Source: Ornithinimicrobium sediminis
GTDB lineage: Bacteria > Actinomycetota > Actinomycetes > Actinomycetales > Dermatophilaceae
Direction of reading: 5' to 3'
NCBI RefSeq assembly: GCF_021272345.1
Contig: NZ_JAJSDQ010000005.1
Span: forward strand, 62,001 to 126,000
Length of the DNA stretch: 64,000 bases
Made by a program: the position numbers and the translations under genes. The notes under the pieces are model-generated. The model made no database searches and had not been told where the DNA came from. It saw only the letters and a list, made by a program, of their open reading frames with translations. Shown one piece after another: positions 1-64,000 of the stretch; positions within the stretch are counted from its first letter, which is position 1; each line of letters opens with the position of its first letter.

Positions 1-1583
1 GGCCGGCCGAGGTCGCCGAGCACCGCGGCGTCTCCCGCTGCCTGGGCTGCGATGAGCTGGCCGAAGGTGAAGTCCTGCTCGGGGACCGGGAGGTCCTCGA
101 TCGGGTCGGCGGTGATCTGCAGGTAGACCCCCGTGGGAGGTCCGCCCTTGTGCAGCTGACCGGTGGAGTGCAGGAACCGTGGGCCCCAGCCGAAGGTGAC
201 CGGTCGACCGACGCGCTCGGTGAGCACCTCACGGACGTCGGCGACGTCGGGGTGCACGGCACGGTCCAGGTAGGCCATGACCGCGACGTACCCGGTCTGC
301 GGGTCGACGCGGGCCAGCAGTGCCTCGAGCGCCGAGGACAGCGCGTCCTCCGCGGCCGGGGACCACCACCTCCCCCCCGTGGTGCGGATCTGCACGGGGC
401 CGTCCGTCGCCTCGGGCTCCCCGACAGCACCCGTCCCGGCCTGCATCCGCTCGCGAGCCGCGTGCTTGGCGGACTCGACGTCGGGCTGGTCGAAGGGGTC
501 GACGCCCAGCAGGTGCCCCGCGACGGCGGTGGCCGCCTCCCAGAGGAGGAACTGTGCACCGAGCGGACCGGCGACGTTGACCACTGATCCGGTGACCTCT
601 GCCGTCGGTGTCGGGTCGACGTCGTCCTCACTGTCCGAGGGGTCGGCGGTGAACGCCACGACGGCGAGGTCGGAGACATCGGTGATGGCTGCGGTGGGGT
701 CGTTGTCGGTGCCGACGACGACGGGCAGCAGCCCGGTGCCGTCCTTGCCGGTGCTCTCGGCCAGCAGCTGCTCGGCCCAGTCGGCGAAGCCCACGATGCC
801 TGAGCCCTGGTCGGTGAGCAGCAGCTTGTCGCGCAGCGGCTGCGTGCCCCCGAGAGCAGCGCCCAGCCGCAGGGCCGGGTTGGCCACGTCGTCCTCCGCG
901 AGCAGGTCGGCGACCTCCTCGGCCTCGTCGAGCAGCCGTTCGACGTCGACCCCGGCCAGGCCGCTGGGGACGAGACCGAAGGCGCTCAGCGCCGAGTACC
1001 GTCCCCCGAGGTCAGGCTCCGCATGGACGACGGTGTACCCGCCGACACCGGCGCTGTGGTCAAGGGGGCTGCCGGGGTCGGTGACCACCACGATCCGCTC
1101 GGTGGGGTCGATGCCGGCCCGCTCGAAGGCCTCGACGAAGACCCGGCGCTGGGAGTCGGTCTCGACGGTGCCTCCCGACTTGGAGGACACGACGACCGCG
1201 GTCTGCTCGACCCTCTCCCGGACTGCGCCCCGGACCGCGTCAGGGTCCGAGGAGTCCAGGACGACCAGGTCGACCCCGGCGGTGGCACAGATCACCTCGG
1301 GGGCGAGCGAGGAGCCACCCATCCCGCACAGCACGATGCGCTGCACCCCTCGCCCGGTGAGCTGGTCCCGCAACGCAGCGATCTGTCCCAACAGGGGCCG
1401 TGAGCTGCGCGGCAGGTCGACCCAGGCGAGCCGCCGGGACGCCTCCTCCTGGGCGTCGCTGCCCCACAGGGACGTGTCCCGGGCAAAGAGACGGGAGGCG
1501 AACCTCTCCTCGACCAGAGCGGGCAGGTGGCGCTCCACCGCCGTGGCAGCGTCACCCAGCGCCTCGATGAGCAGTGCGTTCAC
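1..1583 (-). CDS. pgi: Glucose-6-phosphate isomerase (C-terminus beyond the window)
   Basis: Interconverts glucose-6-phosphate and fructose-6-phosphate in the cytosol, linking glycolysis to the pentose phosphate branch. The protein is open to the left edge, so its C-terminus is missing; about 527 residues are visible. The SIS-type sugar-phosphate motif [10 protein letters not shown] is at residues 87-96 and [11 protein letters not shown] at 132-142, both typical of the long actinobacterial Pgi form encoded with tal. The GTG start at 1583 is chosen because it overlaps the tal stop in a GTGA arrangement, which implies translational coupling. The order tkt-tal-pgi is the usual actinobacterial cluster; opcA and zwf would be expected to the left, outside the window. 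Confidence 0.93.
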
Positions 1584-2782
1584 GTGGCCTCTCCGGCGGC
1601 CTTGTCCAGCTCACCCCGCACGGTGTCGAGCAGCTCGTCCCACGACGTCGCGAACTTCTCGACCCCCTCCCGCTCGAGCAGCCCGACGACCTCCGTGTAG
1701 GAGACACCCGCCCGCTCGAGGGCGTCCAGGGTCTCCTGTGCCGCGGCATACCCGCCGGTGACCGTGTCCCCACTGATCCGGGCGTGGTCGGCGGTGGCGT
1801 CCAGCGTCGCTGCCGGCATGGTGTTGACGGTCTGCGGCGCCACCAGCTCGGTGACGTACATGGTGTCGGGGTAGTCCTCGTTCTTGACGCCCGTGGAGGC
1901 CCACAGCGGACGCTGCACGTGCGCACCGTCGTCGGCGAGGTTCTGCCAGCGGGGCGTGGAGAAGACCTCCTCGAACGCCTGGTAGGCCAGCCGTGCGTTG
2001 GCCAGGGCCACCGTGCCCTTGAGCGAGAGCGCCTCGTCGGTGCCGATCTCGTCGAGACGCCTGTCGACCTCGGAGTCGACGCGCGAGACGAAGAACGAGG
2101 CCACGGAGTGGATCGTCGACAGGTCGTGCCCGTGCTGGCGGGCCTGCTCGAGGCCGGTCAGGAAGGCGTTCATCACGCCGCGGTAGCGGTCGAGGGAGAA
2201 GACCAGGGTCACGTTGACGCTGATGCCGTGCGCCAGGGTCTGGGTGATCGCCGGGAGACCCTCCACCGTGGCCGGGATCTTGATGAACAGGTTGGGACGG
2301 TCGATCTCGGCCCACAGCCGCTGTGCCATCTCGACCGTGCCCGCGGTGTCTGCGGCGAGGCGCGGGTCCACCTCGATCGACACCCTGCCGTCGACGCCGT
2401 CGGTCGCGTCGTGGACCGGACGCAGGATGTCGCACGCGTCCCTCACGTCGCGCGTGGTCAGGGCGAACACCGCGTGCTCCACGTCCGCCCCCTGCGCGGC
2501 CAGCTCGCGGACCTGCTGGGAGTAGGCATCGCCCTCGGCGAGGGCCGCAGCGAAGATCGTGGGGTTCGTCGTGACCCCGACGACATGCCGCTCGTCGATG
2601 AGGGCCTGCAGGTCGCCCTCGGTGATCATCGGCCGGTTGAGGTCGTCCAGCCAGACCGACACCCCGGCGGCGGACAGCGCCGCCAGGGGGGTGTCCGCCG
2701 GTGCCTGACGGGCGTGCTCCGCCGCGCCGGCGTTGGGGTTGGGGGTGGTCTCGGTGCTCGGGGTGTGCTCGCTCGCGGTCAT
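1580..2782 (-). CDS. tal: Transaldolase
   Basis: Transfers a dihydroxyacetone unit between sedoheptulose-7-phosphate and glyceraldehyde-3-phosphate in the non-oxidative pentose phosphate pathway. The 400-residue product carries the TalB-type signatures: WLDDLNRP at 44-51, GVTTNPTIF at 69-77 and the Schiff-base lysine in FIKIPAT (Lys168). The N-terminal ~30 residues are Ser/Thr/Pro-rich and probably disordered. The ATG at 2782 is preceded by GAGGGA at good spacing; a much longer upstream reading frame only overlaps tkt. It lies 8 nt after tkt and its stop overlaps the pgi start, so the three genes are almost certainly one transcript. Confidence 0.96.
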
Positions 2783-2790
2783 GGTGTCCC

Positions 2791-5037
2791 TCACTTCTGG
2801 GTTGCGTCGGTGGATCGGTTGCCGCCCTGGTCGCCGTCTCCCACGGCCTCGCTGACGGTGTCGGGCTCCTGCGGAAGGTCCTGAGCGGGGCCGGCGTCCG
2901 CCGCGACCGCACGCAGGGAGTCCTGCGCCGCCTCGACGACGGACTCTGCGGTCAGGCCGAACTCCTGGTACAGCCGCTCGTAGTCGGCCGAGGCGCCGAA
3001 GTGGTCGAGGCTGACCATCCGGCCGGTGTCCCCGACGAGGTCGCGCCAGCCCTGCGCCACGCCGGCCTCCACGCTGACCCGCGCCCGCACGGACGGGGGC
3101 AGCACCTCGTCGCGGTAGGCCTTGTCCTGGCGGGTGAACCACTCGAGGCAGGGCAGTGACACGACCCGTGTGGGGGTGCCGGCCGCCTGCAGGGTCTCGC
3201 GGGCGGCGACCGCCAGCTGCACCTCCGAGCCGGTGGCCACGAGGATGACCTCGGGGGCCCCACCGTCGGCGTCGGCCAGGACGTAGCCTCCTCGGGCCAC
3301 GCCGTCGGCGGAGGCGAAGGTCGCACGGTCGAAGGTGGGCACGTTCTGGCGGGTCAGGGCCAGCGCGCTGGGGTGGTCGACGGTCTCCAGGATGGTCCGC
3401 CACGCCACGGCAGTCTCGTTGGCGTCGGCCGGCCGGACCACGTCGAGGCCGGGGATGGCGCGCAGCGCCGCCAGGTGCTCCACCGGCTGGTGGGTCGGGC
3501 CGTCCTCACCGAGTCCGATGCTGTCGTGGGTCCACACGTAGATGACCGGCACCTGCTGGATGGCGGCCAGCCGCACGGCAGGTCGCATGTAGTCGGAGAA
3601 GATCAGGAAGGTCCCGCCGTAGGGCCGGGTCAGGCCCTCCAGGGCGATCCCGTTGAGGATCATGCCCATGGCGTGCTCCCGGACGCCGAAGTGCAGGGTG
3701 CGGCCGTAGGCGTTCCCGGGGAACATCTCCGTCGCCTTGCTCTCGGGGACGAAGCTGGGGACGTCCTTCATCGTCGTGTTGTTGGAGCCGGCCAGGTCGG
3801 CCGAGCCGCCCCACAGGTCCGGCATGACGTCGGCGAGTGCCGTCAGCACCTCGCCGGAGGCCTTGCGCGTAGCCATGCCGTCGTCGCTGGCCTCGAAGCT
3901 GGGGACGGCCTCGTCCAGACCGTCGGGGAGCCGCTTGTCGAGCAGCCGGTCCAGGAGGGCGGCCTGCTCGGGGTGCGCGTCCCGCCACGCGTCGTAGCGC
4001 TGCTGCCACTGTGCGTGCGCCTCCTGTCCTCGCTGCACGACCGAGCGCGTGTGCGCGAGCACCTCCGCCTCCTCGGGGAAGTGGACCTCGGGGTCGAACC
4101 CCAGGAGCCGCTTCGTGGCAGCGACCTCCTCGGCGCCGAGGGCCGACCCGTGGGCGGCACCGGTGTCGCGGGCGTCGGGAGCAGGCCAGGCGATGATGGT
4201 GCGCAGGAGCACCAGGGTGGGCCGGTCGGTCCGCTCGCGGCTGGCGGTCAACGCGGCGTGGAGCGCGTCGACGTCCTCGGTGTAGGTGTCGCGGGTGCGC
4301 CAGTCCACGACGTCGACGTGCCACCCGTACGCCTCGTAGCGCTGGGCGACGTCCTCGCTGAAGGAGATGTCGGTGTCGTCCTCGATGCTGATGTAGTTCT
4401 GGTCGTAGACGACGGTCAGGTTGGACAGCTCCTGGTGGCCGGCGAGCGACGAGGCCTCGCTCGAGACACCTTCCATCAGGTCACCGTCCGAGGCGACGAC
4501 CCAGATGTGGTGGTCGAAGGGCGACTCGCCCGGTGCTGCGTCCGGGTCCAGCAGGCCTCGCTGGCGCCGCTGTGCCATCGCCATCCCGACGGCGGAGGCC
4601 AGGCCGGACCCCAGGGGACCGGTGGTGATCTCCACGCCGGGGGTGTGGTGGACCTCCGGGTGACCGGGCGTCCTCGAGCCCCAGGTCCGCAGTGCCTTGA
4701 GGTCGTCCATCTCCAGGCCGTAGCCGCACTGGTAGAGCTGGATGTACTGCGTGAGGCTGGAGTGGCCGCAGGAGAGGACGAAGCGGTCGCGCCCGAGCCA
4801 GTGCGGGTCGCTCGGGTCGTGCCGCATGACCTGCTGGTAGAGCACGTACGCCAGGGGCGCCAGGCTCATGGCGGTGCCGGGGTGGCCGCTGCCGCAGTGC
4901 TCCACCGCGTCGGCGGCCAGGATGCGCACGGTGTCCACGGCCCGCACGTCCAGCTCGGTCCACCCGGCCTGGTCGGCGACGGGGAGCGCCAGCTGCGGGT
5001 CGCGCTCGGCGAGGAGGGTCTCGGTCTGGTCGGTCAC
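2791..5037 (-). CDS. tkt: Transketolase
   Basis: Thiamine-diphosphate enzyme that moves two-carbon ketol units between sugar phosphates. The 748-residue product shows GHPG at 51-54 and the ThDP/Mg-binding SDGDLMEG at 183-190 with its downstream Asn (Asn214), followed by the Pyr and C-terminal domains. It is somewhat longer than the usual ~700 residues because of an acidic tail of about 45 residues. The start is GTG at 5037, preceded by AAGGAG; the reading frame continues upstream to 5280 but that part crosses the divergent ctaB promoter region. First gene of the tkt-tal-pgi operon. Confidence 0.95.
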
Positions 5038-5134
5038 GGGGACTCCTTGCTGCAGTCGGATGTTTCGGCCGGTCGGTGCTCCGGTGAGTGGGCACACGTC
5101 CGGGACGCACACTGTGCGAACCAGGTCACGGTCG

Positions 5135-5140
5135 ACCTTA
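5135..5140 (-). promoter_or_regulatory. Candidate -10 box for the tkt-tal-pgi operon
   Basis: Reading the minus strand, TAAGGT fits the actinobacterial TANNNT -10 pattern and would give a leader of roughly 90 nt before the tkt GTG. No convincing -35 is visible. The 211-bp tkt/ctaB divergent spacer otherwise holds only the ctaB elements. Confidence 0.35.
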
Positions 5141-5179
5141 GTCCCGGACGCCCCTGACTCGCAGGTCCACGTGCGCAGG

Positions 5180-5185
5180 TAGGAT
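5180..5185 (+). promoter_or_regulatory. Candidate -10 box for ctaB
   Basis: TAGGAT matches the preferred actinobacterial -10 sequence; a CTGACT hexamer about 20 bp upstream is a weak -35. Transcription would begin near 5192, leaving a ~57-nt leader with a GAAGGA ribosome-binding site just before the GTG. Confidence 0.4.
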
Positions 5186-5248
5186 CGGGGCGGGCCCCGG
5201 CCACGGGGTGCCCGTCCGGAAAACCACCCCTCCGTCTCGAAGGATCTC

Positions 5249-6196
5249 GTGACCACGCTCGACCGCCGTTCGGCCGGCACCCCTGCACAGCCCCGGTGGC
5301 GCCAGGTGGTGCGTGACTACGTCGCGCTCACCAAGCCGCGCATCATCGAGCTCCTGCTGGTCACCACCTTCCCCGTCATGTTCCTGGCGGAGCGCGGCAT
5401 CCCGCCGCTGGGCCTCGTGCTCGCCACGCTGGTCGGCGGGGTCCTCGCCGCCGGCTCGGCCAACACCCTCAACTGCGTGCTGGACCGGGACATCGACGCA
5501 CGGATGCACCGCACCGAGAACCGCCCCCTGGTCACGGGGGCGATCCGTCCCCGGGCGGCGGTGGTGTTCGGCGTGGTGCTCGGGGTGGCCTCGGTCCTCT
5601 GGCTGGGTCTGCTGGTCAACACCCTGAGCGCACTGCTCGCACTCGGCGCGATCGTGCTGTACGTGGGCTTCTACACCATGCTGCTCAAGCGCAGGACCAG
5701 CCAGAACATCGTCTGGGGCGGTGTCGCCGGCTGCATGCCGGTGCTGATCGGCTGGTCTGCGGTCACCGAGTCGCTGGACTGGCCCGCGCTCGTGCTCTTC
5801 CTCGTCGTCTTCTTCTGGACCCCGCCGCACTACTGGCCGCTGTCCATGCGGTTCAAGGAGGACTACGCCAACGCCGGGGTGCCGATGCTCCCCGTCGTGG
5901 CCGAGGACGTCGCGGTGGGCCGCCAGATCGTGGCCTACACGTGGGTCACGGTCCTGACCTCGCTGGTGCTGGTGCCGGTCGCCCCCATGGGCTGGGTCTA
6001 CACCGTGACGGCCCTGGTCGCCGGCGGGGTGTTCGTCGTCGAGTCCCACCGCCTGCTCGGACGCGCCAGGCGAGGGGTCGCGGGTCCGGCGCTGGGAGCC
6101 ATGCGGCTCTTCCACTTCTCGATCAGCTACCTGACCCTGCTGTTCCTGTCTGTCGCGGTCGACCCGCTGCTCTACCTGCCGCTCCCGCTCGGCTGA
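5249..6196 (+). CDS. ctaB: Protoheme IX farnesyltransferase (heme O synthase)
   Basis: Attaches a farnesyl group to protoheme to make heme O, the precursor of heme A for cytochrome c oxidase. The 315-residue integral membrane protein has the UbiA-family allylic-diphosphate site [16 protein letters not shown] at 79-94 and a second conserved region [11 protein letters not shown] in the middle, with about eight to nine membrane segments. GTG start at 5249 with GAAGGA upstream. Its 3' end overlaps the convergent ctaA by 25 bp, so the two heme A genes share a termination zone but are transcribed towards each other. Confidence 0.96.
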
Positions 6197-7107
6197 GCCT
6201 CGGCGCTCGTCCCCTCCTGCCGGGCCACGAGAGCGCCCCGGTGCTCCTCGAGGGTGGAGCGCTGCGCCCAGGTGAGGGCCAGGGTGAGCAGGGCGGCACC
6301 CAGCATGTGCAGCGAGACCAGGGTGACCGGCAGGCCGGTGAAGTACTGCACGTAGCCGATGACGCCCTGCAGCAGCGTCACGACCAGCACCGCGTCCCAC
6401 CCGCGACGCAGCTGTGCGCCGGCTCCGAGGCGTCGCGAGAGGACGACGAGGGCGACGACGAGCCCGGTGAACAGCCACACGGACACGGCGTGCAGCCTGG
6501 CCATGGCCTCCGGGTCCAGGGCGAGCCGCGCGGGGGCGTCGGCGTCGCCGGAGTGGGGCCCGGCACCGGTGACCACCGTGCCGAGCACCATCACCACGAC
6601 CCCGACCGCGACGGTGGCCCACCCGAGGGGGCGCAGCCTGGACGGCGCCGCCTCCTCGGTCCGGCCGCCGGTGGTGTGCCAGACGAGCAGGGTGCTCACG
6701 GCGATGAGAGCCATGGAGATGAGGAAGTGGGCCATCACCGTCAGCGGGTGCAGGGCGGTGAGCACGGTGATGCCACCCAGGACGGCCTGGGCGAGCGTTC
6801 CCCCCAGCACGAGACCGGCCAGGAGCGTGAGCGGGCGCTGCCGTGCCCAGCGCCAGACCGCCAGCACGGTCAGCAGCGCGACCACTCCTACCAGGATGCC
6901 CAGCATGCGGTTGCCGAACTCGATGTAGGGGTGGATGCCGTCCGCCGGCTGGAAGCTCGGGGTGTAGGAGCCCGGCTCGCACTGCGGCCAGGTGGGGCAG
7001 CCCAGGCCGCTCCCGGTCAGGCGGACCAGGCCGCCGGTGACGACGATGAGCACCTGGACGACCAGGTTGAGGAGCAGGATCCGACGCAGCCAGGGATGGA
7101 CGAGCAC
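6172..7107 (-). CDS. ctaA: Heme A synthase
   Basis: Oxidises the C8 methyl of heme O to the formyl of heme A in the membrane, acting after CtaB. The 311-residue protein has about eight transmembrane helices, an N-terminal [17 protein letters not shown] segment with the conserved cysteine pair region after TM1, and the helix containing IEFGNRMLG. The GTG start at 7107 has GGAGGC directly upstream. The 3' end overlaps ctaB antisense by 25 bp. The C-terminal ~20 residues ([19 protein letters not shown]) are polar and likely cytosolic. Confidence 0.95.
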
Positions 7108-7144
7108 GCCTCCATGGTAGGTGGGAGGTCTGGGAGCGACGTCC

Positions 7145-7915
7145 CTAGTCCGACCAGCGCAGCACCCGGGACGCCGACCAGCCCAGCAGGGCGGCCCAGC
7201 CGAGCAGCGCAGCCGAGCGCAACGACCACGGTATGCCGTCGCTCACGCCGGTCAGCACCGTGCGCAGGCCGTCGGCCAGCAGCGCTGACGGCAGCCAGGT
7301 GACCACCGGCTCCAGGCTGCCCGGCAGGGCGGCGGCGGGGACGACCACGCCCCCCAGGACGAGCAGCAGCACCCACCCGAGGTTGGCCAGGGCCAGGACA
7401 CCCTCGGCCCGCAGCGACCCGCCCAGCAGCACGGCGAGCCCGACGAACGCCGCGGCGCCGGCGACGAGCAGCAGCACGGCCGGCGGCAGGCCGGTGAGGG
7501 CAGGACGCCACCCGAGCAGGGCAGCAGCCGCAGCGATCACCACCACCTGGACAGCCAGGACCACGAGGACCGCCAGGGCCTTGCCCAGCAGCAGGCCGTC
7601 CCGGCCCAGGGGCGTCGTCCCCAGCAGCCTGAGCACGCCGTAGCGGCGCTCGTACGCGAGCAGGATCGCCTGGCCGGTGAACGCGGTGGAGATGACGGCC
7701 AGGGCCAGCACACCGGGTGTGAGGACGGCGAGGCGGTCCACCCCGGACCAGGGGCCCACGGACAGGTCGGGCACCGAGGTCAGGGCGAGGCCGACGAGTG
7801 CGAGGAGCGGCAGCACGACGGAGACGAGCAGCTGCTCGCCGTTGCCGAGCAGCGTGCGGGTCTCGAAGGCGGCCTGGGCCAGGACACGGCGGGTCGGGGC
7901 GGCGGGTGCGCTCAT
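7145..7915 (-). CDS. ABC transporter permease (ABC-2 type)
   Basis: A 256-residue membrane protein with about six hydrophobic segments, of the ABC-2 permease type that pairs with a separate ATPase for export. The ATG at 7915 overlaps the stop of the ATPase gene (ATGA), so the two are translationally coupled subunits. A CtaA-facing position between heme genes and the suf operon is common in actinobacteria, where this pair is sometimes suggested to serve cytochrome or heme-related export; the sequence itself does not identify the substrate. Confidence 0.85.
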   Translation of the reverse strand: MSAPAAPTRRVLAQAAFETRTLLGNGEQLLVSVVLPLLALVGLALTSVPDLSVGPWSGVDRLAVLTPGVLALAVISTAFTGQAILLAYERRYGVLRLLGTTPLGRDGLLLGKALAVLVVLAVQVVVIAAAAALLGWRPALTGLPPAVLLLVAGAAAFVGLAVLLGGSLRAEGVLALANLGWVLLLVLGGVVVPAAALPGSLEPVVTWLPSALLADGLRTVLTGVSDGIPWSLRSAALLGWAALLGWSASRVLRWSD

Positions 7916-8652
7916 GCGGCCCCGCCCGTGAGTGCGAAGTAGCGCTCCTCCAGCGGCATCCCGGCGCACACCTGCGTGATGCTCCCGCGTGCAGCGACCC
8001 GTCCCGCGGCCACGATGACGACATGGTCGGCGAGGCGCTCGGCCTCGTCGAAGGAGTGGGTGGTGAGCACGACCGCCGTGCCCCGGGCGGCGAGGTCACC
8101 GACGAGGGCATGCACCTCCCGGCGGGCGTGCGGGTCGAGCCCCGCGGTGGGCTCGTCGAGGAACACGATCTCCGGGTCACCCACCAGGGCAGCCGCCAGG
8201 GCGAGCCGCTGCCGCTGGCCACCGGAGAGCCGGCGCACCGGCGTCGTCGCGAACGCCTCGATGCCCAGGAGGGCGACCAGGTCCGTGACCGGACGCGGCG
8301 CGGCATACAGGCGGGCCAGGTGGGAGAGCAGGGCGACGGGCCGGGCGGACTGGGGCAGGCCGCCGTCCTGCAGCATCACCCCGACGCGTCCCCGGTGCCC
8401 TGGCCCGGCCCGCCACGGGTCACGGCCGAGCACGCGGACGTCACCGCCGTCCGGCCGCTGAAGACCGACGGCGAGCTCTACGGCGGTCGACTTCCCGGCG
8501 CCGTTGGGCCCCAGCACACAGGTCACGTGCCCGTGGGCAGCCGTCCAGGTCAGTCCGTCGAGAGCGGTGGTGGACCCGAAGCGCCGGACGACGTCCGTCA
8601 TCTGGAGGGCCGGTCCGCCTGCGGCGGCGGGGACGGGGGGAGGGCACGGCAC
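7912..8652 (-). CDS. ABC transporter ATP-binding protein
   Basis: Energy-coupling subunit for the permease next to it. About 246 residues with Walker A GPNGAGKST, the signature LSGGQRQRL, Walker B IVFLDEPTAGLDP and the switch histidine in LTTHS. The start is uncertain: GTG at 8652 places the usual ALQMTDVVRRFG strand inside the protein, while ATG at 8601 would cut it off; neither has a strong ribosome-binding site. The gene is divergent from sufR with about 105 bp between them. Confidence 0.88.
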   Translation of the reverse strand: MPCPPPVPAAAGGPALQMTDVVRRFGSTTALDGLTWTAAHGHVTCVLGPNGAGKSTAVELAVGLQRPDGGDVRVLGRDPWRAGPGHRGRVGVMLQDGGLPQSARPVALLSHLARLYAAPRPVTDLVALLGIEAFATTPVRRLSGGQRQRLALAAALVGDPEIVFLDEPTAGLDPHARREVHALVGDLAARGTAVVLTTHSFDEAERLADHVVIVAAGRVAARGSITQVCAGMPLEERYFALTGGAA

Positions 8653-8732
8653 CGCTCCACGATAGTCGCCGCTCCCGGTGCTCCGGCCGTCGGGAACACA
8701 GTGAGGTAGACCTTGGTTGGACCGTGCGTGGA

Positions 8733-8755
8733 TATAGGTGACACTGGCATGGTGT
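8733..8755 (+). promoter_or_regulatory. Candidate sufR promoter and SufR operator
   Basis: TATAGG at 8733-8738 is a plausible -10. It is followed at 8741-8755 by ACACT, five bases, then GGTGT: an inverted repeat ACAC-N7-GTGT. The motif described for mycobacterial SufR (from memory) is ACACT-N5-TGTGA, so the left half matches exactly and the right half at its three central bases. The repeat covers the expected transcription start, as an autorepressor site would. Confidence 0.5.
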
Positions 8756-8757
8756 TT

Positions 8758-9522
8758 ATGGCAGACGGCAGCGCGGAGTCCCGGACCCGGGACCGTGTCC
8801 GCCGCGCCGTCGGGGTCCATGGCCCGGTCACCGCTCGCGAGCTCGCCGCCGAGCTCGACCTCACGCCTGCTGCCGTCCGTCGCCACCTGGACGCCCTCGC
8901 CGACGAAGGGTCGATCACCGAGCGCGAGGTGGCCCTGCACGGCCGCCGGGGGCGGGGCAGGCCCGCGCGGGCCTACGTGCTGACCGAGCGCGGTCAGGAG
9001 CAGCTGCAGACCTCCTACGACGACGTCGCGACGGCCGCTCTGCACTACCTCGAGGACCATGCCGGCGCACGCGCCGTCGAGGACTTCGCCGCCCAGCAGA
9101 TGGCCGGGCTGGAGGTCAGGCTCCGGGCAGCCGTCGCGCAGGCAGGAGACAGCCTCACCAGCCGCACCGACGCGGTCGCCTCCGCGCTCTCCGACGAGGG
9201 CTTCGCGGCCACGACGCGCCCGGTGGGCCAGGGGACAGGCCTTGCCGGCATCCAGCTGTGCCAGGGTCACTGTCCGGTGCGCACCGTGGCCACCGAGTTC
9301 CGCCAGTTCTGCGACGCCGAGACCGACGTCATCTCCCGGGTGCTCGGCGTCCACGTGCAGCGGCTGGCCACCCTCGCCGGTGGTGAGCACGTCTGCACGA
9401 CGTTCGTGCCGACCGGGCCGATGGCCACGGTCCCGGGCCCCGACCCCGGTGGGGGAGCTGCAGCCCCACCTCGCCGCATTCCCCCTCCCGCCCCCGAGAA
9501 GACCCACCGAGAAAGGCCCTGA
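8758..9522 (+). CDS. sufR: SufR, Fe-S cluster-sensing transcriptional regulator of the suf operon
   Basis: Predicted repressor that senses Fe-S supply through a bound cluster and controls the suf genes downstream. The 254-residue product has an N-terminal winged helix (about 20-80, with [17 protein letters not shown] as recognition region) and a C-terminal cysteine set Cys168, Cys172, Cys185 and Cys213, suitable as cluster ligands. The last ~35 residues are Pro/Gly-rich. ATG 8758 is preferred because the candidate operator covers the alternatives ATG 8749 and TTG 8713. Stops 2 nt before sufB, so it is the first gene of the operon. Confidence 0.9.
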
Positions 9523-9524
9523 CG

Positions 9525-10946
9525 ATGACGACGAACATCGAAGAGCTCAACCCAGGACTCAAGGACCTGGGCCGTTACGAGTACGGCTGGGCTGACACCG
9601 ACGTCGCCGGAGCCTCTGCCCGGCGCGGTCTCAGCGAGGAGGTCGTCCTCGACATCTCGCAGCGCAAGAGCGAGCCTGAGTGGATGACCGCCCAGCGGCT
9701 CAAGGCGCTCAAGCTGTTCTACAAGAAGCCCATGCCGACCTGGGGCAGCGACCTCACCGGCATCGACTTCGAGAACATCAAGTACTTCGTGAAGTCCACG
9801 GAGAAGCAGGCGACCACCTGGGACGAGCTGCCCGAGGACATCAAGAACACCTACGACCGCCTGGGCATCCCGGAGGCCGAGAAGCAGCGGCTGGTCTCCG
9901 GCGTCGCCGCGCAGTACGAGTCCGAGGTCGTCTACCACCAGATCCGTGAGGACCTGGAGGAGAAGGGTGTCCTCTTCCTGGACACCGACACCGCCCTGCG
10001 CGAGCACGAGGACCTGTTCCGCGAGTACTTCGGCTCGGTCATCCCCGCCGGCGACAACAAGTTCGCGGCGCTGAACACGTCGGTGTGGAGTGGTGGCTCG
10101 TTCATCTACGTGCCGCCGGGCGTGCACGTCGACATCCCGCTGCAGGCCTACTTCCGGATCAACACCGAGAACATGGGGCAGTTCGAGCGCACCCTGATCA
10201 TCGCCGACGAGGGCTCCTCGGTGCACTACGTCGAGGGCTGCACGGCTCCGATCTACAAGACCGACTCGCTGCACTCGGCAGTCGTCGAGATCATCGTGAA
10301 GAAGAACGCCCGGGTGCGCTACACGACCATCCAGAACTGGTCCAACAACGTCTACAACCTGGTCACCAAGCGGGCGACCTGCGCCGAGGGCGCCACCATG
10401 GAGTGGATCGACGGCAACATCGGCTCCAAGGTCACCATGAAGTACCCCGCCGTCTTCCTGCTCGGCGAGCACTCCAAGGGTGAGACCCTGTCCGTCGCCT
10501 TCGCCGGCGAGGGCCAGCACCAGGACGCCGGCGCCAAGATGGTGCACGCCGCCCCGCACACCTCCTCCACGATCGTCTCCAAGTCGGTCGCCCGGGGCGG
10601 TGGCCGCACCTCCTACCGCGGCCTGGTGCAGGTGCTGGACGGTGCCCACCACTCGCGCTCGAGCGTGGTCTGTGACGCGCTGCTGGTGGACCAGATCTCC
10701 CGCTCCGACACCTACCCCTACGTCGACGTCCGCGAGGACGACGTGCAGATGGGGCACGAGGCGACCGTCTCCAAGGTGTCCGAGGACCAGATGTTCTACC
10801 TCATGTCGAGAGGCCTGTCCGAGACCGACGCCATGGCGATGATCGTGCGCGGCTTCGTCGAGCCGATCGCCCGTGAGCTGCCCATGGAGTACGCCCTCGA
10901 GCTGAACCGGCTCATCGAGCTGCAGATGGAAGGAGCCGTCGGCTGA
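9525..10946 (+). CDS. sufB: Fe-S cluster assembly protein SufB
   Basis: Scaffold subunit of the SufBCD complex on which Fe-S clusters are built. The 473-residue protein is full length and strongly typical: [19 protein letters not shown] near the N-terminus, the beta-helix core and the C-terminal region with [16 protein letters not shown] and [14 protein letters not shown] at 9525 has AGAAAGG upstream. Its stop overlaps the sufD start (TGATG), so SufB and SufD are coupled. Confidence 0.98.
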
Positions 10947-12130
10947 TGACGATCGTCACCAACGACACCCCCGCCCACGTCGACCCGCAGAGCCGGCTGG
11001 CGACGGTGCCGGACAGCTCCCGCGCCTCGCGCACCGCCTCGTTCGACCCTGCGGACTTCCCGGTGCCCTCCGGACGCGAGGAGGAGTGGCGGTTCACCCC
11101 GGTCGACCGGCTGGGCGCGCTCTTCGCCGACGGTCCGGCATCCGGCCACCTGGAGCGCAGCGTCCAGCTGCCCGAGGGCGTGACCCTCACCGACATCAGC
11201 GGTGAGCAGGCCCGCAGCCTGGCCTCCCGGCCGCCGAACGACCGGGCCGCTGCGCAGGCCTTCGCCCGCAGCGGTGGGGCGGTCCGGCTGGATATCCCGG
11301 CCGAGGCGCAGCTCGAGGACGCCGCACGTATCCGGCTCACCGGCACCGGCGGTGAGCCCGTGTTCGGTCACGTCGTGCTCACCGCCGGCCGGCACAGCAA
11401 GGCCACCGTCATCGTCGAGCACGACGGCACCGCGGAGTACTCCGAGTTCTTCAGCGTCGAGGCGCAGGACGGCGCGGACCTCACCGTGGTCACGCTCCAG
11501 CGCTGGAACGACGACTCGGTGCACCTGGGGCAGCACCAGGCCCTGGTCGGGCGCGACGCCTCCTACCGCCACATCGTCGTCACCCTCGGTGGCGCCGTCG
11601 TGCGGCTGAACAGCAACGTGACGTATGCCGGCCCCGGTGGCGACGCGACGCTGCTCGGCGTCTACTTCGCCGACGCCGGCCAGCACCTGGAGCACCGCTC
11701 CTTCGTCGACCACAACGAGCCCAAGGGCACCTCCTTGGTGACCTACAAGGGTGCGCTGCAGGGCGAGACCGCCCGCACCGTCTGGGTGGGCGACGTGCTC
11801 ATCCGTGCCGAGGCCGAAGGCATCGACACCTACGAGCTCAACCGCAACCTGGTCCTGAGCGACGGCGCGCGCGCCGACTCGATCCCCAACCTGGAGATCG
11901 AGACCGGTGACATCGCCGGCGCCGGTCACGCCAGCTCGACCGGTCGGTTCGACGACGAGCAGCTCTTCTACCTGATGTCGCGCGGCATCGGTGAGTACGA
12001 GGCGCGCCGGCTGGTGGTCCGGGGCTTCTTCGCGGACATCATCGTCAAGATCGGTGTCCCGGAGATCGTGGACACCCTCATGGAGGCCATCGAGGAGGAG
12101 CTGGCGACCGACATGGGGACGCCGGCGTGA
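10946..12130 (+). CDS. sufD: Fe-S cluster assembly protein SufD
   Basis: Partner of SufB in the SufBC2D scaffold. The 394-residue protein has a variable N-terminus with the family-typical PSGREEEWRFTP and a C-terminal beta-helix with HASSTGRFDDEQLFYLMSRG and the conserved RRLVVRGFFADII. It overlaps sufB by one base (TGATG) and the following Rieske gene by four (GTGA). Membership of the suf operon and full length leave little doubt. Confidence 0.97.
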   Translation: MTIVTNDTPAHVDPQSRLATVPDSSRASRTASFDPADFPVPSGREEEWRFTPVDRLGALFADGPASGHLERSVQLPEGVTLTDISGEQARSLASRPPNDRAAAQAFARSGGAVRLDIPAEAQLEDAARIRLTGTGGEPVFGHVVLTAGRHSKATVIVEHDGTAEYSEFFSVEAQDGADLTVVTLQRWNDDSVHLGQHQALVGRDASYRHIVVTLGGAVVRLNSNVTYAGPGGDATLLGVYFADAGQHLEHRSFVDHNEPKGTSLVTYKGALQGETARTVWVGDVLIRAEAEGIDTYELNRNLVLSDGARADSIPNLEIETGDIAGAGHASSTGRFDDEQLFYLMSRGIGEYEARRLVVRGFFADIIVKIGVPEIVDTLMEAIEEELATDMGTPA

Positions 12131-12471
12131 GCGCAGCAGCGCAGCGTGACGGGCTGGTCCGGGTCTGCACCCTGGACGACCTGCCCGAGGTGGGCGCGGT
12201 CCTCGCCGTGGTCGACGGCCGGCGCATCGCGATCGCGCGGGACAGCGCGGGCGACGTGCACGCCATCGACGACACCTGCAGCCACGCCAACGTCTCGCTC
12301 TCCGAGGGCGAGGTGGAGGACGGCACGATCGAGTGCTGGCTGCACGGCTCTGCCTTCGACCTGACCACCGGGCAGCCCACCAGCCTGCCTGCCACCACAC
12401 CCATCGCGGTGCACACCGTGCAGATCGAGGGCGACGTCGTCTACGTGGCCCTCTCCGACGACGCATCTTGA
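12127..12471 (+). CDS. Rieske [2Fe-2S] ferredoxin-like protein of the suf operon
   Basis: A 114-residue small Rieske protein. Cluster ligands are Cys51-x-His53 (DTCSHANVSL) and Cys70-x2-His73 (ECWLHGSAFD), the classic CXH...CXXH pair. Such genes sit between sufD and sufC in many actinobacteria and are often annotated as ferredoxin subunits of aromatic dioxygenases; here there is no oxygenase, and the position suggests an electron-transfer role in cluster assembly or repair. That role is an inference. The GTG start at 12127 overlaps the sufD stop. Confidence 0.93.
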   Translation: MSAAAQRDGLVRVCTLDDLPEVGAVLAVVDGRRIAIARDSAGDVHAIDDTCSHANVSLSEGEVEDGTIECWLHGSAFDLTTGQPTSLPATTPIAVHTVQIEGDVVYVALSDDAS

Positions 12472-12488
12472 GCAAGGAGCACACTGAC

Positions 12489-14544
<2,056 letters not shown>

Positions 14545-14545
<1 letters not shown>

Positions 14546-15003
14546 TGGACCTCTACGGCGAGCTCATCCTGGAGCACTCCAAGCGGCCGGTGCACGCCGG
14601 GCTGCGTGACGGCTTCGACGCCGAGGTGCACCACGTCAACCCCACCTGCGGTGACGAGGTGACCCTGCGGGTGCACCTCGACCGGGCCGGGGATGAGCCC
14701 GTGCTGCAGGACCTGTCCTACGACGCGCTGGGATGCAGCATCTCGACGGCCGCCACCTCGATGCTGGCCGAGGAGTCGGTCGGCCGACCGGTGCGCGAGA
14801 CCCTGGCGACCTACCGCGGCATCCACGCCATGCTGATGTCCAAGGGCGCCGACCCCGGCGACCCCGAGGTCATCGGCGACGCCGTCGCCCTGGCCGGCGT
14901 CGCGCGCTACCCCGCCCGGGTCAAGTGCGCGCTGCTGGGCTGGAGCGCCTACCTCGACGCCCTCGCCCGTGCCGGGGTCGACATCTCCGGCATGAGACCG
15001 TAA
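14545..15003 (+). CDS. sufU: SufU, zinc-dependent sulfurtransferase for Fe-S assembly
   Basis: Accepts persulfide sulfur from SufS and delivers it to SufBCD. The 152-residue protein keeps the three family cysteines: Cys35 in NPTCGD, Cys64 in ALGCSIS and Cys128 in VKCALL, with the neighbouring Asp that completes the zinc site. Unlike IscU it has the SufU insertion between the second and third cysteine. The ATG at 14545 overlaps the sufS stop, so the two partner proteins are made together. Confidence 0.96.
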
Positions 15004-15040
15004 GTACACCGACACTCTGCACCCGCAGGAAGGTTGCCCC

Positions 15041-15367
15041 ATGAGTGAGACCACCGCAGTCCCCAACGTCGCCGACGTGGAGGAGGCCCTCCGCGACGTC
15101 GTCGACCCCGAGCTCGGCATCAACGTCGTCGACCTGGGCCTCATCTACGGCGTGACCGTGGACGCCCAGGCACACGCCGTCATCGACATGACCCTCACCA
15201 GCGCGGCCTGCCCGCTGACCGACGTCATCGAGGACCAGACGGCCCAGGCTCTCGAGGGCCTGGTCACCTCGCACCGCATCAACTGGGTGTGGATGCCTCC
15301 GTGGGGTCCGGACAAGATCACCCCGGAGGGCCGCGAGCAGCTGCGCGCCCTCGGCTTCAACGTCTGA
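15041..15367 (+). CDS. sufT: SufT-type metal-sulfur cluster assembly factor (DUF59/MIP18)
   Basis: A 108-residue MIP18-family protein that helps mature Fe-S proteins under high demand. It shows DPELGINVVDLGLIYGV near the N-terminus, the cysteine-containing TSAACPLTDVIEDQ and the C-terminal PPWGPDKITPEGREQLRALG typical of the family. ATG at 15041 is preceded by GGAAGG, 37 nt after sufU. Last classical member of the suf operon. Confidence 0.95.
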   Translation: MSETTAVPNVADVEEALRDVVDPELGINVVDLGLIYGVTVDAQAHAVIDMTLTSAACPLTDVIEDQTAQALEGLVTSHRINWVWMPPWGPDKITPEGREQLRALGFNV

Positions 15368-15368
15368 G

Positions 15369-15989
15369 GTGTCCGGCCCCCGCCGGGTCGAGGTCGCCCC
15401 GGAGCGTCTGCCCGGCTGGGTCGACGGCTTCGCGGAGCGACACGGCGCGCTGACCTGGGCCCGGGACGAGACGGCATACGTCCTCACGGCCGACGACGGC
15501 AGCACCGCGCGGCTGAGCGGCTGGCACCCCCCCACGACGACGCCGCCACCCGACCTCCCGGGGTGGGCGGCGGCGCCGTCGTCCCTGGGGCTGGTGCTGG
15601 TCCGCAGGGGAGGGTATGCCGTGGGGCGGGCCGCAGGGGAGCGGCTCGTCGCGCACCACTGCGGCACCCGCTACGTGCAGTCGCGCACCGCGGCCGGTGG
15701 GTGGTCGCAGCACCGCTTCGCCCGCCGGCGGGGCAACCAGGCCGACGCGCTGGTCGGGTCGGTGACCGAGCGTGTCCGCACCCTCCTGCTCGGCAGGGAC
15801 CTCGACGGCCTCGTGGTGGGGGGCGACCGCATGCTGGTGGCCCAGGTGCTGCAGGACCCGCGGCTGCACCCGCTCACCGTCCTGCCCCGGCGGGACCTGC
15901 CCGACATCACGGACCCACGCCTGGTGGTGCTGGAGAAGGCGGTCGGTCGCGGTCGAGCCGTCCGGGTCAGCCTGACCGACCCTGCCTGA
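15369..15989 (+). CDS. acVLRF1-family peptidyl-tRNA hydrolase (Vms1-like ribosome rescue factor)
   Basis: Predicted to release nascent chains from stalled ribosomes, as the actinobacterial relatives of Vms1/ANKZF1 and eRF1 are thought to do. The 206-residue protein contains GGWSQHRFARRRGNQ at 110-124; the glutamine at 114 occupies the catalytic position of the GSQ/GGQ-like loop, followed by the basic stretch characteristic of VLRF1 proteins. The GTG start at 15369 is one base after the sufT stop, so it is co-transcribed with the suf genes. Its 3' end overlaps the convergent gene at 15967 by 23 bp. Confidence 0.82.
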   Translation: MSGPRRVEVAPERLPGWVDGFAERHGALTWARDETAYVLTADDGSTARLSGWHPPTTTPPPDLPGWAAAPSSLGLVLVRRGGYAVGRAAGERLVAHHCGTRYVQSRTAAGGWSQHRFARRRGNQADALVGSVTERVRTLLLGRDLDGLVVGGDRMLVAQVLQDPRLHPLTVLPRRDLPDITDPRLVVLEKAVGRGRAVRVSLTDPA

Positions 15990-16932
15990 GCACCTCGTCA
16001 TCCTCGAGGCCTGCCGGCGGAGCGTACCCGTGCGTGCCCAGCCCGGTCAGCAGGGCGGCACCCGTGCCCACGGCACCTGCCGTGAAGAGGGACAGCAGAC
16101 CGACCAGGGGCAGCATCCCCAGGAGCGCGAGCACGAGGACCAGCCCCGCGGTGCCGACAGCCGCCTGCTCCGAGGCACGCAGCCGGGGCGCTCGACGGTG
16201 CAGCAGCCGCTGCCCGACGGCCTGGCCGACGCACACCAGCCCGTAGGCCGTGAGCCCGGCGAGCGGCAGCAGGAGCACGACCGCCAGGGGCAGCAGCACG
16301 AGGGTGAACGCCATCGAGACCAGCAGCGCGGGTGCGGTGAGCAGCACGAGGGTCCCCAGCGCCCCGCTCACGACCGGGTAGCCCTCCGCCGCCCGAGCCA
16401 CCCGACGCACCGGCCGGGTGGCCACCCGGGTCAGGCCCCAGGCGAAGGCCCCCGCGACCAGCGCCCCGACGAGTGCCGCCACCAGCTGCTGGGTGAGGGT
16501 GGGACCGGACGCCGGCTCGCCCCAGACCTGCGCCGCGTCGGCGGCGGTGACCACGCGACCCTGCACCCGGGCGAGCGGGTCGACGTCGAGCGAGCCGTCG
16601 ACCTGCAGCACGTCCCCGGTCACGACGGCCCCCGCCGCCAGGGACACCTCGCCACCCAGGGCGACGACGTCCCCGGACACCTGTCCCTGCACGACCATCC
16701 GCCCCGCCAGGGTCAGCACGTCCCCGCGGTGCTCCGCGCCCTCGCTCACGGTCAGCGAGCCACCGGCGAGGACCAGCGGACCCACCGTGGTCTGGCCGTC
16801 CTCGACGACGTGGGCGTGCTGGGTGACCAGGGTGAGCGAGTAGCGCCCGGTGTCGGCGGGCGTCCCGGTGGCGGCGCATCCGGCGGTGACCACCAGCAGC
16901 ACCATCACCAGGAGCACCCTGAGCGTCCTCAT
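15967..16932 (-). CDS. Bactofilin-like (polymer-forming) membrane protein
   Basis: A 321-residue protein of unknown function. It starts with a signal or lipoprotein-like segment (VLLVVTAGC, Cys19; the -3 position is Thr, so the lipobox is imperfect). Residues about 50-125 form a right-handed beta-helix-like array of repeated short hydrophobic/Gly units, as in bactofilins and YdeK-type polymer-forming domains. Residues about 145-320 hold four or more transmembrane helices. ATG 16932 overlaps the transporter gene stop (ATGA), placing it last in a three-gene operon. Confidence 0.75.
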   Translation of the reverse strand: MRTLRVLLVMVLLVVTAGCAATGTPADTGRYSLTLVTQHAHVVEDGQTTVGPLVLAGGSLTVSEGAEHRGDVLTLAGRMVVQGQVSGDVVALGGEVSLAAGAVVTGDVLQVDGSLDVDPLARVQGRVVTAADAAQVWGEPASGPTLTQQLVAALVGALVAGAFAWGLTRVATRPVRRVARAAEGYPVVSGALGTLVLLTAPALLVSMAFTLVLLPLAVVLLLPLAGLTAYGLVCVGQAVGQRLLHRRAPRLRASEQAAVGTAGLVLVLALLGMLPLVGLLSLFTAGAVGTGAALLTGLGTHGYAPPAGLEDDEVLRQGRSG

Positions 16933-18185
16933 GCGGTGTCCTGCCGGGAGGCCACCAGCAGCACCGCGCTGACCAGGAAGAGGGTCAGGCTGATCGCGGC
17001 GACGGCACGCATGTGGTCGGTGAACGGCATGCCGCCGCTGCGCCATGCCAGGGACAGCGACGTGGACAGGAACGAGGCCAGCCACCCCGACACCCCCACG
17101 CCCACCGCGGTGACGAGGGCGATGGTGCGCGGTGTCGAGAAGTCGGCCCACAGGGTGAACGAGAGCACCGTGTAGATGCTCACCGCCATGGCGTAGAGCA
17201 GGGGGGCGGCCAGCGAGGCGGGCACCTCCGGAGCGACCATGGCGTGCAGCACGTACTGGAGCTGGGCGAGCGCGAAGAGCACGAACACCCAGCCGAACAG
17301 CGCACGCTGCCGCAGGGCTGGGTAGAGGATCCCCGCCAGCGCCGCGGCCAGCACGTGCGCCCCGCCGATCAGCCAGGTCGGCGCGGGGTCGGAGGAGTGC
17401 CACGCGGTGACCATGTAGGTCGGGGTGTCGACAAGGCGGAGGAAGCCGAGGCTGTCGATGAAGTAGATGCCGAACATCAGCAGCAGGGCCACCACGAACC
17501 CACGACCCGGCCACCGGGCCGTGTCGTGCGCGACAGTGAAACGTCCCCGACCGAAGCGGGGGGACTCGTGCTGTCGCGCCAGCGCCTGGGTGAGCGCCGA
17601 GGGCGCGAAGGCCAGCGCTGCCAGGGCGGTCGCGCCCGCGGCCATCGGCCAGAGCAGCTGCTCGGTGAAGCGCTCGATCTGCCAGTCGGTGGTGAGCACG
17701 GCAGCAGGAAGAAACGCCGCCGAGGTGATGACGGCGGCGACCCAGCCTCGGTCACGGGTGGCGACGAGGTCGCAGGTGAGCCCGAACATCGCCGGCACGC
17801 CCACCCCGAGGGCCAGGGACGCGGTCAGGACCCAGAGGGCGAAGGCCCGCTCGCTGCCGACCGCCGGGGCAGCGGCGGTCAGCACGGTCTGCAGCACCAC
17901 CACCAGGGACAGCAGCCGGAGCTTGGTGAGGAATCGTGCGCTGCCCCCGGTCCGGTGCAGCACCACCCCGGCGACGAGGGCGACGACCAGGGTGCCCCCG
18001 GCCAGCACCGCCAGGTGAGCAGCCACCCGGTCCGGTGACAGGCCCACCACCCGGGTGCCGAGGTCGACCAGGCCGAGCTGGACGAAGGTGAGGTTGTAGA
18101 AGTAGCCGCCCGCCACCAGGCCGACGAAGAGCACGTAGCCGAAAGCCGTGGTGCTCGGTCCGCGCCAGGTCGCGACGGTGCTCAC
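16929..18185 (-). CDS. 12-TM transporter-like membrane protein (MFS-like)
   Basis: A 418-residue, very hydrophobic protein with about twelve predicted helices in two halves separated by a hydrophilic loop (QHESPRFGRGRF). It resembles major facilitator proteins in length and layout, but I see no diagnostic substrate motif. GTG at 18185 overlaps the stop of the hydrolase gene (GTGA), and its own stop overlaps the next gene (ATGA), so the three products are probably made in fixed proportion. Confidence 0.75.
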   Translation of the reverse strand: MSTVATWRGPSTTAFGYVLFVGLVAGGYFYNLTFVQLGLVDLGTRVVGLSPDRVAAHLAVLAGGTLVVALVAGVVLHRTGGSARFLTKLRLLSLVVVLQTVLTAAAPAVGSERAFALWVLTASLALGVGVPAMFGLTCDLVATRDRGWVAAVITSAAFLPAAVLTTDWQIERFTEQLLWPMAAGATALAALAFAPSALTQALARQHESPRFGRGRFTVAHDTARWPGRGFVVALLLMFGIYFIDSLGFLRLVDTPTYMVTAWHSSDPAPTWLIGGAHVLAAALAGILYPALRQRALFGWVFVLFALAQLQYVLHAMVAPEVPASLAAPLLYAMAVSIYTVLSFTLWADFSTPRTIALVTAVGVGVSGWLASFLSTSLSLAWRSGGMPFTDHMRAVAAISLTLFLVSAVLLVASRQDTA

Positions 18186-19705
18186 TGCGAGAGGACCTCC
18201 TGGTGGACGCGAGCCATGAGGTCGGCGAAGCGTCCCGGCTCGTGGAAGTTCGGGTTGTGGCCGGACTGCTCGAAGACGACGTACTCGGCCACCGGGGCGT
18301 CGAGCCCGTCGACCCACTCCTGCGCCAGCACGTCCCGCCCGGGCGCCTCGTAGGCACCCGCCACCACGTAGACGGGGACGTCGAGCCGGGGGACGTCGCG
18401 GCGGAAGTCGACCCCCGCGAGCTGGGGGTAGAGCACGTCGTAGGTCTCCGCGATCGCGGCCATCCCGCGCAGCTGCTCCACCAGGGTGTACTCCGCGACG
18501 AAGAGGCTCGCCGGGTACTCCGAGGCGGCGTTGTAGTCCTCACCCCCGGGGAACGCGGACCAGGCGGGGTTGGACGCGATCGCGCCGGGGTAGTCCAGCG
18601 TGTCCTCGTACGGCGGCGGCCCCATCTCGCGCAGGGTCGCCGCGTGCCCCGCATCACCCCGCGCCTCGGCGTCGGCGACGCTCTGGGCATACATCAGCTC
18701 GTCCGTCTCGAACGGGTCGACCATCTGACCGGTGCCGACCACGGCGTGGAAGGACTCCGGTGAGCGCTGTGCCGCCAGCACGGCCAGGACGGTGCCCCAC
18801 GAGCTGCCGACCAGGTAGACCCGCTCCTCGTCGAAGCGCTCCTGCAGGTATGCCGTCACCTCCAGGGTGTCCTGCACCATCCGGTCGACCGTGAGGGTGT
18901 CCCGGGGCTCCAGTGCGGACACGGACTTGCCGGTGCCGCGCTGGTCCCACGTGGCCACGACGAAGTCCTGCTCGAGGTCCTCACCGGACTGGCGCATGCG
19001 GCCGATGCCCGTGCCGCCCGGTCCTCCCTCGAGATAGAGCAGCACGGGGGCGTCGGTGCTGACCCCACGCAGCATCAGCCACTGCTCATGGCCGCCGATC
19101 TCGACGGGGACGAGCTCGGCGATGCTGCCGGGCACCTCCTCACCGGCAGCGTCCGTGACCGCCTCGGTCGAGGCCGGCCGGAGGAGCCCTCCGACCAGCG
19201 CCAGGACCGCCACGACACCGACCGCGAGCAGGACGCGACCGGGCCAGCCACCCCCTGCCCGGGCGGGCAGACGACCCGACCGGCGTGCGTACGCCAGGCC
19301 CAGCCCTACCCCCACCACCAGGGGCAGCAGCATCAGGACGGCGTCCACACCGCGCCCGGCCAGGAGCGTGAGCACGCCGTAGAGGTCACCCACGCGGGGG
19401 GCGTCCACCGTCGGGCCGTCCACCGGGGCACGGGCGACCTCGAAGACGACCATGAAGACCGCAGGGGTGAGGAGCAGTGCCCACCGGGACCGTGTCGACC
19501 AGCCGGCCACTGCCCCCACGAGGAGGCCGAGGGCGACGGTCGCGAGGGCCTGGGTCGTGGTCACCGGGCCCCGGGGCATCAGCCAGCCCACGACCAGAGC
19601 GGTGGGGACCACGACGGCGGCGGCCAGCGCCGGACCGGTCGCCCGCCACCGTCCCGGCGCAGCCGGGGACTCGCTCGTGGTGCGGGTGCTGGTCTCCTGG
19701 AGCAT
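18182..19705 (-). CDS. Membrane-anchored alpha/beta hydrolase (S33 peptidase-like)
   Basis: A 507-residue protein with two parts. Residues about 25-175 carry four or five hydrophobic helices; residues about 190-507 form an alpha/beta hydrolase domain. The hydrolase part has the oxyanion region YLEGGPGG, WDQRGTGKS, the nucleophile elbow GSSWGT and a C-terminal His in FEQSGHNPNF, the arrangement of proline-iminopeptidase (S33) enzymes. The membrane part would hold the catalytic domain at the cell surface or inner face; topology is not certain. ATG 19705 starts the three-gene minus-strand operon. Confidence 0.82.
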   Translation of the reverse strand: MLQETSTRTTSESPAAPGRWRATGPALAAAVVVPTALVVGWLMPRGPVTTTQALATVALGLLVGAVAGWSTRSRWALLLTPAVFMVVFEVARAPVDGPTVDAPRVGDLYGVLTLLAGRGVDAVLMLLPLVVGVGLGLAYARRSGRLPARAGGGWPGRVLLAVGVVAVLALVGGLLRPASTEAVTDAAGEEVPGSIAELVPVEIGGHEQWLMLRGVSTDAPVLLYLEGGPGGTGIGRMRQSGEDLEQDFVVATWDQRGTGKSVSALEPRDTLTVDRMVQDTLEVTAYLQERFDEERVYLVGSSWGTVLAVLAAQRSPESFHAVVGTGQMVDPFETDELMYAQSVADAEARGDAGHAATLREMGPPPYEDTLDYPGAIASNPAWSAFPGGEDYNAASEYPASLFVAEYTLVEQLRGMAAIAETYDVLYPQLAGVDFRRDVPRLDVPVYVVAGAYEAPGRDVLAQEWVDGLDAPVAEYVVFEQSGHNPNFHEPGRFADLMARVHQEVLSQ

Positions 19706-19951
19706 GTCCGTCGCCTTCCTCCGGCTCGGCGTGACGGGCGAGGGCTGTCACGACTCGGGGTGACGGGCCCCGCCACGACCCACTCCGAGCCTCCCGTCGG
19801 GAGGGGGGCGGTGCCAGAGGCGAAGGTCCTGCGCAAGGCGGACCTTCCGCGACAGATCCGGCGCCGTCCTTGCCGCACGCGGGGAGAAGGAGGAAACTGG
19901 TTCCCGCTACGTCAACAAGGTCGGACGGCGGGGGTCCCGACCGACCCGCTC

Positions 19952-20026
19952 GGCGCTTCGGCGCCAGATCCGGACGCGCGCGCATCGCGCCCGAACGCGA
20001 CCTCGCCCCTCCGTGAGGGGGAGGTC
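19952..20026 (+). promoter_or_regulatory. Structured leader upstream of the SpaA-like surface protein
   Basis: The 386-bp gap 19706-20091 holds no gene. Two strong stem-loops lie in its second half. GGCGC-TTCG-GCGCC at 19952-19965 is a stem with a stable UUCG tetraloop. At 19999-20026, GACCTC and CCCCTC pair with GAGGGG and GAGGTC, a 12-bp stem with one bulged G. Neither is followed by a T run, so they look like leader structures or RNA stabilisers rather than intrinsic terminators. A smaller repeat CCTCCC-GTC-GGGAGG lies near 19791. Confidence 0.4.
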
Positions 20027-20091
20027 ACCCGTGACGTCGCTGCCTCGTGAGCAGCACGGGGAGGCGACACCTTCCGTTCCGGAGGAAGACC

Positions 20092-22116
20092 ATGCGAGTC
20101 TCTCATCGGCGTGCCACCACGCCGCGTTCCACGACCCCACATCCCACCACGCCACGCTCGACGACTGTCCGCCGCGGACTCGTCGGAGCGGCGATCGTCG
20201 CTCTGATGGCGGCGCTCGGCTGGACCCCGATGGCTTTCGCCACCCACTACGAGGCCACCCTGGAAGGCAGCATCTTCCAGATCGACGACGACGCCAACCT
20301 CAGGGTCGACCCCAGCGAGGAGGCAACGCTCGACTGGGCCAACGTGACCCAGATCAACAAGGACGACGCGCCGACCGGGCGTGACGACGACTCCTACAGC
20401 GGCGGCACCAAGGAGGACACCGTCTGTCCCGGTCAGACGACCGGCAGCATCCCCAACAACAAGAGTGACCTGCTGTCGTTCGGCGTCTACGAGGAGGCAG
20501 GCGACCCCGGCTTCCTCCACCTCTACTGGAGCAGGGTCAACGAGCCGTCAGGGACGACCCTGATGGACTTCGAGTTCAACCAGTCCGAGGAGGACTGTGC
20601 GCAGGGGCCCAACAAGACGCGGACCGAGGGCGACCTGCTCCTGGAGTACGCGATCGACCAGGGCGGCGCCCGCGCGGAGATCTACCTGCGCGAGTGGACC
20701 GGAAGCGACTGGGGCCCGGCCCGCAACATCGCGGACCCCGACCCCGTGACCGGTGAGGTCTACGCCACCGGCACCATCAACCAGTCCACCATCCCGGAGG
20801 GTGAGAGCGACGGCCTGGGCGAGATGTCACCACGCACCTTCGGTGAGGCCTCCATCGACCTGGACGTCATCTTCGACGAGGGCAGCTGCTCGTCCTTCGG
20901 CTCCGCCATGCTCAAGAGCCGGGCATCGGACTCCTTCACGTCCCAGCTCAAGGACTTCGTCGCGCCTGTCGGCATCACCCTGACGAACTGCGGCCAGGTG
21001 AAGATCACCAAGGAGACCGCCCCCGCAGGCGACGGGCCGGACTTCTCGTTCTCCAAGACCTTCGACACCGACCCGTCGAGCACGAACCGGGACGACTTCT
21101 CGCTCGGTGACGGTGAGACGGAGACGTTCTTGGGGGTGCTCTTCGGCACCGGGTACACCGTCACCGAGAACGAGCTGCCCGCAGGATGGTCCTTCGACCG
21201 CATCGACTGCGACGCCAGCAGCGCGGGCGTGAGCTATGCGATCGCGGACAGGACGGTGACCTTCGACATCCTCGACGAGGACGACGTGCTGGACTGCACG
21301 TTCTACAACGAGGCGCTGGCCGACCTGACGATCGTCAAACAGGTCACCGACGACCCGGGTGGGCAGACGTTCGGCTTCACCAGCACCTCGCTGGCACCGG
21401 CCGCCTTCGACCTGACCCCGACGGCGACAGGAGAGGCAGGTGAGGACAGCCGCGAGTTCTCCGGTATCGCCACGGGCACCTACGACGTGGACGAGACAGT
21501 GCCGGCCGGCTGGAACCTCACCAGCGCCACCTGTGACAACGGTGACGAGCCCGACGCCGTCACCGTGGGTGCCGGGGACGCGGTCACCTGCACGTTCGTC
21601 AACGCCAGGGAGCGAGGTGCCATCGAGATCACCAAGACCCGCAAGCACGCCGCTGCCGAGGGCGGTGAGGATGCCCATGCCGGGGTGGACTTCGCCGTCA
21701 CCAGTGACGACTACCCGGAGGTGGACCTCACGGTGACCACGGGGGCCGACGGGACGGCCTGTGTGCCCGACCTGCTGTTCGGCGACTACACCGTGACCGA
21801 GACGGTGCCGAACGGCTACGTCAGCGAGGACGCCGAACAGGACGTGGCCGTGGTCGCCGAAGCCGGCTGCGGCGAAGACATCGCCGCCGCCGCGGACGTC
21901 TCCTTCGTCAACACGCCCTTGACGGACGTCACCGTCACGGTCGACAGCCAGGTCGACGGTGGCACGGCTTCCACGATCTCGTGCGTGGACGGGGAGGGCG
22001 CTCTCGTGGAGGAGGACCTGACCAACGCCCCTGGCGACGTGGAGCTGGCCATCGAGGACCTCGAGCCGACCGCACCGGCCGCCACGTTGGTCTGCACGAT
22101 CGTGGTCGACCCCTGA
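20092..22116 (+). CDS. Secreted surface protein with repeated prealbumin/SpaA-like domains
   Basis: A 674-residue exported protein. A long N-terminus rich in Thr, Pro and Arg precedes a hydrophobic signal segment ending near MAFATHYEA (about residue 50). A unique N-terminal domain (about 50-305) is followed by three or four beta-sandwich repeats beginning VKITKETAPAG, LTIVKQVTDDPG and IEITKTRKHAA, each with a YTVTE/YDVDE strand and often a Cys-Asp/Asn pair, as in SpaA/Cna-B type domains. No LPXTG or C-terminal membrane anchor is present. ATG 20092 follows GGAGG at good spacing; an ATG at 20047 lacks it. Function is unknown; adhesin or matrix protein is a guess. Confidence 0.78.
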   Translation: MRVSHRRATTPRSTTPHPTTPRSTTVRRGLVGAAIVALMAALGWTPMAFATHYEATLEGSIFQIDDDANLRVDPSEEATLDWANVTQINKDDAPTGRDDDSYSGGTKEDTVCPGQTTGSIPNNKSDLLSFGVYEEAGDPGFLHLYWSRVNEPSGTTLMDFEFNQSEEDCAQGPNKTRTEGDLLLEYAIDQGGARAEIYLREWTGSDWGPARNIADPDPVTGEVYATGTINQSTIPEGESDGLGEMSPRTFGEASIDLDVIFDEGSCSSFGSAMLKSRASDSFTSQLKDFVAPVGITLTNCGQVKITKETAPAGDGPDFSFSKTFDTDPSSTNRDDFSLGDGETETFLGVLFGTGYTVTENELPAGWSFDRIDCDASSAGVSYAIADRTVTFDILDEDDVLDCTFYNEALADLTIVKQVTDDPGGQTFGFTSTSLAPAAFDLTPTATGEAGEDSREFSGIATGTYDVDETVPAGWNLTSATCDNGDEPDAVTVGAGDAVTCTFVNARERGAIEITKTRKHAAAEGGEDAHAGVDFAVTSDDYPEVDLTVTTGADGTACVPDLLFGDYTVTETVPNGYVSEDAEQDVAVVAEAGCGEDIAAAADVSFVNTPLTDVTVTVDSQVDGGTASTISCVDGEGALVEEDLTNAPGDVELAIEDLEPTAPAATLVCTIVVDP

Positions 22117-22148
22117 CCGCGCGCTGACGACCCGTCGTCACCCGAGCC

Positions 22149-22185
22149 GGAGGCCGGGACCGGATGCGCGCCGGCCCCGGCCTCC
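22149..22185. terminator. Bidirectional hairpin terminator between convergent genes
   Basis: GGAGGCCGGG at 22149-22158 and its exact complement at 22176-22185 form a 10-bp stem, extended after one mismatch by CCGG/CCGG around a 7-base loop. It lies in the 114-bp gap between the ends of the surface-protein gene and the metalloprotease gene. There is no T run, which is common for G+C-rich actinobacterial terminators. Confidence 0.6.
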
Positions 22186-22230
22186 GTCATGCCCGCCGGG
22201 GAGGCCGCATGCGCTGCGCGGCAGCCGAGG

Positions 22231-23166
22231 TCAGCCCAGGTCGCTCGCCTCGAAGGTGTCGCACCGGTTGGGGTCGCCGCTCTCGTAGCCGGTCAGGAAC
22301 CAGCGCTGGCGCTGCTCCGCGGAGCCGTGCGTCCACACGTCGGGGTTGATGCGACCCGAGGTCTGCGCCTGGATGCGGTCGTCACCGACCGCCTCGGCGG
22401 CACTCAGGGCCGACTCCACCTGCTCCTGGGTGACGGGCTCGAGCAGCGTCCGTCCCTCGGCGTCCTCGGTCTGGGAGGCATGGTGCACCCAGACGCCGGC
22501 GAAGCAGTCGGCCTGCAGCTCCACGCGCACGGCGCCGGACTCCGGGCCCTGCCTGTCCTGCTGCGAGGCGGACAGCGCCCCCGTGAGGTTCTGCACGTGG
22601 TGGCCGTACTCGTGCGCCACGACATACATCTGTGACAGCGAGCCACCGTCGCCGCCCAGCTGCTCCAGCTGGTCGAAGAAGCCGGTGTCGAGGTAGATCG
22701 TCGAGTCGACGGGGCAGTAGAAGGGGCCGACGCTGCTGTCGGCCGCGCCACAGCCGGTGTCGACGGAGCCCGAGAAGATGATGGTCTGGGCGGGCTGGTA
22801 GGCGGAGTAGACGCTCTCCCAGTAGTCCTGGACCGAGATCACGGTCCCGACGATGCGGCAGTCGATGTGCTCGTTGGCGTCCGCCCCGGTCTGGCAGTGC
22901 GGGAAGTCGTCCTGGGACGCGCTGCCCTCGCCGTCGGCGGCGCCCACGTACTGCGAGGAGTACTGCATCGGGCTGCTGCCGAGGACCTCACCCGGGGCCG
23001 AGCCCCCGGTGAGACCGCCACCCCCACCGAAGATCATGAACAGGACGAGCAGCAGCAGGCCGCCGATCCCCCCGCCGGCGGCGACGGTGCCACCGCCGGG
23101 ACGCCGCCCGCCGCCACCCCGGCGGACCTGGTCGGTCTTCAGGCTGGCGTTCTCGCGGAACGTCAT
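22231..23166 (-). CDS. ypfJ: YpfJ-family neutral zinc metallopeptidase
   Basis: A 311-residue single-pass membrane protease. A basic, Gly-rich N-terminus leads into a transmembrane helix (about 33-50). The catalytic domain follows, with the zinc motif HEYGHH at 185-190 (His185, Glu186, His189), the third-ligand region ELQADCFAGVW, and paired cysteines that could form disulfides outside the membrane. ATG 23166 is preceded by GGAGG. The frame stays open far upstream but only as antisense to the divergent ABC-F gene. Physiological substrates of this family are not known. Confidence 0.9.
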   Translation of the reverse strand: MTFRENASLKTDQVRRGGGGRRPGGGTVAAGGGIGGLLLLVLFMIFGGGGGLTGGSAPGEVLGSSPMQYSSQYVGAADGEGSASQDDFPHCQTGADANEHIDCRIVGTVISVQDYWESVYSAYQPAQTIIFSGSVDTGCGAADSSVGPFYCPVDSTIYLDTGFFDQLEQLGGDGGSLSQMYVVAHEYGHHVQNLTGALSASQQDRQGPESGAVRVELQADCFAGVWVHHASQTEDAEGRTLLEPVTQEQVESALSAAEAVGDDRIQAQTSGRINPDVWTHGSAEQRQRWFLTGYESGDPNRCDTFEASDLG

Positions 23167-23208
23167 CGGGTCCTCCACGGCGCGGGGAGCAGGGATGTCA
23201 TCCAGCAC

Positions 23209-23228
23209 ACGATACGCCCGCGTAGACT
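23209..23228. promoter_or_regulatory. Divergent -10 candidates for the metalloprotease and ABC-F genes
   Basis: On the minus strand TATCGT (23214-23209) could serve the metalloprotease gene. On the plus strand TAGACT (23223-23228) could serve the ABC-F gene. Both fit TANNNT and lie in the 120-bp spacer between the two starts. Confidence 0.35.
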
Positions 23229-23286
23229 GGGACGTCGCCGTCCGGCCCCCCGGAGTCCCCGTCCCCGCCCCAGGAGTGAAACCCCC

Positions 23287-24885
<1,599 letters not shown>

Positions 24886-24995
24886 CCGGGGCACCCCGAC
24901 CATGTCGTCCGGTCCCACCGTGTCCGTCCGGTGCCCGGTGCGGAATCCCGGACCCGGCGGCAGCGTTGTCCGGCCGAGAGATACGAGGTGATCGC

Positions 24996-26897
24996 ATGAC
25001 GATGCGGGGTATGGGGCACGGCGGGGGACCGGCGTACCGGCAGTTCAGCAAGGACCGCTCGGTCACCGAGCACACCCTGCGCGAGGACACCGCCCGACGG
25101 GTCTGGGGCTACGGGCGGCCGTTCCGGCGTGACATCGGGATCTTCCTGGCGCTCACCGTCCTGGGTGCGGGACTGGTCGCCGCCACCCCGCTGCTGCTGG
25201 GCCGCATCATCGACCGCGGCGTGATCCCGGGCGACCGTGACGTGGTGGTCTCGCTGGGGGTCGTCGTCGCCCTGGTCGCGGTCGTCGAGGCGCTCCTGAT
25301 GGTGGTGACGCGCTGGTTCTCCTCCCGCATCGGCGAGGGGCTCATCCTGGACCTGCGCTCCCAGGTCTTCGGCCACGTCCTGCGTCAGCCCATCGCGTTC
25401 TTCACCCGGGCCCAGACCGGAGCCCTGGTCAACCGGCTGAACACCGACGTCATCGGGGCGCAGCAGGCGTTCACCTCGATCCTGTCCGGCGTGGTGAGCA
25501 ACGTGGTCTCACTGGTGATCCTGCTCATCGCGCTGCTGTCGATGTCGTGGCAGATCACCGTGCTGGCGCTCGTGCTGCTGCCCGTCTTCCTGGTGCCCGC
25601 GAGCTTCATGGGCCGCAGGCTGTCGACCTTGACCCGCACCCAGATGAACCTCAACTCCGAGCTCGCCAGCCGCATGACCGAGCGGTTCAACGTCGCCGGA
25701 GCCCTGCTGGTGCGGCTCTTCGGCGACCCCCGCACGGAGTCGCGCGAGTACGACCACCGCGCCCGGGGGGTTCGTGACACGGGCGTGGCGATCTCGGTGA
25801 ACCGGGTCGTGTTCACCGCCGGCCTGGGCCTGGTCGCGGCCCTGGCCACCGCGATCGTCTACGGCGTGGGTGGACTCATGGCCGTCGAGGGCAGCCTGAG
25901 CGTGGGCACCCTGGTGGCCATGGCGGCGCTGCTGGCGCGCATCTACGGCCCGCTCACGGCGCTGTCCAACGTGCGGGTGGACGTCATGACGGCGCTGGTC
26001 TCCTTCGAGCGCATCTTCGAGATCCTCGACCTGCGCCCGCTGGTCACCGAGGCCGAGGAGCCCGTGGACCTGCCCGAGGGACCCGTGGGCGTCACCTTCG
26101 AGGGCGTGGACTTCGCCTACCCCGCCGCCGACGAGGTGTCCATCGCCTCGCTGGAGCTGCGCCCCGGCGTGGAGCGGGTCGACGGCAGGCCCGTGCTCAG
26201 CGGCCTGGACATCGACATCCCCGCCGGCCGGATGGTCGCCCTGGTCGGGCCCAGCGGGGCCGGCAAGTCCACCCTGACCAGCCTGGTCTCGCGCCTCTAC
26301 GACCCGTCCGCGGGCACGGTGCGCATCGGCGGTGTCGACCTGCGCGAGACCTCCTTCTCGTCACTGCGCCGCACGGTCGGCGTGGTGACCCAGGAGGCGC
26401 ACATGTTCAACGACACGATCCGGGCCAACCTCGCGTATGCCGCGCCCGGGGCCGACGAGGACCAGATGCGGGAGGCCCTGCGCGGGGCCCGCATCTGGGA
26501 CCTGGTCGCGAACCTGCCGGACGGGCTGGACACCGTGGTCGGTGACCGAGGACACCGGCTCTCCGGAGGTGAGAAGCAGCGCCTGGCCATCGCCCGCCTG
26601 CTCCTGAAGTCACCGTCCGTCGTGGTGCTGGACGAGGCCACTGCGCACCTGGACAGCGAGTCGGAGGTGGCCGTCCAGCGAGCCCTCGACGAGGCCCTGG
26701 CCGGACGGACCTCTCTGGTGATCGCGCATCGGCTCTCGACGGTGCGTGACGCGGACCTCATCCTGGTGCTGGCCGGCGGCAGGGTGGTGCAGCAGGGCAG
26801 CCACGAGGAGCTGCTCGCCGAGGGCGGGCTGTACCGCGTGCTCTACGAGACGCAGTTCGCCACCGACACCACGACCCACGACCCGCTGCACCGCTGA
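24996..26897 (+). CDS. ABC transporter, fused permease and ATP-binding domains (exporter)
   Basis: A 633-residue half-transporter with six membrane helices (about 45-335) followed by a nucleotide-binding domain with Walker A GPSGAGKST, signature LSGGEKQRL and Walker B VVVLDEATAHLD. It is likely to work as a homodimer exporting lipids, peptides or drugs; nothing nearby fixes the substrate. ATG 24996 has GAGGTG upstream and is preferred over an ATG 30 nt earlier. The segment between domains has an insertion (about 365-405) that is longer than in most MsbA-like proteins. Confidence 0.88.
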   Translation: MTMRGMGHGGGPAYRQFSKDRSVTEHTLREDTARRVWGYGRPFRRDIGIFLALTVLGAGLVAATPLLLGRIIDRGVIPGDRDVVVSLGVVVALVAVVEALLMVVTRWFSSRIGEGLILDLRSQVFGHVLRQPIAFFTRAQTGALVNRLNTDVIGAQQAFTSILSGVVSNVVSLVILLIALLSMSWQITVLALVLLPVFLVPASFMGRRLSTLTRTQMNLNSELASRMTERFNVAGALLVRLFGDPRTESREYDHRARGVRDTGVAISVNRVVFTAGLGLVAALATAIVYGVGGLMAVEGSLSVGTLVAMAALLARIYGPLTALSNVRVDVMTALVSFERIFEILDLRPLVTEAEEPVDLPEGPVGVTFEGVDFAYPAADEVSIASLELRPGVERVDGRPVLSGLDIDIPAGRMVALVGPSGAGKSTLTSLVSRLYDPSAGTVRIGGVDLRETSFSSLRRTVGVVTQEAHMFNDTIRANLAYAAPGADEDQMREALRGARIWDLVANLPDGLDTVVGDRGHRLSGGEKQRLAIARLLLKSPSVVVLDEATAHLDSESEVAVQRALDEALAGRTSLVIAHRLSTVRDADLILVLAGGRVVQQGSHEELLAEGGLYRVLYETQFATDTTTHDPLHR

Positions 26898-26918
26898 GGA
26901 GAGGCAGCCGCGGGGTGC

Positions 26919-27719
26919 CTACTCGTCCTCCTCGTCCCAGATGCGCGTCCGCTTCGTGCGGCCGGGACGCACGGTCTCCAGGCCCATGGCCTCCCGGTGC
27001 TCCCGGCGGGCCATGACCAGCACCAGGACGAGTCCCAGCGGGGCCGTGAGCCACCACTGCAGGGCGTAGGCCAGGTGGGAGCCCAGCCCCGTGTCGGGCG
27101 GGTCGGCGGGGGCGGGCCGGTCGGGCGTGGCGCCGCTCGGCACGGTCTCCGACTCCAGCACGAGGTAGGCGTCGTACAGCTCCAGGCCGCTGCGCGCGCC
27201 TGCCTCGTCCAGGTTGATCGAGGACAGCTGGCCGGGGATCGGGTCCCGGTCCAGGTCGGCCTCGCCGGTGCGCAGCCACCCGCTGACGCTGACCTCACCC
27301 GTCGGCGCCGGGGGCACCTCCGGCAGGGTCGCCGCGTCCCGCGCGTTCGGCACCCAGCCACGGTTGACCAGGAGCGCACCCGGCCCGCTGTCGAGCACCA
27401 GGGGCACGAGCACCTCGTAGCCGTAGACACCCCGGTAGGGCCGGTTGCGCACGAGGAGCTGGTCCTGCACGGCATACCGTCCCGTGGCCTCCACCGTGGT
27501 CCACCGGTCCTGCTCGGCCAGGGGCGCGTCGGGCGTGGGCAGCACCGCGCCCACCGGCACCGCGGGGGCGCCGTAGTTGCTCTCGACCACCTCCCGGTTG
27601 TCCACCCGGTCCTGGTGCCGCGACCACTGCCAGTTGCCGAGGAGCACCGCCACGACGGCGAAGACGGTCGCCAGCAGCAGGGCCAGCAGGCGGCCCGGGG
27701 TGGTGAGTGTGCGGATCAC
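26919..27719 (-). CDS. SURF1 family cytochrome oxidase biogenesis protein
   Basis: Assists insertion of heme A into cytochrome c oxidase. The 266-residue protein has the SURF1 layout: an N-terminal helix (about 10-28) followed by GNWQWSRHQDR, an external domain with RPYRGVYGYEVLVPL and LVNRGWVPNA, and a C-terminal helix (AYALQWWLTAPLGLVLVLV). GTG start at 27719. A cytosolic acidic/basic tail RTKRTRIWDEEDE ends it. It closes the three-gene minus-strand cluster with a small Cys-rich protein and DUF3099. CtaA and CtaB, acting in the same pathway, lie about 20 kb away in this window. Confidence 0.93.
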   Translation of the reverse strand: MIRTLTTPGRLLALLLATVFAVVAVLLGNWQWSRHQDRVDNREVVESNYGAPAVPVGAVLPTPDAPLAEQDRWTTVEATGRYAVQDQLLVRNRPYRGVYGYEVLVPLVLDSGPGALLVNRGWVPNARDAATLPEVPPAPTGEVSVSGWLRTGEADLDRDPIPGQLSSINLDEAGARSGLELYDAYLVLESETVPSGATPDRPAPADPPDTGLGSHLAYALQWWLTAPLGLVLVLVMARREHREAMGLETVRPGRTKRTRIWDEEDE

Positions 27720-27725
27720 CGGCGG

Positions 27726-27940
27726 TCAGCCGTCGTCGGGGCCGAGAGCGTCGACCGGGACCACCTCGAGGAGGAATCCCCGCAGGTCGACGAAGGTGCT
27801 CAGGTGCTCGCGGTGCTCCTCGCAGGCGGGCCACACCTTGCGCCGCCCCGCCGCGTGCAGCCGCGGGTTGCGCCACACCACGGCATACGTGGCCGTGGCC
27901 CGACACCTTTTCGCGCTGCAGACCAGGTCAGGTGCTGCGC

Positions 27941-27944
<4 letters not shown>
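27726..27944 (-). CDS. Small Cys/His-rich hypothetical protein
   Basis: A 72-residue protein, GTG start at 27944 overlapping the DUF3099 stop (GTGA) and ending 6 nt before the SURF1 start. Cys9-x4-Cys14 and Cys41-x2-His44 (with His47) could bind a metal, in the style of a small zinc ribbon. I do not recognise a named family, although similar short proteins appear beside SURF1 in actinobacteria. The tight overlap on both sides makes it very likely to be a real gene even though it is short. Confidence 0.65.
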
Positions 27945-29006
<1,062 letters not shown>

Positions 29007-29037
29007 CAGCCCACCACGAGCCGACGAGGGACGACAG

Positions 29038-29793
29038 ATGCTGCTGCAGGACAAGAAACTGCTGATCACCGGGGTCCTGACCGACTCCTCCATCGCCTTC
29101 CACGTGGCCCGCCTGGCCCAGGAGCAGGGCGCTGAGGTGGTGCTCACCTCGTTCGGGCGCACCACGCGCATCACCCAGGCGATCGCCCGGCGGCTGCCGC
29201 AGCCGGCGCCCGTCGTCGAGCTTGACGTCAGCAACGACGAGCACCTGGCCACCCTCGCCGATCGGGTGAGCGAGCACGTCGACCGGCTCGACGGGGTGCT
29301 GCACTCCATCGGGTTCGCACCGCGGGGCGCCTTCAACTTCATGGAGGCGGAGTGGGAGGACGTCGCGACAGCCGTGCACGTGTCCGCCTACTCGCTCAAG
29401 GCCCTGGCCAAGGCGTCACTGCCGCTGATGGGCACGGGAGGCAGCGTCGTCGGTCTCACGCTGGACGCGCAGTACGCCTGGCCGGTCTACGACTGGATGG
29501 GTGTCGCCAAGGCTGCCTTCGAGTCGACCAACCGCTACCTGGCACGTGACCTGGGCGCCATGGGCATCCGCAGCAACCTCGTCTCGGCCGGACCCATCTC
29601 TACCACCGCCGCCAAGTCGATCCCGCAGTTCGACCAGTTCGCGACCTGGGGCGAGCACGCACCGCTGGGCTGGGACGTCAAGGACCCGGTGCCTGCTGCG
29701 AAGGCCTGTGCCGCGCTGCTGTCCGACTGGTTCCCGGCCACCACCGGTGAGATCGTCCACGTCGACGGCGGCTTCCACGCGACAGGGTTCTGA
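29038..29793 (+). CDS. fabI: Enoyl-[acyl-carrier-protein] reductase (FabI/InhA type)
   Basis: Catalyses the last reduction step of each fatty acid elongation cycle. The 251-residue protein has the FabI nucleotide-binding start LLITGVLTDSSIA, and the enoyl reductase triad Tyr151-x6-Lys158 within YDWMGVAKAA. It ends with IVHVDGGFHATGF. ATG 29038 follows GAGGGA. FabG and FabI form the membrane-lipid part of this operon; the Mur ligase gene begins 3 nt after its stop and is probably co-transcribed. Confidence 0.95.
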   Translation: MLLQDKKLLITGVLTDSSIAFHVARLAQEQGAEVVLTSFGRTTRITQAIARRLPQPAPVVELDVSNDEHLATLADRVSEHVDRLDGVLHSIGFAPRGAFNFMEAEWEDVATAVHVSAYSLKALAKASLPLMGTGGSVVGLTLDAQYAWPVYDWMGVAKAAFESTNRYLARDLGAMGIRSNLVSAGPISTTAAKSIPQFDQFATWGEHAPLGWDVKDPVPAAKACAALLSDWFPATTGEIVHVDGGFHATGF

Positions 29794-29796
29794 TCG

Positions 29797-32010
29797 ATGA
29801 GCTCCGCCGAGTCCGTCGACCGCGACGGTGCCGGCGACCCTGTGGTCGTGCGCGAGGTGCGCATCCTGGAGGGTCCCAACCTCTACTTCCCGCGTCCGGC
29901 GGTCAAGGTCAGCCTGTCCCTGCCGGGGTACCAGGCAGCAGCACAGGCCCAGATGCGTCAGCTGGCGGAGGAGCTCGGGCTGCGCCGAGCCGCACCGGGC
30001 AAGCCGCACACCGAGCAGCGCCACCGTTTCCTCGTCAGGCTCGTCAGCGTCGTGCTGCGCCGGGTCGGCGCCAGGGCGGGCAGCCGTCTGGCGGTGCGCG
30101 GGCGCACGGTGGCCGACCTCGACGACGTCGTGGTGGCCTTCCCCTGGCGGAGCCGCGGCCGCGGGCAGGCACTGGGGGAGGCGCTCGGCGAGGTGCTGCG
30201 CGCCATGCTCACCGGCCAGGGAGGCGAGGAGGCGCTGGCCGGCGCCGCTGACCGGGTGGCCGCCGCCGAGCGGGGCGCCCCACCGGCGCAGCTGAGGCCG
30301 CGGATCCCGGTGGCCTCCATCACCGGCACCAACGGCAAGACGTCCACCACACGGCTGCTGGCGCACATGGGCATGACGGCGGGCCTGCGCACGGGCTGGA
30401 GCTCCACGGAAGGGGTCTTCGTCCAGGGGGAGCGGGTCGTCTCCGGCGACTACTCCGGACCCTCCGGCGGTCGGCACGTGCTGACAGCACCAGGGGTGCA
30501 GCTCGGCATCCTGGAGACGGCCCGCGGCGGCCTGCTGCTCAAGGGGATGGGCGTCGTGCACAACGACGTCAGCGTGGTCACCAACGTGACGGCCGACCAC
30601 CTCGGACTGCACGGGGTCGACACCGTGGACCAGCTCGCCGAGGTCAAGAGCATCATTACCCGGGTGACCCGCAAGGAGGGCTGGGTCGTCCTCAACGGGG
30701 ACGACCCACGGGTCCGCGCGATGGCCACCCAGGCCAGCGGGCGGATCTGGATGTTCAGCCTGCACCCCGACTCACCGGCGCTGCGCGAGGCCCTGGACTC
30801 GGGAGGCCGCGGCATCACCGTCCTGGACGGCGACATCGTCATCCTGCGACGGGACGCCGACCCTGAGCGGCTGGTCCGCGTCGTCGACGTCCCGATGACG
30901 CTCTCCGGTCTCAGTGAGCACAACATCGCCAACGCCCTGGCCGCCACGGCTGCCGCCCTGGGCCTCGGTCTGCCCCGTGAGCATGTCGTCGAGGGGCTGC
31001 GGACCTTCGCCCCCGACCTGCAGCACAACCCGGGCCGCATGAACGTCTGGACCGTGCCGCTCCCGGCAGGGGGCAAGGGCACGGTCATCGTCGACCTCGC
31101 GCACAACGAGGCCGGCCTGGACGCGCTGCTGACGGTCGCCGAGGGTCTGCGCCCGCCCGGCTCCCGCGTGCACCTCGGTCTCGGCGGTGTCGGTGACCGC
31201 ACCGACGACATCCTGGTTGGGCTGGGCGAGATGGCCGGGCGCCGCGCCGACCGGGTCGAGATCACCCACAAGGGCCACTACCTGCGGGGGCGCACCCTCG
31301 AGGGCCTCGAGGCACAGTTCGTGCAGGGGCTGGCCAACGTCGGTGCCGTGGCCGCTGGTGTGTCGGCGACGGAGGTCGAGGGCCTGGCCGCGCTCGTGGA
31401 GCACATGGCCGAGGGCGACGTCGGCGCGCTCATGTGCCACGCCGAGCGCCCGGCCGTGGTGCAGTGGCTCGAGGAGCACGGCGCCACGGCCGACACCCCC
31501 CGGCAGATCCGCCGCAAGGTCATCGCTGCACGCGGGGAGCACGAGCTGGAGTCGGTGCTCGCAGCCGTGGCCGACCAGCGCGGCGCGGACAGGGTCAGCG
31601 CCGCCCGAGACCTGGTCGAGGCCCACCCCGGTGACCCCCGCCTCGTCTACGAGCTCGCCTCCGCGCTCGACGCCGACGGTGACGAGGAGTCCGCCGTCGT
31701 GCACTACCGGGCGGCGCTGGCCCAGGGCCTGCGGGAACCGCACCGCTTCCGGGCGCAGGTGCAGCTCGCCTCGAGCATGCGCACCCTGGGCCAGCGCGCC
31801 GAGGCGGCCGAGCTGCTCGCCGAGGTGGCCGCGAGCCGTCCTGACAGCGCCGCCGTGGCGGTGCTCCGCGCCCTGCTGGCCGCAGACGAGGGGCACGCCG
31901 AGGACGGGGTGGCGGGACTCGTCGACTTCGTCATGACGCATGCGACGGGGGCCGACGACGTGGGCTACCGCCCGGCGATGCTGGCCTACGCCCAGGCCCT
32001 GCGCGGCTGA
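29797..32010 (+). CDS. CphA-like Mur ligase fused to a C-terminal TPR domain
   Basis: A 737-residue ATP-dependent amide ligase homologue. Residues 1-170 resemble the N-terminal domain of cyanophycin synthetase (REVRILEGPNLYFP against the CphA sequence ESRVYRGPNIWNYE). A Mur-ligase domain follows, with P-loop GTNGKT at 177-182, NVTADHLGLHG and VDLAHNEAGLDAL. The ATP-grasp domain found between these parts in true CphA is absent. Residues about 580-737 are all-helical with TPR-like pairs (ARDLVEAHPGDPRLVYELASAL and so on; quoted in part). ATG 29797 lies 3 nt after fabI. It is convergent with cphA. It could add a side-chain amino acid to a polymer or act on cyanophycin fragments; this is inference. 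Confidence 0.8.
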   Translation: MSSAESVDRDGAGDPVVVREVRILEGPNLYFPRPAVKVSLSLPGYQAAAQAQMRQLAEELGLRRAAPGKPHTEQRHRFLVRLVSVVLRRVGARAGSRLAVRGRTVADLDDVVVAFPWRSRGRGQALGEALGEVLRAMLTGQGGEEALAGAADRVAAAERGAPPAQLRPRIPVASITGTNGKTSTTRLLAHMGMTAGLRTGWSSTEGVFVQGERVVSGDYSGPSGGRHVLTAPGVQLGILETARGGLLLKGMGVVHNDVSVVTNVTADHLGLHGVDTVDQLAEVKSIITRVTRKEGWVVLNGDDPRVRAMATQASGRIWMFSLHPDSPALREALDSGGRGITVLDGDIVILRRDADPERLVRVVDVPMTLSGLSEHNIANALAATAAALGLGLPREHVVEGLRTFAPDLQHNPGRMNVWTVPLPAGGKGTVIVDLAHNEAGLDALLTVAEGLRPPGSRVHLGLGGVGDRTDDILVGLGEMAGRRADRVEITHKGHYLRGRTLEGLEAQFVQGLANVGAVAAGVSATEVEGLAALVEHMAEGDVGALMCHAERPAVVQWLEEHGATADTPRQIRRKVIAARGEHELESVLAAVADQRGADRVSAARDLVEAHPGDPRLVYELASALDADGDEESAVVHYRAALAQGLREPHRFRAQVQLASSMRTLGQRAEAAELLAEVAASRPDSAAVAVLRALLAADEGHAEDGVAGLVDFVMTHATGADDVGYRPAMLAYAQALRG

Positions 32011-32115
32011 GGCCGGTCTCCGGGCGGCTGCCTCAGCGCGACGGGGCCTGCGGCTCCGCGCCGGACGGCGGACGGCGGACGAGCGGACGAGCCCCGCCCA
32101 CCGCCCGGGCGTGCC

Positions 32116-34965
32116 TCAGAGGGCGGGAGCCTCGGCGTCGACGTAGTCGGTGCGCGCCTCCTGGCCGGACGCCTCCGCGGCGTCGTGCAGCTCCACCGGG
32201 TCCAGGTCCGGGTCGCCGGCACGCTCCTCGTCCGCACGTGCCCCGGCATACGCCGAGTTGCCCAGGGACTCGAGCTCGGTGAGCACCCGTGCGTGCTTGT
32301 CGACGCACATCACCACGAGGTCCCCCGGGTTCGCCAGCACCATCGACTCGCGCACCGCGTCGACCTCCTCCGGCACGACCCGCACCGACTTGGCACGGAC
32401 CTCGCCGGACTGGATGCGGGCACGCACGCCCTCGGCGACGAGCTCGGCGGCGGCACCGTGCGGCCGTCCTCGGCGGTTGTCGTCCTCCCGGACGACCAGC
32501 ACGTCGAAGAACTGGGCCGCGACCTCACCCAGCTCGCGGATGTCGGCGTCGCGCCGGTCACCGGCGGCGCCGATGATGCCGATGCGCGCGGCGCGGACCG
32601 CACCGCTCTGGTGGGCCCGCTGCTCGGACAGGTTGTCGACGAACTCACCCAGGGCCCGCATCCCGGCCGGGTTGTGGCAGTAGTCCACCACCACGCTGAC
32701 CCCCTTGACGTCGAGCATGTTCAGGCGCCCGGGTGACAGGTAGTACGACGTGGTGAAGGTGCGCAGGCCCTGCCGTATGTCGTGCAGCGGGGCGTCGACC
32801 GCGAAGGCGGCGCCGGCCGCGGCCATGGCGTTGGCGACGTTGAACCGTGCAGCGCCGCCGAAGGTGCTCGGCAGCAGGTGTGTCCAGGCCAGCTGCATGC
32901 TGCGACGACCGTGCCGGATGACGATCATCTCGCCACGGTCGCTCGGCTCCAGCACGACGGCACGGCCGCCGCGGCGCAGCCGGGCGTCGATGAAGGCGCG
33001 CTCCGGCGAGCCGGGGGGCTGCATCGAGAACCAGACGACCCCGCCGCTGCAGTGCCGGCGCATCTCGCGCACGTTGGGGTCGTCGGCGTTCAGCACTGCG
33101 AACCCGTCACGGGGCACCGCCTCGACCACCACCCGCTTGACCGCCGCCAGCTGCTCGACGGTGTCGATGCCCCGCAGCCCGAGGTGGTCGGCGGCCACGT
33201 TGGTCACCACGGCGACGTCGTTGCGGTCGTAGCCCAGGCCCTCGCGCAGGATGCCGCCACGGGCCACCTCCATGACGGCGAAGTCGACCCGGGGGTTCTG
33301 CAGCACCATGCGGGCCGACTTGGGACCCGAGGCGTCGGACCGCTTCACCAGCCGCTCGTCGATGACGATGCCGTCGGTCGAGGTCATGCCGACCTGACGA
33401 CCCAGGCCCTTCATGATGTGCGCGATCATCCGCGAGGTCGTGGTCTTGCCGTTGGTGCCGGTCACCGCCACGATCGGCACGCGGGAGGGTGACCCCGGGG
33501 GGAAGAGCAGGTCGACGACCGGCTTGGCGATGTACTGCGGCTCGCCCACGGTCGGGTGGGTGTGCATCCGGAAGCCGGGGGCCGCGTTGACCTCGCAGAT
33601 GGCGCCGCCGGTCTCGCGCACCGGTGCCGAGATGTCGGGGCAGATGAAGTCGATGCCGGCGACGTCCAGGCCGATCAGCCGCGCGGCCTCCTCGGCGATC
33701 TCGACGTTCTCGGGGTGCGCGTCGAAGGTGCGGTCGACGGAGATGCCACCGGTCGACATGTTGCCGGTGAGCGCCAGCCTGACCATCTCGCCCTCGGGCG
33801 GGACGTCGTCCATCTCGTAGCCCTGCTGGCGGACCAGCTCCACGGCGCCGTCGGTCACGGTGATCCGGGTGAGGACCTTCTCGTGGCCGACACCGCGGCG
33901 CGGGTCGGCGTTGGTGGTCTCCACCAGCTCGGAGACGGTGTGCGTGCCGTCGCCGATGACGTGGGCGGGGACCCGCTCGGCGATCGCCTGCATGCGCCCA
34001 CCGACGATCAGGCAGCGGTAGTCGTTGCCGGTGATGAACGACTCCACGACCATGATCCCGCGCCGGGACTGCGCGTGGGCGGTCGGCCAGTGGGCCCGCA
34101 CCGCCACCTCGTCCCTGAGGTCGATGCCCACACCGCGCCCGTGGTTGCCGTCCAGGGGCTTGACGACCACCGGGTAGCCGATGCGCTCGGCGACCGCGAC
34201 CGCTCCGTCCTCGGTGCGCACCGTGTCGCTGGCCGGCACCGGCAGGCCGGCCGAGGAGAGCAGGGTGTTGGTGAGGGCTTTGTCACCGGCGATGTCGACG
34301 GCCAGGGCGCCGGTGCGGGAGGTCATGGTGGCCCGGATGCGCTGCGCGTGCACGCCCTGGCCGAGCTGCACGAGGGAGGCGGTGTTGAGGCGCAGCCACG
34401 GGATGTCCCGCGCCTGGGCCTCCTCGATGATGGCCGCGGTCGAGGGCCCGAAGGCGGTGCGCTCCGCCAGTCGCAGGAAGTCGTCGAGCTCGGTGGCGAA
34501 GTCGAAGTCCGGGTCGTGCGCGACGGCGGAGTTGACCATCCGCACCGCCAGGCGACCGGCCGCCAGGCCGACCCGCTCGTCGAGGAAGCCGAAGATGACG
34601 TTGTACCGTCCCGGGACGCCACGCACCATGCGGGTCTTGCCGCGACGCATGTCGTGGCCGGCCTCCGCCTGCAGCTGCAGGGCGAGGTGCTCCGCGACGT
34701 GGCCCATCCAGGTGCCCTCCTGGAGCCGCTCGACGAAGCCGCCGACGCGCCCCCGTGAGCAGGTGTGCTGTCCCAGACCGGGCAGCCACTCCAGGACCTG
34801 CTCGGTGAACCCGGGCAGGGTGTGGGAGGGGTACTCCTCGAGGATGCCGAGGTCGACGACGAGATGGACGGCCTGCTCGTAGTTCCAGATGTTGGGGCCG
34901 CGGTAGACGCGCGACTCGACGATCTGCAGCTCCGGGGCAGCAGGGGCGGAGGGGGTGGAGGTCAC
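32116..34965 (-). CDS. cphA: Cyanophycin synthetase
   Basis: Builds the storage polymer multi-L-arginyl-poly-L-aspartate from Asp and Arg with ATP. The 949-residue protein has the full CphA1 order: N-terminal domain (1-160, RVYRGPNIWNYEQAVHLV), ATP-grasp domain (about 222-490, with VVVKPLDGNHGRGVGI and ICEVNAAPGFRMH), and a Mur-ligase domain from about 495 with P-loop GTNGKTTT at 503-510. It exceeds the usual ~870-900 residues by an acidic C-terminal tail of about 60. GTG 34965 is preceded by GAGGAG. It follows cphB by 12 nt in one operon. Confidence 0.95.
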   Translation of the reverse strand: MTSTPSAPAAPELQIVESRVYRGPNIWNYEQAVHLVVDLGILEEYPSHTLPGFTEQVLEWLPGLGQHTCSRGRVGGFVERLQEGTWMGHVAEHLALQLQAEAGHDMRRGKTRMVRGVPGRYNVIFGFLDERVGLAAGRLAVRMVNSAVAHDPDFDFATELDDFLRLAERTAFGPSTAAIIEEAQARDIPWLRLNTASLVQLGQGVHAQRIRATMTSRTGALAVDIAGDKALTNTLLSSAGLPVPASDTVRTEDGAVAVAERIGYPVVVKPLDGNHGRGVGIDLRDEVAVRAHWPTAHAQSRRGIMVVESFITGNDYRCLIVGGRMQAIAERVPAHVIGDGTHTVSELVETTNADPRRGVGHEKVLTRITVTDGAVELVRQQGYEMDDVPPEGEMVRLALTGNMSTGGISVDRTFDAHPENVEIAEEAARLIGLDVAGIDFICPDISAPVRETGGAICEVNAAPGFRMHTHPTVGEPQYIAKPVVDLLFPPGSPSRVPIVAVTGTNGKTTTSRMIAHIMKGLGRQVGMTSTDGIVIDERLVKRSDASGPKSARMVLQNPRVDFAVMEVARGGILREGLGYDRNDVAVVTNVAADHLGLRGIDTVEQLAAVKRVVVEAVPRDGFAVLNADDPNVREMRRHCSGGVVWFSMQPPGSPERAFIDARLRRGGRAVVLEPSDRGEMIVIRHGRRSMQLAWTHLLPSTFGGAARFNVANAMAAAGAAFAVDAPLHDIRQGLRTFTTSYYLSPGRLNMLDVKGVSVVVDYCHNPAGMRALGEFVDNLSEQRAHQSGAVRAARIGIIGAAGDRRDADIRELGEVAAQFFDVLVVREDDNRRGRPHGAAAELVAEGVRARIQSGEVRAKSVRVVPEEVDAVRESMVLANPGDLVVMCVDKHARVLTELESLGNSAYAGARADEERAGDPDLDPVELHDAAEASGQEARTDYVDAEAPAL

Positions 34966-34977
34966 GTCGGGCTCCTC

Positions 34978-35895
34978 TCAGCGCCGCAGGGCGGCAGCGG
35001 CGTTGGCGGTCTCGTGCACGTCGGTGGGCGAGGTGACGACAGCGACCTCGGGGTACTGCTCCCGGAAGTCGGTCAGCGTGACCTGGCCGAGGTCGAAGGT
35101 GGCGCCGTAGGGCAGCGAGTGGACGACGGCACCGGACACGAGCAGGGGCGCGTCCCGGCGTGCCTCGTGGGCGTCACTCACCGCCGCCCGGCCGTCCACC
35201 ACGTAGACCGACCCGGTGCCCACCACGGTCAGCACACGCTCGTCCACGATCTCGGCCGCCGTGTCCTCGTCGACGCCGACCCCCAGCAGGCTCGGTGACC
35301 CGGCGACCAGGGAGAGCAGCCGGGCGTAGCGGGTGCGCTGGGCGAAGTGCTGGTCGAGGATCACCCCGGGCAGCAGTCCGAACCCGGCCGTGAGCTGCCC
35401 GGCACGCTGGCGGGGGGTCACGCCCTCGTCGCCCAGGGAGATCATGAACTGGCTGAGGACCGAGGCACCCGCCGAGGTGCCGGCGACGACCGCGCCTCGC
35501 TCGTAGGCTCGCCGGATCGCCTCGTGCAGGGGGGTGCCGACGATGAGCTGGCCGAGCTTGAGCTGGTTGCCCCCGGTCACGAACACCCCGGTGGCGTCGT
35601 CGACTGCCGCGACGAGCTCGGGGTCACCGGACTGGTGTCGGGTCTGCGGGTCCACGGCGGTCACGTCCGTGGCGTGCAGACGCTCGAACACCGACCGGTA
35701 GACCGCGACGGCCTCCTCGGCCAGGGATGACGCCGAGGGGATCACCACGATGCGCGCCGCGCGCCCTCCCGCGAGGGCGACGAAGCGCTTGAGGACGAGC
35801 ACCCGACGGCGCTTGTCCTCGGCACCGCCGATGACGAACAGCCTGCGTGGTGGGGCCTCGGTCACGTCGGCATCGGAGGGGTCGGCGTGTGGCAT
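34978..35895 (-). CDS. cphB: Cyanophycinase
   Basis: Serine peptidase that hydrolyses cyanophycin to beta-Asp-Arg dipeptides. The 305-residue protein has FVIGGAEDK at the N-terminus, VFVTGGNQLKL, and the nucleophile elbow GTSAGAS with Ser141, followed by LLPGVILDQHFAQRTR, all typical of the S51 cyanophycinase group. ATG 35895. It lies between glgC and cphA on the same strand, so synthesis and breakdown enzymes of the polymer share one transcript. Confidence 0.95.
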   Translation of the reverse strand: MPHADPSDADVTEAPPRRLFVIGGAEDKRRRVLVLKRFVALAGGRAARIVVIPSASSLAEEAVAVYRSVFERLHATDVTAVDPQTRHQSGDPELVAAVDDATGVFVTGGNQLKLGQLIVGTPLHEAIRRAYERGAVVAGTSAGASVLSQFMISLGDEGVTPRQRAGQLTAGFGLLPGVILDQHFAQRTRYARLLSLVAGSPSLLGVGVDEDTAAEIVDERVLTVVGTGSVYVVDGRAAVSDAHEARRDAPLLVSGAVVHSLPYGATFDLGQVTLTDFREQYPEVAVVTSPTDVHETANAAAALRR

Positions 35896-35904
35896 GGGAG
35901 CACT

Positions 35905-37173
35905 CTAGGCGCTGTGGGCACCCTCGATCACGGTCCCCTTGCCGATCACGACCAGACCCGAGTCGGTCACCGTGAAGCCGCGTGCCCGGTCGTGGTCGTG
36001 GTCCACCCCGACCGAGGTGCCGGGGGGCACCACGACGTTCTTGTCGATGATGGCGCGCCGGATCGTGCACCCCCGGTGCACCTCGACGTTGTCCAGCAGC
36101 ACGGAGTCGGTGACGGTGCTGAAGCTGTGCACCCTGACGCGGGGCGAGAGCACCGAGCGGGTGACCGACGCTCCGCTGATGACCACGCCGGGCGAGACCG
36201 CCGAGTCCAGGGCCTGGCCGATCCGGTCGTTCGAGCCGTGCACGAACTTGGCCGGGGGTGGGCAGCCGTAGTTGGTCAGGATCGGCCACTCGTCGTTGTA
36301 GAGGTTGAACACCGGGTGGACCGAGACCAGGTCCATGTGCGCCTCGAAGTAGGAGTCCATGGTGCCGACGTCGCGCCAGTAGCCGCGGTCGCGGTCGGTG
36401 GCGCCCGGCACGTCGTTGGCACTGAAGTCGTAGACGTAGCCCTCGCCACGGTCGACGAAGGCGGGGACGATGTCACCGCCCATGTCGTGCTTCGAGCCGT
36501 CCTTGTGCGCGTCCTCGGTCACCGCGCGTTCGAGGACGTCGGCGTCGAAGACGTAGTTGCCCATGGAGGCGAAGACCTCGTCGGGGGAGTCCGGCAGGCC
36601 CGGCGCGTCGGTCGGCTTCTCCAGGAAGCGCGCGATCCGCTGGGGGTCCTCGGGGTCGACGTCGATGACGCCGAACTGGTCGGACAGCGACCGCGGCTGG
36701 CGGATGCCCGCCACCGTGACACCGGCACCGGTCTCGATGTGCTGGTCGACCATCTGCGAGAAGTCCATCCGGTAGACGTGGTCTGCGCCCACCACCACGA
36801 CGATGTCGGGCCGCTCGTCGTGGATGAGGTTCAGGCTCTGGTAGATGGCGTCGGCGCTGCCGGCGAACCAGTGCTTGCCCATCCGCTGCTGGGCAGGCAC
36901 CGGGGCGACGTAGTTGCCCAGGAGGTTGGTCAGCCGCCAGGTCTTGGTCACGTGGGTGTCGAGGCTGTGCGACTTGTACTGCGTCAGCACGACCACCTTG
37001 CGGTAGCCGGAGTTGACGATGTTGGACAGGGCGAAGTCGATCAGACGGTAGGGACCGCCGAACGGCACAGCCGGTTTGGCCCGGTCCGCCGTCAGCGGCA
37101 TCAGCCGCTTGCCCTCACCTCCGGCCAGCACGATCGCCAGAACGTTCAGCCTGCTGCGCGACGTCTTTGCCAT
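35905..37173 (-). CDS. glgC: Glucose-1-phosphate adenylyltransferase (ADP-glucose pyrophosphorylase)
   Basis: Makes ADP-glucose for glycogen synthesis. The 422-residue enzyme has the nucleotide-binding [20 protein letters not shown] near the N-terminus, the sugar-phosphate region [10 protein letters not shown]-like (here [13 protein letters not shown]), FLEKP and a C-terminal left-handed beta-helix ([20 protein letters not shown]). ATG 37173, preceded by a -10-like box rather than a ribosome-binding site. Unusually, cphB begins 9 nt after its stop, joining carbon- and nitrogen-reserve genes in one probable transcript; glgA is divergent. Confidence 0.95.
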
Positions 37174-37179
37174 GGCACC

Positions 37180-37185
37180 AACCTA
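37180..37185 (-). promoter_or_regulatory. Candidate -10 box for leaderless glgC-cphB-cphA transcript
   Basis: Minus-strand TAGGTT fits TANNNT and is separated from the glgC ATG by 6 nt (GGTGCC), with no ribosome-binding site. It suggests a leaderless operon mRNA. Confidence 0.4.
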
Positions 37186-37249
37186 GGGGACAGCAGGCGG
37201 ACCGGGCGAGAGGTAGCCGGGGGACGGCGGCGCCGATAGCGTGAGCGGG

Positions 37250-38455
37250 GTGCAGATCGACATCCTGACCCGCGAGTACCCGCCCAACATCTACGGAGGG
37301 GCGGGGGTGCACGTGAACGAGCTGACCCGCGCCCTGCGCTCCAGAGGGGACGTCCAGGTGCAGGTGCGCGCCTTCGACGACCCGGTCGAGGAGGAGGGCA
37401 CGACAGGGTATGCCGCGCTGCCGCAGCTGGCCGAGGCCAACCCGGCTCTGCGGACCCTCGGCGTCGACCTCACCATCGCCGCGGACGTCGTCGCGGCCGC
37501 GCCGGACCTGGTGCACAGCCACACCTGGTACGCCAACTTCGCGGGCCACCTGGCCTCGCTGGTCGGCGGGATGCCGCACGTCATCTCCGCGCACTCCCTC
37601 GAGCCCATGCGGCCGTGGAAGGCCGAGCAGCTGGGCGGTGGCTACCGCCTGTCCAGCTACGTGGAGCGCACGGCATACGAGGGCGCGGCCGCGGTCATCG
37701 CGGTCTCGGAGGGGATGCGCCGCGACGTGCTCGCGAGCTACCCGGACATCGACCCCGACAAGGTCAAGGTCGTCCACAACGGCATCGACTCCGAGCAGTG
37801 GCAGCGGGACACCAGCGAGGCTGCGCGCACGGTCGTCACCGGCCACGGCATCGACCCCGACCGCCCGAGCGTCGTCTTCCTCGGCCGGATCACCCGGCAG
37901 AAGGGGCTGCCCTACCTGCTGCGCTCCCTGCGCAGGATCCCCGACGACACCCAGATCGTGCTCCTGGCCGGGGCCCCGGACACCCCGGAGATCAAGGACG
38001 AGGTCGTCGCCCTCGTGGACCAGCTGCGCGCCGAGCGTGGCGGACCGGTGGTGTGGATCGCCGAGATGCTGCCCCGCGACCAGGTCGTCGCTGTGCTCTC
38101 GCACGCCACCGTCTTCGTCTGTCCCTCGGTCTACGAGCCGCTGGGCATCGTCAACCTGGAGGCCATGGCCTGTGGGGCGGCCGTCGTGGCGACCGCCACG
38201 GGAGGCATCCCGGAGGTCGTCGTGCACGGCGAGACCGGGTGGCTGGTGCCCATCGAGCAGGTCACCGACGGCACCGGGACGCCGGTCGACGAGGACCGCT
38301 ACGTCGCCGACTTCGCCGCAGCCATGAACGACGCCCTGTCGGACCCGGCCCGCGCCCAGCGGATGGGCCAGGCGGGCCGTGAGCGCGCCATCCGGGACTT
38401 CTCCTGGGACACCATCGCCGAGCGCACCCTGGAGGTCTACCGCTCGGTGCTCTGA
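37250..38455 (+). CDS. glgA: Glycogen synthase, Corynebacterium/GT4 type
   Basis: Transfers glucose from ADP-glucose in glycogen (or maltose-1-phosphate) synthesis. About 401 residues; two Rossmann domains with EYPPNIYGGAGVHV at the N-terminus, VHSHTWYANFAGHLA, and the donor-site region VYEPLGIVNLEAMACG. The start is set at GTG 37250 (VQIDILTREYPP) because relatives begin at this point; GTG 37241 in the same frame is an alternative. A GATAGC element just upstream may be the promoter. Divergent from glgC. Confidence 0.93.
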   Translation: MQIDILTREYPPNIYGGAGVHVNELTRALRSRGDVQVQVRAFDDPVEEEGTTGYAALPQLAEANPALRTLGVDLTIAADVVAAAPDLVHSHTWYANFAGHLASLVGGMPHVISAHSLEPMRPWKAEQLGGGYRLSSYVERTAYEGAAAVIAVSEGMRRDVLASYPDIDPDKVKVVHNGIDSEQWQRDTSEAARTVVTGHGIDPDRPSVVFLGRITRQKGLPYLLRSLRRIPDDTQIVLLAGAPDTPEIKDEVVALVDQLRAERGGPVVWIAEMLPRDQVVAVLSHATVFVCPSVYEPLGIVNLEAMACGAAVVATATGGIPEVVVHGETGWLVPIEQVTDGTGTPVDEDRYVADFAAAMNDALSDPARAQRMGQAGRERAIRDFSWDTIAERTLEVYRSVL

Positions 38456-38491
38456 GCCGGGCGACACCACGCCCGAGGCGGCGTGCCGCCG

Positions 38492-39244
38492 TCACCGCCA
38501 TCCGGCCAGGTGCATCGCGGTGACGTTGGCGGCCTCGGCGAGGGCGGACGCCCCGCGGTCGGCGACCCTGGCCAGGATGCGCTCGCGGTGCACGGTGGTG
38601 CTGGAGGCCACGGTCTGCAGCCTGCTGTCGCGACCCACGTCCGCCAGGGCGAGCATCGAGCCGGCGAGGCGGACCACGCGCTCGGCGCGTTGCGGCACAC
38701 CATGCGGCAGCCCCCAGTCGCTGCTGCCCAGGTCACGTCGGACCAGCGACTCGAGCTCGGCTCCGGCCCACGGCTGGTCGGGCACCGCTGCCAGCTCCTG
38801 GGTCAGCGCAGCCAGGTCGCGGCGCAGGCCGAGCTCGACCTCCGGCAGGCTGACGGCCTGCACCCGGTGCACGGGCACCGGCTCGGTGACGTGGCCGCGC
38901 CACACGGCCTGCCAGCCCTGGTCGCCCTCCGGACCGTAGGCGGTGATCTCGGGCACGAGTGCGGCGCCGATGCCGGGCACGTAGACCAGCTCCTCCGCGG
39001 TGACCGCCGCCGCCACGAGGTCCGGGCCGCCGCGTGGCATCGCGGAGATGTCGCCAGGTCGGGGCAGTGCGACGAGCACGACCTGCTCACCCAGGTCGCG
39101 CCAGGTGCCCAGGGTGTCGGTCAGGCCGTCGACGTGGTCGATGTCCGGCAGGGCGCGCGCGGCGACCTTCTCCACGGGCAGGTGACCGGCGAACGCCGCG
39201 GTCGCCCAGAGCGCGACACGCACGCTGGCAGGCAGGACGGACAT
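38492..39244 (-). CDS. Conserved hypothetical protein
   Basis: A 250-residue soluble protein without a motif I recognise. It begins SVLPASVRVALWATAAFAGHLP and contains helices with many Ala and Leu; residues 80-130 look like a mixed alpha/beta segment. ATG 39244 is chosen because the 9 residues upstream overlap the divergent promoter region. It is convergent with glgA (36 bp apart) and divergent from the ABC ATPase gene. Probably an actinobacterial family of unknown function. Confidence 0.7.
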   Translation of the reverse strand: MSVLPASVRVALWATAAFAGHLPVEKVAARALPDIDHVDGLTDTLGTWRDLGEQVVLVALPRPGDISAMPRGGPDLVAAAVTAEELVYVPGIGAALVPEITAYGPEGDQGWQAVWRGHVTEPVPVHRVQAVSLPEVELGLRRDLAALTQELAAVPDQPWAGAELESLVRRDLGSSDWGLPHGVPQRAERVVRLAGSMLALADVGRDSRLQTVASSTTVHRERILARVADRGASALAEAANVTAMHLAGWR

Positions 39245-39272
39245 GCGGTGATCGTAGACACCGGCAGGCAAC

Positions 39273-39278
39273 TACGCT
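39273..39278 (+). promoter_or_regulatory. Candidate -10 box for the ABC ATPase operon
   Basis: TACGCT fits TANNNT and ends 8 nt before the ATG at 39287, with no ribosome-binding site in between; consistent with a leaderless or very short-leader mRNA. Confidence 0.4.
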
Positions 39279-39286
39279 TGCGAGCC

Positions 39287-40072
39287 ATGAGCGATGTCCT
39301 GGAGTTCGCCGGTGTCGGGGTCAGGCGTGGCAGGACCGATCTGCTGAGCGACGTGACCTGGTCGGTGGAGGAGGGCGAGCGCTGGGTCGTCATCGGGCCC
39401 AACGGAGCCGGCAAGACGACCCTGCTGCAGGTCGCCGCCGCACGCATGCACCCCAGCACCGGGGTCGCCGGTGTGCTGGGGGAGGTGCTGGGCACCGTCG
39501 ACGTCTTCGAGCTGCGCCCGCGCATCGGCATCTCGAGCATCGCGATCGCCGAGCGCATCCCCGACGCCGAGAGGGTCTGCGACGTCGTGCTCACCGCGTC
39601 CTGGTCCGTCGTGGGCCGCTGGCGGGAGGACTACGACCGGATGGACGAGGAGCGGGCCACCGGGCTTCTGGACGCGCTCGGTGTGCGCCACCTGTCGCAC
39701 CGCCGCTACGGCACCCTGAGCGAGGGGGAGCGCAAGCGCGTCCAGATCGCACGGGCGCTCATGACCGACCCGGAGCTGATGCTGCTCGACGAGCCCGCCG
39801 CAGGTCTGGACCTGCGCGGGCGCGAGGACCTCGTGGAACGCCTCCAGCGCCTCGCCGAGGACGTCACCGCCCCCGCCCTGGTGCTGGTCACCCACCATGT
39901 CGAGGAGATCCCGCCCGGGTTCACCGACATCCTCATGCTGCGCGGGGGCACGGTCGTCGCGGCCGGCCCGCTGGAGACCACGCTGAACGCCGACAACCTC
40001 TCGGCGACCTTCGGCCTGCCCCTGGTGGTCGACCGGCACGGCGACCGCTGGGCCGCTCGGGCCGCTCGGTGA
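39287..40072 (+). CDS. ABC transporter ATP-binding protein
   Basis: A 261-residue ABC ATPase with Walker A GPNGAGKTT, signature LSEGERKRVQI, Walker B LMLLDEPAAGLD and H-loop LVTHHVEE. Its Ser-Glu-Gly signature and the VVIGPNGAGKTTLLQ start resemble YlmA/ModF-like proteins. No permease subunit is adjacent; the next gene encodes a different membrane protein type. It may therefore be a stand-alone ATPase or work with a permease elsewhere. Its stop overlaps the next start (GTGA). Confidence 0.85.
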   Translation: MSDVLEFAGVGVRRGRTDLLSDVTWSVEEGERWVVIGPNGAGKTTLLQVAAARMHPSTGVAGVLGEVLGTVDVFELRPRIGISSIAIAERIPDAERVCDVVLTASWSVVGRWREDYDRMDEERATGLLDALGVRHLSHRRYGTLSEGERKRVQIARALMTDPELMLLDEPAAGLDLRGREDLVERLQRLAEDVTAPALVLVTHHVEEIPPGFTDILMLRGGTVVAAGPLETTLNADNLSATFGLPLVVDRHGDRWAARAAR

Positions 40073-40830
40073 CGCTGCTCGAAGCGCTCGCGATCGCGCT
40101 CGCCGGGCTGCTCGCCGGCACCATCAACACGATCGTCGGCTCCGGCACGCTGATCACCTTCCCCACGCTGCTGTTCTTCGGCTACCCCCCGGTCGCCGCC
40201 AACGTGTCCAACAACATCGGCCTGGTCGCCGGAGGGGTGAGCGGTGCCTGGGGCTACCGGCACGAGCTGGTCGGTCTGAAGCGCACGCTGCTGATGCTGC
40301 TGCCGGCCTCCCTGGTCGGGTCGGTCACCGGTGCCCTGCTGCTGCTGGTGCTGCCCGAGGCGGCCTTCGAGACCATCGTGCCGGTGCTCATCGCGATCGC
40401 GCTGCTGCTCGTGGTCCTCGGCCCCCGGATCAACCGCTGGGCGGCCAGGCGGCACACCGACAGGATGACCACCGGCCACGCCGTCGCCCTCCTCGTGGGG
40501 GTGCTGCTGGCCGGGGTCTACGGCGGCTACTTCGGCGCAGCACAGGGCGTGCTGCTCATCGGGGTGATGAGCGCCCTGCTGCCGCTCCACGTCCAGCAGA
40601 TCAACGGCATCAAGAACGTGCTCGGGCTCATGGTCAACGTCGTCGCAGCCGTCGTCTTCCTCCTCGTGCAGCCCGAGCAGGTCATCTGGCCTGTCGTGGG
40701 GCTCATCGCAGGCGGCGCGGTGGTCGGCGGAGTGATCGGAGCCAAGGTCGGCCGGGCCATGCCGCCCTGGCTGCTGCGCACGGTCATCGTCGTCATCGGG
40801 CTCGTCGCGATCGTGGTGCTCGTGACGTGA
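40069..40830 (+). CDS. TauE/SafE family sulfite/organosulfonate exporter-like protein
   Basis: A 253-residue membrane protein with about eight helices. The two half-repeats start with TINTIVGSGTLITFPTLLFFG and VYGGYFGAAQGVLL (partly quoted), the pattern of the TSUP (TauE/SafE) family, which moves sulfur-containing anions. GTG 40069 overlaps the ABC gene stop. The link with an ABC ATPase and a methyltransferase is transcriptional and gives no clear substrate. Confidence 0.88.
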   Translation: MTLLEALAIALAGLLAGTINTIVGSGTLITFPTLLFFGYPPVAANVSNNIGLVAGGVSGAWGYRHELVGLKRTLLMLLPASLVGSVTGALLLLVLPEAAFETIVPVLIAIALLLVVLGPRINRWAARRHTDRMTTGHAVALLVGVLLAGVYGGYFGAAQGVLLIGVMSALLPLHVQQINGIKNVLGLMVNVVAAVVFLLVQPEQVIWPVVGLIAGGAVVGGVIGAKVGRAMPPWLLRTVIVVIGLVAIVVLVT

Positions 40831-41654
40831 GCGCTCCGGTGCTGCCCGAGGGGGTCATCTGGGTCGACGACGCGCGCGACGAGCGGGTGCGTGACTACTT
40901 CAGCCTGACCGACGTGGCGCTGCGGCGGGTCCTCGAGCCTCGCGAGGGGCTCTACCTCGCCGAGTCCGAGAAGGTCATCCGTCGTGCGCTCGGCGCCGGC
41001 CACCGGATGCGCTCGCTCCTGATGGCTCCGCGGTGGCTGGGTGACCTCTCCGACCTGGTCGCCGGCGCAGTGGCCGAGGGCACACCGGTGTATGTTGCGT
41101 CGCCGCCGGTGATCGAGGCGATGACCGGCTTCCACCTGCACCGGGGTGCCCTGGCAGCCATGCACCGGCCAGAGCCGGCCGCGGTGACCGAGCTGCTGGC
41201 CGGGGCGCGCAGGGTCGCCGTCCTGGAGGACATCGTCGACCACACCAACGTCGGGGCGGTGTTCCGGTCCGCGGCGGGTCTGGGGGTCGACGCCGTGCTC
41301 GTGACCCCGCGCTGCGCGGACCCGCTCTACCGGCGCTCCGTCCGCGTCTCGATGGGCACCGTCTTCCAGGTGCCCTGGACCAGGATCGACCCGTGGCCAG
41401 CGGGCATCGCGACGCTCAAGGAGCTCGGCTTCGTCGTGGCCGCCTGTGCGCTCTCGGACGACGCAGTGAGCCTCGACGAGCTCGCGGCCGACCCGCCGCA
41501 GCGCCTCGCCGTCGTGCTCGGCACCGAGGGTGACGGCCTGGCCCCGCTCACGGTGGCAGGGGCCGACACCGTGGTGCGCATCCCTATGGCGGCGGGGGTC
41601 GACTCGCTGAACGTGGCTGCGGCCAGCGCCGTGGTGTTCTACGCCCTGCGGTAG
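40827..41654 (+). CDS. SpoU/TrmH family RNA 2'-O-methyltransferase
   Basis: A 275-residue methyltransferase that uses S-adenosylmethionine on rRNA or tRNA. An N-terminal substrate-binding part (about 1-110, with LYLAESEKVIRRAL) precedes the trefoil-knot domain, with the motifs DHTNVGAVFRSAAGLGVDAV, LGTEGDGL and IPMAAGVDSLNVAAA. GTG 40827 overlaps the TauE stop. Converges on the YbaK gene with 3 bp between stops. The specific RNA target cannot be read from sequence. Confidence 0.9.
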   Translation: MSAPVLPEGVIWVDDARDERVRDYFSLTDVALRRVLEPREGLYLAESEKVIRRALGAGHRMRSLLMAPRWLGDLSDLVAGAVAEGTPVYVASPPVIEAMTGFHLHRGALAAMHRPEPAAVTELLAGARRVAVLEDIVDHTNVGAVFRSAAGLGVDAVLVTPRCADPLYRRSVRVSMGTVFQVPWTRIDPWPAGIATLKELGFVVAACALSDDAVSLDELAADPPQRLAVVLGTEGDGLAPLTVAGADTVVRIPMAAGVDSLNVAAASAVVFYALR

Positions 41655-41657
41655 GTC

Positions 41658-42197
41658 TCAGGCGAGCGGGACGGCCAGGCCGTCCACGACCTCGACACCG
41701 GGCAGCTCGCACAGCAGGGCTCCGGGCAGCTGCAGCTTGGCCCCCCGCACGCCGGCACCGACGACCACCGAGGGCTGGTCCACGACCCGGCGGTCGACGA
41801 GCAGCAGCCACGGCTCCGGGAGCCCGACGGGGGTGATGCCGCCGTGCTCCATGCCGGTCTCGTCCACCACCCGGTCCATCGGCATGAAGCTGGCCCGTCG
41901 GGCCTCGAGCCGCTTGCGCACGGTCGTGTTGACGTCGGCACGGGTGGTCGCGAGCACGACCGTGGCTGCGACGGTCTCGCGTTCGCCACGACGGCCCAGG
42001 ACGACGAGGCAGTTGGCGGACTCCTCCAGGCTCACGTCGTAGGCGTCGACGAAGGCCTGGGTGTCCGCCAGGCCGGGGTCGATCGGGGCGACCATGACCT
42101 GGGCGGCCAGGCTCGCGTGGACGGCCAGGGCCTGGGCCACCGGTGGGGCCAGGAGGTGCGGGGCGCTGGTAGCCGGGACCCAGTCGAGGCGCTGCAT
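41658..42197 (-). CDS. YbaK/EbsC-type aminoacyl-tRNA deacylase
   Basis: A 179-residue protein of the YbaK/ProX editing family, which removes wrongly attached amino acids from tRNA (Cys-tRNAPro in the best-known member). It has VVLATTRADVNTTVRKRL with the conserved lysine in the KRLEARRASF region, and GGITPVGLPEPWLLLVD towards the C-terminus. ATG 42197. Isolated single gene between convergent SpoU methyltransferase and the DUF3037/HipA-like pair. Confidence 0.88.
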   Translation of the reverse strand: MQRLDWVPATSAPHLLAPPVAQALAVHASLAAQVMVAPIDPGLADTQAFVDAYDVSLEESANCLVVLGRRGERETVAATVVLATTRADVNTTVRKRLEARRASFMPMDRVVDETGMEHGGITPVGLPEPWLLLVDRRVVDQPSVVVGAGVRGAKLQLPGALLCELPGVEVVDGLAVPLA

Positions 42198-42229
42198 GGC
42201 TCGAGCCTACGGGGCAGCGCGCCGGGCGC

Positions 42230-42616
42230 TCAGACCGGCATGACCAGACGCTCGAGAAGGTGCTCCAGGGTGCGGGCAGGGTCCTCGGTCTGGCCGCCGT
42301 GCACGCCGCTGGGCTGAAGGATGGTGCTGCGGGGGGCGCTGATCCACCCGAAGCGTGGCCCCAGCCGGTCCATCCGTGCTGTGCCGTGCGGTCCCTCGCC
42401 GCGGGCCAGCCGGCATACGGTCGACAGGGCTGCCTCCACGTCCTCGAGGTCAAGGCCAGGCGCGAGGGCCGAGATGCGGTCGTGGTCGAGGTGGAACGAG
42501 CCGTCGAGGAAGTCGGCCTGCTGGCTGTAGAGCACGACACCGACGTTGACGAACTCCTCCCGGTCCACGCGGGGGACCAGACGCAGCACGACGTACTGGT
42601 AGGGGACCGGGGTCAT
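42230..42616 (-). CDS. DUF3037 family protein
   Basis: A 128-residue protein with the DUF3037 signature YQYVVLRLVPRVDREEFVNVGV near the start and ISAPRSTILQPSGVHGG further on. The family is nearly always encoded with a HipA-like kinase; here its ATG at 42616 overlaps the stop of that gene (ATGA). It is predicted as a small alpha/beta protein with no catalytic motif. It may be a substrate, inhibitor or partner of the kinase; unknown. Confidence 0.85.
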   Translation of the reverse strand: MTPVPYQYVVLRLVPRVDREEFVNVGVVLYSQQADFLDGSFHLDHDRISALAPGLDLEDVEAALSTVCRLARGEGPHGTARMDRLGPRFGWISAPRSTILQPSGVHGGQTEDPARTLEHLLERLVMPV

Positions 42617-43380
42617 GCCGCGCCTCCTGGGAGCCAGTGTCCGACACCCTCCAGGCGCCGCAGCAGGTGCTCGCGGTATGCGGTGCGGGCCGCAGCGGGT
42701 GAGGGCAGCTGGTGGGTGGGCTCCAGCCAGGCATCGGGCACGGCCGCCAGCACGCTGTCGAGCAGGGCCGTGTCGACATGGGCGGCGAGCTCGTCGTGCG
42801 TCGCCCGCAGGTCGCCCGCCACCTCCAGGAGCACGTGCTGGTCGGCCCGGAACGGCTGCCGGGCGAAGCGGTCGGCATCCGGGCTGCGGGAGGGCCATCC
42901 ATGGTGGAAGTAGAGCGCCGCCCCGTGGTCGATCGCCCAGACCTGCCGGTGCCACAGGAGCAGGTTGGGGTTGGACCAGGTGCGGTCGACGTTGGCCGTG
43001 AAGGCGTCCAGCCACAGGATGCGAGAGGCCTCCTCGGTCGTCGGCGACCGGGAGCCGTCGTAGCCCAGGGCGCCAGGGAGCAGGTCGACGCCGAGGTTGG
43101 TGCCGGGGGAGGCGTTGAGCAGGTCCTGGACCTCCTCGTCCGCCTCGTAGCGGGCGATCGCTGCGGGCAGCTCGATGGTGACCAGGCGCGGCACGGCCAG
43201 GCCGAGCGCCCGGGCGAGCTCGCCGACGACGACCTCGGCGACCAGCACCTTCAGGCCCTGGCCCGCGCCGCTGAACTTCACGACATACGTCCCCAGGTCG
43301 TCGGCCTCCACGACCCCGGGCAGCGAACCGCCCTCGCGGAGAGGGACGACGTAGCGGGTGGCTGTCACGTGCTCGAGCAC
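42613..43380 (-). CDS. HipA-like kinase domain protein
   Basis: A 255-residue protein of the HipA/PI-kinase fold. The N-terminal part has YVVKFSGAGQGLKVLVAEVVVGELAR (partly quoted) with the ATP-binding lysine, and the centre has the catalytic loop NVDRTWSNPNLL followed by the metal-binding IDHGAALYFHH. It lacks the long HipA N-terminal domain and has no HipB-type antitoxin beside it; the downstream gene is DUF3037. The GTG start at 43380. Probably phosphorylates a protein or other target; growth-arrest toxicity is not established for this group. Confidence 0.78.
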   Translation of the reverse strand: MLEHVTATRYVVPLREGGSLPGVVEADDLGTYVVKFSGAGQGLKVLVAEVVVGELARALGLAVPRLVTIELPAAIARYEADEEVQDLLNASPGTNLGVDLLPGALGYDGSRSPTTEEASRILWLDAFTANVDRTWSNPNLLLWHRQVWAIDHGAALYFHHGWPSRSPDADRFARQPFRADQHVLLEVAGDLRATHDELAAHVDTALLDSVLAAVPDAWLEPTHQLPSPAAARTAYREHLLRRLEGVGHWLPGGAA

Positions 43381-43400
43381 GCCCGCACCCTACCCCGGGG

Positions 43401-44120
43401 TCAGTTGCGTGCAGCGACAGAAGGACGCATCTGGGCCAGTGACTGGCGCAGGATGCGGCTGACCTGCATCTGGGAGACGCCGATGCGGTCCGCGATCTGC
43501 TGCTGGGTGTGGCCCTCGAAGTAGTGCAGCCGCAGCACGGCCTTGCTGCGCGGGGGCAGCGTGGCGATGGCCGGACGCAGCGACAGCCGGTTGTCGACCT
43601 CCTCGACGCGGACGTCGTGGGCGACGAGCGTCTCGGCCAGCCCGGTGCGGCTGTCGTCGAGCCGCTGAGGGCTGTAGGCCGTGGCCAGCGACAGAGCCTC
43701 GCGCACGTCTGCGAGGGGCTCGCCGACCTCCTCGGCCACCTCGGCGGCCGTGGGGAGACGACCCAGCCGCTGCGCCAGCACGTCCTGCGCCTCGACGACC
43801 CGGGGCCGCAGCTCCTGCAGACGTCGGGGTGGGCGGACCACCCACACGTGGTCGCGGAAGTGCCGGCGCAGCTCACCGAGCACCGTCGGCACCGCGAAGC
43901 CGACGAAGGGCACCGGCGACGTGGGGTCGTAGCGCTGGGCGGCCAGCACCAGGCCGACACGGGCCACCTGTCGCAGGTCGTCCATCGACTCGCCACGGTC
44001 CCGGAAGCGGCCGGCGAGGCTGTCCGCCAGGGAGAGGTGCTGCGCGATGAACTCCGCGCACGCCTCGGTCATCACCGCGTGCTGGACCATCGTCGGTCCG
44101 TGGGTGTGAGTTGCGGTCAC
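43401..44120 (-). CDS. RNA polymerase sigma factor of the SigB/SigF type
   Basis: Directs RNA polymerase to stress or stationary-phase promoters. About 239 residues, with region 2 (LADSLAGRFRDRGESMDDLRQVARVGL, quoted in part), region 3 (PTAAEVAEEVGEPLADVREAL) and a region 4 helix-turn-helix (EGHTQQQIADRIGVSQMQVSR). GTG 44120 is preferred over ATG 44192 because AGGAGGTGA at 44126-44134, a near-perfect anti-SD complement, sits at ideal spacing. No RsbW/RsbV-type regulators are adjacent. Divergent from dinB; TATAGT on the minus strand at 44224-44219 is a possible -10. Confidence 0.85.
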   Translation of the reverse strand: MTATHTHGPTMVQHAVMTEACAEFIAQHLSLADSLAGRFRDRGESMDDLRQVARVGLVLAAQRYDPTSPVPFVGFAVPTVLGELRRHFRDHVWVVRPPRRLQELRPRVVEAQDVLAQRLGRLPTAAEVAEEVGEPLADVREALSLATAYSPQRLDDSRTGLAETLVAHDVRVEEVDNRLSLRPAIATLPPRSKAVLRLHYFEGHTQQQIADRIGVSQMQVSRILRQSLAQMRPSVAARN

Positions 44121-44206
44121 ACCGGTCACCTCCTGGGCATGAGAGTCCCGTGAAGTGGCGCACTGCTGGACCACGTGCAGGTCGCTGGCCATCCGAGCGA
44201 CCCCCC

Positions 44207-44224
44207 TATGTCATTGTGACTATA
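44207..44224. promoter_or_regulatory. Inverted repeat in the sigma factor/dinB divergent region
   Basis: GTCA-TTG-TGAC at 44210-44220 is a short perfect inverted repeat flanked by TAT on both sides, ending at the dinB ATG. It is A+T-richer than its surroundings and overlaps the minus-strand TATAGT. It does not resemble an actinobacterial LexA box. Confidence 0.35.
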
Positions 44225-45585
44225 TGCGCACTTGGGGGCAGGAAGCCAGCATCCTGCACCTCGATCTGGATGCGTTCTTCGCCGCAGTCGAGCAGCGCGA
44301 CAAGCCCTCGCTGCGGGGCAGGCCCGTCGTGGTCGGCGGTCTGGGCGGCAGGGGAGTGGTCTCCACGGCGTCCTACGAGGCGCGGCAGTACGGCGCCCGG
44401 TCGGCGATGCCGACCGCGGAGGCGCGGCGCCGCTGCCCGCCGGGCACGGCCTTCCTCGGCGGGCGCTACGAGGCCTACCGGGCCACCTCACAGGTGGTCA
44501 TGCAGCTGCTCACGGAGGTGTCGCCGGTGGTCGAGCAGGTCTCCGTGGACGAGGCCTACGTCGACCTGGCGGCCGGGGGAGCGGACCTGACACCGGGCGG
44601 GTTACGACGCCTGGGGGAGGAGGTCATGCAGGCCATCCGCCTCGCCACCGGGGGGCTGACGGCATCCGTGGGCGTCTCCACGAGCAAGATGATGGCCAAG
44701 ATCGGCAGCGAGATGCGCAAGCCGGCAGGGCTGACCGTGATCGCTCCGGGCGAGGAGCTCGACGTGCTGCACCCGATGCCGGTGCGCGCCGTCGCCGGCG
44801 TGGGGCCGGCCACCGCGGGCCGGCTGCGCGGGTTCGGCGTGGAGACCGTGGCCGACCTGGCGCGGATCTCGCTGCCGGACCTCGTCTCGATCTTCGGCAC
44901 CGCCCACGGACAGGCGCTGCACGCCCTGGCACGTGCGGACGACTCCCGCCCCGTCGTGACCGAGCGGGCGGCCAAGAGCATCTCGGCGGAGGAGACCTTC
45001 GAGACCGACCTCACCGACCCTGCGGTGCTGACCGCCGAGGTCGACGCCCTCACGCGCAAGGTGTCGGCGCGCCTGGGCACCTCGGCGACCTTCGCGCGGA
45101 CCATCACTCTCAAGGCCAGGTGGCACGACTTCACCACCGTGACCCGCTCGGGGTCGCTGCCCTACGCCACCGGCGAGCCGGCGGTCATCGCCCGGGAGGC
45201 CCGTCGGCTGCTGGAGACGATCGACACCGCGGCGGGGCTGCGACTGCTCGGTGTGGGGGTCAGCGGCCTCACCACCCACGCCCAGGAGGAGCTCGACCTG
45301 GGAGCGGAGACCGCATGCGCCGAGGGCATGTCCGTGGAGGAGGGAGCCCACCACCTGCCGACGCGCACGCCGGCCGTCCGCCAGCCATGGAGCACCGGTC
45401 AGGACGTGCGGCACGACCGGCACGGAGCGGGGTGGGTCTGGGGCAGCGGCCGCCGGGTGGTGACCGTTCGCTTCGAGGGCCCCCTGACCCCTCCCGGGCC
45501 GGTCCGGACCTTCACCGTGGACGACGCGGACCTCCACCCGGCGGAGCCGCCGGACTGGCGTGGGGCCACCACCCACGCGTGGTAG
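44224..45585 (+). CDS. dinB: DNA polymerase IV (Y-family)
   Basis: Error-prone polymerase for lesion bypass. The 453-residue protein has the catalytic LHLDLDAFFAAVEQ (Asp14 and Phe18 region) and VSVDEAY (Asp109, Glu110), the thumb with AVAGVGPATAGRLRGFGVET, and a little-finger domain (about 245-360). An extra C-terminal ~80 residues, with WVWGSGRRVVTVRFEGPLTPPG, is a conserved actinobacterial extension. It has no beta-clamp motif that I can identify with certainty. ATG 44224 is taken because the upstream frame to 44155 carries no family similarity. No ribosome-binding site, so it is probably leaderless. Confidence 0.9.
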   Translation: MRTWGQEASILHLDLDAFFAAVEQRDKPSLRGRPVVVGGLGGRGVVSTASYEARQYGARSAMPTAEARRRCPPGTAFLGGRYEAYRATSQVVMQLLTEVSPVVEQVSVDEAYVDLAAGGADLTPGGLRRLGEEVMQAIRLATGGLTASVGVSTSKMMAKIGSEMRKPAGLTVIAPGEELDVLHPMPVRAVAGVGPATAGRLRGFGVETVADLARISLPDLVSIFGTAHGQALHALARADDSRPVVTERAAKSISAEETFETDLTDPAVLTAEVDALTRKVSARLGTSATFARTITLKARWHDFTTVTRSGSLPYATGEPAVIAREARRLLETIDTAAGLRLLGVGVSGLTTHAQEELDLGAETACAEGMSVEEGAHHLPTRTPAVRQPWSTGQDVRHDRHGAGWVWGSGRRVVTVRFEGPLTPPGPVRTFTVDDADLHPAEPPDWRGATTHAW

Positions 45586-45633
45586 TCTTCCCAGTCGTTG
45601 CCGCGGCTCCTCGCGAGTGCGGCACACACCCTC

Positions 45634-45717
45634 GTCCGGGTGGCGGAATGGCAGACGCGCTAGCTTGAGGTGCTAGTGCCCTTAACGGGCGTGGGGGTTC
45701 AAGTCCCCCTCCGGACA
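45634..45717 (+). tRNA. tRNA-Leu (anticodon GAG)
   Basis: The 84-nt sequence folds as a class II tRNA. The acceptor stem GTCCGGG pairs with TCCGGAC (one G-T), with discriminator A at 45717. The anticodon stem CTAGC/GCTAG closes the loop TTGAGGT, so the anticodon is GAG and reads CUC/CUU. A long variable arm TGCCCTTAACGGGCGT and the T arm GGGGGTTCAAGTCCCCC follow. No CCA is encoded. Confidence 0.93.
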
Positions 45718-45745
45718 CGCTTGTCCTGTCTCAGGACATAGGACA

Positions 45746-45773
45746 CCCCCGAGCCCCCGCTCGGGGGTTTTTT
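45746..45773 (+). terminator. Rho-independent terminator after tRNA-Leu
   Basis: CCCCCGAGC pairs with GCTCGGGGG around a CCCC loop, followed by six T. A second small hairpin GTCCTG-TCT-CAGGAC lies between it and the tRNA (45723-45737). This is the clearest intrinsic terminator in the window. Confidence 0.9.
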
Positions 45774-45840
45774 GTGGGTTCAGGGGTTGGCAGGTCCTGG
45801 TGCCGACGCTCGGCCACACACGTCGCAGCTGCGACTGTGG

Positions 45841-45939
45841 GTGCGAAGTATGCACTAGCTCAGCCGGTCGCGCATCTGCACCGACAGTACTGTGAGGAAG
45901 TAGACAGAGTCTTCTCTCAGTACTACTACAGTGCGTAGT
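45841..45939 (+). promoter_or_regulatory. Palindrome-rich A+T-richer control region of the large secreted protein
   Basis: The 45774-46055 gap has no gene. It contains GTGC-gaagtat-GCAC (45841-45855); a long imperfect inverted repeat from 45886 to 45924, whose arms begin and end with AGTACT; the perfect palindrome ACAGTACTGT within it (45885-45894); and ACTAC-agtgc-GTAGT (45925-45939). The last ~115 bp before the gene have a weak TAACTC-like box and the ribosome-binding site GAGAGGA. The cluster could be operator sites or leader hairpins. Confidence 0.45.
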
Positions 45940-46055
45940 CTCCGAAGTATCGTCCTCCGTGCGGTCAACGCCGACCGTCACGAGAGCGGTCCGGCTCTCC
46001 AGCGAGGAGCGCCCCTCCTTAACTCTCGGTGTGAGGCTGCTTGAGAGGAACTGCC

Positions 46056-49000
46056 GTGAAACAGCACCGAGCAGTCGCAGCCCTGGGGGTCGCTGCGCTG
46101 ACTGCATCAATGGCCACGATGGCTGTGGCAGACGACGGCTTCAAGGTCATGAAGACCATCTCCGACAGGACCGCGGTCGTCGAGGGGCACGTCGACGAGG
46201 CGGAGCACGCCTTCACCGGCATGATGAAGTTCTACGTCCCGGCGCAGGGCGCCAACGGGACGGCCTACACCGACACCGACCCGGTCGGCCTGCCCTACCT
46301 CTACGACGACGGCGACGAGGTGGCCGACGAGTTCCGTCCGCTTGCCAAGCCCCTGGTCAACGTCTTCATGGACGGACCCGTTGAGGGCATCGACGGCACC
46401 GGTTTCGTCGGTCACGGTCTCCGCGACGCCTACGCCGCGGTGAGCCTCGACGACGGCGTGACGTGGAAGCAGACGAACCTGTCCGAGTCGGCCGACCTGT
46501 CCTCGAGCACGGTGGCACGGGAGGACGTCCCCCTCTTCCAGGCTGATGCTCTCGAGACCTATCCCGGTGACGTCGTCAACATGTTCCACGCCATCGCCGG
46601 CAACAAGGTCGTCGTCGCGTGGCCCAGTCGATACTGCGGGCAGGGGCAGCCCAGCTACTCCCTGGACTCCAGCGCGACCGGTGTCGCGCGGCGCACGGCC
46701 GTTGCCGAGTACCTCGGGATCGACCTCACCGACCCGTCACCGGAGGACATCTACCTCCTCGACATGTATGGCGTGGCCGGCACCCAGGGGTCGGTGGACT
46801 ACGCCGAGGACAGGTGGGCAGAGAACCAGCCCGTCGGCGAGGTGCCTTTCGCCTGCCTGTGGACCGTGCGGGGCGAGATGGTCAACGGCGACGACCCACG
46901 CACCGAGACCGTCGAGGCCTCGTTCATGCGCTGGTACAACACCGAGCGGCTCACGTCGGGCACTCGCGACGTCAACCGTATCGAGGTCATGGGCGTCCAA
47001 GGAGCAGGGTTCGCGATCAGCTGGCAGGAGGACCCGGACGGTCTTCGCCCAGGCCAGGGCGAGGGCCCCGGTGAGGGCTGGAGCGGTGCCATCGCCAACA
47101 GCGGGACGGACGTCTGGTACTCCTACATCGACTGGGAGGACTTCAGCTTCGTCCAGGACCCAGCTGTGGCAGACGGCACCGCATACCTTCCACTGACCGG
47201 CGCGGACTTCACCGCCGTCGACGGCAGCTACGAGGCCCTCGCGGCCGCTGCTGACGTCACCCAGAAGCCCAAGCCGTTCGTTCCGTTCGCGATGCCGATG
47301 CGCGTCACGGACAACGAGAAGTGCAACGTCGAGAAGCCCAAGCCGTACTGCTACGGCTCGGCCCTCGCGGCATCCGGCGTGGCGGTGCCGGCCACCACGG
47401 ACGGTATTCCGCTGAACGCGCTGGACTACGGCCTCAAGGACAGGTGCGAGTCCGTCATCACGGTCGAGGTCGGCAGGCATGGTGGCACATCGGACATCTG
47501 CATCTCGGCGGACGGGCTTCCGAACCTCGGCAACACGGCCGCAACCCGTCCTCGGCTGAACACCTTCGGCTACGACTCGACGGGGAAGGTGAAGGGCGCC
47601 GTCATCGACAACGCCTTCGTCACCCTCATCCTCGAGGAGGGCAAGGGCCTGGGCAAATGGGGTTTCATGGAGACCGCAGACGGCACCGTTGACTACACGA
47701 TGCCGTGCGACCCCGAGGCCGATCCCGCGATCGAGGGGTGCGTGCCTTTCGACGAGGGCAAGAACATCTGGTACCACTCCTTCAGCATGTCGCTCACCGA
47801 TGACATGGCCACGCGCCCGCGCGACGGGCTCCTCGACAACCTCACCAGCCACGGCAACATGCTCAACCAGCCCGAGGTCAACTGGCAGACCGGCGAGTTC
47901 TACGGCGCCGCCGACACGGTGTACATGTGGGACTTCACGACGGACTACGAGGGCGCCGCGACAGGGCTGGACAACTACGAGATCTACAACACCGAGATCG
48001 CCCGCCGGGGCAGCCTGCTCGGTCAGGACATCGACAAGGTCCACGTCACGACGTCGAAGGCCAAGAACGGTCTGCTGGCGCTGCCCACCTGGAAACAGGG
48101 GACGATGAACCAGGGTGGTCCGGCGGACGTCATGTCACGCCAGATCATCATCCCGAAGGGCTGGACCGTCAGGTCCGGAGGCCCCAACGGAGGCAACCCG
48201 TACGCGTTCCGCAACATGGCGTGCGAGACGTGGGCGTTCGAGGACGGCTCCAACCCGCAGTACCCCGAGGGTGTCTGCCTCGAGCCGGCGGTCAACCTGT
48301 CGGGGTCCATCCCGGACACCTGCTACGACTCTGAGACCGGAGAGGCGATCGCATGTCCCGCGGTCGACCTCGCCCAAGGCACCACGTTCGGGGTCGGGGA
48401 CACCAACCCGATCCTGCAGGGCAAGGAGCTGGACGACGGCGACGAGACCACGAAGGACTCGAACACCACGAAGGTGCTCACCTGGCATCAGTGTCCTGCC
48501 AGCTACACGGTCGCGGCCCAGACCGACGGCACGGAGGCGGTGACGTGTGACACCGATCTCCGGACCGATGCCTCGACCCTGCGTGACCAGTCGTGGTACA
48601 ACCCCCTCGAAGTGGCCAAGGGGCACCGCGGCTTCCTCGACGGTGACTTCGTGATGATGCTCTATGCGTGGTCGCCCAACTGGCGGCTCAACGTCCAGGG
48701 CAGCGACCGCTACGAGCTGTACATCCGCCGCTCCTTCGACGGAGGCGCGTCGTGGACGAACATGCCCAGCGACTACACCCACTGGGACGGCACGAAGTAC
48801 CCCGGGCAAGGCAACGTGGTCTGCGAGACGTATCGCAGCGACGAGACGCAGGCCGGCGGAGACCTCGTGGAGCCGCAGGTGTGCTACTCCTACGACGCGA
48901 CGAAGGGCGGGGCGGGCGAACAGGCCCGCAACGTGACGCAGCACAAGTCGATGCGGATCACCACTCTCGACCCGCGGTATGCCACCACCGGTGCGCCGCA

Positions 49001-49571
49001 GGGAGTCAGTGTCACCTCCGACCTGTTCGGCCACGGGCTGCTCGGTGCGGAGACGGCGTTCGGGGACATCGAGGACGTGAGGGACCCCTCGCGGTTCTTC
49101 GTCGTCTACGAGACCGGTGACAACACCACCACCATCTACGGCGAACCCGAACCTCTCGACCTGTTCTACAGCCGTGCCGTGAACTTCGGCGACGACTACG
49201 TGGTCTGGGACGAGCTGGCCGAGTCCACCCGTGACGGTGACCGTGACGTGAGCGAGTGCTACCCGAGCAACGCGCACGAGGACGACGACATCGTGGGCAC
49301 GGTCCCGGAGGGCTCGGGCTTCTGCAACGAGTTCGACAAGATGGAGTCCGGGACCCCGGGCCTGGAGGCCAGCGAGGCTAGCCTCACGGCGAACCCCGGC
49401 GGCCAGTTCCTCTACGGGACGTGGACCCAGGCGCAGCTCGTCGAGGGTGAGGTCACCGAGTCCGATGCCATGGCGCGCAGGGTCTGGTGGGTGGACGACT
49501 TCTTCCCGGTCGACGCCTGGCTGTTCGGTCAGGGCCCGGGCGAGGGAGGTGCCAGCGAGGTCGACGAGTAG
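46056..49571 (+). CDS. Very large secreted protein with sialidase/BNR-like repeats
   Basis: A 1171-residue exported protein. A signal peptide (about 1-28, ending TMAVADDG) is followed by repeated beta-rich segments with Asp-box-like elements: AAVSLDDGVTWKQTNLS, LYIRRSFDGGASWTNMP and FYSRAVNFGDDYVVWDE. Several cysteine pairs lie at spaced intervals, as expected for an extracellular protein. The overall look recalls the large family called choice-of-anchor O proteins, but I cannot confirm the match. No LPXTG, lipobox or C-terminal helix is seen. GTG 46056 follows GAGAGGA. Downstream of tRNA-Leu and in slightly lower G+C DNA than its neighbours. Role unknown. Confidence 0.65.
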   Translation: MKQHRAVAALGVAALTASMATMAVADDGFKVMKTISDRTAVVEGHVDEAEHAFTGMMKFYVPAQGANGTAYTDTDPVGLPYLYDDGDEVADEFRPLAKPLVNVFMDGPVEGIDGTGFVGHGLRDAYAAVSLDDGVTWKQTNLSESADLSSSTVAREDVPLFQADALETYPGDVVNMFHAIAGNKVVVAWPSRYCGQGQPSYSLDSSATGVARRTAVAEYLGIDLTDPSPEDIYLLDMYGVAGTQGSVDYAEDRWAENQPVGEVPFACLWTVRGEMVNGDDPRTETVEASFMRWYNTERLTSGTRDVNRIEVMGVQGAGFAISWQEDPDGLRPGQGEGPGEGWSGAIANSGTDVWYSYIDWEDFSFVQDPAVADGTAYLPLTGADFTAVDGSYEALAAAADVTQKPKPFVPFAMPMRVTDNEKCNVEKPKPYCYGSALAASGVAVPATTDGIPLNALDYGLKDRCESVITVEVGRHGGTSDICISADGLPNLGNTAATRPRLNTFGYDSTGKVKGAVIDNAFVTLILEEGKGLGKWGFMETADGTVDYTMPCDPEADPAIEGCVPFDEGKNIWYHSFSMSLTDDMATRPRDGLLDNLTSHGNMLNQPEVNWQTGEFYGAADTVYMWDFTTDYEGAATGLDNYEIYNTEIARRGSLLGQDIDKVHVTTSKAKNGLLALPTWKQGTMNQGGPADVMSRQIIIPKGWTVRSGGPNGGNPYAFRNMACETWAFEDGSNPQYPEGVCLEPAVNLSGSIPDTCYDSETGEAIACPAVDLAQGTTFGVGDTNPILQGKELDDGDETTKDSNTTKVLTWHQCPASYTVAAQTDGTEAVTCDTDLRTDASTLRDQSWYNPLEVAKGHRGFLDGDFVMMLYAWSPNWRLNVQGSDRYELYIRRSFDGGASWTNMPSDYTHWDGTKYPGQGNVVCETYRSDETQAGGDLVEPQVCYSYDATKGGAGEQARNVTQHKSMRITTLDPRYATTGAPQGVSVTSDLFGHGLLGAETAFGDIEDVRDPSRFFVVYETGDNTTTIYGEPEPLDLFYSRAVNFGDDYVVWDELAESTRDGDRDVSECYPSNAHEDDDIVGTVPEGSGFCNEFDKMESGTPGLEASEASLTANPGGQFLYGTWTQAQLVEGEVTESDAMARRVWWVDDFFPVDAWLFGQGPGEGGASEVDE

Positions 49572-49709
49572 GCCACCTGGCCTCATGGCTCGCTGACCGT
49601 CGAGCCAGCGGTCCGTCCGGCGTCCAGCCGGGCGGGCCGTTGGCTGGCCGTAGGTGGTAACGAGGTGGGTCGCTCATCGAGGGGCTCGACAACCGCCCCG
49701 TGTGCCCTG

Positions 49710-49736
49710 CCGGTAGACACCCTCGGGGTCTACCGG
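49710..49736 (+). terminator. Strong hairpin after the large secreted protein gene
   Basis: CCGGTAGAC and GTCTACCGG form a 9-bp perfect stem, with CC/GG pairing inside and a CTCG loop. It lies in the 269-bp gap 49572-49840, about 140 bp after the stop. There is no T run, so it is a probable rather than certain terminator; the rest of the gap shows only the next gene's promoter. Confidence 0.5.
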
Positions 49737-49828
49737 ACGTGTTCGCGCAGCCGGCGGGTCAAGGCAAGGTATGGAGACGGTGAGAGTTTCCTCAGCGGTG
49801 CCCCTCGCAGGTCCAGGTCCGGTAAGAG

Positions 49829-49834
49829 TAGGCT
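49829..49834 (+). promoter_or_regulatory. Candidate -10 box for the cell-wall-binding deacetylase
   Basis: TAGGCT fits TANNNT and ends 6 nt before the ATG at 49841, with no ribosome-binding site between; a leaderless transcript is likely. Confidence 0.45.
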
Positions 49835-49840
49835 CCGCCC

Positions 49841-51628
49841 ATGAGAGCCCCGAGGCCGGGCGCACTGTTGGCAGCGCTGCTCGTGATGGGGCTCATGCTT
49901 GCCGGGGTGCTCCCGGTGACGGCAGTCGGCACGATGGTCGGACAGACGGCGGTCGACGGGACCGCGGCGACGGTCGGCTCAGCGACTTCGCGGCTTGCCG
50001 GTTCGGATCGTTACGGGTCGTCGGTGGCAATCTCTCAGTACCGGTTCGAAGATTCGGCTGAGGTGCGATCGGTCTACCTGGCGCGGGGCGACGTGTTTGC
50101 CGACGCCTTGACGGCGGGGTCGTTGCGCGACGGTCCGGTGCTGCTGGTGCGAGGTGGCTGCGCCTCGGTGCCGTCGGTGGTGATGTCGGAGATCGCGCGG
50201 GTGGAGCCGGACCGCGTGGTGGCCCTGGGCGGGGAGGAGGCGGTGTGCACCGAGCAGCTGGTCCAGGCGGCCGGGGGGCGGGCGACGGACAGGCTGGGCG
50301 GGGCGGACCGGTTCGAGACGGCGGCGGCGATCGCGGCCCATGCCTTCCCGGCAGGTCCGGCGACGGTGTATCTGGCCAACGGTTCGATCACCCCCGACTC
50401 GGTGGTGGCAGGGAGCTTGCAGGACGGGCCCGTGCTGCTGGTGTCGCGGGACGGGGCGAGCGTGCCGTCGGCATCGGCGGCCGCGGTCGAGGCGCTGGAT
50501 CCGGACCGGGTGGTCGCCCTGGGGGGGACCGTCGTGGTCTCGGACGCCGCGCTGGCCGCGGCGGCGCAAGGTCGGGCGGCGTCGCGGGTTGGTGGGGCTG
50601 ACCGGTATGAGACGGCTCGGCTCGTGGCGGACCGGGCGTTCCCGGAGCGCACGCCGCGGGTGTATGTGGCCCGCGGCGACGGGGAGAATGTGGTCGATGC
50701 GCTGTCGGCGGGGATGCTGGCGGACGGTCCGGTGTTGCTGACCTCGGGTCCGTGCGACCGGGTGCGGGTGGCGACGGCGGCCGAGCTGGGTGAGCGGACC
50801 CCGGAGCGGGTGGTGGCACTCGGCGGGCCGGTGGCGTTGTGCGACTCGACGTTGGTGGGCGCGTCGATGGCTGCCCGAGGGCCGGTCGACTGCTCGGCCA
50901 CCGCCTGCGTGGCGCTGACCTTCGACGACGGACCGGGCGCGCCCACGCCGACGCTGCTGGGGACCTTCGCGCAGAAGGGGGTGCCGGCCACCTTCTTCGT
51001 CGTCGGTCGCAAGATGGCCGTCGACGGCCACGTCACGCGGCGGACCTGGGTGGAGGGTCACGAGATCGGCAACCACACCTACGACCACCCGCGTCTTCCG
51101 GATCTGACGCTGGCGGGTCAGCAGGACCAGATCGACCGCACGGACGCCGCCCTGCGCGGCCTCGGCATCCCGGTCACCCGCACGATGCGCCCGCCGTTCC
51201 TCGCCTTCAACGACAACACCCGCCGCCTGGGCAAGGCGGTCATCATGACCGATACCAACCCCAAGGACTGGAACGGGCCCTCGACCGAGCAGATCCGGAC
51301 CTTCGTTCGGGACAACGTCCGCCCTGGGTCGATCGTCATCCAGCACGACACCGTCGCCGCCTCGGTCGCGGCCGTGCCCGGCATCGTCGACGACCTGCAC
51401 GCGATGGGGTACACGGTCGTCACGGTGTCCGAGCTCGTCACCGACCTGCAGGCTGGTGACCTGGTCTACAACCGCGACACAGTCCGCGACGCGTCCACCA
51501 GCGTCTCGATGCTCGACCCGGTCGAGCTGGAGGACGGCAGGGTGATGCCCCCGCTCTACGACGAGACCGGCGTGCCCGGCGTCGCCCCTTCGCTGACCCG
51601 GGAGGAGATCCTCGGCACGGCACCGTGA
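49841..51628 (+). CDS. Secreted polysaccharide deacetylase with three cell-wall-binding repeats (CWB2)
   Basis: A 595-residue exported enzyme. After a signal peptide (about 1-30) come three CWB2 repeats at about 51-145, 150-245 and 249-345, each starting RLAGSDRY, RLGGADRF or RVGGADRY and ending RVVALGG. A NodB deacetylase domain (about 355-545) follows, with TFDDGPG at 360-366 and HEIGNHTYDHP at 407-417, which hold the metal and base residues. It should sit on the cell wall and de-N-acetylate peptidoglycan or another glycan. The repeats use many G-ending codons while the NodB part uses C-ending ones. Confidence 0.92.
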   Translation: MRAPRPGALLAALLVMGLMLAGVLPVTAVGTMVGQTAVDGTAATVGSATSRLAGSDRYGSSVAISQYRFEDSAEVRSVYLARGDVFADALTAGSLRDGPVLLVRGGCASVPSVVMSEIARVEPDRVVALGGEEAVCTEQLVQAAGGRATDRLGGADRFETAAAIAAHAFPAGPATVYLANGSITPDSVVAGSLQDGPVLLVSRDGASVPSASAAAVEALDPDRVVALGGTVVVSDAALAAAAQGRAASRVGGADRYETARLVADRAFPERTPRVYVARGDGENVVDALSAGMLADGPVLLTSGPCDRVRVATAAELGERTPERVVALGGPVALCDSTLVGASMAARGPVDCSATACVALTFDDGPGAPTPTLLGTFAQKGVPATFFVVGRKMAVDGHVTRRTWVEGHEIGNHTYDHPRLPDLTLAGQQDQIDRTDAALRGLGIPVTRTMRPPFLAFNDNTRRLGKAVIMTDTNPKDWNGPSTEQIRTFVRDNVRPGSIVIQHDTVAASVAAVPGIVDDLHAMGYTVVTVSELVTDLQAGDLVYNRDTVRDASTSVSMLDPVELEDGRVMPPLYDETGVPGVAPSLTREEILGTAP

Positions 51629-51750
51629 GCAGGGGCCGGCAGGCTCCCCGTCCGTCCCGGCGCGGTCGCACCGATGAAGGCCGTCCTGCTGGCGGAGTCT
51701 GCGGTGGTGCCCTGCATGAGGGTGGCCCTCAAGCCGCGGCGGTCACTCTT

Positions 51751-51772
51751 TACGATAGATAGCGATATGTCG
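51751..51772 (+). promoter_or_regulatory. Candidate PadR operator and promoter
   Basis: Starting at 51753, a 20-bp imperfect palindrome CGAtAgATaGCgATaTgTCG (14 of 20 positions symmetric) includes two CGATA direct repeats 10 bp apart. It overlaps the -10-like TACGAT at 51751-51756 and lies 25 bp before the padR start, a fitting place for autoregulation. Confidence 0.5.
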
Positions 51773-51796
51773 CTCAGCCTGTGGAAGGACAACCTG

Positions 51797-52345
51797 ATGC
51801 ACGCGCACCAGAGCACGCACGACGAGACGGGCTGGGGTCGGCACGGCTTCAAGCCCTTCCTTGGCATGGCCCAGCAGTTCCAGGGGCTGATGGGTCAGTC
51901 CGGTCAGCGCGCCCGACGCGGCGACGTCCGAGAGGCCATCCTGAGGCTGCTCGCGGAGGAGCCGATGCACGGCTACCAGATCATCGGCGAGCTCGCCGAG
52001 CGCAGCGCAGGCACCTGGAGCCCCTCCGCTGGATCGGTGTACCCGACCCTGCAGCTACTGGCCGACGAGGGCCTCGTGACCGCCGAGCCCGTCGGCGGCA
52101 AGAAGGTCTACCGGCTCACGGAGGCCGGTGTCGCCGCGGCGGACCACTTCGCCGGACGCCGTGCACCCTGGGACGAAGCGGCGGACACCCCGGTGGGCGG
52201 CACCGGCTACCACCAGGCTGCGGGTCGCCTGTTCCAGGCGGTGTTCCAGGTGGGCAGTACGGGCTCGGTGGGGCAGATGTCCGCAGCGGTGGACATCCTG
52301 AACGACACCCGCAAGCGCCTGTACGGCCTCCTCGCTGAGGACTGA
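51797..52345 (+). CDS. PadR family transcriptional regulator
   Basis: A 182-residue regulator. Residues about 38-110 form the PadR winged helix (RRGDVREAILRLLAEEPMHGYQII, partly quoted; SAGSVYPTLQLLADEGLV; GKKVYRLTEAG), followed by a helical dimerisation segment. ATG 51797 follows GGAAGGA; further upstream in-frame starts overlap the candidate operator. PadR proteins often control transporters or stress genes nearby; the AarF-like kinase gene starts 43 bp downstream on the same strand and is the likely co-target. Confidence 0.88.
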   Translation: MHAHQSTHDETGWGRHGFKPFLGMAQQFQGLMGQSGQRARRGDVREAILRLLAEEPMHGYQIIGELAERSAGTWSPSAGSVYPTLQLLADEGLVTAEPVGGKKVYRLTEAGVAAADHFAGRRAPWDEAADTPVGGTGYHQAAGRLFQAVFQVGSTGSVGQMSAAVDILNDTRKRLYGLLAED

Positions 52346-52388
52346 CGGCCCGCGCCCACTGCCGTCACCCACAGCGTCCGGAGGACGA

Positions 52389-54071
52389 ATGAGAGCCTCA
52401 GACCTGCGCGCCCGCTACTGGCGCATCGTGTTCTTCTTCGCGCGGGTGACGGCGGCGTTCATCTGGTGGGAGATCGTGCTGCGGCGCCTCGGTCTCGGCT
52501 GGCTCGCGGCGCGCACGCGCGCGGAGCGCGGACGACGCACAGCTGTCCGGTTCCGCAGGCTCGCGGTGTCGATGGGCGGGCTGATGATCAAGGTGGGCCA
52601 GTTCCTGTCCGCCCGGCTGGACGTGCTGCCCCAGGAGATCACGGCTGAGCTCTCCGGGCTGCAGGACGAGGTCCCTCCGGAGGACTTCACCGCCGTGCGG
52701 GCCGTTGCGGCGTCCGAGCTGGCCCTGCCACTGGACGAGCACTTCGCCTGGTTCGACGAGACACCGCTGGCTGCGGCGTCGCTGGGGCAGGTGCACCGTG
52801 CTCGGCTGCGTCCCGTGGACGCCGCCGAGCAGGGTTTCGCCGAGATCGTCGTCAAGGTGCAGCGTCCGCACATCCAGCAGGTCATCGAGGTCGACCTTGC
52901 GGCGCTGCGCAAGGTCGGCGGGTGGATGGAGCGCTACCGCCCCATCCGCGAGCGGGCAGACGTGCGGGCCCTGATCGAGGAGTTCGCGACCACCACGCTC
53001 CAGGAGGTCGACTACCTCGCTGAGGCCGCCAGTGCCGAGACGTTCGCGGCCAACTTCGCCGACGACCCGCGTGTAGGCGTGCCCTCGGTCGTGTGGGAGC
53101 TGAGCGGCCGCCGGGTGCTCACCTTGCAGGATGTCTCGGCCATCAAGCTCGGGGACGGCGACGCGGTGACGGCTGCAGGCATCGACCGCGCGGAGGTGGC
53201 CCAGGTGCTGGCCGACACCTTCCTCCAGCAGATCTTCACGGACGGCTTCTTCCACGCGGACCCGCACCCGGGCAACATCTTCGTCACTCCTCGACCGCAG
53301 GCTTCCCCCGGCGAACCCGCCTGGACCCTGATGTTCATCGACTTCGGGATGGTCGGCCACGTGCCGGAAGACCTTCGCGCCGGCCTGCGCGACCTGCTCA
53401 TCGCGGCCGGCCTGCGCGACAGTGCTCGCTTGGTGGCCGGGCTCAAGAGGCTGGACCTGCTCCTGCCCAGCGCCGACCTTGCGCGGATCGAGGCCGCGAC
53501 CGAGCAGGTCTTCGACCGCTTCGCCGGCCTACGCATGGACGAGCTGCAGCAGATCCCACCCGAGGAGGTCGTCCGCTTCGGCCTGCAGTTCCGCGAGCTC
53601 CTGCTGGAGCTGCCGTTCCAGGTGCCGGAGGACCTGTTGCTGCTCGGGAGGTCGATGGGCATCCTGTCGGGCATCTGCACGGGGTTGGACCCGGAGTTCG
53701 ACATCTGGACCACCATCACCCCCTACGCGACCCAGCTCCTCGAGGACGAGCAGCAGAGCCTGCCGCGGACTGTCGTGACGGAGGCCCTCGCACTGGGACG
53801 CCTCGCGCTCGTCCTGCCTCGCCGTGCCGACCGTGTCCTGACACTCGCGGAGCGGGGGGAGCTCAGGGTCGCGACCCCTGCCTTGTCCGGGCAGGTGCGG
53901 CGGCTGGAGCGGTCCGTCTCCCGCATGAACGCGGTGCTCATCTTCGCCGCCCTGCTCGTGGCCGGCGCCGTGCTCACTGCGTCCGACACCGGGCTGGGCC
54001 GCCTCCTGATGAGCCTGTCGGTGCTGCCGCTGGCGCTGGTGCTGGTGAGCGGCCTGCGCCGCGGTCCGTGA
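52389..54071 (+). CDS. AarF/ABC1/UbiB family atypical kinase
   Basis: A 560-residue protein of the UbiB family, linked to isoprenoid-lipid or quinone metabolism and stress. It has the invariant N-terminal motif MIKVGQFLSARLDVLP (the KxGQ motif), the A-rich loop AAASLGQVHRARL in place of a Gly-rich P-loop, VVKVQRP with the ATP lysine, the catalytic FFHADPHPGN and IDFGMVGHV. Two C-terminal membrane helices (about 510-550) anchor it. ATG 52389 follows GGAGGA. Substrate unknown. Confidence 0.9.
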   Translation: MRASDLRARYWRIVFFFARVTAAFIWWEIVLRRLGLGWLAARTRAERGRRTAVRFRRLAVSMGGLMIKVGQFLSARLDVLPQEITAELSGLQDEVPPEDFTAVRAVAASELALPLDEHFAWFDETPLAAASLGQVHRARLRPVDAAEQGFAEIVVKVQRPHIQQVIEVDLAALRKVGGWMERYRPIRERADVRALIEEFATTTLQEVDYLAEAASAETFAANFADDPRVGVPSVVWELSGRRVLTLQDVSAIKLGDGDAVTAAGIDRAEVAQVLADTFLQQIFTDGFFHADPHPGNIFVTPRPQASPGEPAWTLMFIDFGMVGHVPEDLRAGLRDLLIAAGLRDSARLVAGLKRLDLLLPSADLARIEAATEQVFDRFAGLRMDELQQIPPEEVVRFGLQFRELLLELPFQVPEDLLLLGRSMGILSGICTGLDPEFDIWTTITPYATQLLEDEQQSLPRTVVTEALALGRLALVLPRRADRVLTLAERGELRVATPALSGQVRRLERSVSRMNAVLIFAALLVAGAVLTASDTGLGRLLMSLSVLPLALVLVSGLRRGP

Positions 54072-54224
54072 GGGTGGAAGCCGTAGGAGTGGGAGGGCCA
54101 CAGGCACGCCGTGCGTGACCCCGACACGCTCGCGGAGGCGCGTCCTCCTTCCGGGTAGCCGGCCCTCGGTGTGACCTTGCCGACACACGTCCCGATGGTG
54201 GACGTCCCCGGGCGCCGGCCCACC

Positions 54225-54230
54225 TAGGAT
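54225..54230 (+). promoter_or_regulatory. Candidate -10 box for the GH13 enzyme gene
   Basis: TAGGAT fits the preferred actinobacterial -10 and ends 8 nt before the GTG at 54239; there is no ribosome-binding site. The rest of the 167-bp gap 54072-54238 shows nothing else. Confidence 0.45.
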
Positions 54231-54238
54231 CGTCAGCC

Positions 54239-56050
54239 GTGCCTGGCTCTCCCTCACCTCATCACGGCATGGGGGCCGTCCCACACGACGGAGGGGTGAC
54301 CTTTCGGCTGTGGGCGCCGAACGCGCGGCAGGTCGCGGTCACCGGCGACTTCTCCGGGTGGGACCCGGCACACAAGGTGCGGCTGGCGCGTGACAACGTC
54401 CGTTCGGGCACCTGGTCGACCTTCGTTCCCGGCCCGGGGCCGGGCAGCCGCTACCGGTTCCTGATCCGGAGCGGCGGACCCTACCGCTCGCGCATCGACC
54501 CGGTGGCGCGGCAGGTCACCCACTCCGCCGGCGATGCCGTGGTCTTCGACCCCCGGACGCTGGACTGGGGCGGGGACCACTTCGGGATGCCGGGGTGGGA
54601 CGACCTGGTGCTGTACGAGGTGCACATCCCCACGTTCGCGGCCGACGGCGGCGGGGCCGGCACCTTCGACCGGGCGGTCGACCGGCTCGACCACCTGGCC
54701 TGGCTCGGGGTCAACGCCGTCGAGGTGATGCCGCCCTTCGCCTTCGGAGGCCATGTCAGCTGGGGCTACAACCCCTCCCACCTCTTCGCGATCGAGCCCT
54801 CCTACGGTGGCCCGCACGCCTTCGGCCGCTTCGTCCGGGCGGCTCACGCCCGGGGGATCGCGGTGATCCTGGACGTGGTCTACAACCACCTGGGTCCGGG
54901 CGACCTGCACCTGTGGCGCCTCGACGGAGGTCGCAGGCGGCACTACGGCGGCAGCTACTTCTACAACGACCGTCGGGCGCTGACCCCGTGGGGTGCGACC
55001 CGGCCCAACTACGACCGCCGACACGTGCGCAACTACCTGCGCGACTCGGCGGTGATGTGGCTCGAGGACTTCCGCGTCGACGGCCTGCGCTTCGACGCGA
55101 CCCAGTACATCCGCTCCCGGTGGGGTGACGTCCACGATCCCGGCGGGCGGATCGCCGCCGGGCACCGGTTCCTCGCGGCCACGACCGCTGACATCCGCTC
55201 GCGCCAGCCGTGGAAGATCCTGGTCGCCGAGGACATGCAGCGCGACCCCACGGTCACGCGCCCCAGTGACGAAGGCGGGCTCGGCTTCCACTCCCAGTGG
55301 GACGCCGGCTTCGTGCACCCCGTCCGCGCCGCCCTGGAGACCCCGCGTGACGAGGACCGCGACATGTATGCCGTGGCGCACGCGGTCACGGGGCATGGCG
55401 TGGGCGCACCGCATGAGCGAGTCATCTACACCGAGTCCCACGACGAGGTAGCCAACGGCAGGAGCCGGGTGCCCGAGTCGGTCTTCCCCGGGGCGGCCGA
55501 CTCCTGGCACGCGCGCACCCGCGCTGCGCTGGGGCTGGTGCTCACCCTGACCTCGTCCGGCATCCCCATGCTCTTCCAGGGTCAGGATGTCCTGGAGGAC
55601 CGTTGGTTCGACGACCAGACCCCCGTCGACTGGGGCAAGGCGCACCGGCACGCCGGGTTCCTGCACCTGACGCGGCAACTGGTCGCGCTGCGCCGCAACC
55701 TCTCCGGGGCCACTCGCGGGCTCACCGGACGGCATACCCGCGTGATCCGGGTCGACAACGACCGCAAGGTCCTGGCCTACCACCGCTGGTCCGGCGGCGG
55801 CCCGCACGACGACACGGTGGTGGTGCTCAACCTGCGCACCACTCCGGTGCGGGACTACCCGCTCGGGCTGCCCCGCCCCGGGCGCTGGCGCGTGCGCTGC
55901 AACACCGACGCGCCGCTGTTCGGGCCCGGCCTGGGCTCGGTGCACGTCACCGACCTCGACACCGAGCCGCACGGGCACGACGGCTACGCGCAGCACGCCC
56001 GGGTCACCATCGGCCCGTACGCCGCCCTGGTCTACTCCCAGGACGCGTGA
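54239..56050 (+). CDS. GH13 alpha-glucan enzyme, branching-enzyme or trehalohydrolase-like
   Basis: A 603-residue GH13 protein. An N-terminal CBM48-like domain (VTFRLWAPNARQVAVTGDFSGW, partly quoted) precedes the barrel. Conserved regions are DVVYNH at 212-217, GLRFDA with the nucleophile Asp286, the acid/base Glu331 in VAEDM, and ESHDE with Asp402. The HDE form of region IV and GHVSWGYNPSHLFAIEPSYGG suggest a glucan branching enzyme (GlgB-like); the length and the QGQDVLEDRWFDDQTPVDW stretch also recall malto-oligosyltrehalose trehalohydrolase. GTG 54239. glgA and glgC lie 16-18 kb away, so it may be the glycogen partner. Confidence 0.78.
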   Translation: MPGSPSPHHGMGAVPHDGGVTFRLWAPNARQVAVTGDFSGWDPAHKVRLARDNVRSGTWSTFVPGPGPGSRYRFLIRSGGPYRSRIDPVARQVTHSAGDAVVFDPRTLDWGGDHFGMPGWDDLVLYEVHIPTFAADGGGAGTFDRAVDRLDHLAWLGVNAVEVMPPFAFGGHVSWGYNPSHLFAIEPSYGGPHAFGRFVRAAHARGIAVILDVVYNHLGPGDLHLWRLDGGRRRHYGGSYFYNDRRALTPWGATRPNYDRRHVRNYLRDSAVMWLEDFRVDGLRFDATQYIRSRWGDVHDPGGRIAAGHRFLAATTADIRSRQPWKILVAEDMQRDPTVTRPSDEGGLGFHSQWDAGFVHPVRAALETPRDEDRDMYAVAHAVTGHGVGAPHERVIYTESHDEVANGRSRVPESVFPGAADSWHARTRAALGLVLTLTSSGIPMLFQGQDVLEDRWFDDQTPVDWGKAHRHAGFLHLTRQLVALRRNLSGATRGLTGRHTRVIRVDNDRKVLAYHRWSGGGPHDDTVVVLNLRTTPVRDYPLGLPRPGRWRVRCNTDAPLFGPGLGSVHVTDLDTEPHGHDGYAQHARVTIGPYAALVYSQDA

Positions 56051-56054
56051 AGGC

Positions 56055-56519
56055 ATGATGGTTGCTGTGACAAGCACGACCGCGCGCAGCGGACCGGTCA
56101 GGGGGCCCCTGCGATGGCTGCGGCGGCGACCCCTCGACCTCATCGACGTCTTCGTCTACGTCGTCGTCCTCAACCTCGCCATCGAGTACCTCCCGGCCGT
56201 CATCAGCGAGACCTTCACGCTGTCGCTGCTCACCGCCGTGCTGCTGAAGGTCGCTCTCGAGCTGGTCGTCCTGCTCAAGGGGGTGGTCCTCGCCAGGCTC
56301 CGTGCGGCCACGACACGGCGGGCGAAGGCAGCGGCAGGTGTCCTGCTGTGGGTCGTTGCGGCCGGGAGCAAGGTCCTCGTGCTGGCCCTGGTCGACCTCG
56401 TCTTCGGTGACGCTGTCAGCCTGGGCGGCTTCATCCCGGTCACGCTGTTGGTCCTTGCCCTGCTGCTCTCGCGGGCCACGGTGCGCAGGGTGCTCTCCGA
56501 GCCACCTGGGGAGGAGTGA
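56055..56519 (+). CDS. Small integral membrane protein of unknown function
   Basis: A 154-residue hydrophobic protein with four predicted helices (about 29-50, 54-78, 92-115 and 122-142) and basic loops between them. It resembles PsiE-like or small DUF membrane proteins only in layout. Starts at ATG 56055 or the adjacent ATG 56058, after GAAGG, 4 bp after the GH13 gene, so the two may be co-transcribed. No function can be assigned. Confidence 0.68.
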   Translation: MMVAVTSTTARSGPVRGPLRWLRRRPLDLIDVFVYVVVLNLAIEYLPAVISETFTLSLLTAVLLKVALELVVLLKGVVLARLRAATTRRAKAAAGVLLWVVAAGSKVLVLALVDLVFGDAVSLGGFIPVTLLVLALLLSRATVRRVLSEPPGEE

Positions 56520-56539
56520 CCCCGGGAGCCGGGTCCGGA

Positions 56540-57534
56540 CAGGCAGAACATCGGATGGTCGTCGAGGTCGCCCAGACGGACCAGTGACTCGTAGACGCTG
56601 CTCGGTTGCCGCGCGGCCGACGAGGGTGGCGTCCCGCCGGATGGTGGCCGTCCGCAACCGGTCCAGGAGCATCGGCCCGCTGCCGTATGCCGCACGGACG
56701 AGGAAGGAGTCCGTGCGCTCCTCGTACTCCAGGATCGAGCCGCCGTCGGCATCGGTGAGCCGCACCGCGTTGCTGACGATGCTGGCCAGCACTGCGTCAG
56801 GGTCGAGCTCGAGCTCACCGCCTCGCCCACCTCGCGCAGTGCCTCGAGCTGGTCGACCTTGCTCGCCGGCTCGGTGCTGCGGGCCTCGAGCGACTGCGTC
56901 AGGTCGACCTGCTGCAGCGCGATGGCCGTCTGCGCCGCGAGCTCCTCCAGCAGCCCCATCTCGCGCTCGCTGAACGGGTCCACCTCGGTCCGCCACATCG
57001 ACAGGACGCCCACCACGCCGTCACCCAGCAGCATCGGTGCGCTGAGCAGGCTCCGGAAGCCTGCCGGGCGCTGGAGGTCCCGACGGCCGTAGTCCGGGTC
57101 GGGAGGACGTCGTCCATCCGCTGCGTGCGCCGGTCCAGCGCCACCCTCCCGAACAACGTGGCACGGCTGCGCTGGACGGGATGACCGAGCAGGTAGCGGC
57201 GGAACTCATCGGGGACCTTGCCGGACAGGCGCGACAGCCGGAACACGTCGTCCTCGAGGAGGTAGAGCTGGGCCGCGTCGGCACGGCACAGGCGCGCGGC
57301 GCGGTCGACGATGGTGTCGAGGATCTCTCCGGAAGCGCCCCGTTCGCGCCCCAGCGCGAGCAGGATCTCGCGGCTGGCCAGGGACTGCTCGCGAGCGTCG
57401 CGCAGAGCCCGCTCAGGGACGTCCGGCACGGGGGTGGCACGCGGGAGCCCCGCCGCTTCCACGCACGGCGGGCTGGTCTCCGTCTCCTCGGCCACCGCCA
57501 CCGCCTCTCGCTTCCATGATGCCCCTCGCCGCAT
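56540..57534 (-). pseudogene. Degraded GAF-domain sensor gene with several frameshifts
   Basis: Conceptual joining of three minus-strand frames restores two GAF domains. Frame 1 (57534 to ~57105) gives ILDTIVDRAARLCRADAAQLYLLED. A one-base loss near 57101-57104 moves into frame 2 (SLLSAPMLLGDGVVGVLSMW, EREMGLLEELAAQTAIALQQ). A second shift near 56805-56817 moves into frame 3 (ELDPDAVLASIVSNAVRLTD, DGGSILEYEERTDSFLVRAA). A third near 56600-56612 returns to frame 2 (SLVRLGDLDDHPMF), after which the gene runs into the neighbouring gene's end without an output domain. The neighbours are intact, so sequencing error is unlikely. Original function was probably a two-GAF sensor with an output domain now lost. 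Confidence 0.8.
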
Positions 57535-57597
57535 CGCCGGGGCAACGACGTCGCGGGGGGACCATCACGCAGGGGATGCCCGTCTCAGGCGGACAAG

Positions 57598-57637
57598 GCT
57601 GGGCGCTCCAGGGAGAAGCTGGGCGCTCCAGGGAGAA
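57598..57637. repeat. Perfect 20-bp tandem duplication
   Basis: The unit GCTGGGCGCTCCAGGGAGAA occurs twice with no spacer. It lies in the 245-bp gap between the broken GAF gene and the stress-protein gene. The rest of the gap, read on the minus strand from about 57760 to 57640, has a coding-like stretch (YQVGEIGADLATTGHSDLPV) that I cannot assign; it may be another gene remnant. Confidence 0.7.
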
Positions 57638-57779
57638 CAGGTCGACGGGCAGGTCGGAGTGCCCCGTCGTAGCCAGGTCCGCGCCGATCTCGCCGACCTG
57701 GTAGGCGCGCCTCAGCGCGCTCGAGACCCAGCACCGCATGCGCACGGGCTCTCCTCGGGACGGAGACGGGCATGTTGCG

Positions 57780-58226
57780 TCAGCGACCGGTGTGCTCGCC
57801 TCGGTAGACCAGCACGGGGCAGGGTGCGTGATGGACGCAGTATGTCGCGACCGACCCCAGGTGCATGCCAGGGAACCCACCGTGACCGTGGCTGCCCACC
57901 ACGAGCAGCTCTGCACCGTCGGCAGCCCTCACCAGGGCCTGCGACGGGTGCTTGCCCACCATCCTCTTCGTGACGGGGACGTTCTGGGCCTCGTCGGCGA
58001 CAGTCCGAAGGACCGTGTCCATCACCTCCTCGGCCTCCCGCTCGTACCGCTCCTCCCCGGCGACCGGCGACAGGTAGATCGACACGGGCACGTTCCACGC
58101 CATGACCGCGTGGACCTCCGCCCCGGTCAGGCGCGCCTGACCCACCGCCCAGCGCAGGGCGGCCTCGCTGAGCTCTGACCCGTCGACGCCCACGACGATG
58201 AAGGGACGTGGTGCAACCTCGTTCAT
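57780..58226 (-). CDS. Universal stress protein (UspA family)
   Basis: A 148-residue single-domain stress protein. It has IVVGVDGSELSEAALRWAV at the N-terminus and the ATP-binding pattern G-x2-G-x9-G-S in VVGSHGHGGFPGMHLGSVA near the C-terminus, so it probably binds ATP. ATG 58226 is preceded by GAGGAG. Such proteins help survival under starvation, redox or heat stress. It is a single gene, read away from the ZIP gene with 82 bp between. Confidence 0.92.
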   Translation of the reverse strand: MNEVAPRPFIVVGVDGSELSEAALRWAVGQARLTGAEVHAVMAWNVPVSIYLSPVAGEERYEREAEEVMDTVLRTVADEAQNVPVTKRMVGKHPSQALVRAADGAELLVVGSHGHGGFPGMHLGSVATYCVHHAPCPVLVYRGEHTGR

Positions 58227-58307
58227 CTGTGACTCCTCTCTTTCCCTCCTTCGTAGCGCGGGACGGGGACCGACCGCCAGAGGCTTTGGTCCCGGCCGGG
58301 TCGGTCC

Positions 58308-59045
58308 TCAGCCGACGACGACAGCCAGGGCCAGGAGCGAGCCCAGCCCCACCGTGAAGCTGAGGGTGTGCAGCACCTTGGCGCGCGGGCTGGGCTCCGT
58401 CGTGAACTGGGGGATCAGGTCGGCCGTGGCGATATAGACGAAGTTTCCCGCGGCGAAGGGGATGAGCAGGGTGACGTCGACCGCCCCCGAGACGACGTAG
58501 GCCACGAGGCACCCGAGCAGGAAGGTGCTCGCCGAGGCGACGTTGTAGGCGAGCGCCCTGCGCGGGCTCCAGCCACTGTGCACGAGCAGCCCGAAGTCTC
58601 CCAGCTCCTGGGGCACCTCATGGGCCGCAGCAACGAGCCAGGTCACGACCCCGAGGCGCACGTCCAGCACGAAGGCGCTGCCGACCGCCAGGCCACCCAG
58701 GAGGTTGTGCAGCCCGTCGGCCGCGAGCACGAGGTAGCCGACCGGGCGGTGGGCGCCCATGGGTCGGTGGCAGTGGTGCCAGTGGAGACCCTGCTCCAGG
58801 ACGAGGAAGGAGACGATGCCGAGGGCGAGCCACACGTAGACGGACAGGTCGTTGTCGAGCGTCTCGACGGCCTGAGGCAGCATGTGGAAGAGGGCTCCGC
58901 CCAGGAGCGACCCTGCCGCGAGGGCGACCAGCGGCAGCACCAGCCGCACGAAGACTGCCCGGGGCAGCAGCAGCGTCACGCTTCCCACGAGCGCGACGGC
59001 GCTCATGAGCACTCCGGCCAGGACCACCCACGCCAGCGTCGACAC
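58308..59045 (-). CDS. ZIP family metal transporter
   Basis: A 245-residue membrane protein with seven to eight helices. The metal path residues appear in LAADGLHNLLGGLAVG (helix IV) and AAHEVPQELGDFGLLV (helix V), and HMLPQAVET in the second helix region; this is the GufA/ZupT-type subset taking up zinc or related cations. A His-rich loop (HWHHCHRPMGAH) sits between helices. GTG 59045 is preferred because TAACGT ends exactly 7 nt before it. The alternative TTG 59063 would precede the promoter. Divergent from the M20 peptidase gene. Confidence 0.85.
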   Translation of the reverse strand: MSTLAWVVLAGVLMSAVALVGSVTLLLPRAVFVRLVLPLVALAAGSLLGGALFHMLPQAVETLDNDLSVYVWLALGIVSFLVLEQGLHWHHCHRPMGAHRPVGYLVLAADGLHNLLGGLAVGSAFVLDVRLGVVTWLVAAAHEVPQELGDFGLLVHSGWSPRRALAYNVASASTFLLGCLVAYVVSGAVDVTLLIPFAAGNFVYIATADLIPQFTTEPSPRAKVLHTLSFTVGLGSLLALAVVVG

Positions 59046-59052
59046 GGCACCG

Positions 59053-59058
59053 ACGTTA
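59053..59058 (-). promoter_or_regulatory. Candidate -10 box for the ZIP transporter gene
   Basis: Minus-strand TAACGT fits TANNNT and ends 7 nt before the GTG at 59045; a leaderless mRNA is likely. Confidence 0.45.
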
Positions 59059-59076
59059 CCCAAGGAGGCGGTTGGG

Positions 59077-59082
59077 TAGCCT
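59077..59082 (+). promoter_or_regulatory. Candidate -10 box for the M20 peptidase gene
   Basis: TAGCCT fits TANNNT and ends 7 nt before the ATG at 59090, with no ribosome-binding site in between. It lies 19 bp from the divergent ZIP box. Confidence 0.45.
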
Positions 59083-59089
59083 CGAGCGC

Positions 59090-60436
59090 ATGACGAGCCC
59101 GCATACGTCCCCCTCCGCCACGCCCCGCCCCGAGGACGAGGTGGCGCAGATCTGCCGTGACCTCATCCGGATCGACACGAGCAACTACGGCGATGGCACC
59201 GGGCCGGGGGAGCGTGCTGCGGCGGAGTACGTCATGGGCCTGCTGACCGAGGTCGGCCTCGACCCACACCTGACGGAGTCCGACCCCGGCCGTGCCAGTG
59301 TCGTCGTGCGCACCGAGGGCCGTGACCCGAGCCGCCCCGGCCTTGTGCTGCACGGTCATCTGGACGTGGTGCCCGCCCAGGCTGCCGACTGGCAGGTGGA
59401 CCCGTTCGCCGCGGAGGAACGCGACGGGTGCATCTGGGGTCGCGGCGCGGTGGACATGAAGGACATGGACGCGATGCTGCTGGCCAACCTGCGCCACCTG
59501 GCGCGGACCGGCGAGAAGCCGCCCCGGGACATCGTGTGGGCGTTCTTCGCCGACGAGGAGGCCGGCGGCGTGAAGGGTGCCGGGCACGTCGTGGCCCAGC
59601 ACCCCGAGTGGTTCGAGGGCTGCACCGAGGCGGTCAGCGAGGTCGGGGGGTTCTCCGTCACCCTGCCGGACGCGGCGACGGTTGGCTCCACCCGCGCCTA
59701 CCTGCTGCAGACGGCCGAGAAGGGCATCGCCTGGCTGCGCCTGCACGCCCACGGCAGGGCGGGCCACGGGTCGGTGCCCAACGACCAGAACGCCGTCGTG
59801 CGGCTGGCGGAGGCCATCGCCCGGATCAACGCACACCACTGGCCCAGGACCTACATCGCGTCGGTGCGTGAGCTCCTCGACAGCGTCGGCACCATCACGG
59901 GCGCGACCTTCGACCCCGAGCAGCCCGAGGCCTTCCTGGCACGCCTGGGCGGTGCCCGGGCCTTCGTCGAGGGCACCCTGCGCGACACAGCCAACTTCAC
60001 GATGCTGACCAGTGGCTACAAGCACAACGTCATCCCGCAGACAGCCAGCGCGTCACTGGACTGCCGCTTCCTGCCCGGTCACGAGCAGGAGCTGCTCGAG
60101 ACCATCGCCGAGCTCGCGGGGGAGCACGTGGAGGTCGAGGTCGTGCACAAGGACGTGGCCCTCGAGGCACCCTTCTCCGGAGAGCTCGTGGAGTCGATGA
60201 GGCGAGCGCTGCTCAAGGAGGACCCGGGCGCTCGCGTCCTGCCCTACTGCCTGTCCGGTGGCACCGACAACAAGCACCTCTCGCGCCTGGGGGTCACCGG
60301 CTACGGCTTCGCCCCGCTGCGCCTGCCCGACGACCTCGACTTCGTCGGCATGTTCCACGGAATCGACGAGCGGGTCCCGCTGGACGCCCTCGAGTTCGGC
60401 ACGCGAGTCCTGAAGGGGCTCATCGAGGACTGTTGA
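59090..60436 (+). CDS. M20 family zinc peptidase/deacylase
   Basis: A 448-residue M20 enzyme that cleaves an amide bond of a small peptide or acylated amino acid. Metal and catalytic motifs are HGHLDVV (His90, Asp92), GRGAVDMKD (Asp122), and ADEEAGG (Glu156, Glu157); the C-terminal SGGTDNKH supplies the last ligand. A dimerisation domain sits between about 215 and 325. ATG 59090 is supported by the -10 box 7 nt upstream; a TTG at 59072 is unlikely. Specific substrate unknown. Converges on DUF5703. Confidence 0.9.
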   Translation: MTSPHTSPSATPRPEDEVAQICRDLIRIDTSNYGDGTGPGERAAAEYVMGLLTEVGLDPHLTESDPGRASVVVRTEGRDPSRPGLVLHGHLDVVPAQAADWQVDPFAAEERDGCIWGRGAVDMKDMDAMLLANLRHLARTGEKPPRDIVWAFFADEEAGGVKGAGHVVAQHPEWFEGCTEAVSEVGGFSVTLPDAATVGSTRAYLLQTAEKGIAWLRLHAHGRAGHGSVPNDQNAVVRLAEAIARINAHHWPRTYIASVRELLDSVGTITGATFDPEQPEAFLARLGGARAFVEGTLRDTANFTMLTSGYKHNVIPQTASASLDCRFLPGHEQELLETIAELAGEHVEVEVVHKDVALEAPFSGELVESMRRALLKEDPGARVLPYCLSGGTDNKHLSRLGVTGYGFAPLRLPDDLDFVGMFHGIDERVPLDALEFGTRVLKGLIEDC

Positions 60437-60448
60437 GGGTCCCTGCTC

Positions 60449-60634
60449 TCAGGCCGTGCGGCGGACGCGGATGATCTTGCGCCGCAGCCAGGCCTTGCGC
60501 ACCCCGCCCCAGTAGAGGCGCACCCGGTGCAGCTCCCAGTCGCCGTACTCCGCCTGCTCCGCCAGGGCACGCCGCACGTCGGCACGCGTGTCGTCGCGCC
60601 CGAACGTCAGGGTCTGGTACTCGTACTCGATCAT
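60449..60634 (-). CDS. DUF5703 family small protein
   Basis: A 61-residue protein, IEYEYQTLTFGRDDTRADV through HRVRLYWGGVRKAWLRRKIIRV (partly quoted), of the actinobacterial DUF5703 family. Function unknown; the basic C-terminus could bind nucleic acid or membrane. ATG 60634 matches family length; a longer frame to 60715 runs into the divergent promoter region. Convergent with the M20 gene, 12 bp apart. Confidence 0.85.
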   Translation of the reverse strand: MIEYEYQTLTFGRDDTRADVRRALAEQAEYGDWELHRVRLYWGGVRKAWLRRKIIRVRRTA

Positions 60635-60723
60635 CGAGACGCATCGTGCGCCCGCGAGCCCGCTGATGTCCAGCGGACGCACGGTGGTGACCGACGCCCC
60701 TGCCACTCGCGGCACATCCGAGA

Positions 60724-60729
60724 TACCGT
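60724..60729 (+). promoter_or_regulatory. Candidate -10 box for the acidic-protein/LLM operon
   Basis: TACCGT fits TANNNT and ends 6 nt before the ATG at 60736, with no ribosome-binding site. Confidence 0.4.
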
Positions 60730-60735
60730 CACCGT

Positions 60736-61050
60736 ATGAGCTTGGACCCGCGCGCCGCCCTGGCTGCCTTCGTCGCTGCCCTCGAGACCCACCTGGAGAT
60801 GGCGGCGGACCGCAGGGGGGACGACGACCCCCATGTCGTCGCCGCCTACCAGCGCATCGCCGACGCGTTCGTCGCCTACGACGACGCCCTGCTGGAGACG
60901 TACGGCGAGGTCACCCCGCTGGACATCTACAGCGAGGACGACTACGACGACGAGGACGACGACGAGGACGACGACGAGGACGACCTCGTGGACCTCGACG
61001 ACGAGGACGACGACGACCAGGACGACGACGACCAGGACGAGCGCCGGTGA
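60736..61050 (+). CDS. Small protein with a highly acidic repeat tail
   Basis: A 104-residue protein. Residues 1-65 form two or three helices (LDPRAALAAFVAALETHLEM, PHVVAAYQRIADAFVAYDDA); residues 66-104 are almost only Asp and Glu. Similar actinobacterial proteins are labelled primosomal protein, a label without support here. An acidic tail could bind a basic partner or metal, or mimic nucleic acid. ATG 60736. Its stop overlaps the LLM oxidoreductase start by four bases (GTGA). Confidence 0.7.
   Translation: MSLDPRAALAAFVAALETHLEMAADRRGDDDPHVVAAYQRIADAFVAYDDALLETYGEVTPLDIYSEDDYDDEDDDEDDDEDDLVDLDDEDDDDQDDDDQDERR
60937..61041 (+). repeat. GAC/GAG trinucleotide repeat tract
   Basis: About 100 bp made largely of GAC and GAG codons in imperfect tandem, encoding the acidic tail of the small protein. 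Slippage would add or remove whole codons and keep the frame. Confidence 0.85.
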
Positions 61051-62084
61051 GGCTCGGGCTGAGCTGCGGCTTCTGGGGGATGGGCCGCGACGAGGACAAC
61101 CTGGCGCTGGTGGACCGGGCCGAGCAGCTGGGGGTCTCCGTCGTCTGGGCCTCGGAGGCCTACGGGCCCGACGCGGCGACCGTGCTGGCCTGGGTCGGTG
61201 CGCGCACCGAGCGCATCCACCTCGGTGCCGGGGTGCTGCAGATCCCTGGCCGCACCCCGGCGATGACGGCGATGACCGCCGCCAGCCTGGACAACCTCTC
61301 CGGGGGTCGGTTCCGCCTGGGCCTGGGGGTGAGCGGACCGCAGGTGTCCGAGGGCTGGCACGGCGTGCCCTTCGGCAAGCCGCTCGGTCGCACCCGTGAG
61401 TACACCGCCATCGTGCGGACCGCGCTGGCCCGCAAGCCCGTCGAGCACGCCGGGGAGCACTTCACCCTGCCCCTGCCCGGTGGACAGGGCAAGGCACTGC
61501 GGCTCAACGTGCTGCCGACCGGGCACGAGGTGCCCGTCTACCTGGCAGCGGTCGGTCCCAGGAACCTCGAGCTCGCCGGGGAGATCGGTGACGGATGGCT
61601 CGGGGTCTTCGTCTCGCCCGACTACCTCGGGGAACAGCTCGAGGCGATCGAGCGCGGCCGGCAGACCGGGGGCCGCCAGGGTGCGTTCGAGGTCGATGCC
61701 ACCGTCCCGCTCGCGGTCGGTGACGACATCGAGCGGTGCGCGGCCCTGGTCGCGCCGTACGCCGCGCTCTATGTCGGCGGCATGGGCTCGCGCACGCAGA
61801 ACTTCTACAACGCCCTCGCCGTCCGTATGGGGTATGCGGAGCAGGCCCGACGCGTCCAGGACCTCTACCTGGCGCGGCAGTGGCGGGACGCCGCGGCCGC
61901 GGTGCCGGTGCAGTTCGTCGACGACACCAGCCTGCTCGGACCCCCCGGGCGCCTGGTCGAGAGGATGCAGCGGTACGCCGACGCAGGGGTGACCACCCTG
62001 ACCGTCGCCCCGTGGGGTGAGGACCTCGCCGCGCGCGTGCACTCGCTGGAGGCTGCGGCCGACGCGCTCACCCACCTCCGCTGA
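61047..62084 (+). CDS. LLM class F420-dependent oxidoreductase
   Basis: A 345-residue luciferase-like monooxygenase-fold enzyme, probably using coenzyme F420. The barrel begins RLGLSCGFWGMGRDEDN; ASEAYGPDAATVLAWVGARTE, QIPGRTPAMTAMTAASLDNL and GGRFRLGLGVSGPQVSEGWHG (partly quoted) are typical of the F420 LLM family. GTG 61047 overlaps the acidic gene's stop; its own stop overlaps the phosphatase start. Substrate unknown. Absence of FMN-specific features makes F420 use likely but not proven. Confidence 0.88.
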   Translation: MRLGLSCGFWGMGRDEDNLALVDRAEQLGVSVVWASEAYGPDAATVLAWVGARTERIHLGAGVLQIPGRTPAMTAMTAASLDNLSGGRFRLGLGVSGPQVSEGWHGVPFGKPLGRTREYTAIVRTALARKPVEHAGEHFTLPLPGGQGKALRLNVLPTGHEVPVYLAAVGPRNLELAGEIGDGWLGVFVSPDYLGEQLEAIERGRQTGGRQGAFEVDATVPLAVGDDIERCAALVAPYAALYVGGMGSRTQNFYNALAVRMGYAEQARRVQDLYLARQWRDAAAAVPVQFVDDTSLLGPPGRLVERMQRYADAGVTTLTVAPWGEDLAARVHSLEAAADALTHLR

Positions 62085-62797
62085 TGGCGATCCTCGTCCT
62101 GCTGCGCCACGGCCGCACCCGGGCCAACGCCGAGGGGACTCTCGCGGGCTGGACACCGGGCATCGGTCTCGACGAGCGCGGGAGGGAGCAGGCGGCCGCC
62201 GTCGGCCGGCGGCTGATGCCGACACCGCTGGTTGCGGTCGTCGCCAGTCCTCTGCAGCGGTGCCAGGAGACGGCGTGCGCCGTGCTCGCGCCTCGCGACC
62301 AGGCTCCGCAGCTGCGCACCGAGGAGGACCTGGGTGAGGCCAGGTACGGCGCGTGGACCGGTCGCCCGCTGAAGGAGCTGGCACGCGAGCCGCTGTGGAA
62401 GGAGGTCCAGCGCAGCCCCAGCACCGTGCATTTCCCGCCGCATGACGAGTTCGCCTCCGAAGGGATGGCTCAGATGCAGGCCCGGGCCGTGGCAGCAGCG
62501 CGACGCATCGACTCCGAGGTCGAGCAACAGCACGGGCCCGGAGCGGTCTGGCTCGCCGTGAGCCACGGGGATGTCATCAAGTCGCTGCTCGCCGATGCCC
62601 TGGCCACCCCCCTCGACGACTTCCAGCGCATCGTGGTCGACCCCGCGTCGGTCAGCATCGTGCGCTACACCCGTGAGCGGCCCTATGTGCTGCGCCTCAA
62701 CGACTCCGGGAGCGACCCGGTCGACCTCACCGCACTCAGCAAGGCAGCCACCCCCGACGACGACGCCGCCGTCGGGGGTGGGGCCGGCAGCGTCTAG
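62084..62797 (+). CDS. Histidine phosphatase family protein (MSMEG_4193 type)
   Basis: A 237-residue member of the branch-1 histidine phosphatase superfamily. The catalytic LLRHGRTRANAEGTLAG motif is at the N-terminus (His phosphorylated in the reaction), with a second conserved HGDVIKSLLADAL in VSHGDV. It is normally encoded with DUF3090 and SCO1664-type proteins in actinobacteria, as it is here. ATG 62084 overlaps the LLM stop (TGATG). Substrate unknown. Confidence 0.9.
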   Translation: MAILVLLRHGRTRANAEGTLAGWTPGIGLDERGREQAAAVGRRLMPTPLVAVVASPLQRCQETACAVLAPRDQAPQLRTEEDLGEARYGAWTGRPLKELAREPLWKEVQRSPSTVHFPPHDEFASEGMAQMQARAVAAARRIDSEVEQQHGPGAVWLAVSHGDVIKSLLADALATPLDDFQRIVVDPASVSIVRYTRERPYVLRLNDSGSDPVDLTALSKAATPDDDAAVGGGAGSV

Positions 62798-62800
62798 GCT
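62795..62800 (+). promoter_or_regulatory. Candidate -10 box for DUF3090/SCO1664 genes
   Basis: TAGGCT, which includes the stop codon TAG of the phosphatase gene, ends 6 nt before the DUF3090 ATG at 62807. It may give an internal leaderless transcript. Confidence 0.35.
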
Positions 62801-62806
62801 GACCAC

Positions 62807-63352
62807 ATGCCCGTGATCGACTTCGACCCACCGGAGCGGTTCGTCACCGACACGGTGGGGCCCCCGGGACAGCGTGTCTTCTTCCTGCAGGCGACCCAGG
62901 GGTCGCGCGTCATGACGGTGTCCCTGGAGAAGGACCAGGTGCGGCTGCTGGGCCGGAGCATCGCGGAGATGCTCGACCAGGTCGCACCCGAGGAAGGCTC
63001 GGAGGCGGCGGGGGAGGCCGTGGCCGACAACGCCCCGCTGGACACCCCCATCGAGGAGGACTTCCGGGTGCGGCGGCTCAGCATGGCCTGGGACGCCGGC
63101 CGACACGTCGTCGTCGTGGAGGCCCACGACACCGACCCGGACGAGGACGGGGACGACGAGTCGCTCCCGGACGCGGAGAGCACGGCGGCCCTGCACGGTC
63201 TGCGGGTGGTGCTGAGCCCCGCCCAGGCACGAGCCTTCTCGGTCCGGTGTGCGCGGGCCGTGGCCGGCGGCCGACCCAACTGCCCCTTCTGTGGGGGTCC
63301 GCTGGACCCCTCGGGCCACATCTGTCCCCGCGCCAACGGCTACCGCCGGTGA
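62807..63352 (+). CDS. DUF3090 family protein
   Basis: A 181-residue actinobacterial protein of unknown function. It has FDPPERFVTDTVGPPGQRVFFLQA at the start (partly quoted), an acidic middle loop, and a C-terminal zinc-ribbon-like CPFCGGPLDPSGHICPR with four Cys/His ligands. It is encoded with the phosphatase and the SCO1664-type kinase in most actinobacteria, where mshC (mycothiol synthesis) often follows; the far right edge here ends before that. Confidence 0.9.
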   Translation: MPVIDFDPPERFVTDTVGPPGQRVFFLQATQGSRVMTVSLEKDQVRLLGRSIAEMLDQVAPEEGSEAAGEAVADNAPLDTPIEEDFRVRRLSMAWDAGRHVVVVEAHDTDPDEDGDDESLPDAESTAALHGLRVVLSPAQARAFSVRCARAVAGGRPNCPFCGGPLDPSGHICPRANGYRR

Positions 63353-64000
63353 CGGACCCGCCGGTCCCGGTCTGGCTGGCCCAAGCGCCGATGCACGTGG
63401 AGGGGGCGCTGACCGAGGCGTCCAACCTCACCCTCCGGGTGCAGTTCGAGGAAGCCGACGGCAGCCTCGGTGCACACCGCGGGGTGTACAAGCCGGTGCG
63501 TGGAGAGCGGCCACTGCGTGACTTCCCCAGCGGCACCCTCGCCCAGCGGGAGGTCACCGCATACCTGGTCAGCGCGTGGGGAGGCTGGGACAACGTGCCC
63601 CCCACGATCCTGCGCGACGGACCACTGGGCCCGGGTTCGGTCCAGGTATGGGTCGAGGCGAGCGAGCACGACGACCCGCACACCGGCGACCTGGTGCGCA
63701 TCATGGAGCCCCAGGACGTCCACTCCGGGTGGCTGCCGGTCGTGCAGGCGGAGGGGCGTGCGGGGGAGCCTCTGGTGGTGGCCCATGCCGACGACCCCGA
63801 CCTGGCGGCTCTGGCTGTCCTGGACGTCGTGCTCAACAACGCCGACCGCAAGGCCGCTCACATCGCCCGCGACGAGAACCGTGCGGTCTGGGGCTTCGAC
63901 CACGGGCTGTGCGGGCACCAGACGCCCAAGCTGCGCACTGTGCTGTGGGGATGGGCCGGCGAGCCCCTGCCTGCGCGGGAGACGGCCCGTCTGCGCCTCC
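63349..64000 (+). CDS. SCO1664 family kinase-like protein (cut by the window edge)
   Basis: The first 217 residues of a larger protein, similar to the PI3/4-kinase-like SCO1664 family. Visible motifs are VYKPVRGERPLRDFPSG with the likely ATP lysine, VVLNNADRKAAHI with the catalytic Asp-Arg, and WGFDHGLCGH with the metal Asp. GTG 63349 overlaps the DUF3090 stop (GTGA). Target unknown. Its catalytic core resembles that of the HipA-like protein at 42613-43380. Confidence 0.88.
   Translation, partial: MTDPPVPVWLAQAPMHVEGALTEASNLTLRVQFEEADGSLGAHRGVYKPVRGERPLRDFPSGTLAQREVTAYLVSAWGGWDNVPPTILRDGPLGPGSVQVWVEASEHDDPHTGDLVRIMEPQDVHSGWLPVVQAEGRAGEPLVVAHADDPDLAALAVLDVVLNNADRKAAHIARDENRAVWGFDHGLCGHQTPKLRTVLWGWAGEPLPARETARLRL

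Follow-up and report, generated by a model that had tools for sequence, protein, structure and literature searches.

Cyanophycin is usually credited to one synthetase, and the locus described here raised the question of what a second, CphA-related ligase might do directly beside a complete cphA; if such a ligase did read another substrate, the polymer to be expected would be altered. The window (the whole stretch of 64,000 nucleotides analysed) carried an ORF of 737 aa with an ATG start (P0001, 29797..32010, + strand), encoding a CphA-related Mur-type ligase fused to a TPR domain. It was adjoined in convergent orientation by cphA (32116..34965, - strand), a cyanophycin synthetase with N, G and M domains (Pfam) and the Cx19HxxEH motif, which scored 1141 bits against TIGR02068 (cut-off 850), and then by cphB (cyanophycinase, 34978..35895, - strand), which scored 235.5 bits against TIGR02069 (cut-off 126.6); the earlier note had rightly taken both neighbours for true cphA and cphB.

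On the other side, a fabG-like short-chain dehydrogenase gene (28227..29006, + strand, Pfam) overlapped fabI, encoding enoyl-ACP reductase (28981..29793, + strand), whose stop was located 3 nt upstream of the ligase ATG. Sharing one direction, fabI and the ligase were probably cotranscribed. The gap between the ligase and cphA showed neither promoter- nor terminator-like sites. Beyond cphB, Pfam revealed a glgC-like sugar nucleotidyltransferase gene (35905-37173, - strand) and a glgA-like glycosyltransferase gene (37241-38455, + strand), giving a cluster of the same type as the one of cphB-cphA, glgC and glgA reported for Tetrasphaera 'Group 2' (PMC10687191). Clustering of the neighbourhoods by longest ORFs was set aside, as it returned mostly spurious antisense ORFs, with 9/10 proteins lacking a Pfam match.

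The ligase was made up of four parts. Residues 16-160 (29842..30276, + strand) formed an N domain, identified as a relative of that of CphA by hhalign and fold. It was followed by the Mur ligase middle (M) domain at residues 175-387 (30319..30957, + strand; PF08245, E 1.9e-20, 74.1 bits against a cut-off of 24), which included the P-loop GTNGKT at residues 177-182 (30325..30342, + strand), where K181 was equivalent to K499 of T. erythraeum CphA1 (PMC9427784). The Mur ligase C-terminal 'lid' covered residues 411-564 (31027..31488, + strand) according to fold and residue counts, with PF02875 matched at 427-542 (E 2.7e-6, 28.7 bits against 28.4), and R414 and H436 in it corresponded to R731 and H748 of CphA1. 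Within the lid, the motif counts placed a YLRGR motif at residues 495-499 (31279..31293, + strand), where CphA has its acidic motif (e.g. EDDNPRGR) and MurE its DNPR motif. The last 158 aa, residues 580-737 (31534..32007, + strand), were a TPR domain of nine predicted helices, in which TPR_5 (PF12688) was matched at 616-735 (E 1.7e-18, 67.4 bits against 24.2).

No ATP-grasp family was found by the Pfam scan of the 737-aa protein, and in the AlphaFold2 model (39 aligned sequences; pLDDT 90.5, pTM 0.81) and its fold alignment the N domain ran straight into the M domain with no G domain between them; a hidden ATP-grasp domain was ruled out on these two grounds. Against TIGR02068 the ligase reached 344.7 bits, short of the cut-off of 850, the match covering model positions 475-850 of 862 and ligase residues 166-549, i.e. 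the M part only. Its score for MurE (TIGR01085) was 83.5 bits, below the NCBIfam cut-off of 257.3. By sequence, the closest solved structures were cyanophycin synthetases, matched from residue 161 on (231.8 bits to a CphA1 chain). By predicted fold, residues 16 to about 564 aligned end to end with CphA1 chains, about 520 of some 870 chain residues being used: ligase 16-562 lay on 1-877 of chain 7wae (Z 38.7, 518 residues at 2.6 A), and 523 residues aligned with 7txv (Z 41.0, 4.9 A), ahead of the best MurE chain (Z 26.9). The whole-model fold listing (VIA-align) consisted of CphA and Mur chains, and the TPR part was examined alone with Foldseek. Since 518 residues superposed on CphA1 at 2.6 A, the N and M domains are predicted to be placed relative to each other as in CphA. 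Judged from its domains, the ligase is thus the CphA architecture minus the ATP-grasp (Asp-adding) domain. The anatomy proposed in the earlier note, with a CphA-like N domain, an intact Mur ligase part with GTNGKT at 177-182, no ATP-grasp domain and 158 TPR residues, was borne out by Pfam, hhalign and the models.

For the N domain, PF18921 (the N domain of CphA) gave no match in the ligase at E 0.01. When profiles of 32 ligase orthologues and 31 CphA N domains (three of 34 CphAs left out) were compared by hhalign, they aligned over 129 columns with a probability of 63 and E 6.9e-5, while two control profiles gave probabilities of 0.1 and 0.2 (E 0.37 and 0.42). This profile comparison and the predicted fold together suggest a kinship of the two N domains. 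The GPN motif was kept in the ligase, and the peptidase motif HxxEH was found in 0/75 ligases, in comparison with Cx19HxxEH in 39/44 CphAs, including the one of the window. The net charge of the N domain ranged from 0 to +18 in 73 anchored ligases and from -9 to +1 in 34 anchored CphAs, with 2/75 ligases and 10/44 CphAs lacking the anchor. This basic shift could instead reflect contacts with proteins.

Residues were counted in 75 ligases fetched as loci, which were fewer than those found and included close relatives, and in 43 CphAs; second or partial copies in loci L122-L135 (including those of genomes G754, G745, G729 and G726) and the truncated CphA of L091 were left out. Sixteen conserved Mur-ligase positions (G177, G180, K181, T182, T204, E240, N263, D267, H268, K284, R414, D433, H436, N437, D467 and R468) were identical in 75/75 ligases. 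Among them, K181, T182, T204, E240, R414 and H436 matched K499, T500, T522, E558, R731 and H748, by which CphA1 contacts ATP or Mg (PMC9427784). The P-loop of CphA itself varied, being GSNGKT in ten of 34.

The positions facing the substrates were different. Bound cyanophycin is contacted in CphA1 by E607 and S603 (PMC9262961). Position 607 was Glu in 43/43 CphAs, and in the ligases it was Arg or Lys (68/75) or else Thr, Gln or Trp. The five residues preceding R805 held at least two acidic residues in 40/43 CphAs and none in the other three; in the ligases the same stretch held none in 42/75 and one in 33/75, usually a Glu where CphA has D801, and never more. The stretch contained one or more basic residues or His in all 75 ligases, versus 26/43 CphAs; position 802 was basic in 68/75 ligases and also in 13/43 CphAs. 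Tyr occupied position 803 (Y495) in every ligase, with exact YLRGR in 66/75 and near variants in the rest, and the place of S542 was Gly in 75/75, while the R-x-R part of the donor motif was kept. The stretch before R805 lies at the place of the DNPR motif of MurE and we take it to be the reader of the incoming amino acid; this presumed role rests on likeness to MurE and not on a structure of CphA with Arg. As far as the alignments can tell, the substrate-facing surface of the ligase differs from that of CphA while its catalytic set stays complete.

The tail was modelled alone with five sequences as nine helices (pLDDT 90.2), and the model resembled MamA, the TPR of OGT and designed TPRs in Foldseek; TPR proteins were also returned by the sequence search. 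Together with TPR_5 above its cut-off, this agreed with the TPR fold that had been proposed for the C-terminus. The fusion had been thought less usual, which did not hold locally: 98 of the 101 ligase-bearing genomes of the window's family had ligases reaching query residue 707 or beyond, while those of G729, G374 and G525 ended earlier and the TPR profile was empty in their frames, the TPR thus being lost or degenerate in 3/101. The same fusion was seen in two genomes of another family (f5) of the order, and the ligase orthologues examined outside these two families were without TPR. A TPR profile, built from 16 fused ligases, recovered the same 16 and five stand-alone proteins and 0/16 unfused ligases, and it gave no match in L136-L165, loci taken from other parts of the class. 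The unfused ligase was more widespread than the fusion, so the earlier note was right that some actinobacteria have an unfused Mur ligase next to cphA. In a first tree, from which one Deinococcus row (L096, a split copy) was left out, the 16 fused ligases formed one group (SH-aLRT 99); a single fusion with later decay would therefore be the simplest history. It is plausible that the TPR was a later, optional docking arm, by which the ligase would bind a partner.

The distribution of the ligase was followed in five overlapping whole-genome samples, each of which included the genome of the window. Among 58 relatives, 14 had the ligase as a full-length fusion, and the same 14 had an adjoining CphA-like match, the other genomes having neither. 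In the order (396 genomes), 28 had the ligase, all of them with a CphA-like match, and no genome had a CphA-like match alone. For the window's family, the ligase was found in 101/186 genomes and CphA in 102/186 (99 above the curated cut-off). All 101 also had CphA, and the remaining CphA genome, G751, carried CphA and a YLRGR ligase as a tandem pair of proteobacterial type that may be foreign DNA. In G726 (58% complete) only a ligase fragment was left at a contig end. Among 296 genomes of the phylum, CphA was present in 21 (20 above the cut-off, one in pieces), and the ligase, at least partial, in 21/21; beyond these 21, G288 (67% complete) had a ligase and the end of a CphA at a contig edge. 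Ligase and CphA shared one contig in 16/21, and in 16/16 of these they were convergent. Since the ligase is convergent with cphA in Actinomycetota and here stands behind fabI, any co-regulation of the two would be conjectural, a point against the function preferred below.

In the class sample (394 genomes), which was queried with an unfused Nocardioides ligase, the ligase was detected in 30 genomes, 30/30 with a CphA-like match. CphA without ligase occurred in 7/37 genomes with a match, of which three had a pair of complete CphAs, another three a divergent one and the last a CphA nearest to the alphaproteobacterial type; strict obligate pairing was ruled out by these seven. Wherever a whole ligase turned up in the relatives, order, family and class samples, CphA was present in the genome as well. 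A CphA-like match was obtained in 22 plasmid records, four of which contained a stretch matching 80% or more of the alphaproteobacterial ligase; two of the four, from Shinella and Ruegeria, were inspected and had the order cphB-cphA-ligase on one strand. Eight records (Rhizobium, Sphingobium, Mesorhizobium and Pelagibacterium) had a single place, annotated as cyanophycin synthetase. The ligase accompanies CphA, yet CphA can exist without it. Because it was absent from 7/37 CphA-bearing class genomes and present in only 4/22 plasmid records, the ligase would be dispensable for cyanophycin as such. When L134 with its flank was used as a DNA query, the matches listed lay in neighbouring aldolase genes and not in the ligase. 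Ligase and CphA distances were correlated over 23 loci (r=0.91), with ligases evolving about 1.5 times faster, and much of this correlation could be explained by shared descent alone.

A further tree was built from three MurE rows as outgroup, 17 CphA-type M domains (actinobacterial, alphaproteobacterial, Deinococcus, cyanobacterial, divergent actinobacterial, and two with separate G loss), 12 actinobacterial and three proteobacterial-type ligases. The 17 CphA-type M domains were one clade (99/99), and outside it stood the twelve actinobacterial (97/99) and the three proteobacterial-type ligases (99/98). An origin of the ligase by recent cphA duplication inside Actinomycetota was rejected (AU p=0.0046), as was the grouping of the proteobacterial-type ligases with alphaproteobacterial-type CphA (p=1.6e-5). 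Trees with only the divergent f100 CphA outside (p=0.108) or with all ligases in one clade (p=0.406) were compatible with the data. The ligase is an old family built like CphA minus the G domain, giving a lead on how Mur-type and ATP-grasp ligases merged into one enzyme.

Kinship with CphA, a full catalytic set and joint inheritance with cphA make modification of cyanophycin the best-fitting role of the ligase, and our tentative preference, held with less than even confidence, is that it acts in cyanophycin metabolism as an ATP-dependent carboxylate-amine ligase, takes a donor other than Arg and uses the TPR as an optional dock. ATP would be bound at the P-loop, the carboxylate of the acceptor, lying between Mur core and N domain, would be activated to an acyl-phosphate, and beneath the lid the amine of the donor amino acid would be joined to it, with the chemistry by which CphA adds Arg onto Asp. 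Arg is probably not the donor, as the acidic stretch has largely disappeared from the donor motif and the polymer path is altered in charge, and the single acidic residue retained there by 33/75 ligases counts against this. A neutral or acidic amino acid may be guessed instead, or else a more acidic acceptor, and the product could be a distinct side chain, chain end or primer within the cyanophycin pool. Cyanophycins containing Lys, ornithine, citrulline or Glu are on record, and a loosely specific CphA has mostly been held responsible (PMC8560796); a second ligase dedicated to such a task would hence be chemically unremarkable.

The same leniency of CphA enzymes, which accept several side-chain donors (PMC8560796), would also suit a second enzyme for Arg (or Lys) side chains, one that completes or mends the polymer where CphA has left Asp unsubstituted, with the chemistry and donor of the CphA M domain. 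That domain is the nearest characterised relative (231.8 bits; TIGR02068 344.7 bits), and R-x-R is kept, with one acidic residue before it in 33/75 ligases. Nevertheless we consider such a repair role unlikely, though not negligible: no ligase has the two or more acidic residues of 40/43 CphAs, E607 is replaced in 75/75, and the adjoining CphA is complete. The basic N domain and basic donor-motif residues, and the place directly behind fabI on the strand opposite to cphA, could alternatively point to another acidic metabolite or polymer, the proximity of cphA then being inherited gene order rather than shared function; this seems distinctly unlikely when no whole ligase was found without CphA in the genomes sampled, the pairing recurs in a different order (cphB-cphA-ligase) on two alphaproteobacterial plasmids, and the distances co-vary.

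It is improbable that the ligase is a non-catalytic or regulatory subunit joining CphA oligomers with the TPR as scaffold. The CphA-like N and M fold, the TPR and the co-inheritance would agree with it, while the complete catalytic set in 75/75 and the existence of unfused ligases without TPR speak against it. The earlier note had also offered recycling of beta-Asp-Arg from cyanophycinase, which the adjoining cphA and cphB might suggest. The ATP-grasp domain through which CphA2 works is absent here. Polymerisation of beta-Asp-Arg belongs to CphA2 (PMC9262961), and the CphA positions that meet the Arg-rich polymer are among those replaced in the ligase, so recycling was left without specific support and appears very improbable; of the two functions suggested in that note, modification of cyanophycin, to which we would add the chain end as a site besides the side chain, is the one that fits better, judging from residues and gene distribution. 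Going beyond cyanophycin modification by the ligase, it might be speculated, with rather little confidence, that the ligases have kept a pre-ATP-grasp CphA architecture together with a product of their own, so that the CphA-ligase pair makes a mixed cyanophycin whose second side chain is not Arg, or else a further storage polymer with isopeptide bonds, in actinobacterial and some alphaproteobacterial cells.

A literature search limited to open-licence papers found no description of this CphA-related ligase. 'Second cphA' genes exist in betaproteobacteria, and an older description, e.g. of these, may cover the proteobacterial ligase branch. What appears to be new is a family of CphA-related Mur ligases marked by a signature of their own, with the TPR borne by one branch. 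Provided that the window belongs to the Dermatophilaceae, its family includes former Tetrasphaera. The latter are abundant phosphorus removers of wastewater plants, and their storage compounds are described as an open question (PMC9123174). The section on the Tetrasphaera cluster in PMC10687191 is silent on the ligase, and the term 'Mur ligase' is absent from the text of that paper and from that of a cyanophycin-gene survey (PMC10206079).

Among known systems, the stand-alone TPR_5 proteins (184-263 aa as open frames), which occur in five genomes from the order, share the TPR with the ligase tail, and no ligase or cphA was located within 5-10 kb around each of the five. CphA2 differs in having the ATP-grasp domain. 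MurE, a muramyl ligase with the DNPR-type amino-acid motif, has the same Mur core, lid fold and catalytic residues, but its N domain is different, the DNPR motif is missing from the ligase, and it served as the outgroup of the tree. The G-less CphAs on plasmids of Legionella adelaidensis (L098) and Deinococcus deserti (L097) also consist of N and M domains with no ATP-grasp; unlike the ligase, they match PF18921 and lack YLRGR, and since their M domains group inside CphA, G would have been lost separately in them. The 'Mur ligase family proteins' of the Shinella and Ruegeria plasmids (L094, L095) have N and M domains without G as well as SGPxGxR and YLRGR, and are encoded downstream of cphA on one strand with cphB-cphA, although they have no TPR, their N domain is longer and more divergent, and they form a separate, well-supported branch. 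From CphA1 (TIGR02068) the ligase is set apart by the lack of the G domain and HxxEH, the replaced substrate-facing residues, the basic N domain, the TPR and its separate clade, whereas the N domain, MurE-like core and lid in equivalent places, the P-loop, the catalytic residues and the gene cluster are those of CphA1.

The ligase-cphA pair was not uniform within the family of the window. In one genome, contig G751:C255 (L128, L134) carried a tandem CphA together with a YLRGR ligase of the proteobacterial type in place of the usual pair, which may reflect contamination or transfer. In genome G754 the pair was present twice (contigs C171 and C34). The G754 assembly was 84% complete and 4% contaminated, so it may be mixed.

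Three genomes of one genus (G843, G863 and G878; L156-L161) each contained two complete CphAs, one sharing 61-62% and the other 68-70% identity with the CphA of the window, with a cyanophycinase within the locus of each. The ligase was not found in any of the three, and the second CphA may be its substitute.

Elsewhere in the window, an 895-aa frame (22231-24918, - strand) matched the zinc metallopeptidase family PF04228 (KPN_02809 family) at residues 599-889 only, with no Pfam match in the first 598 residues. The gene at 20047-22116 (+ strand) encodes a surface protein of the SpaA type, 689 aa long and containing prealbumin-like domains.

CphA genes were also observed on plasmids, and those of Deinococcus deserti and Legionella adelaidensis encode proteins without the ATP-grasp (G) domain. 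The one on Deinococcus deserti plasmid 3 (L097, 4044-6218) grouped with a Deinococcus CphA, and no cyanophycinase was found among the annotated genes in the surrounding 11 kb. A plasmid of Deinococcus sp. KNUC1210 (L096, 288-7204) carried cphA, then genes for isoaspartyl peptidase, cyanophycinase and a second CphA-like protein, the last being split by the annotation into two overlapping frames. On the Legionella adelaidensis plasmid (L098), cyanophycinase and isoaspartyl peptidase genes followed the CphA at 4326-6194. By its sequence, this CphA consisted of N and M domains, the former with the Cx19HxxEH peptidase motif, while ATP-grasp was absent; its G domain was lost separately.
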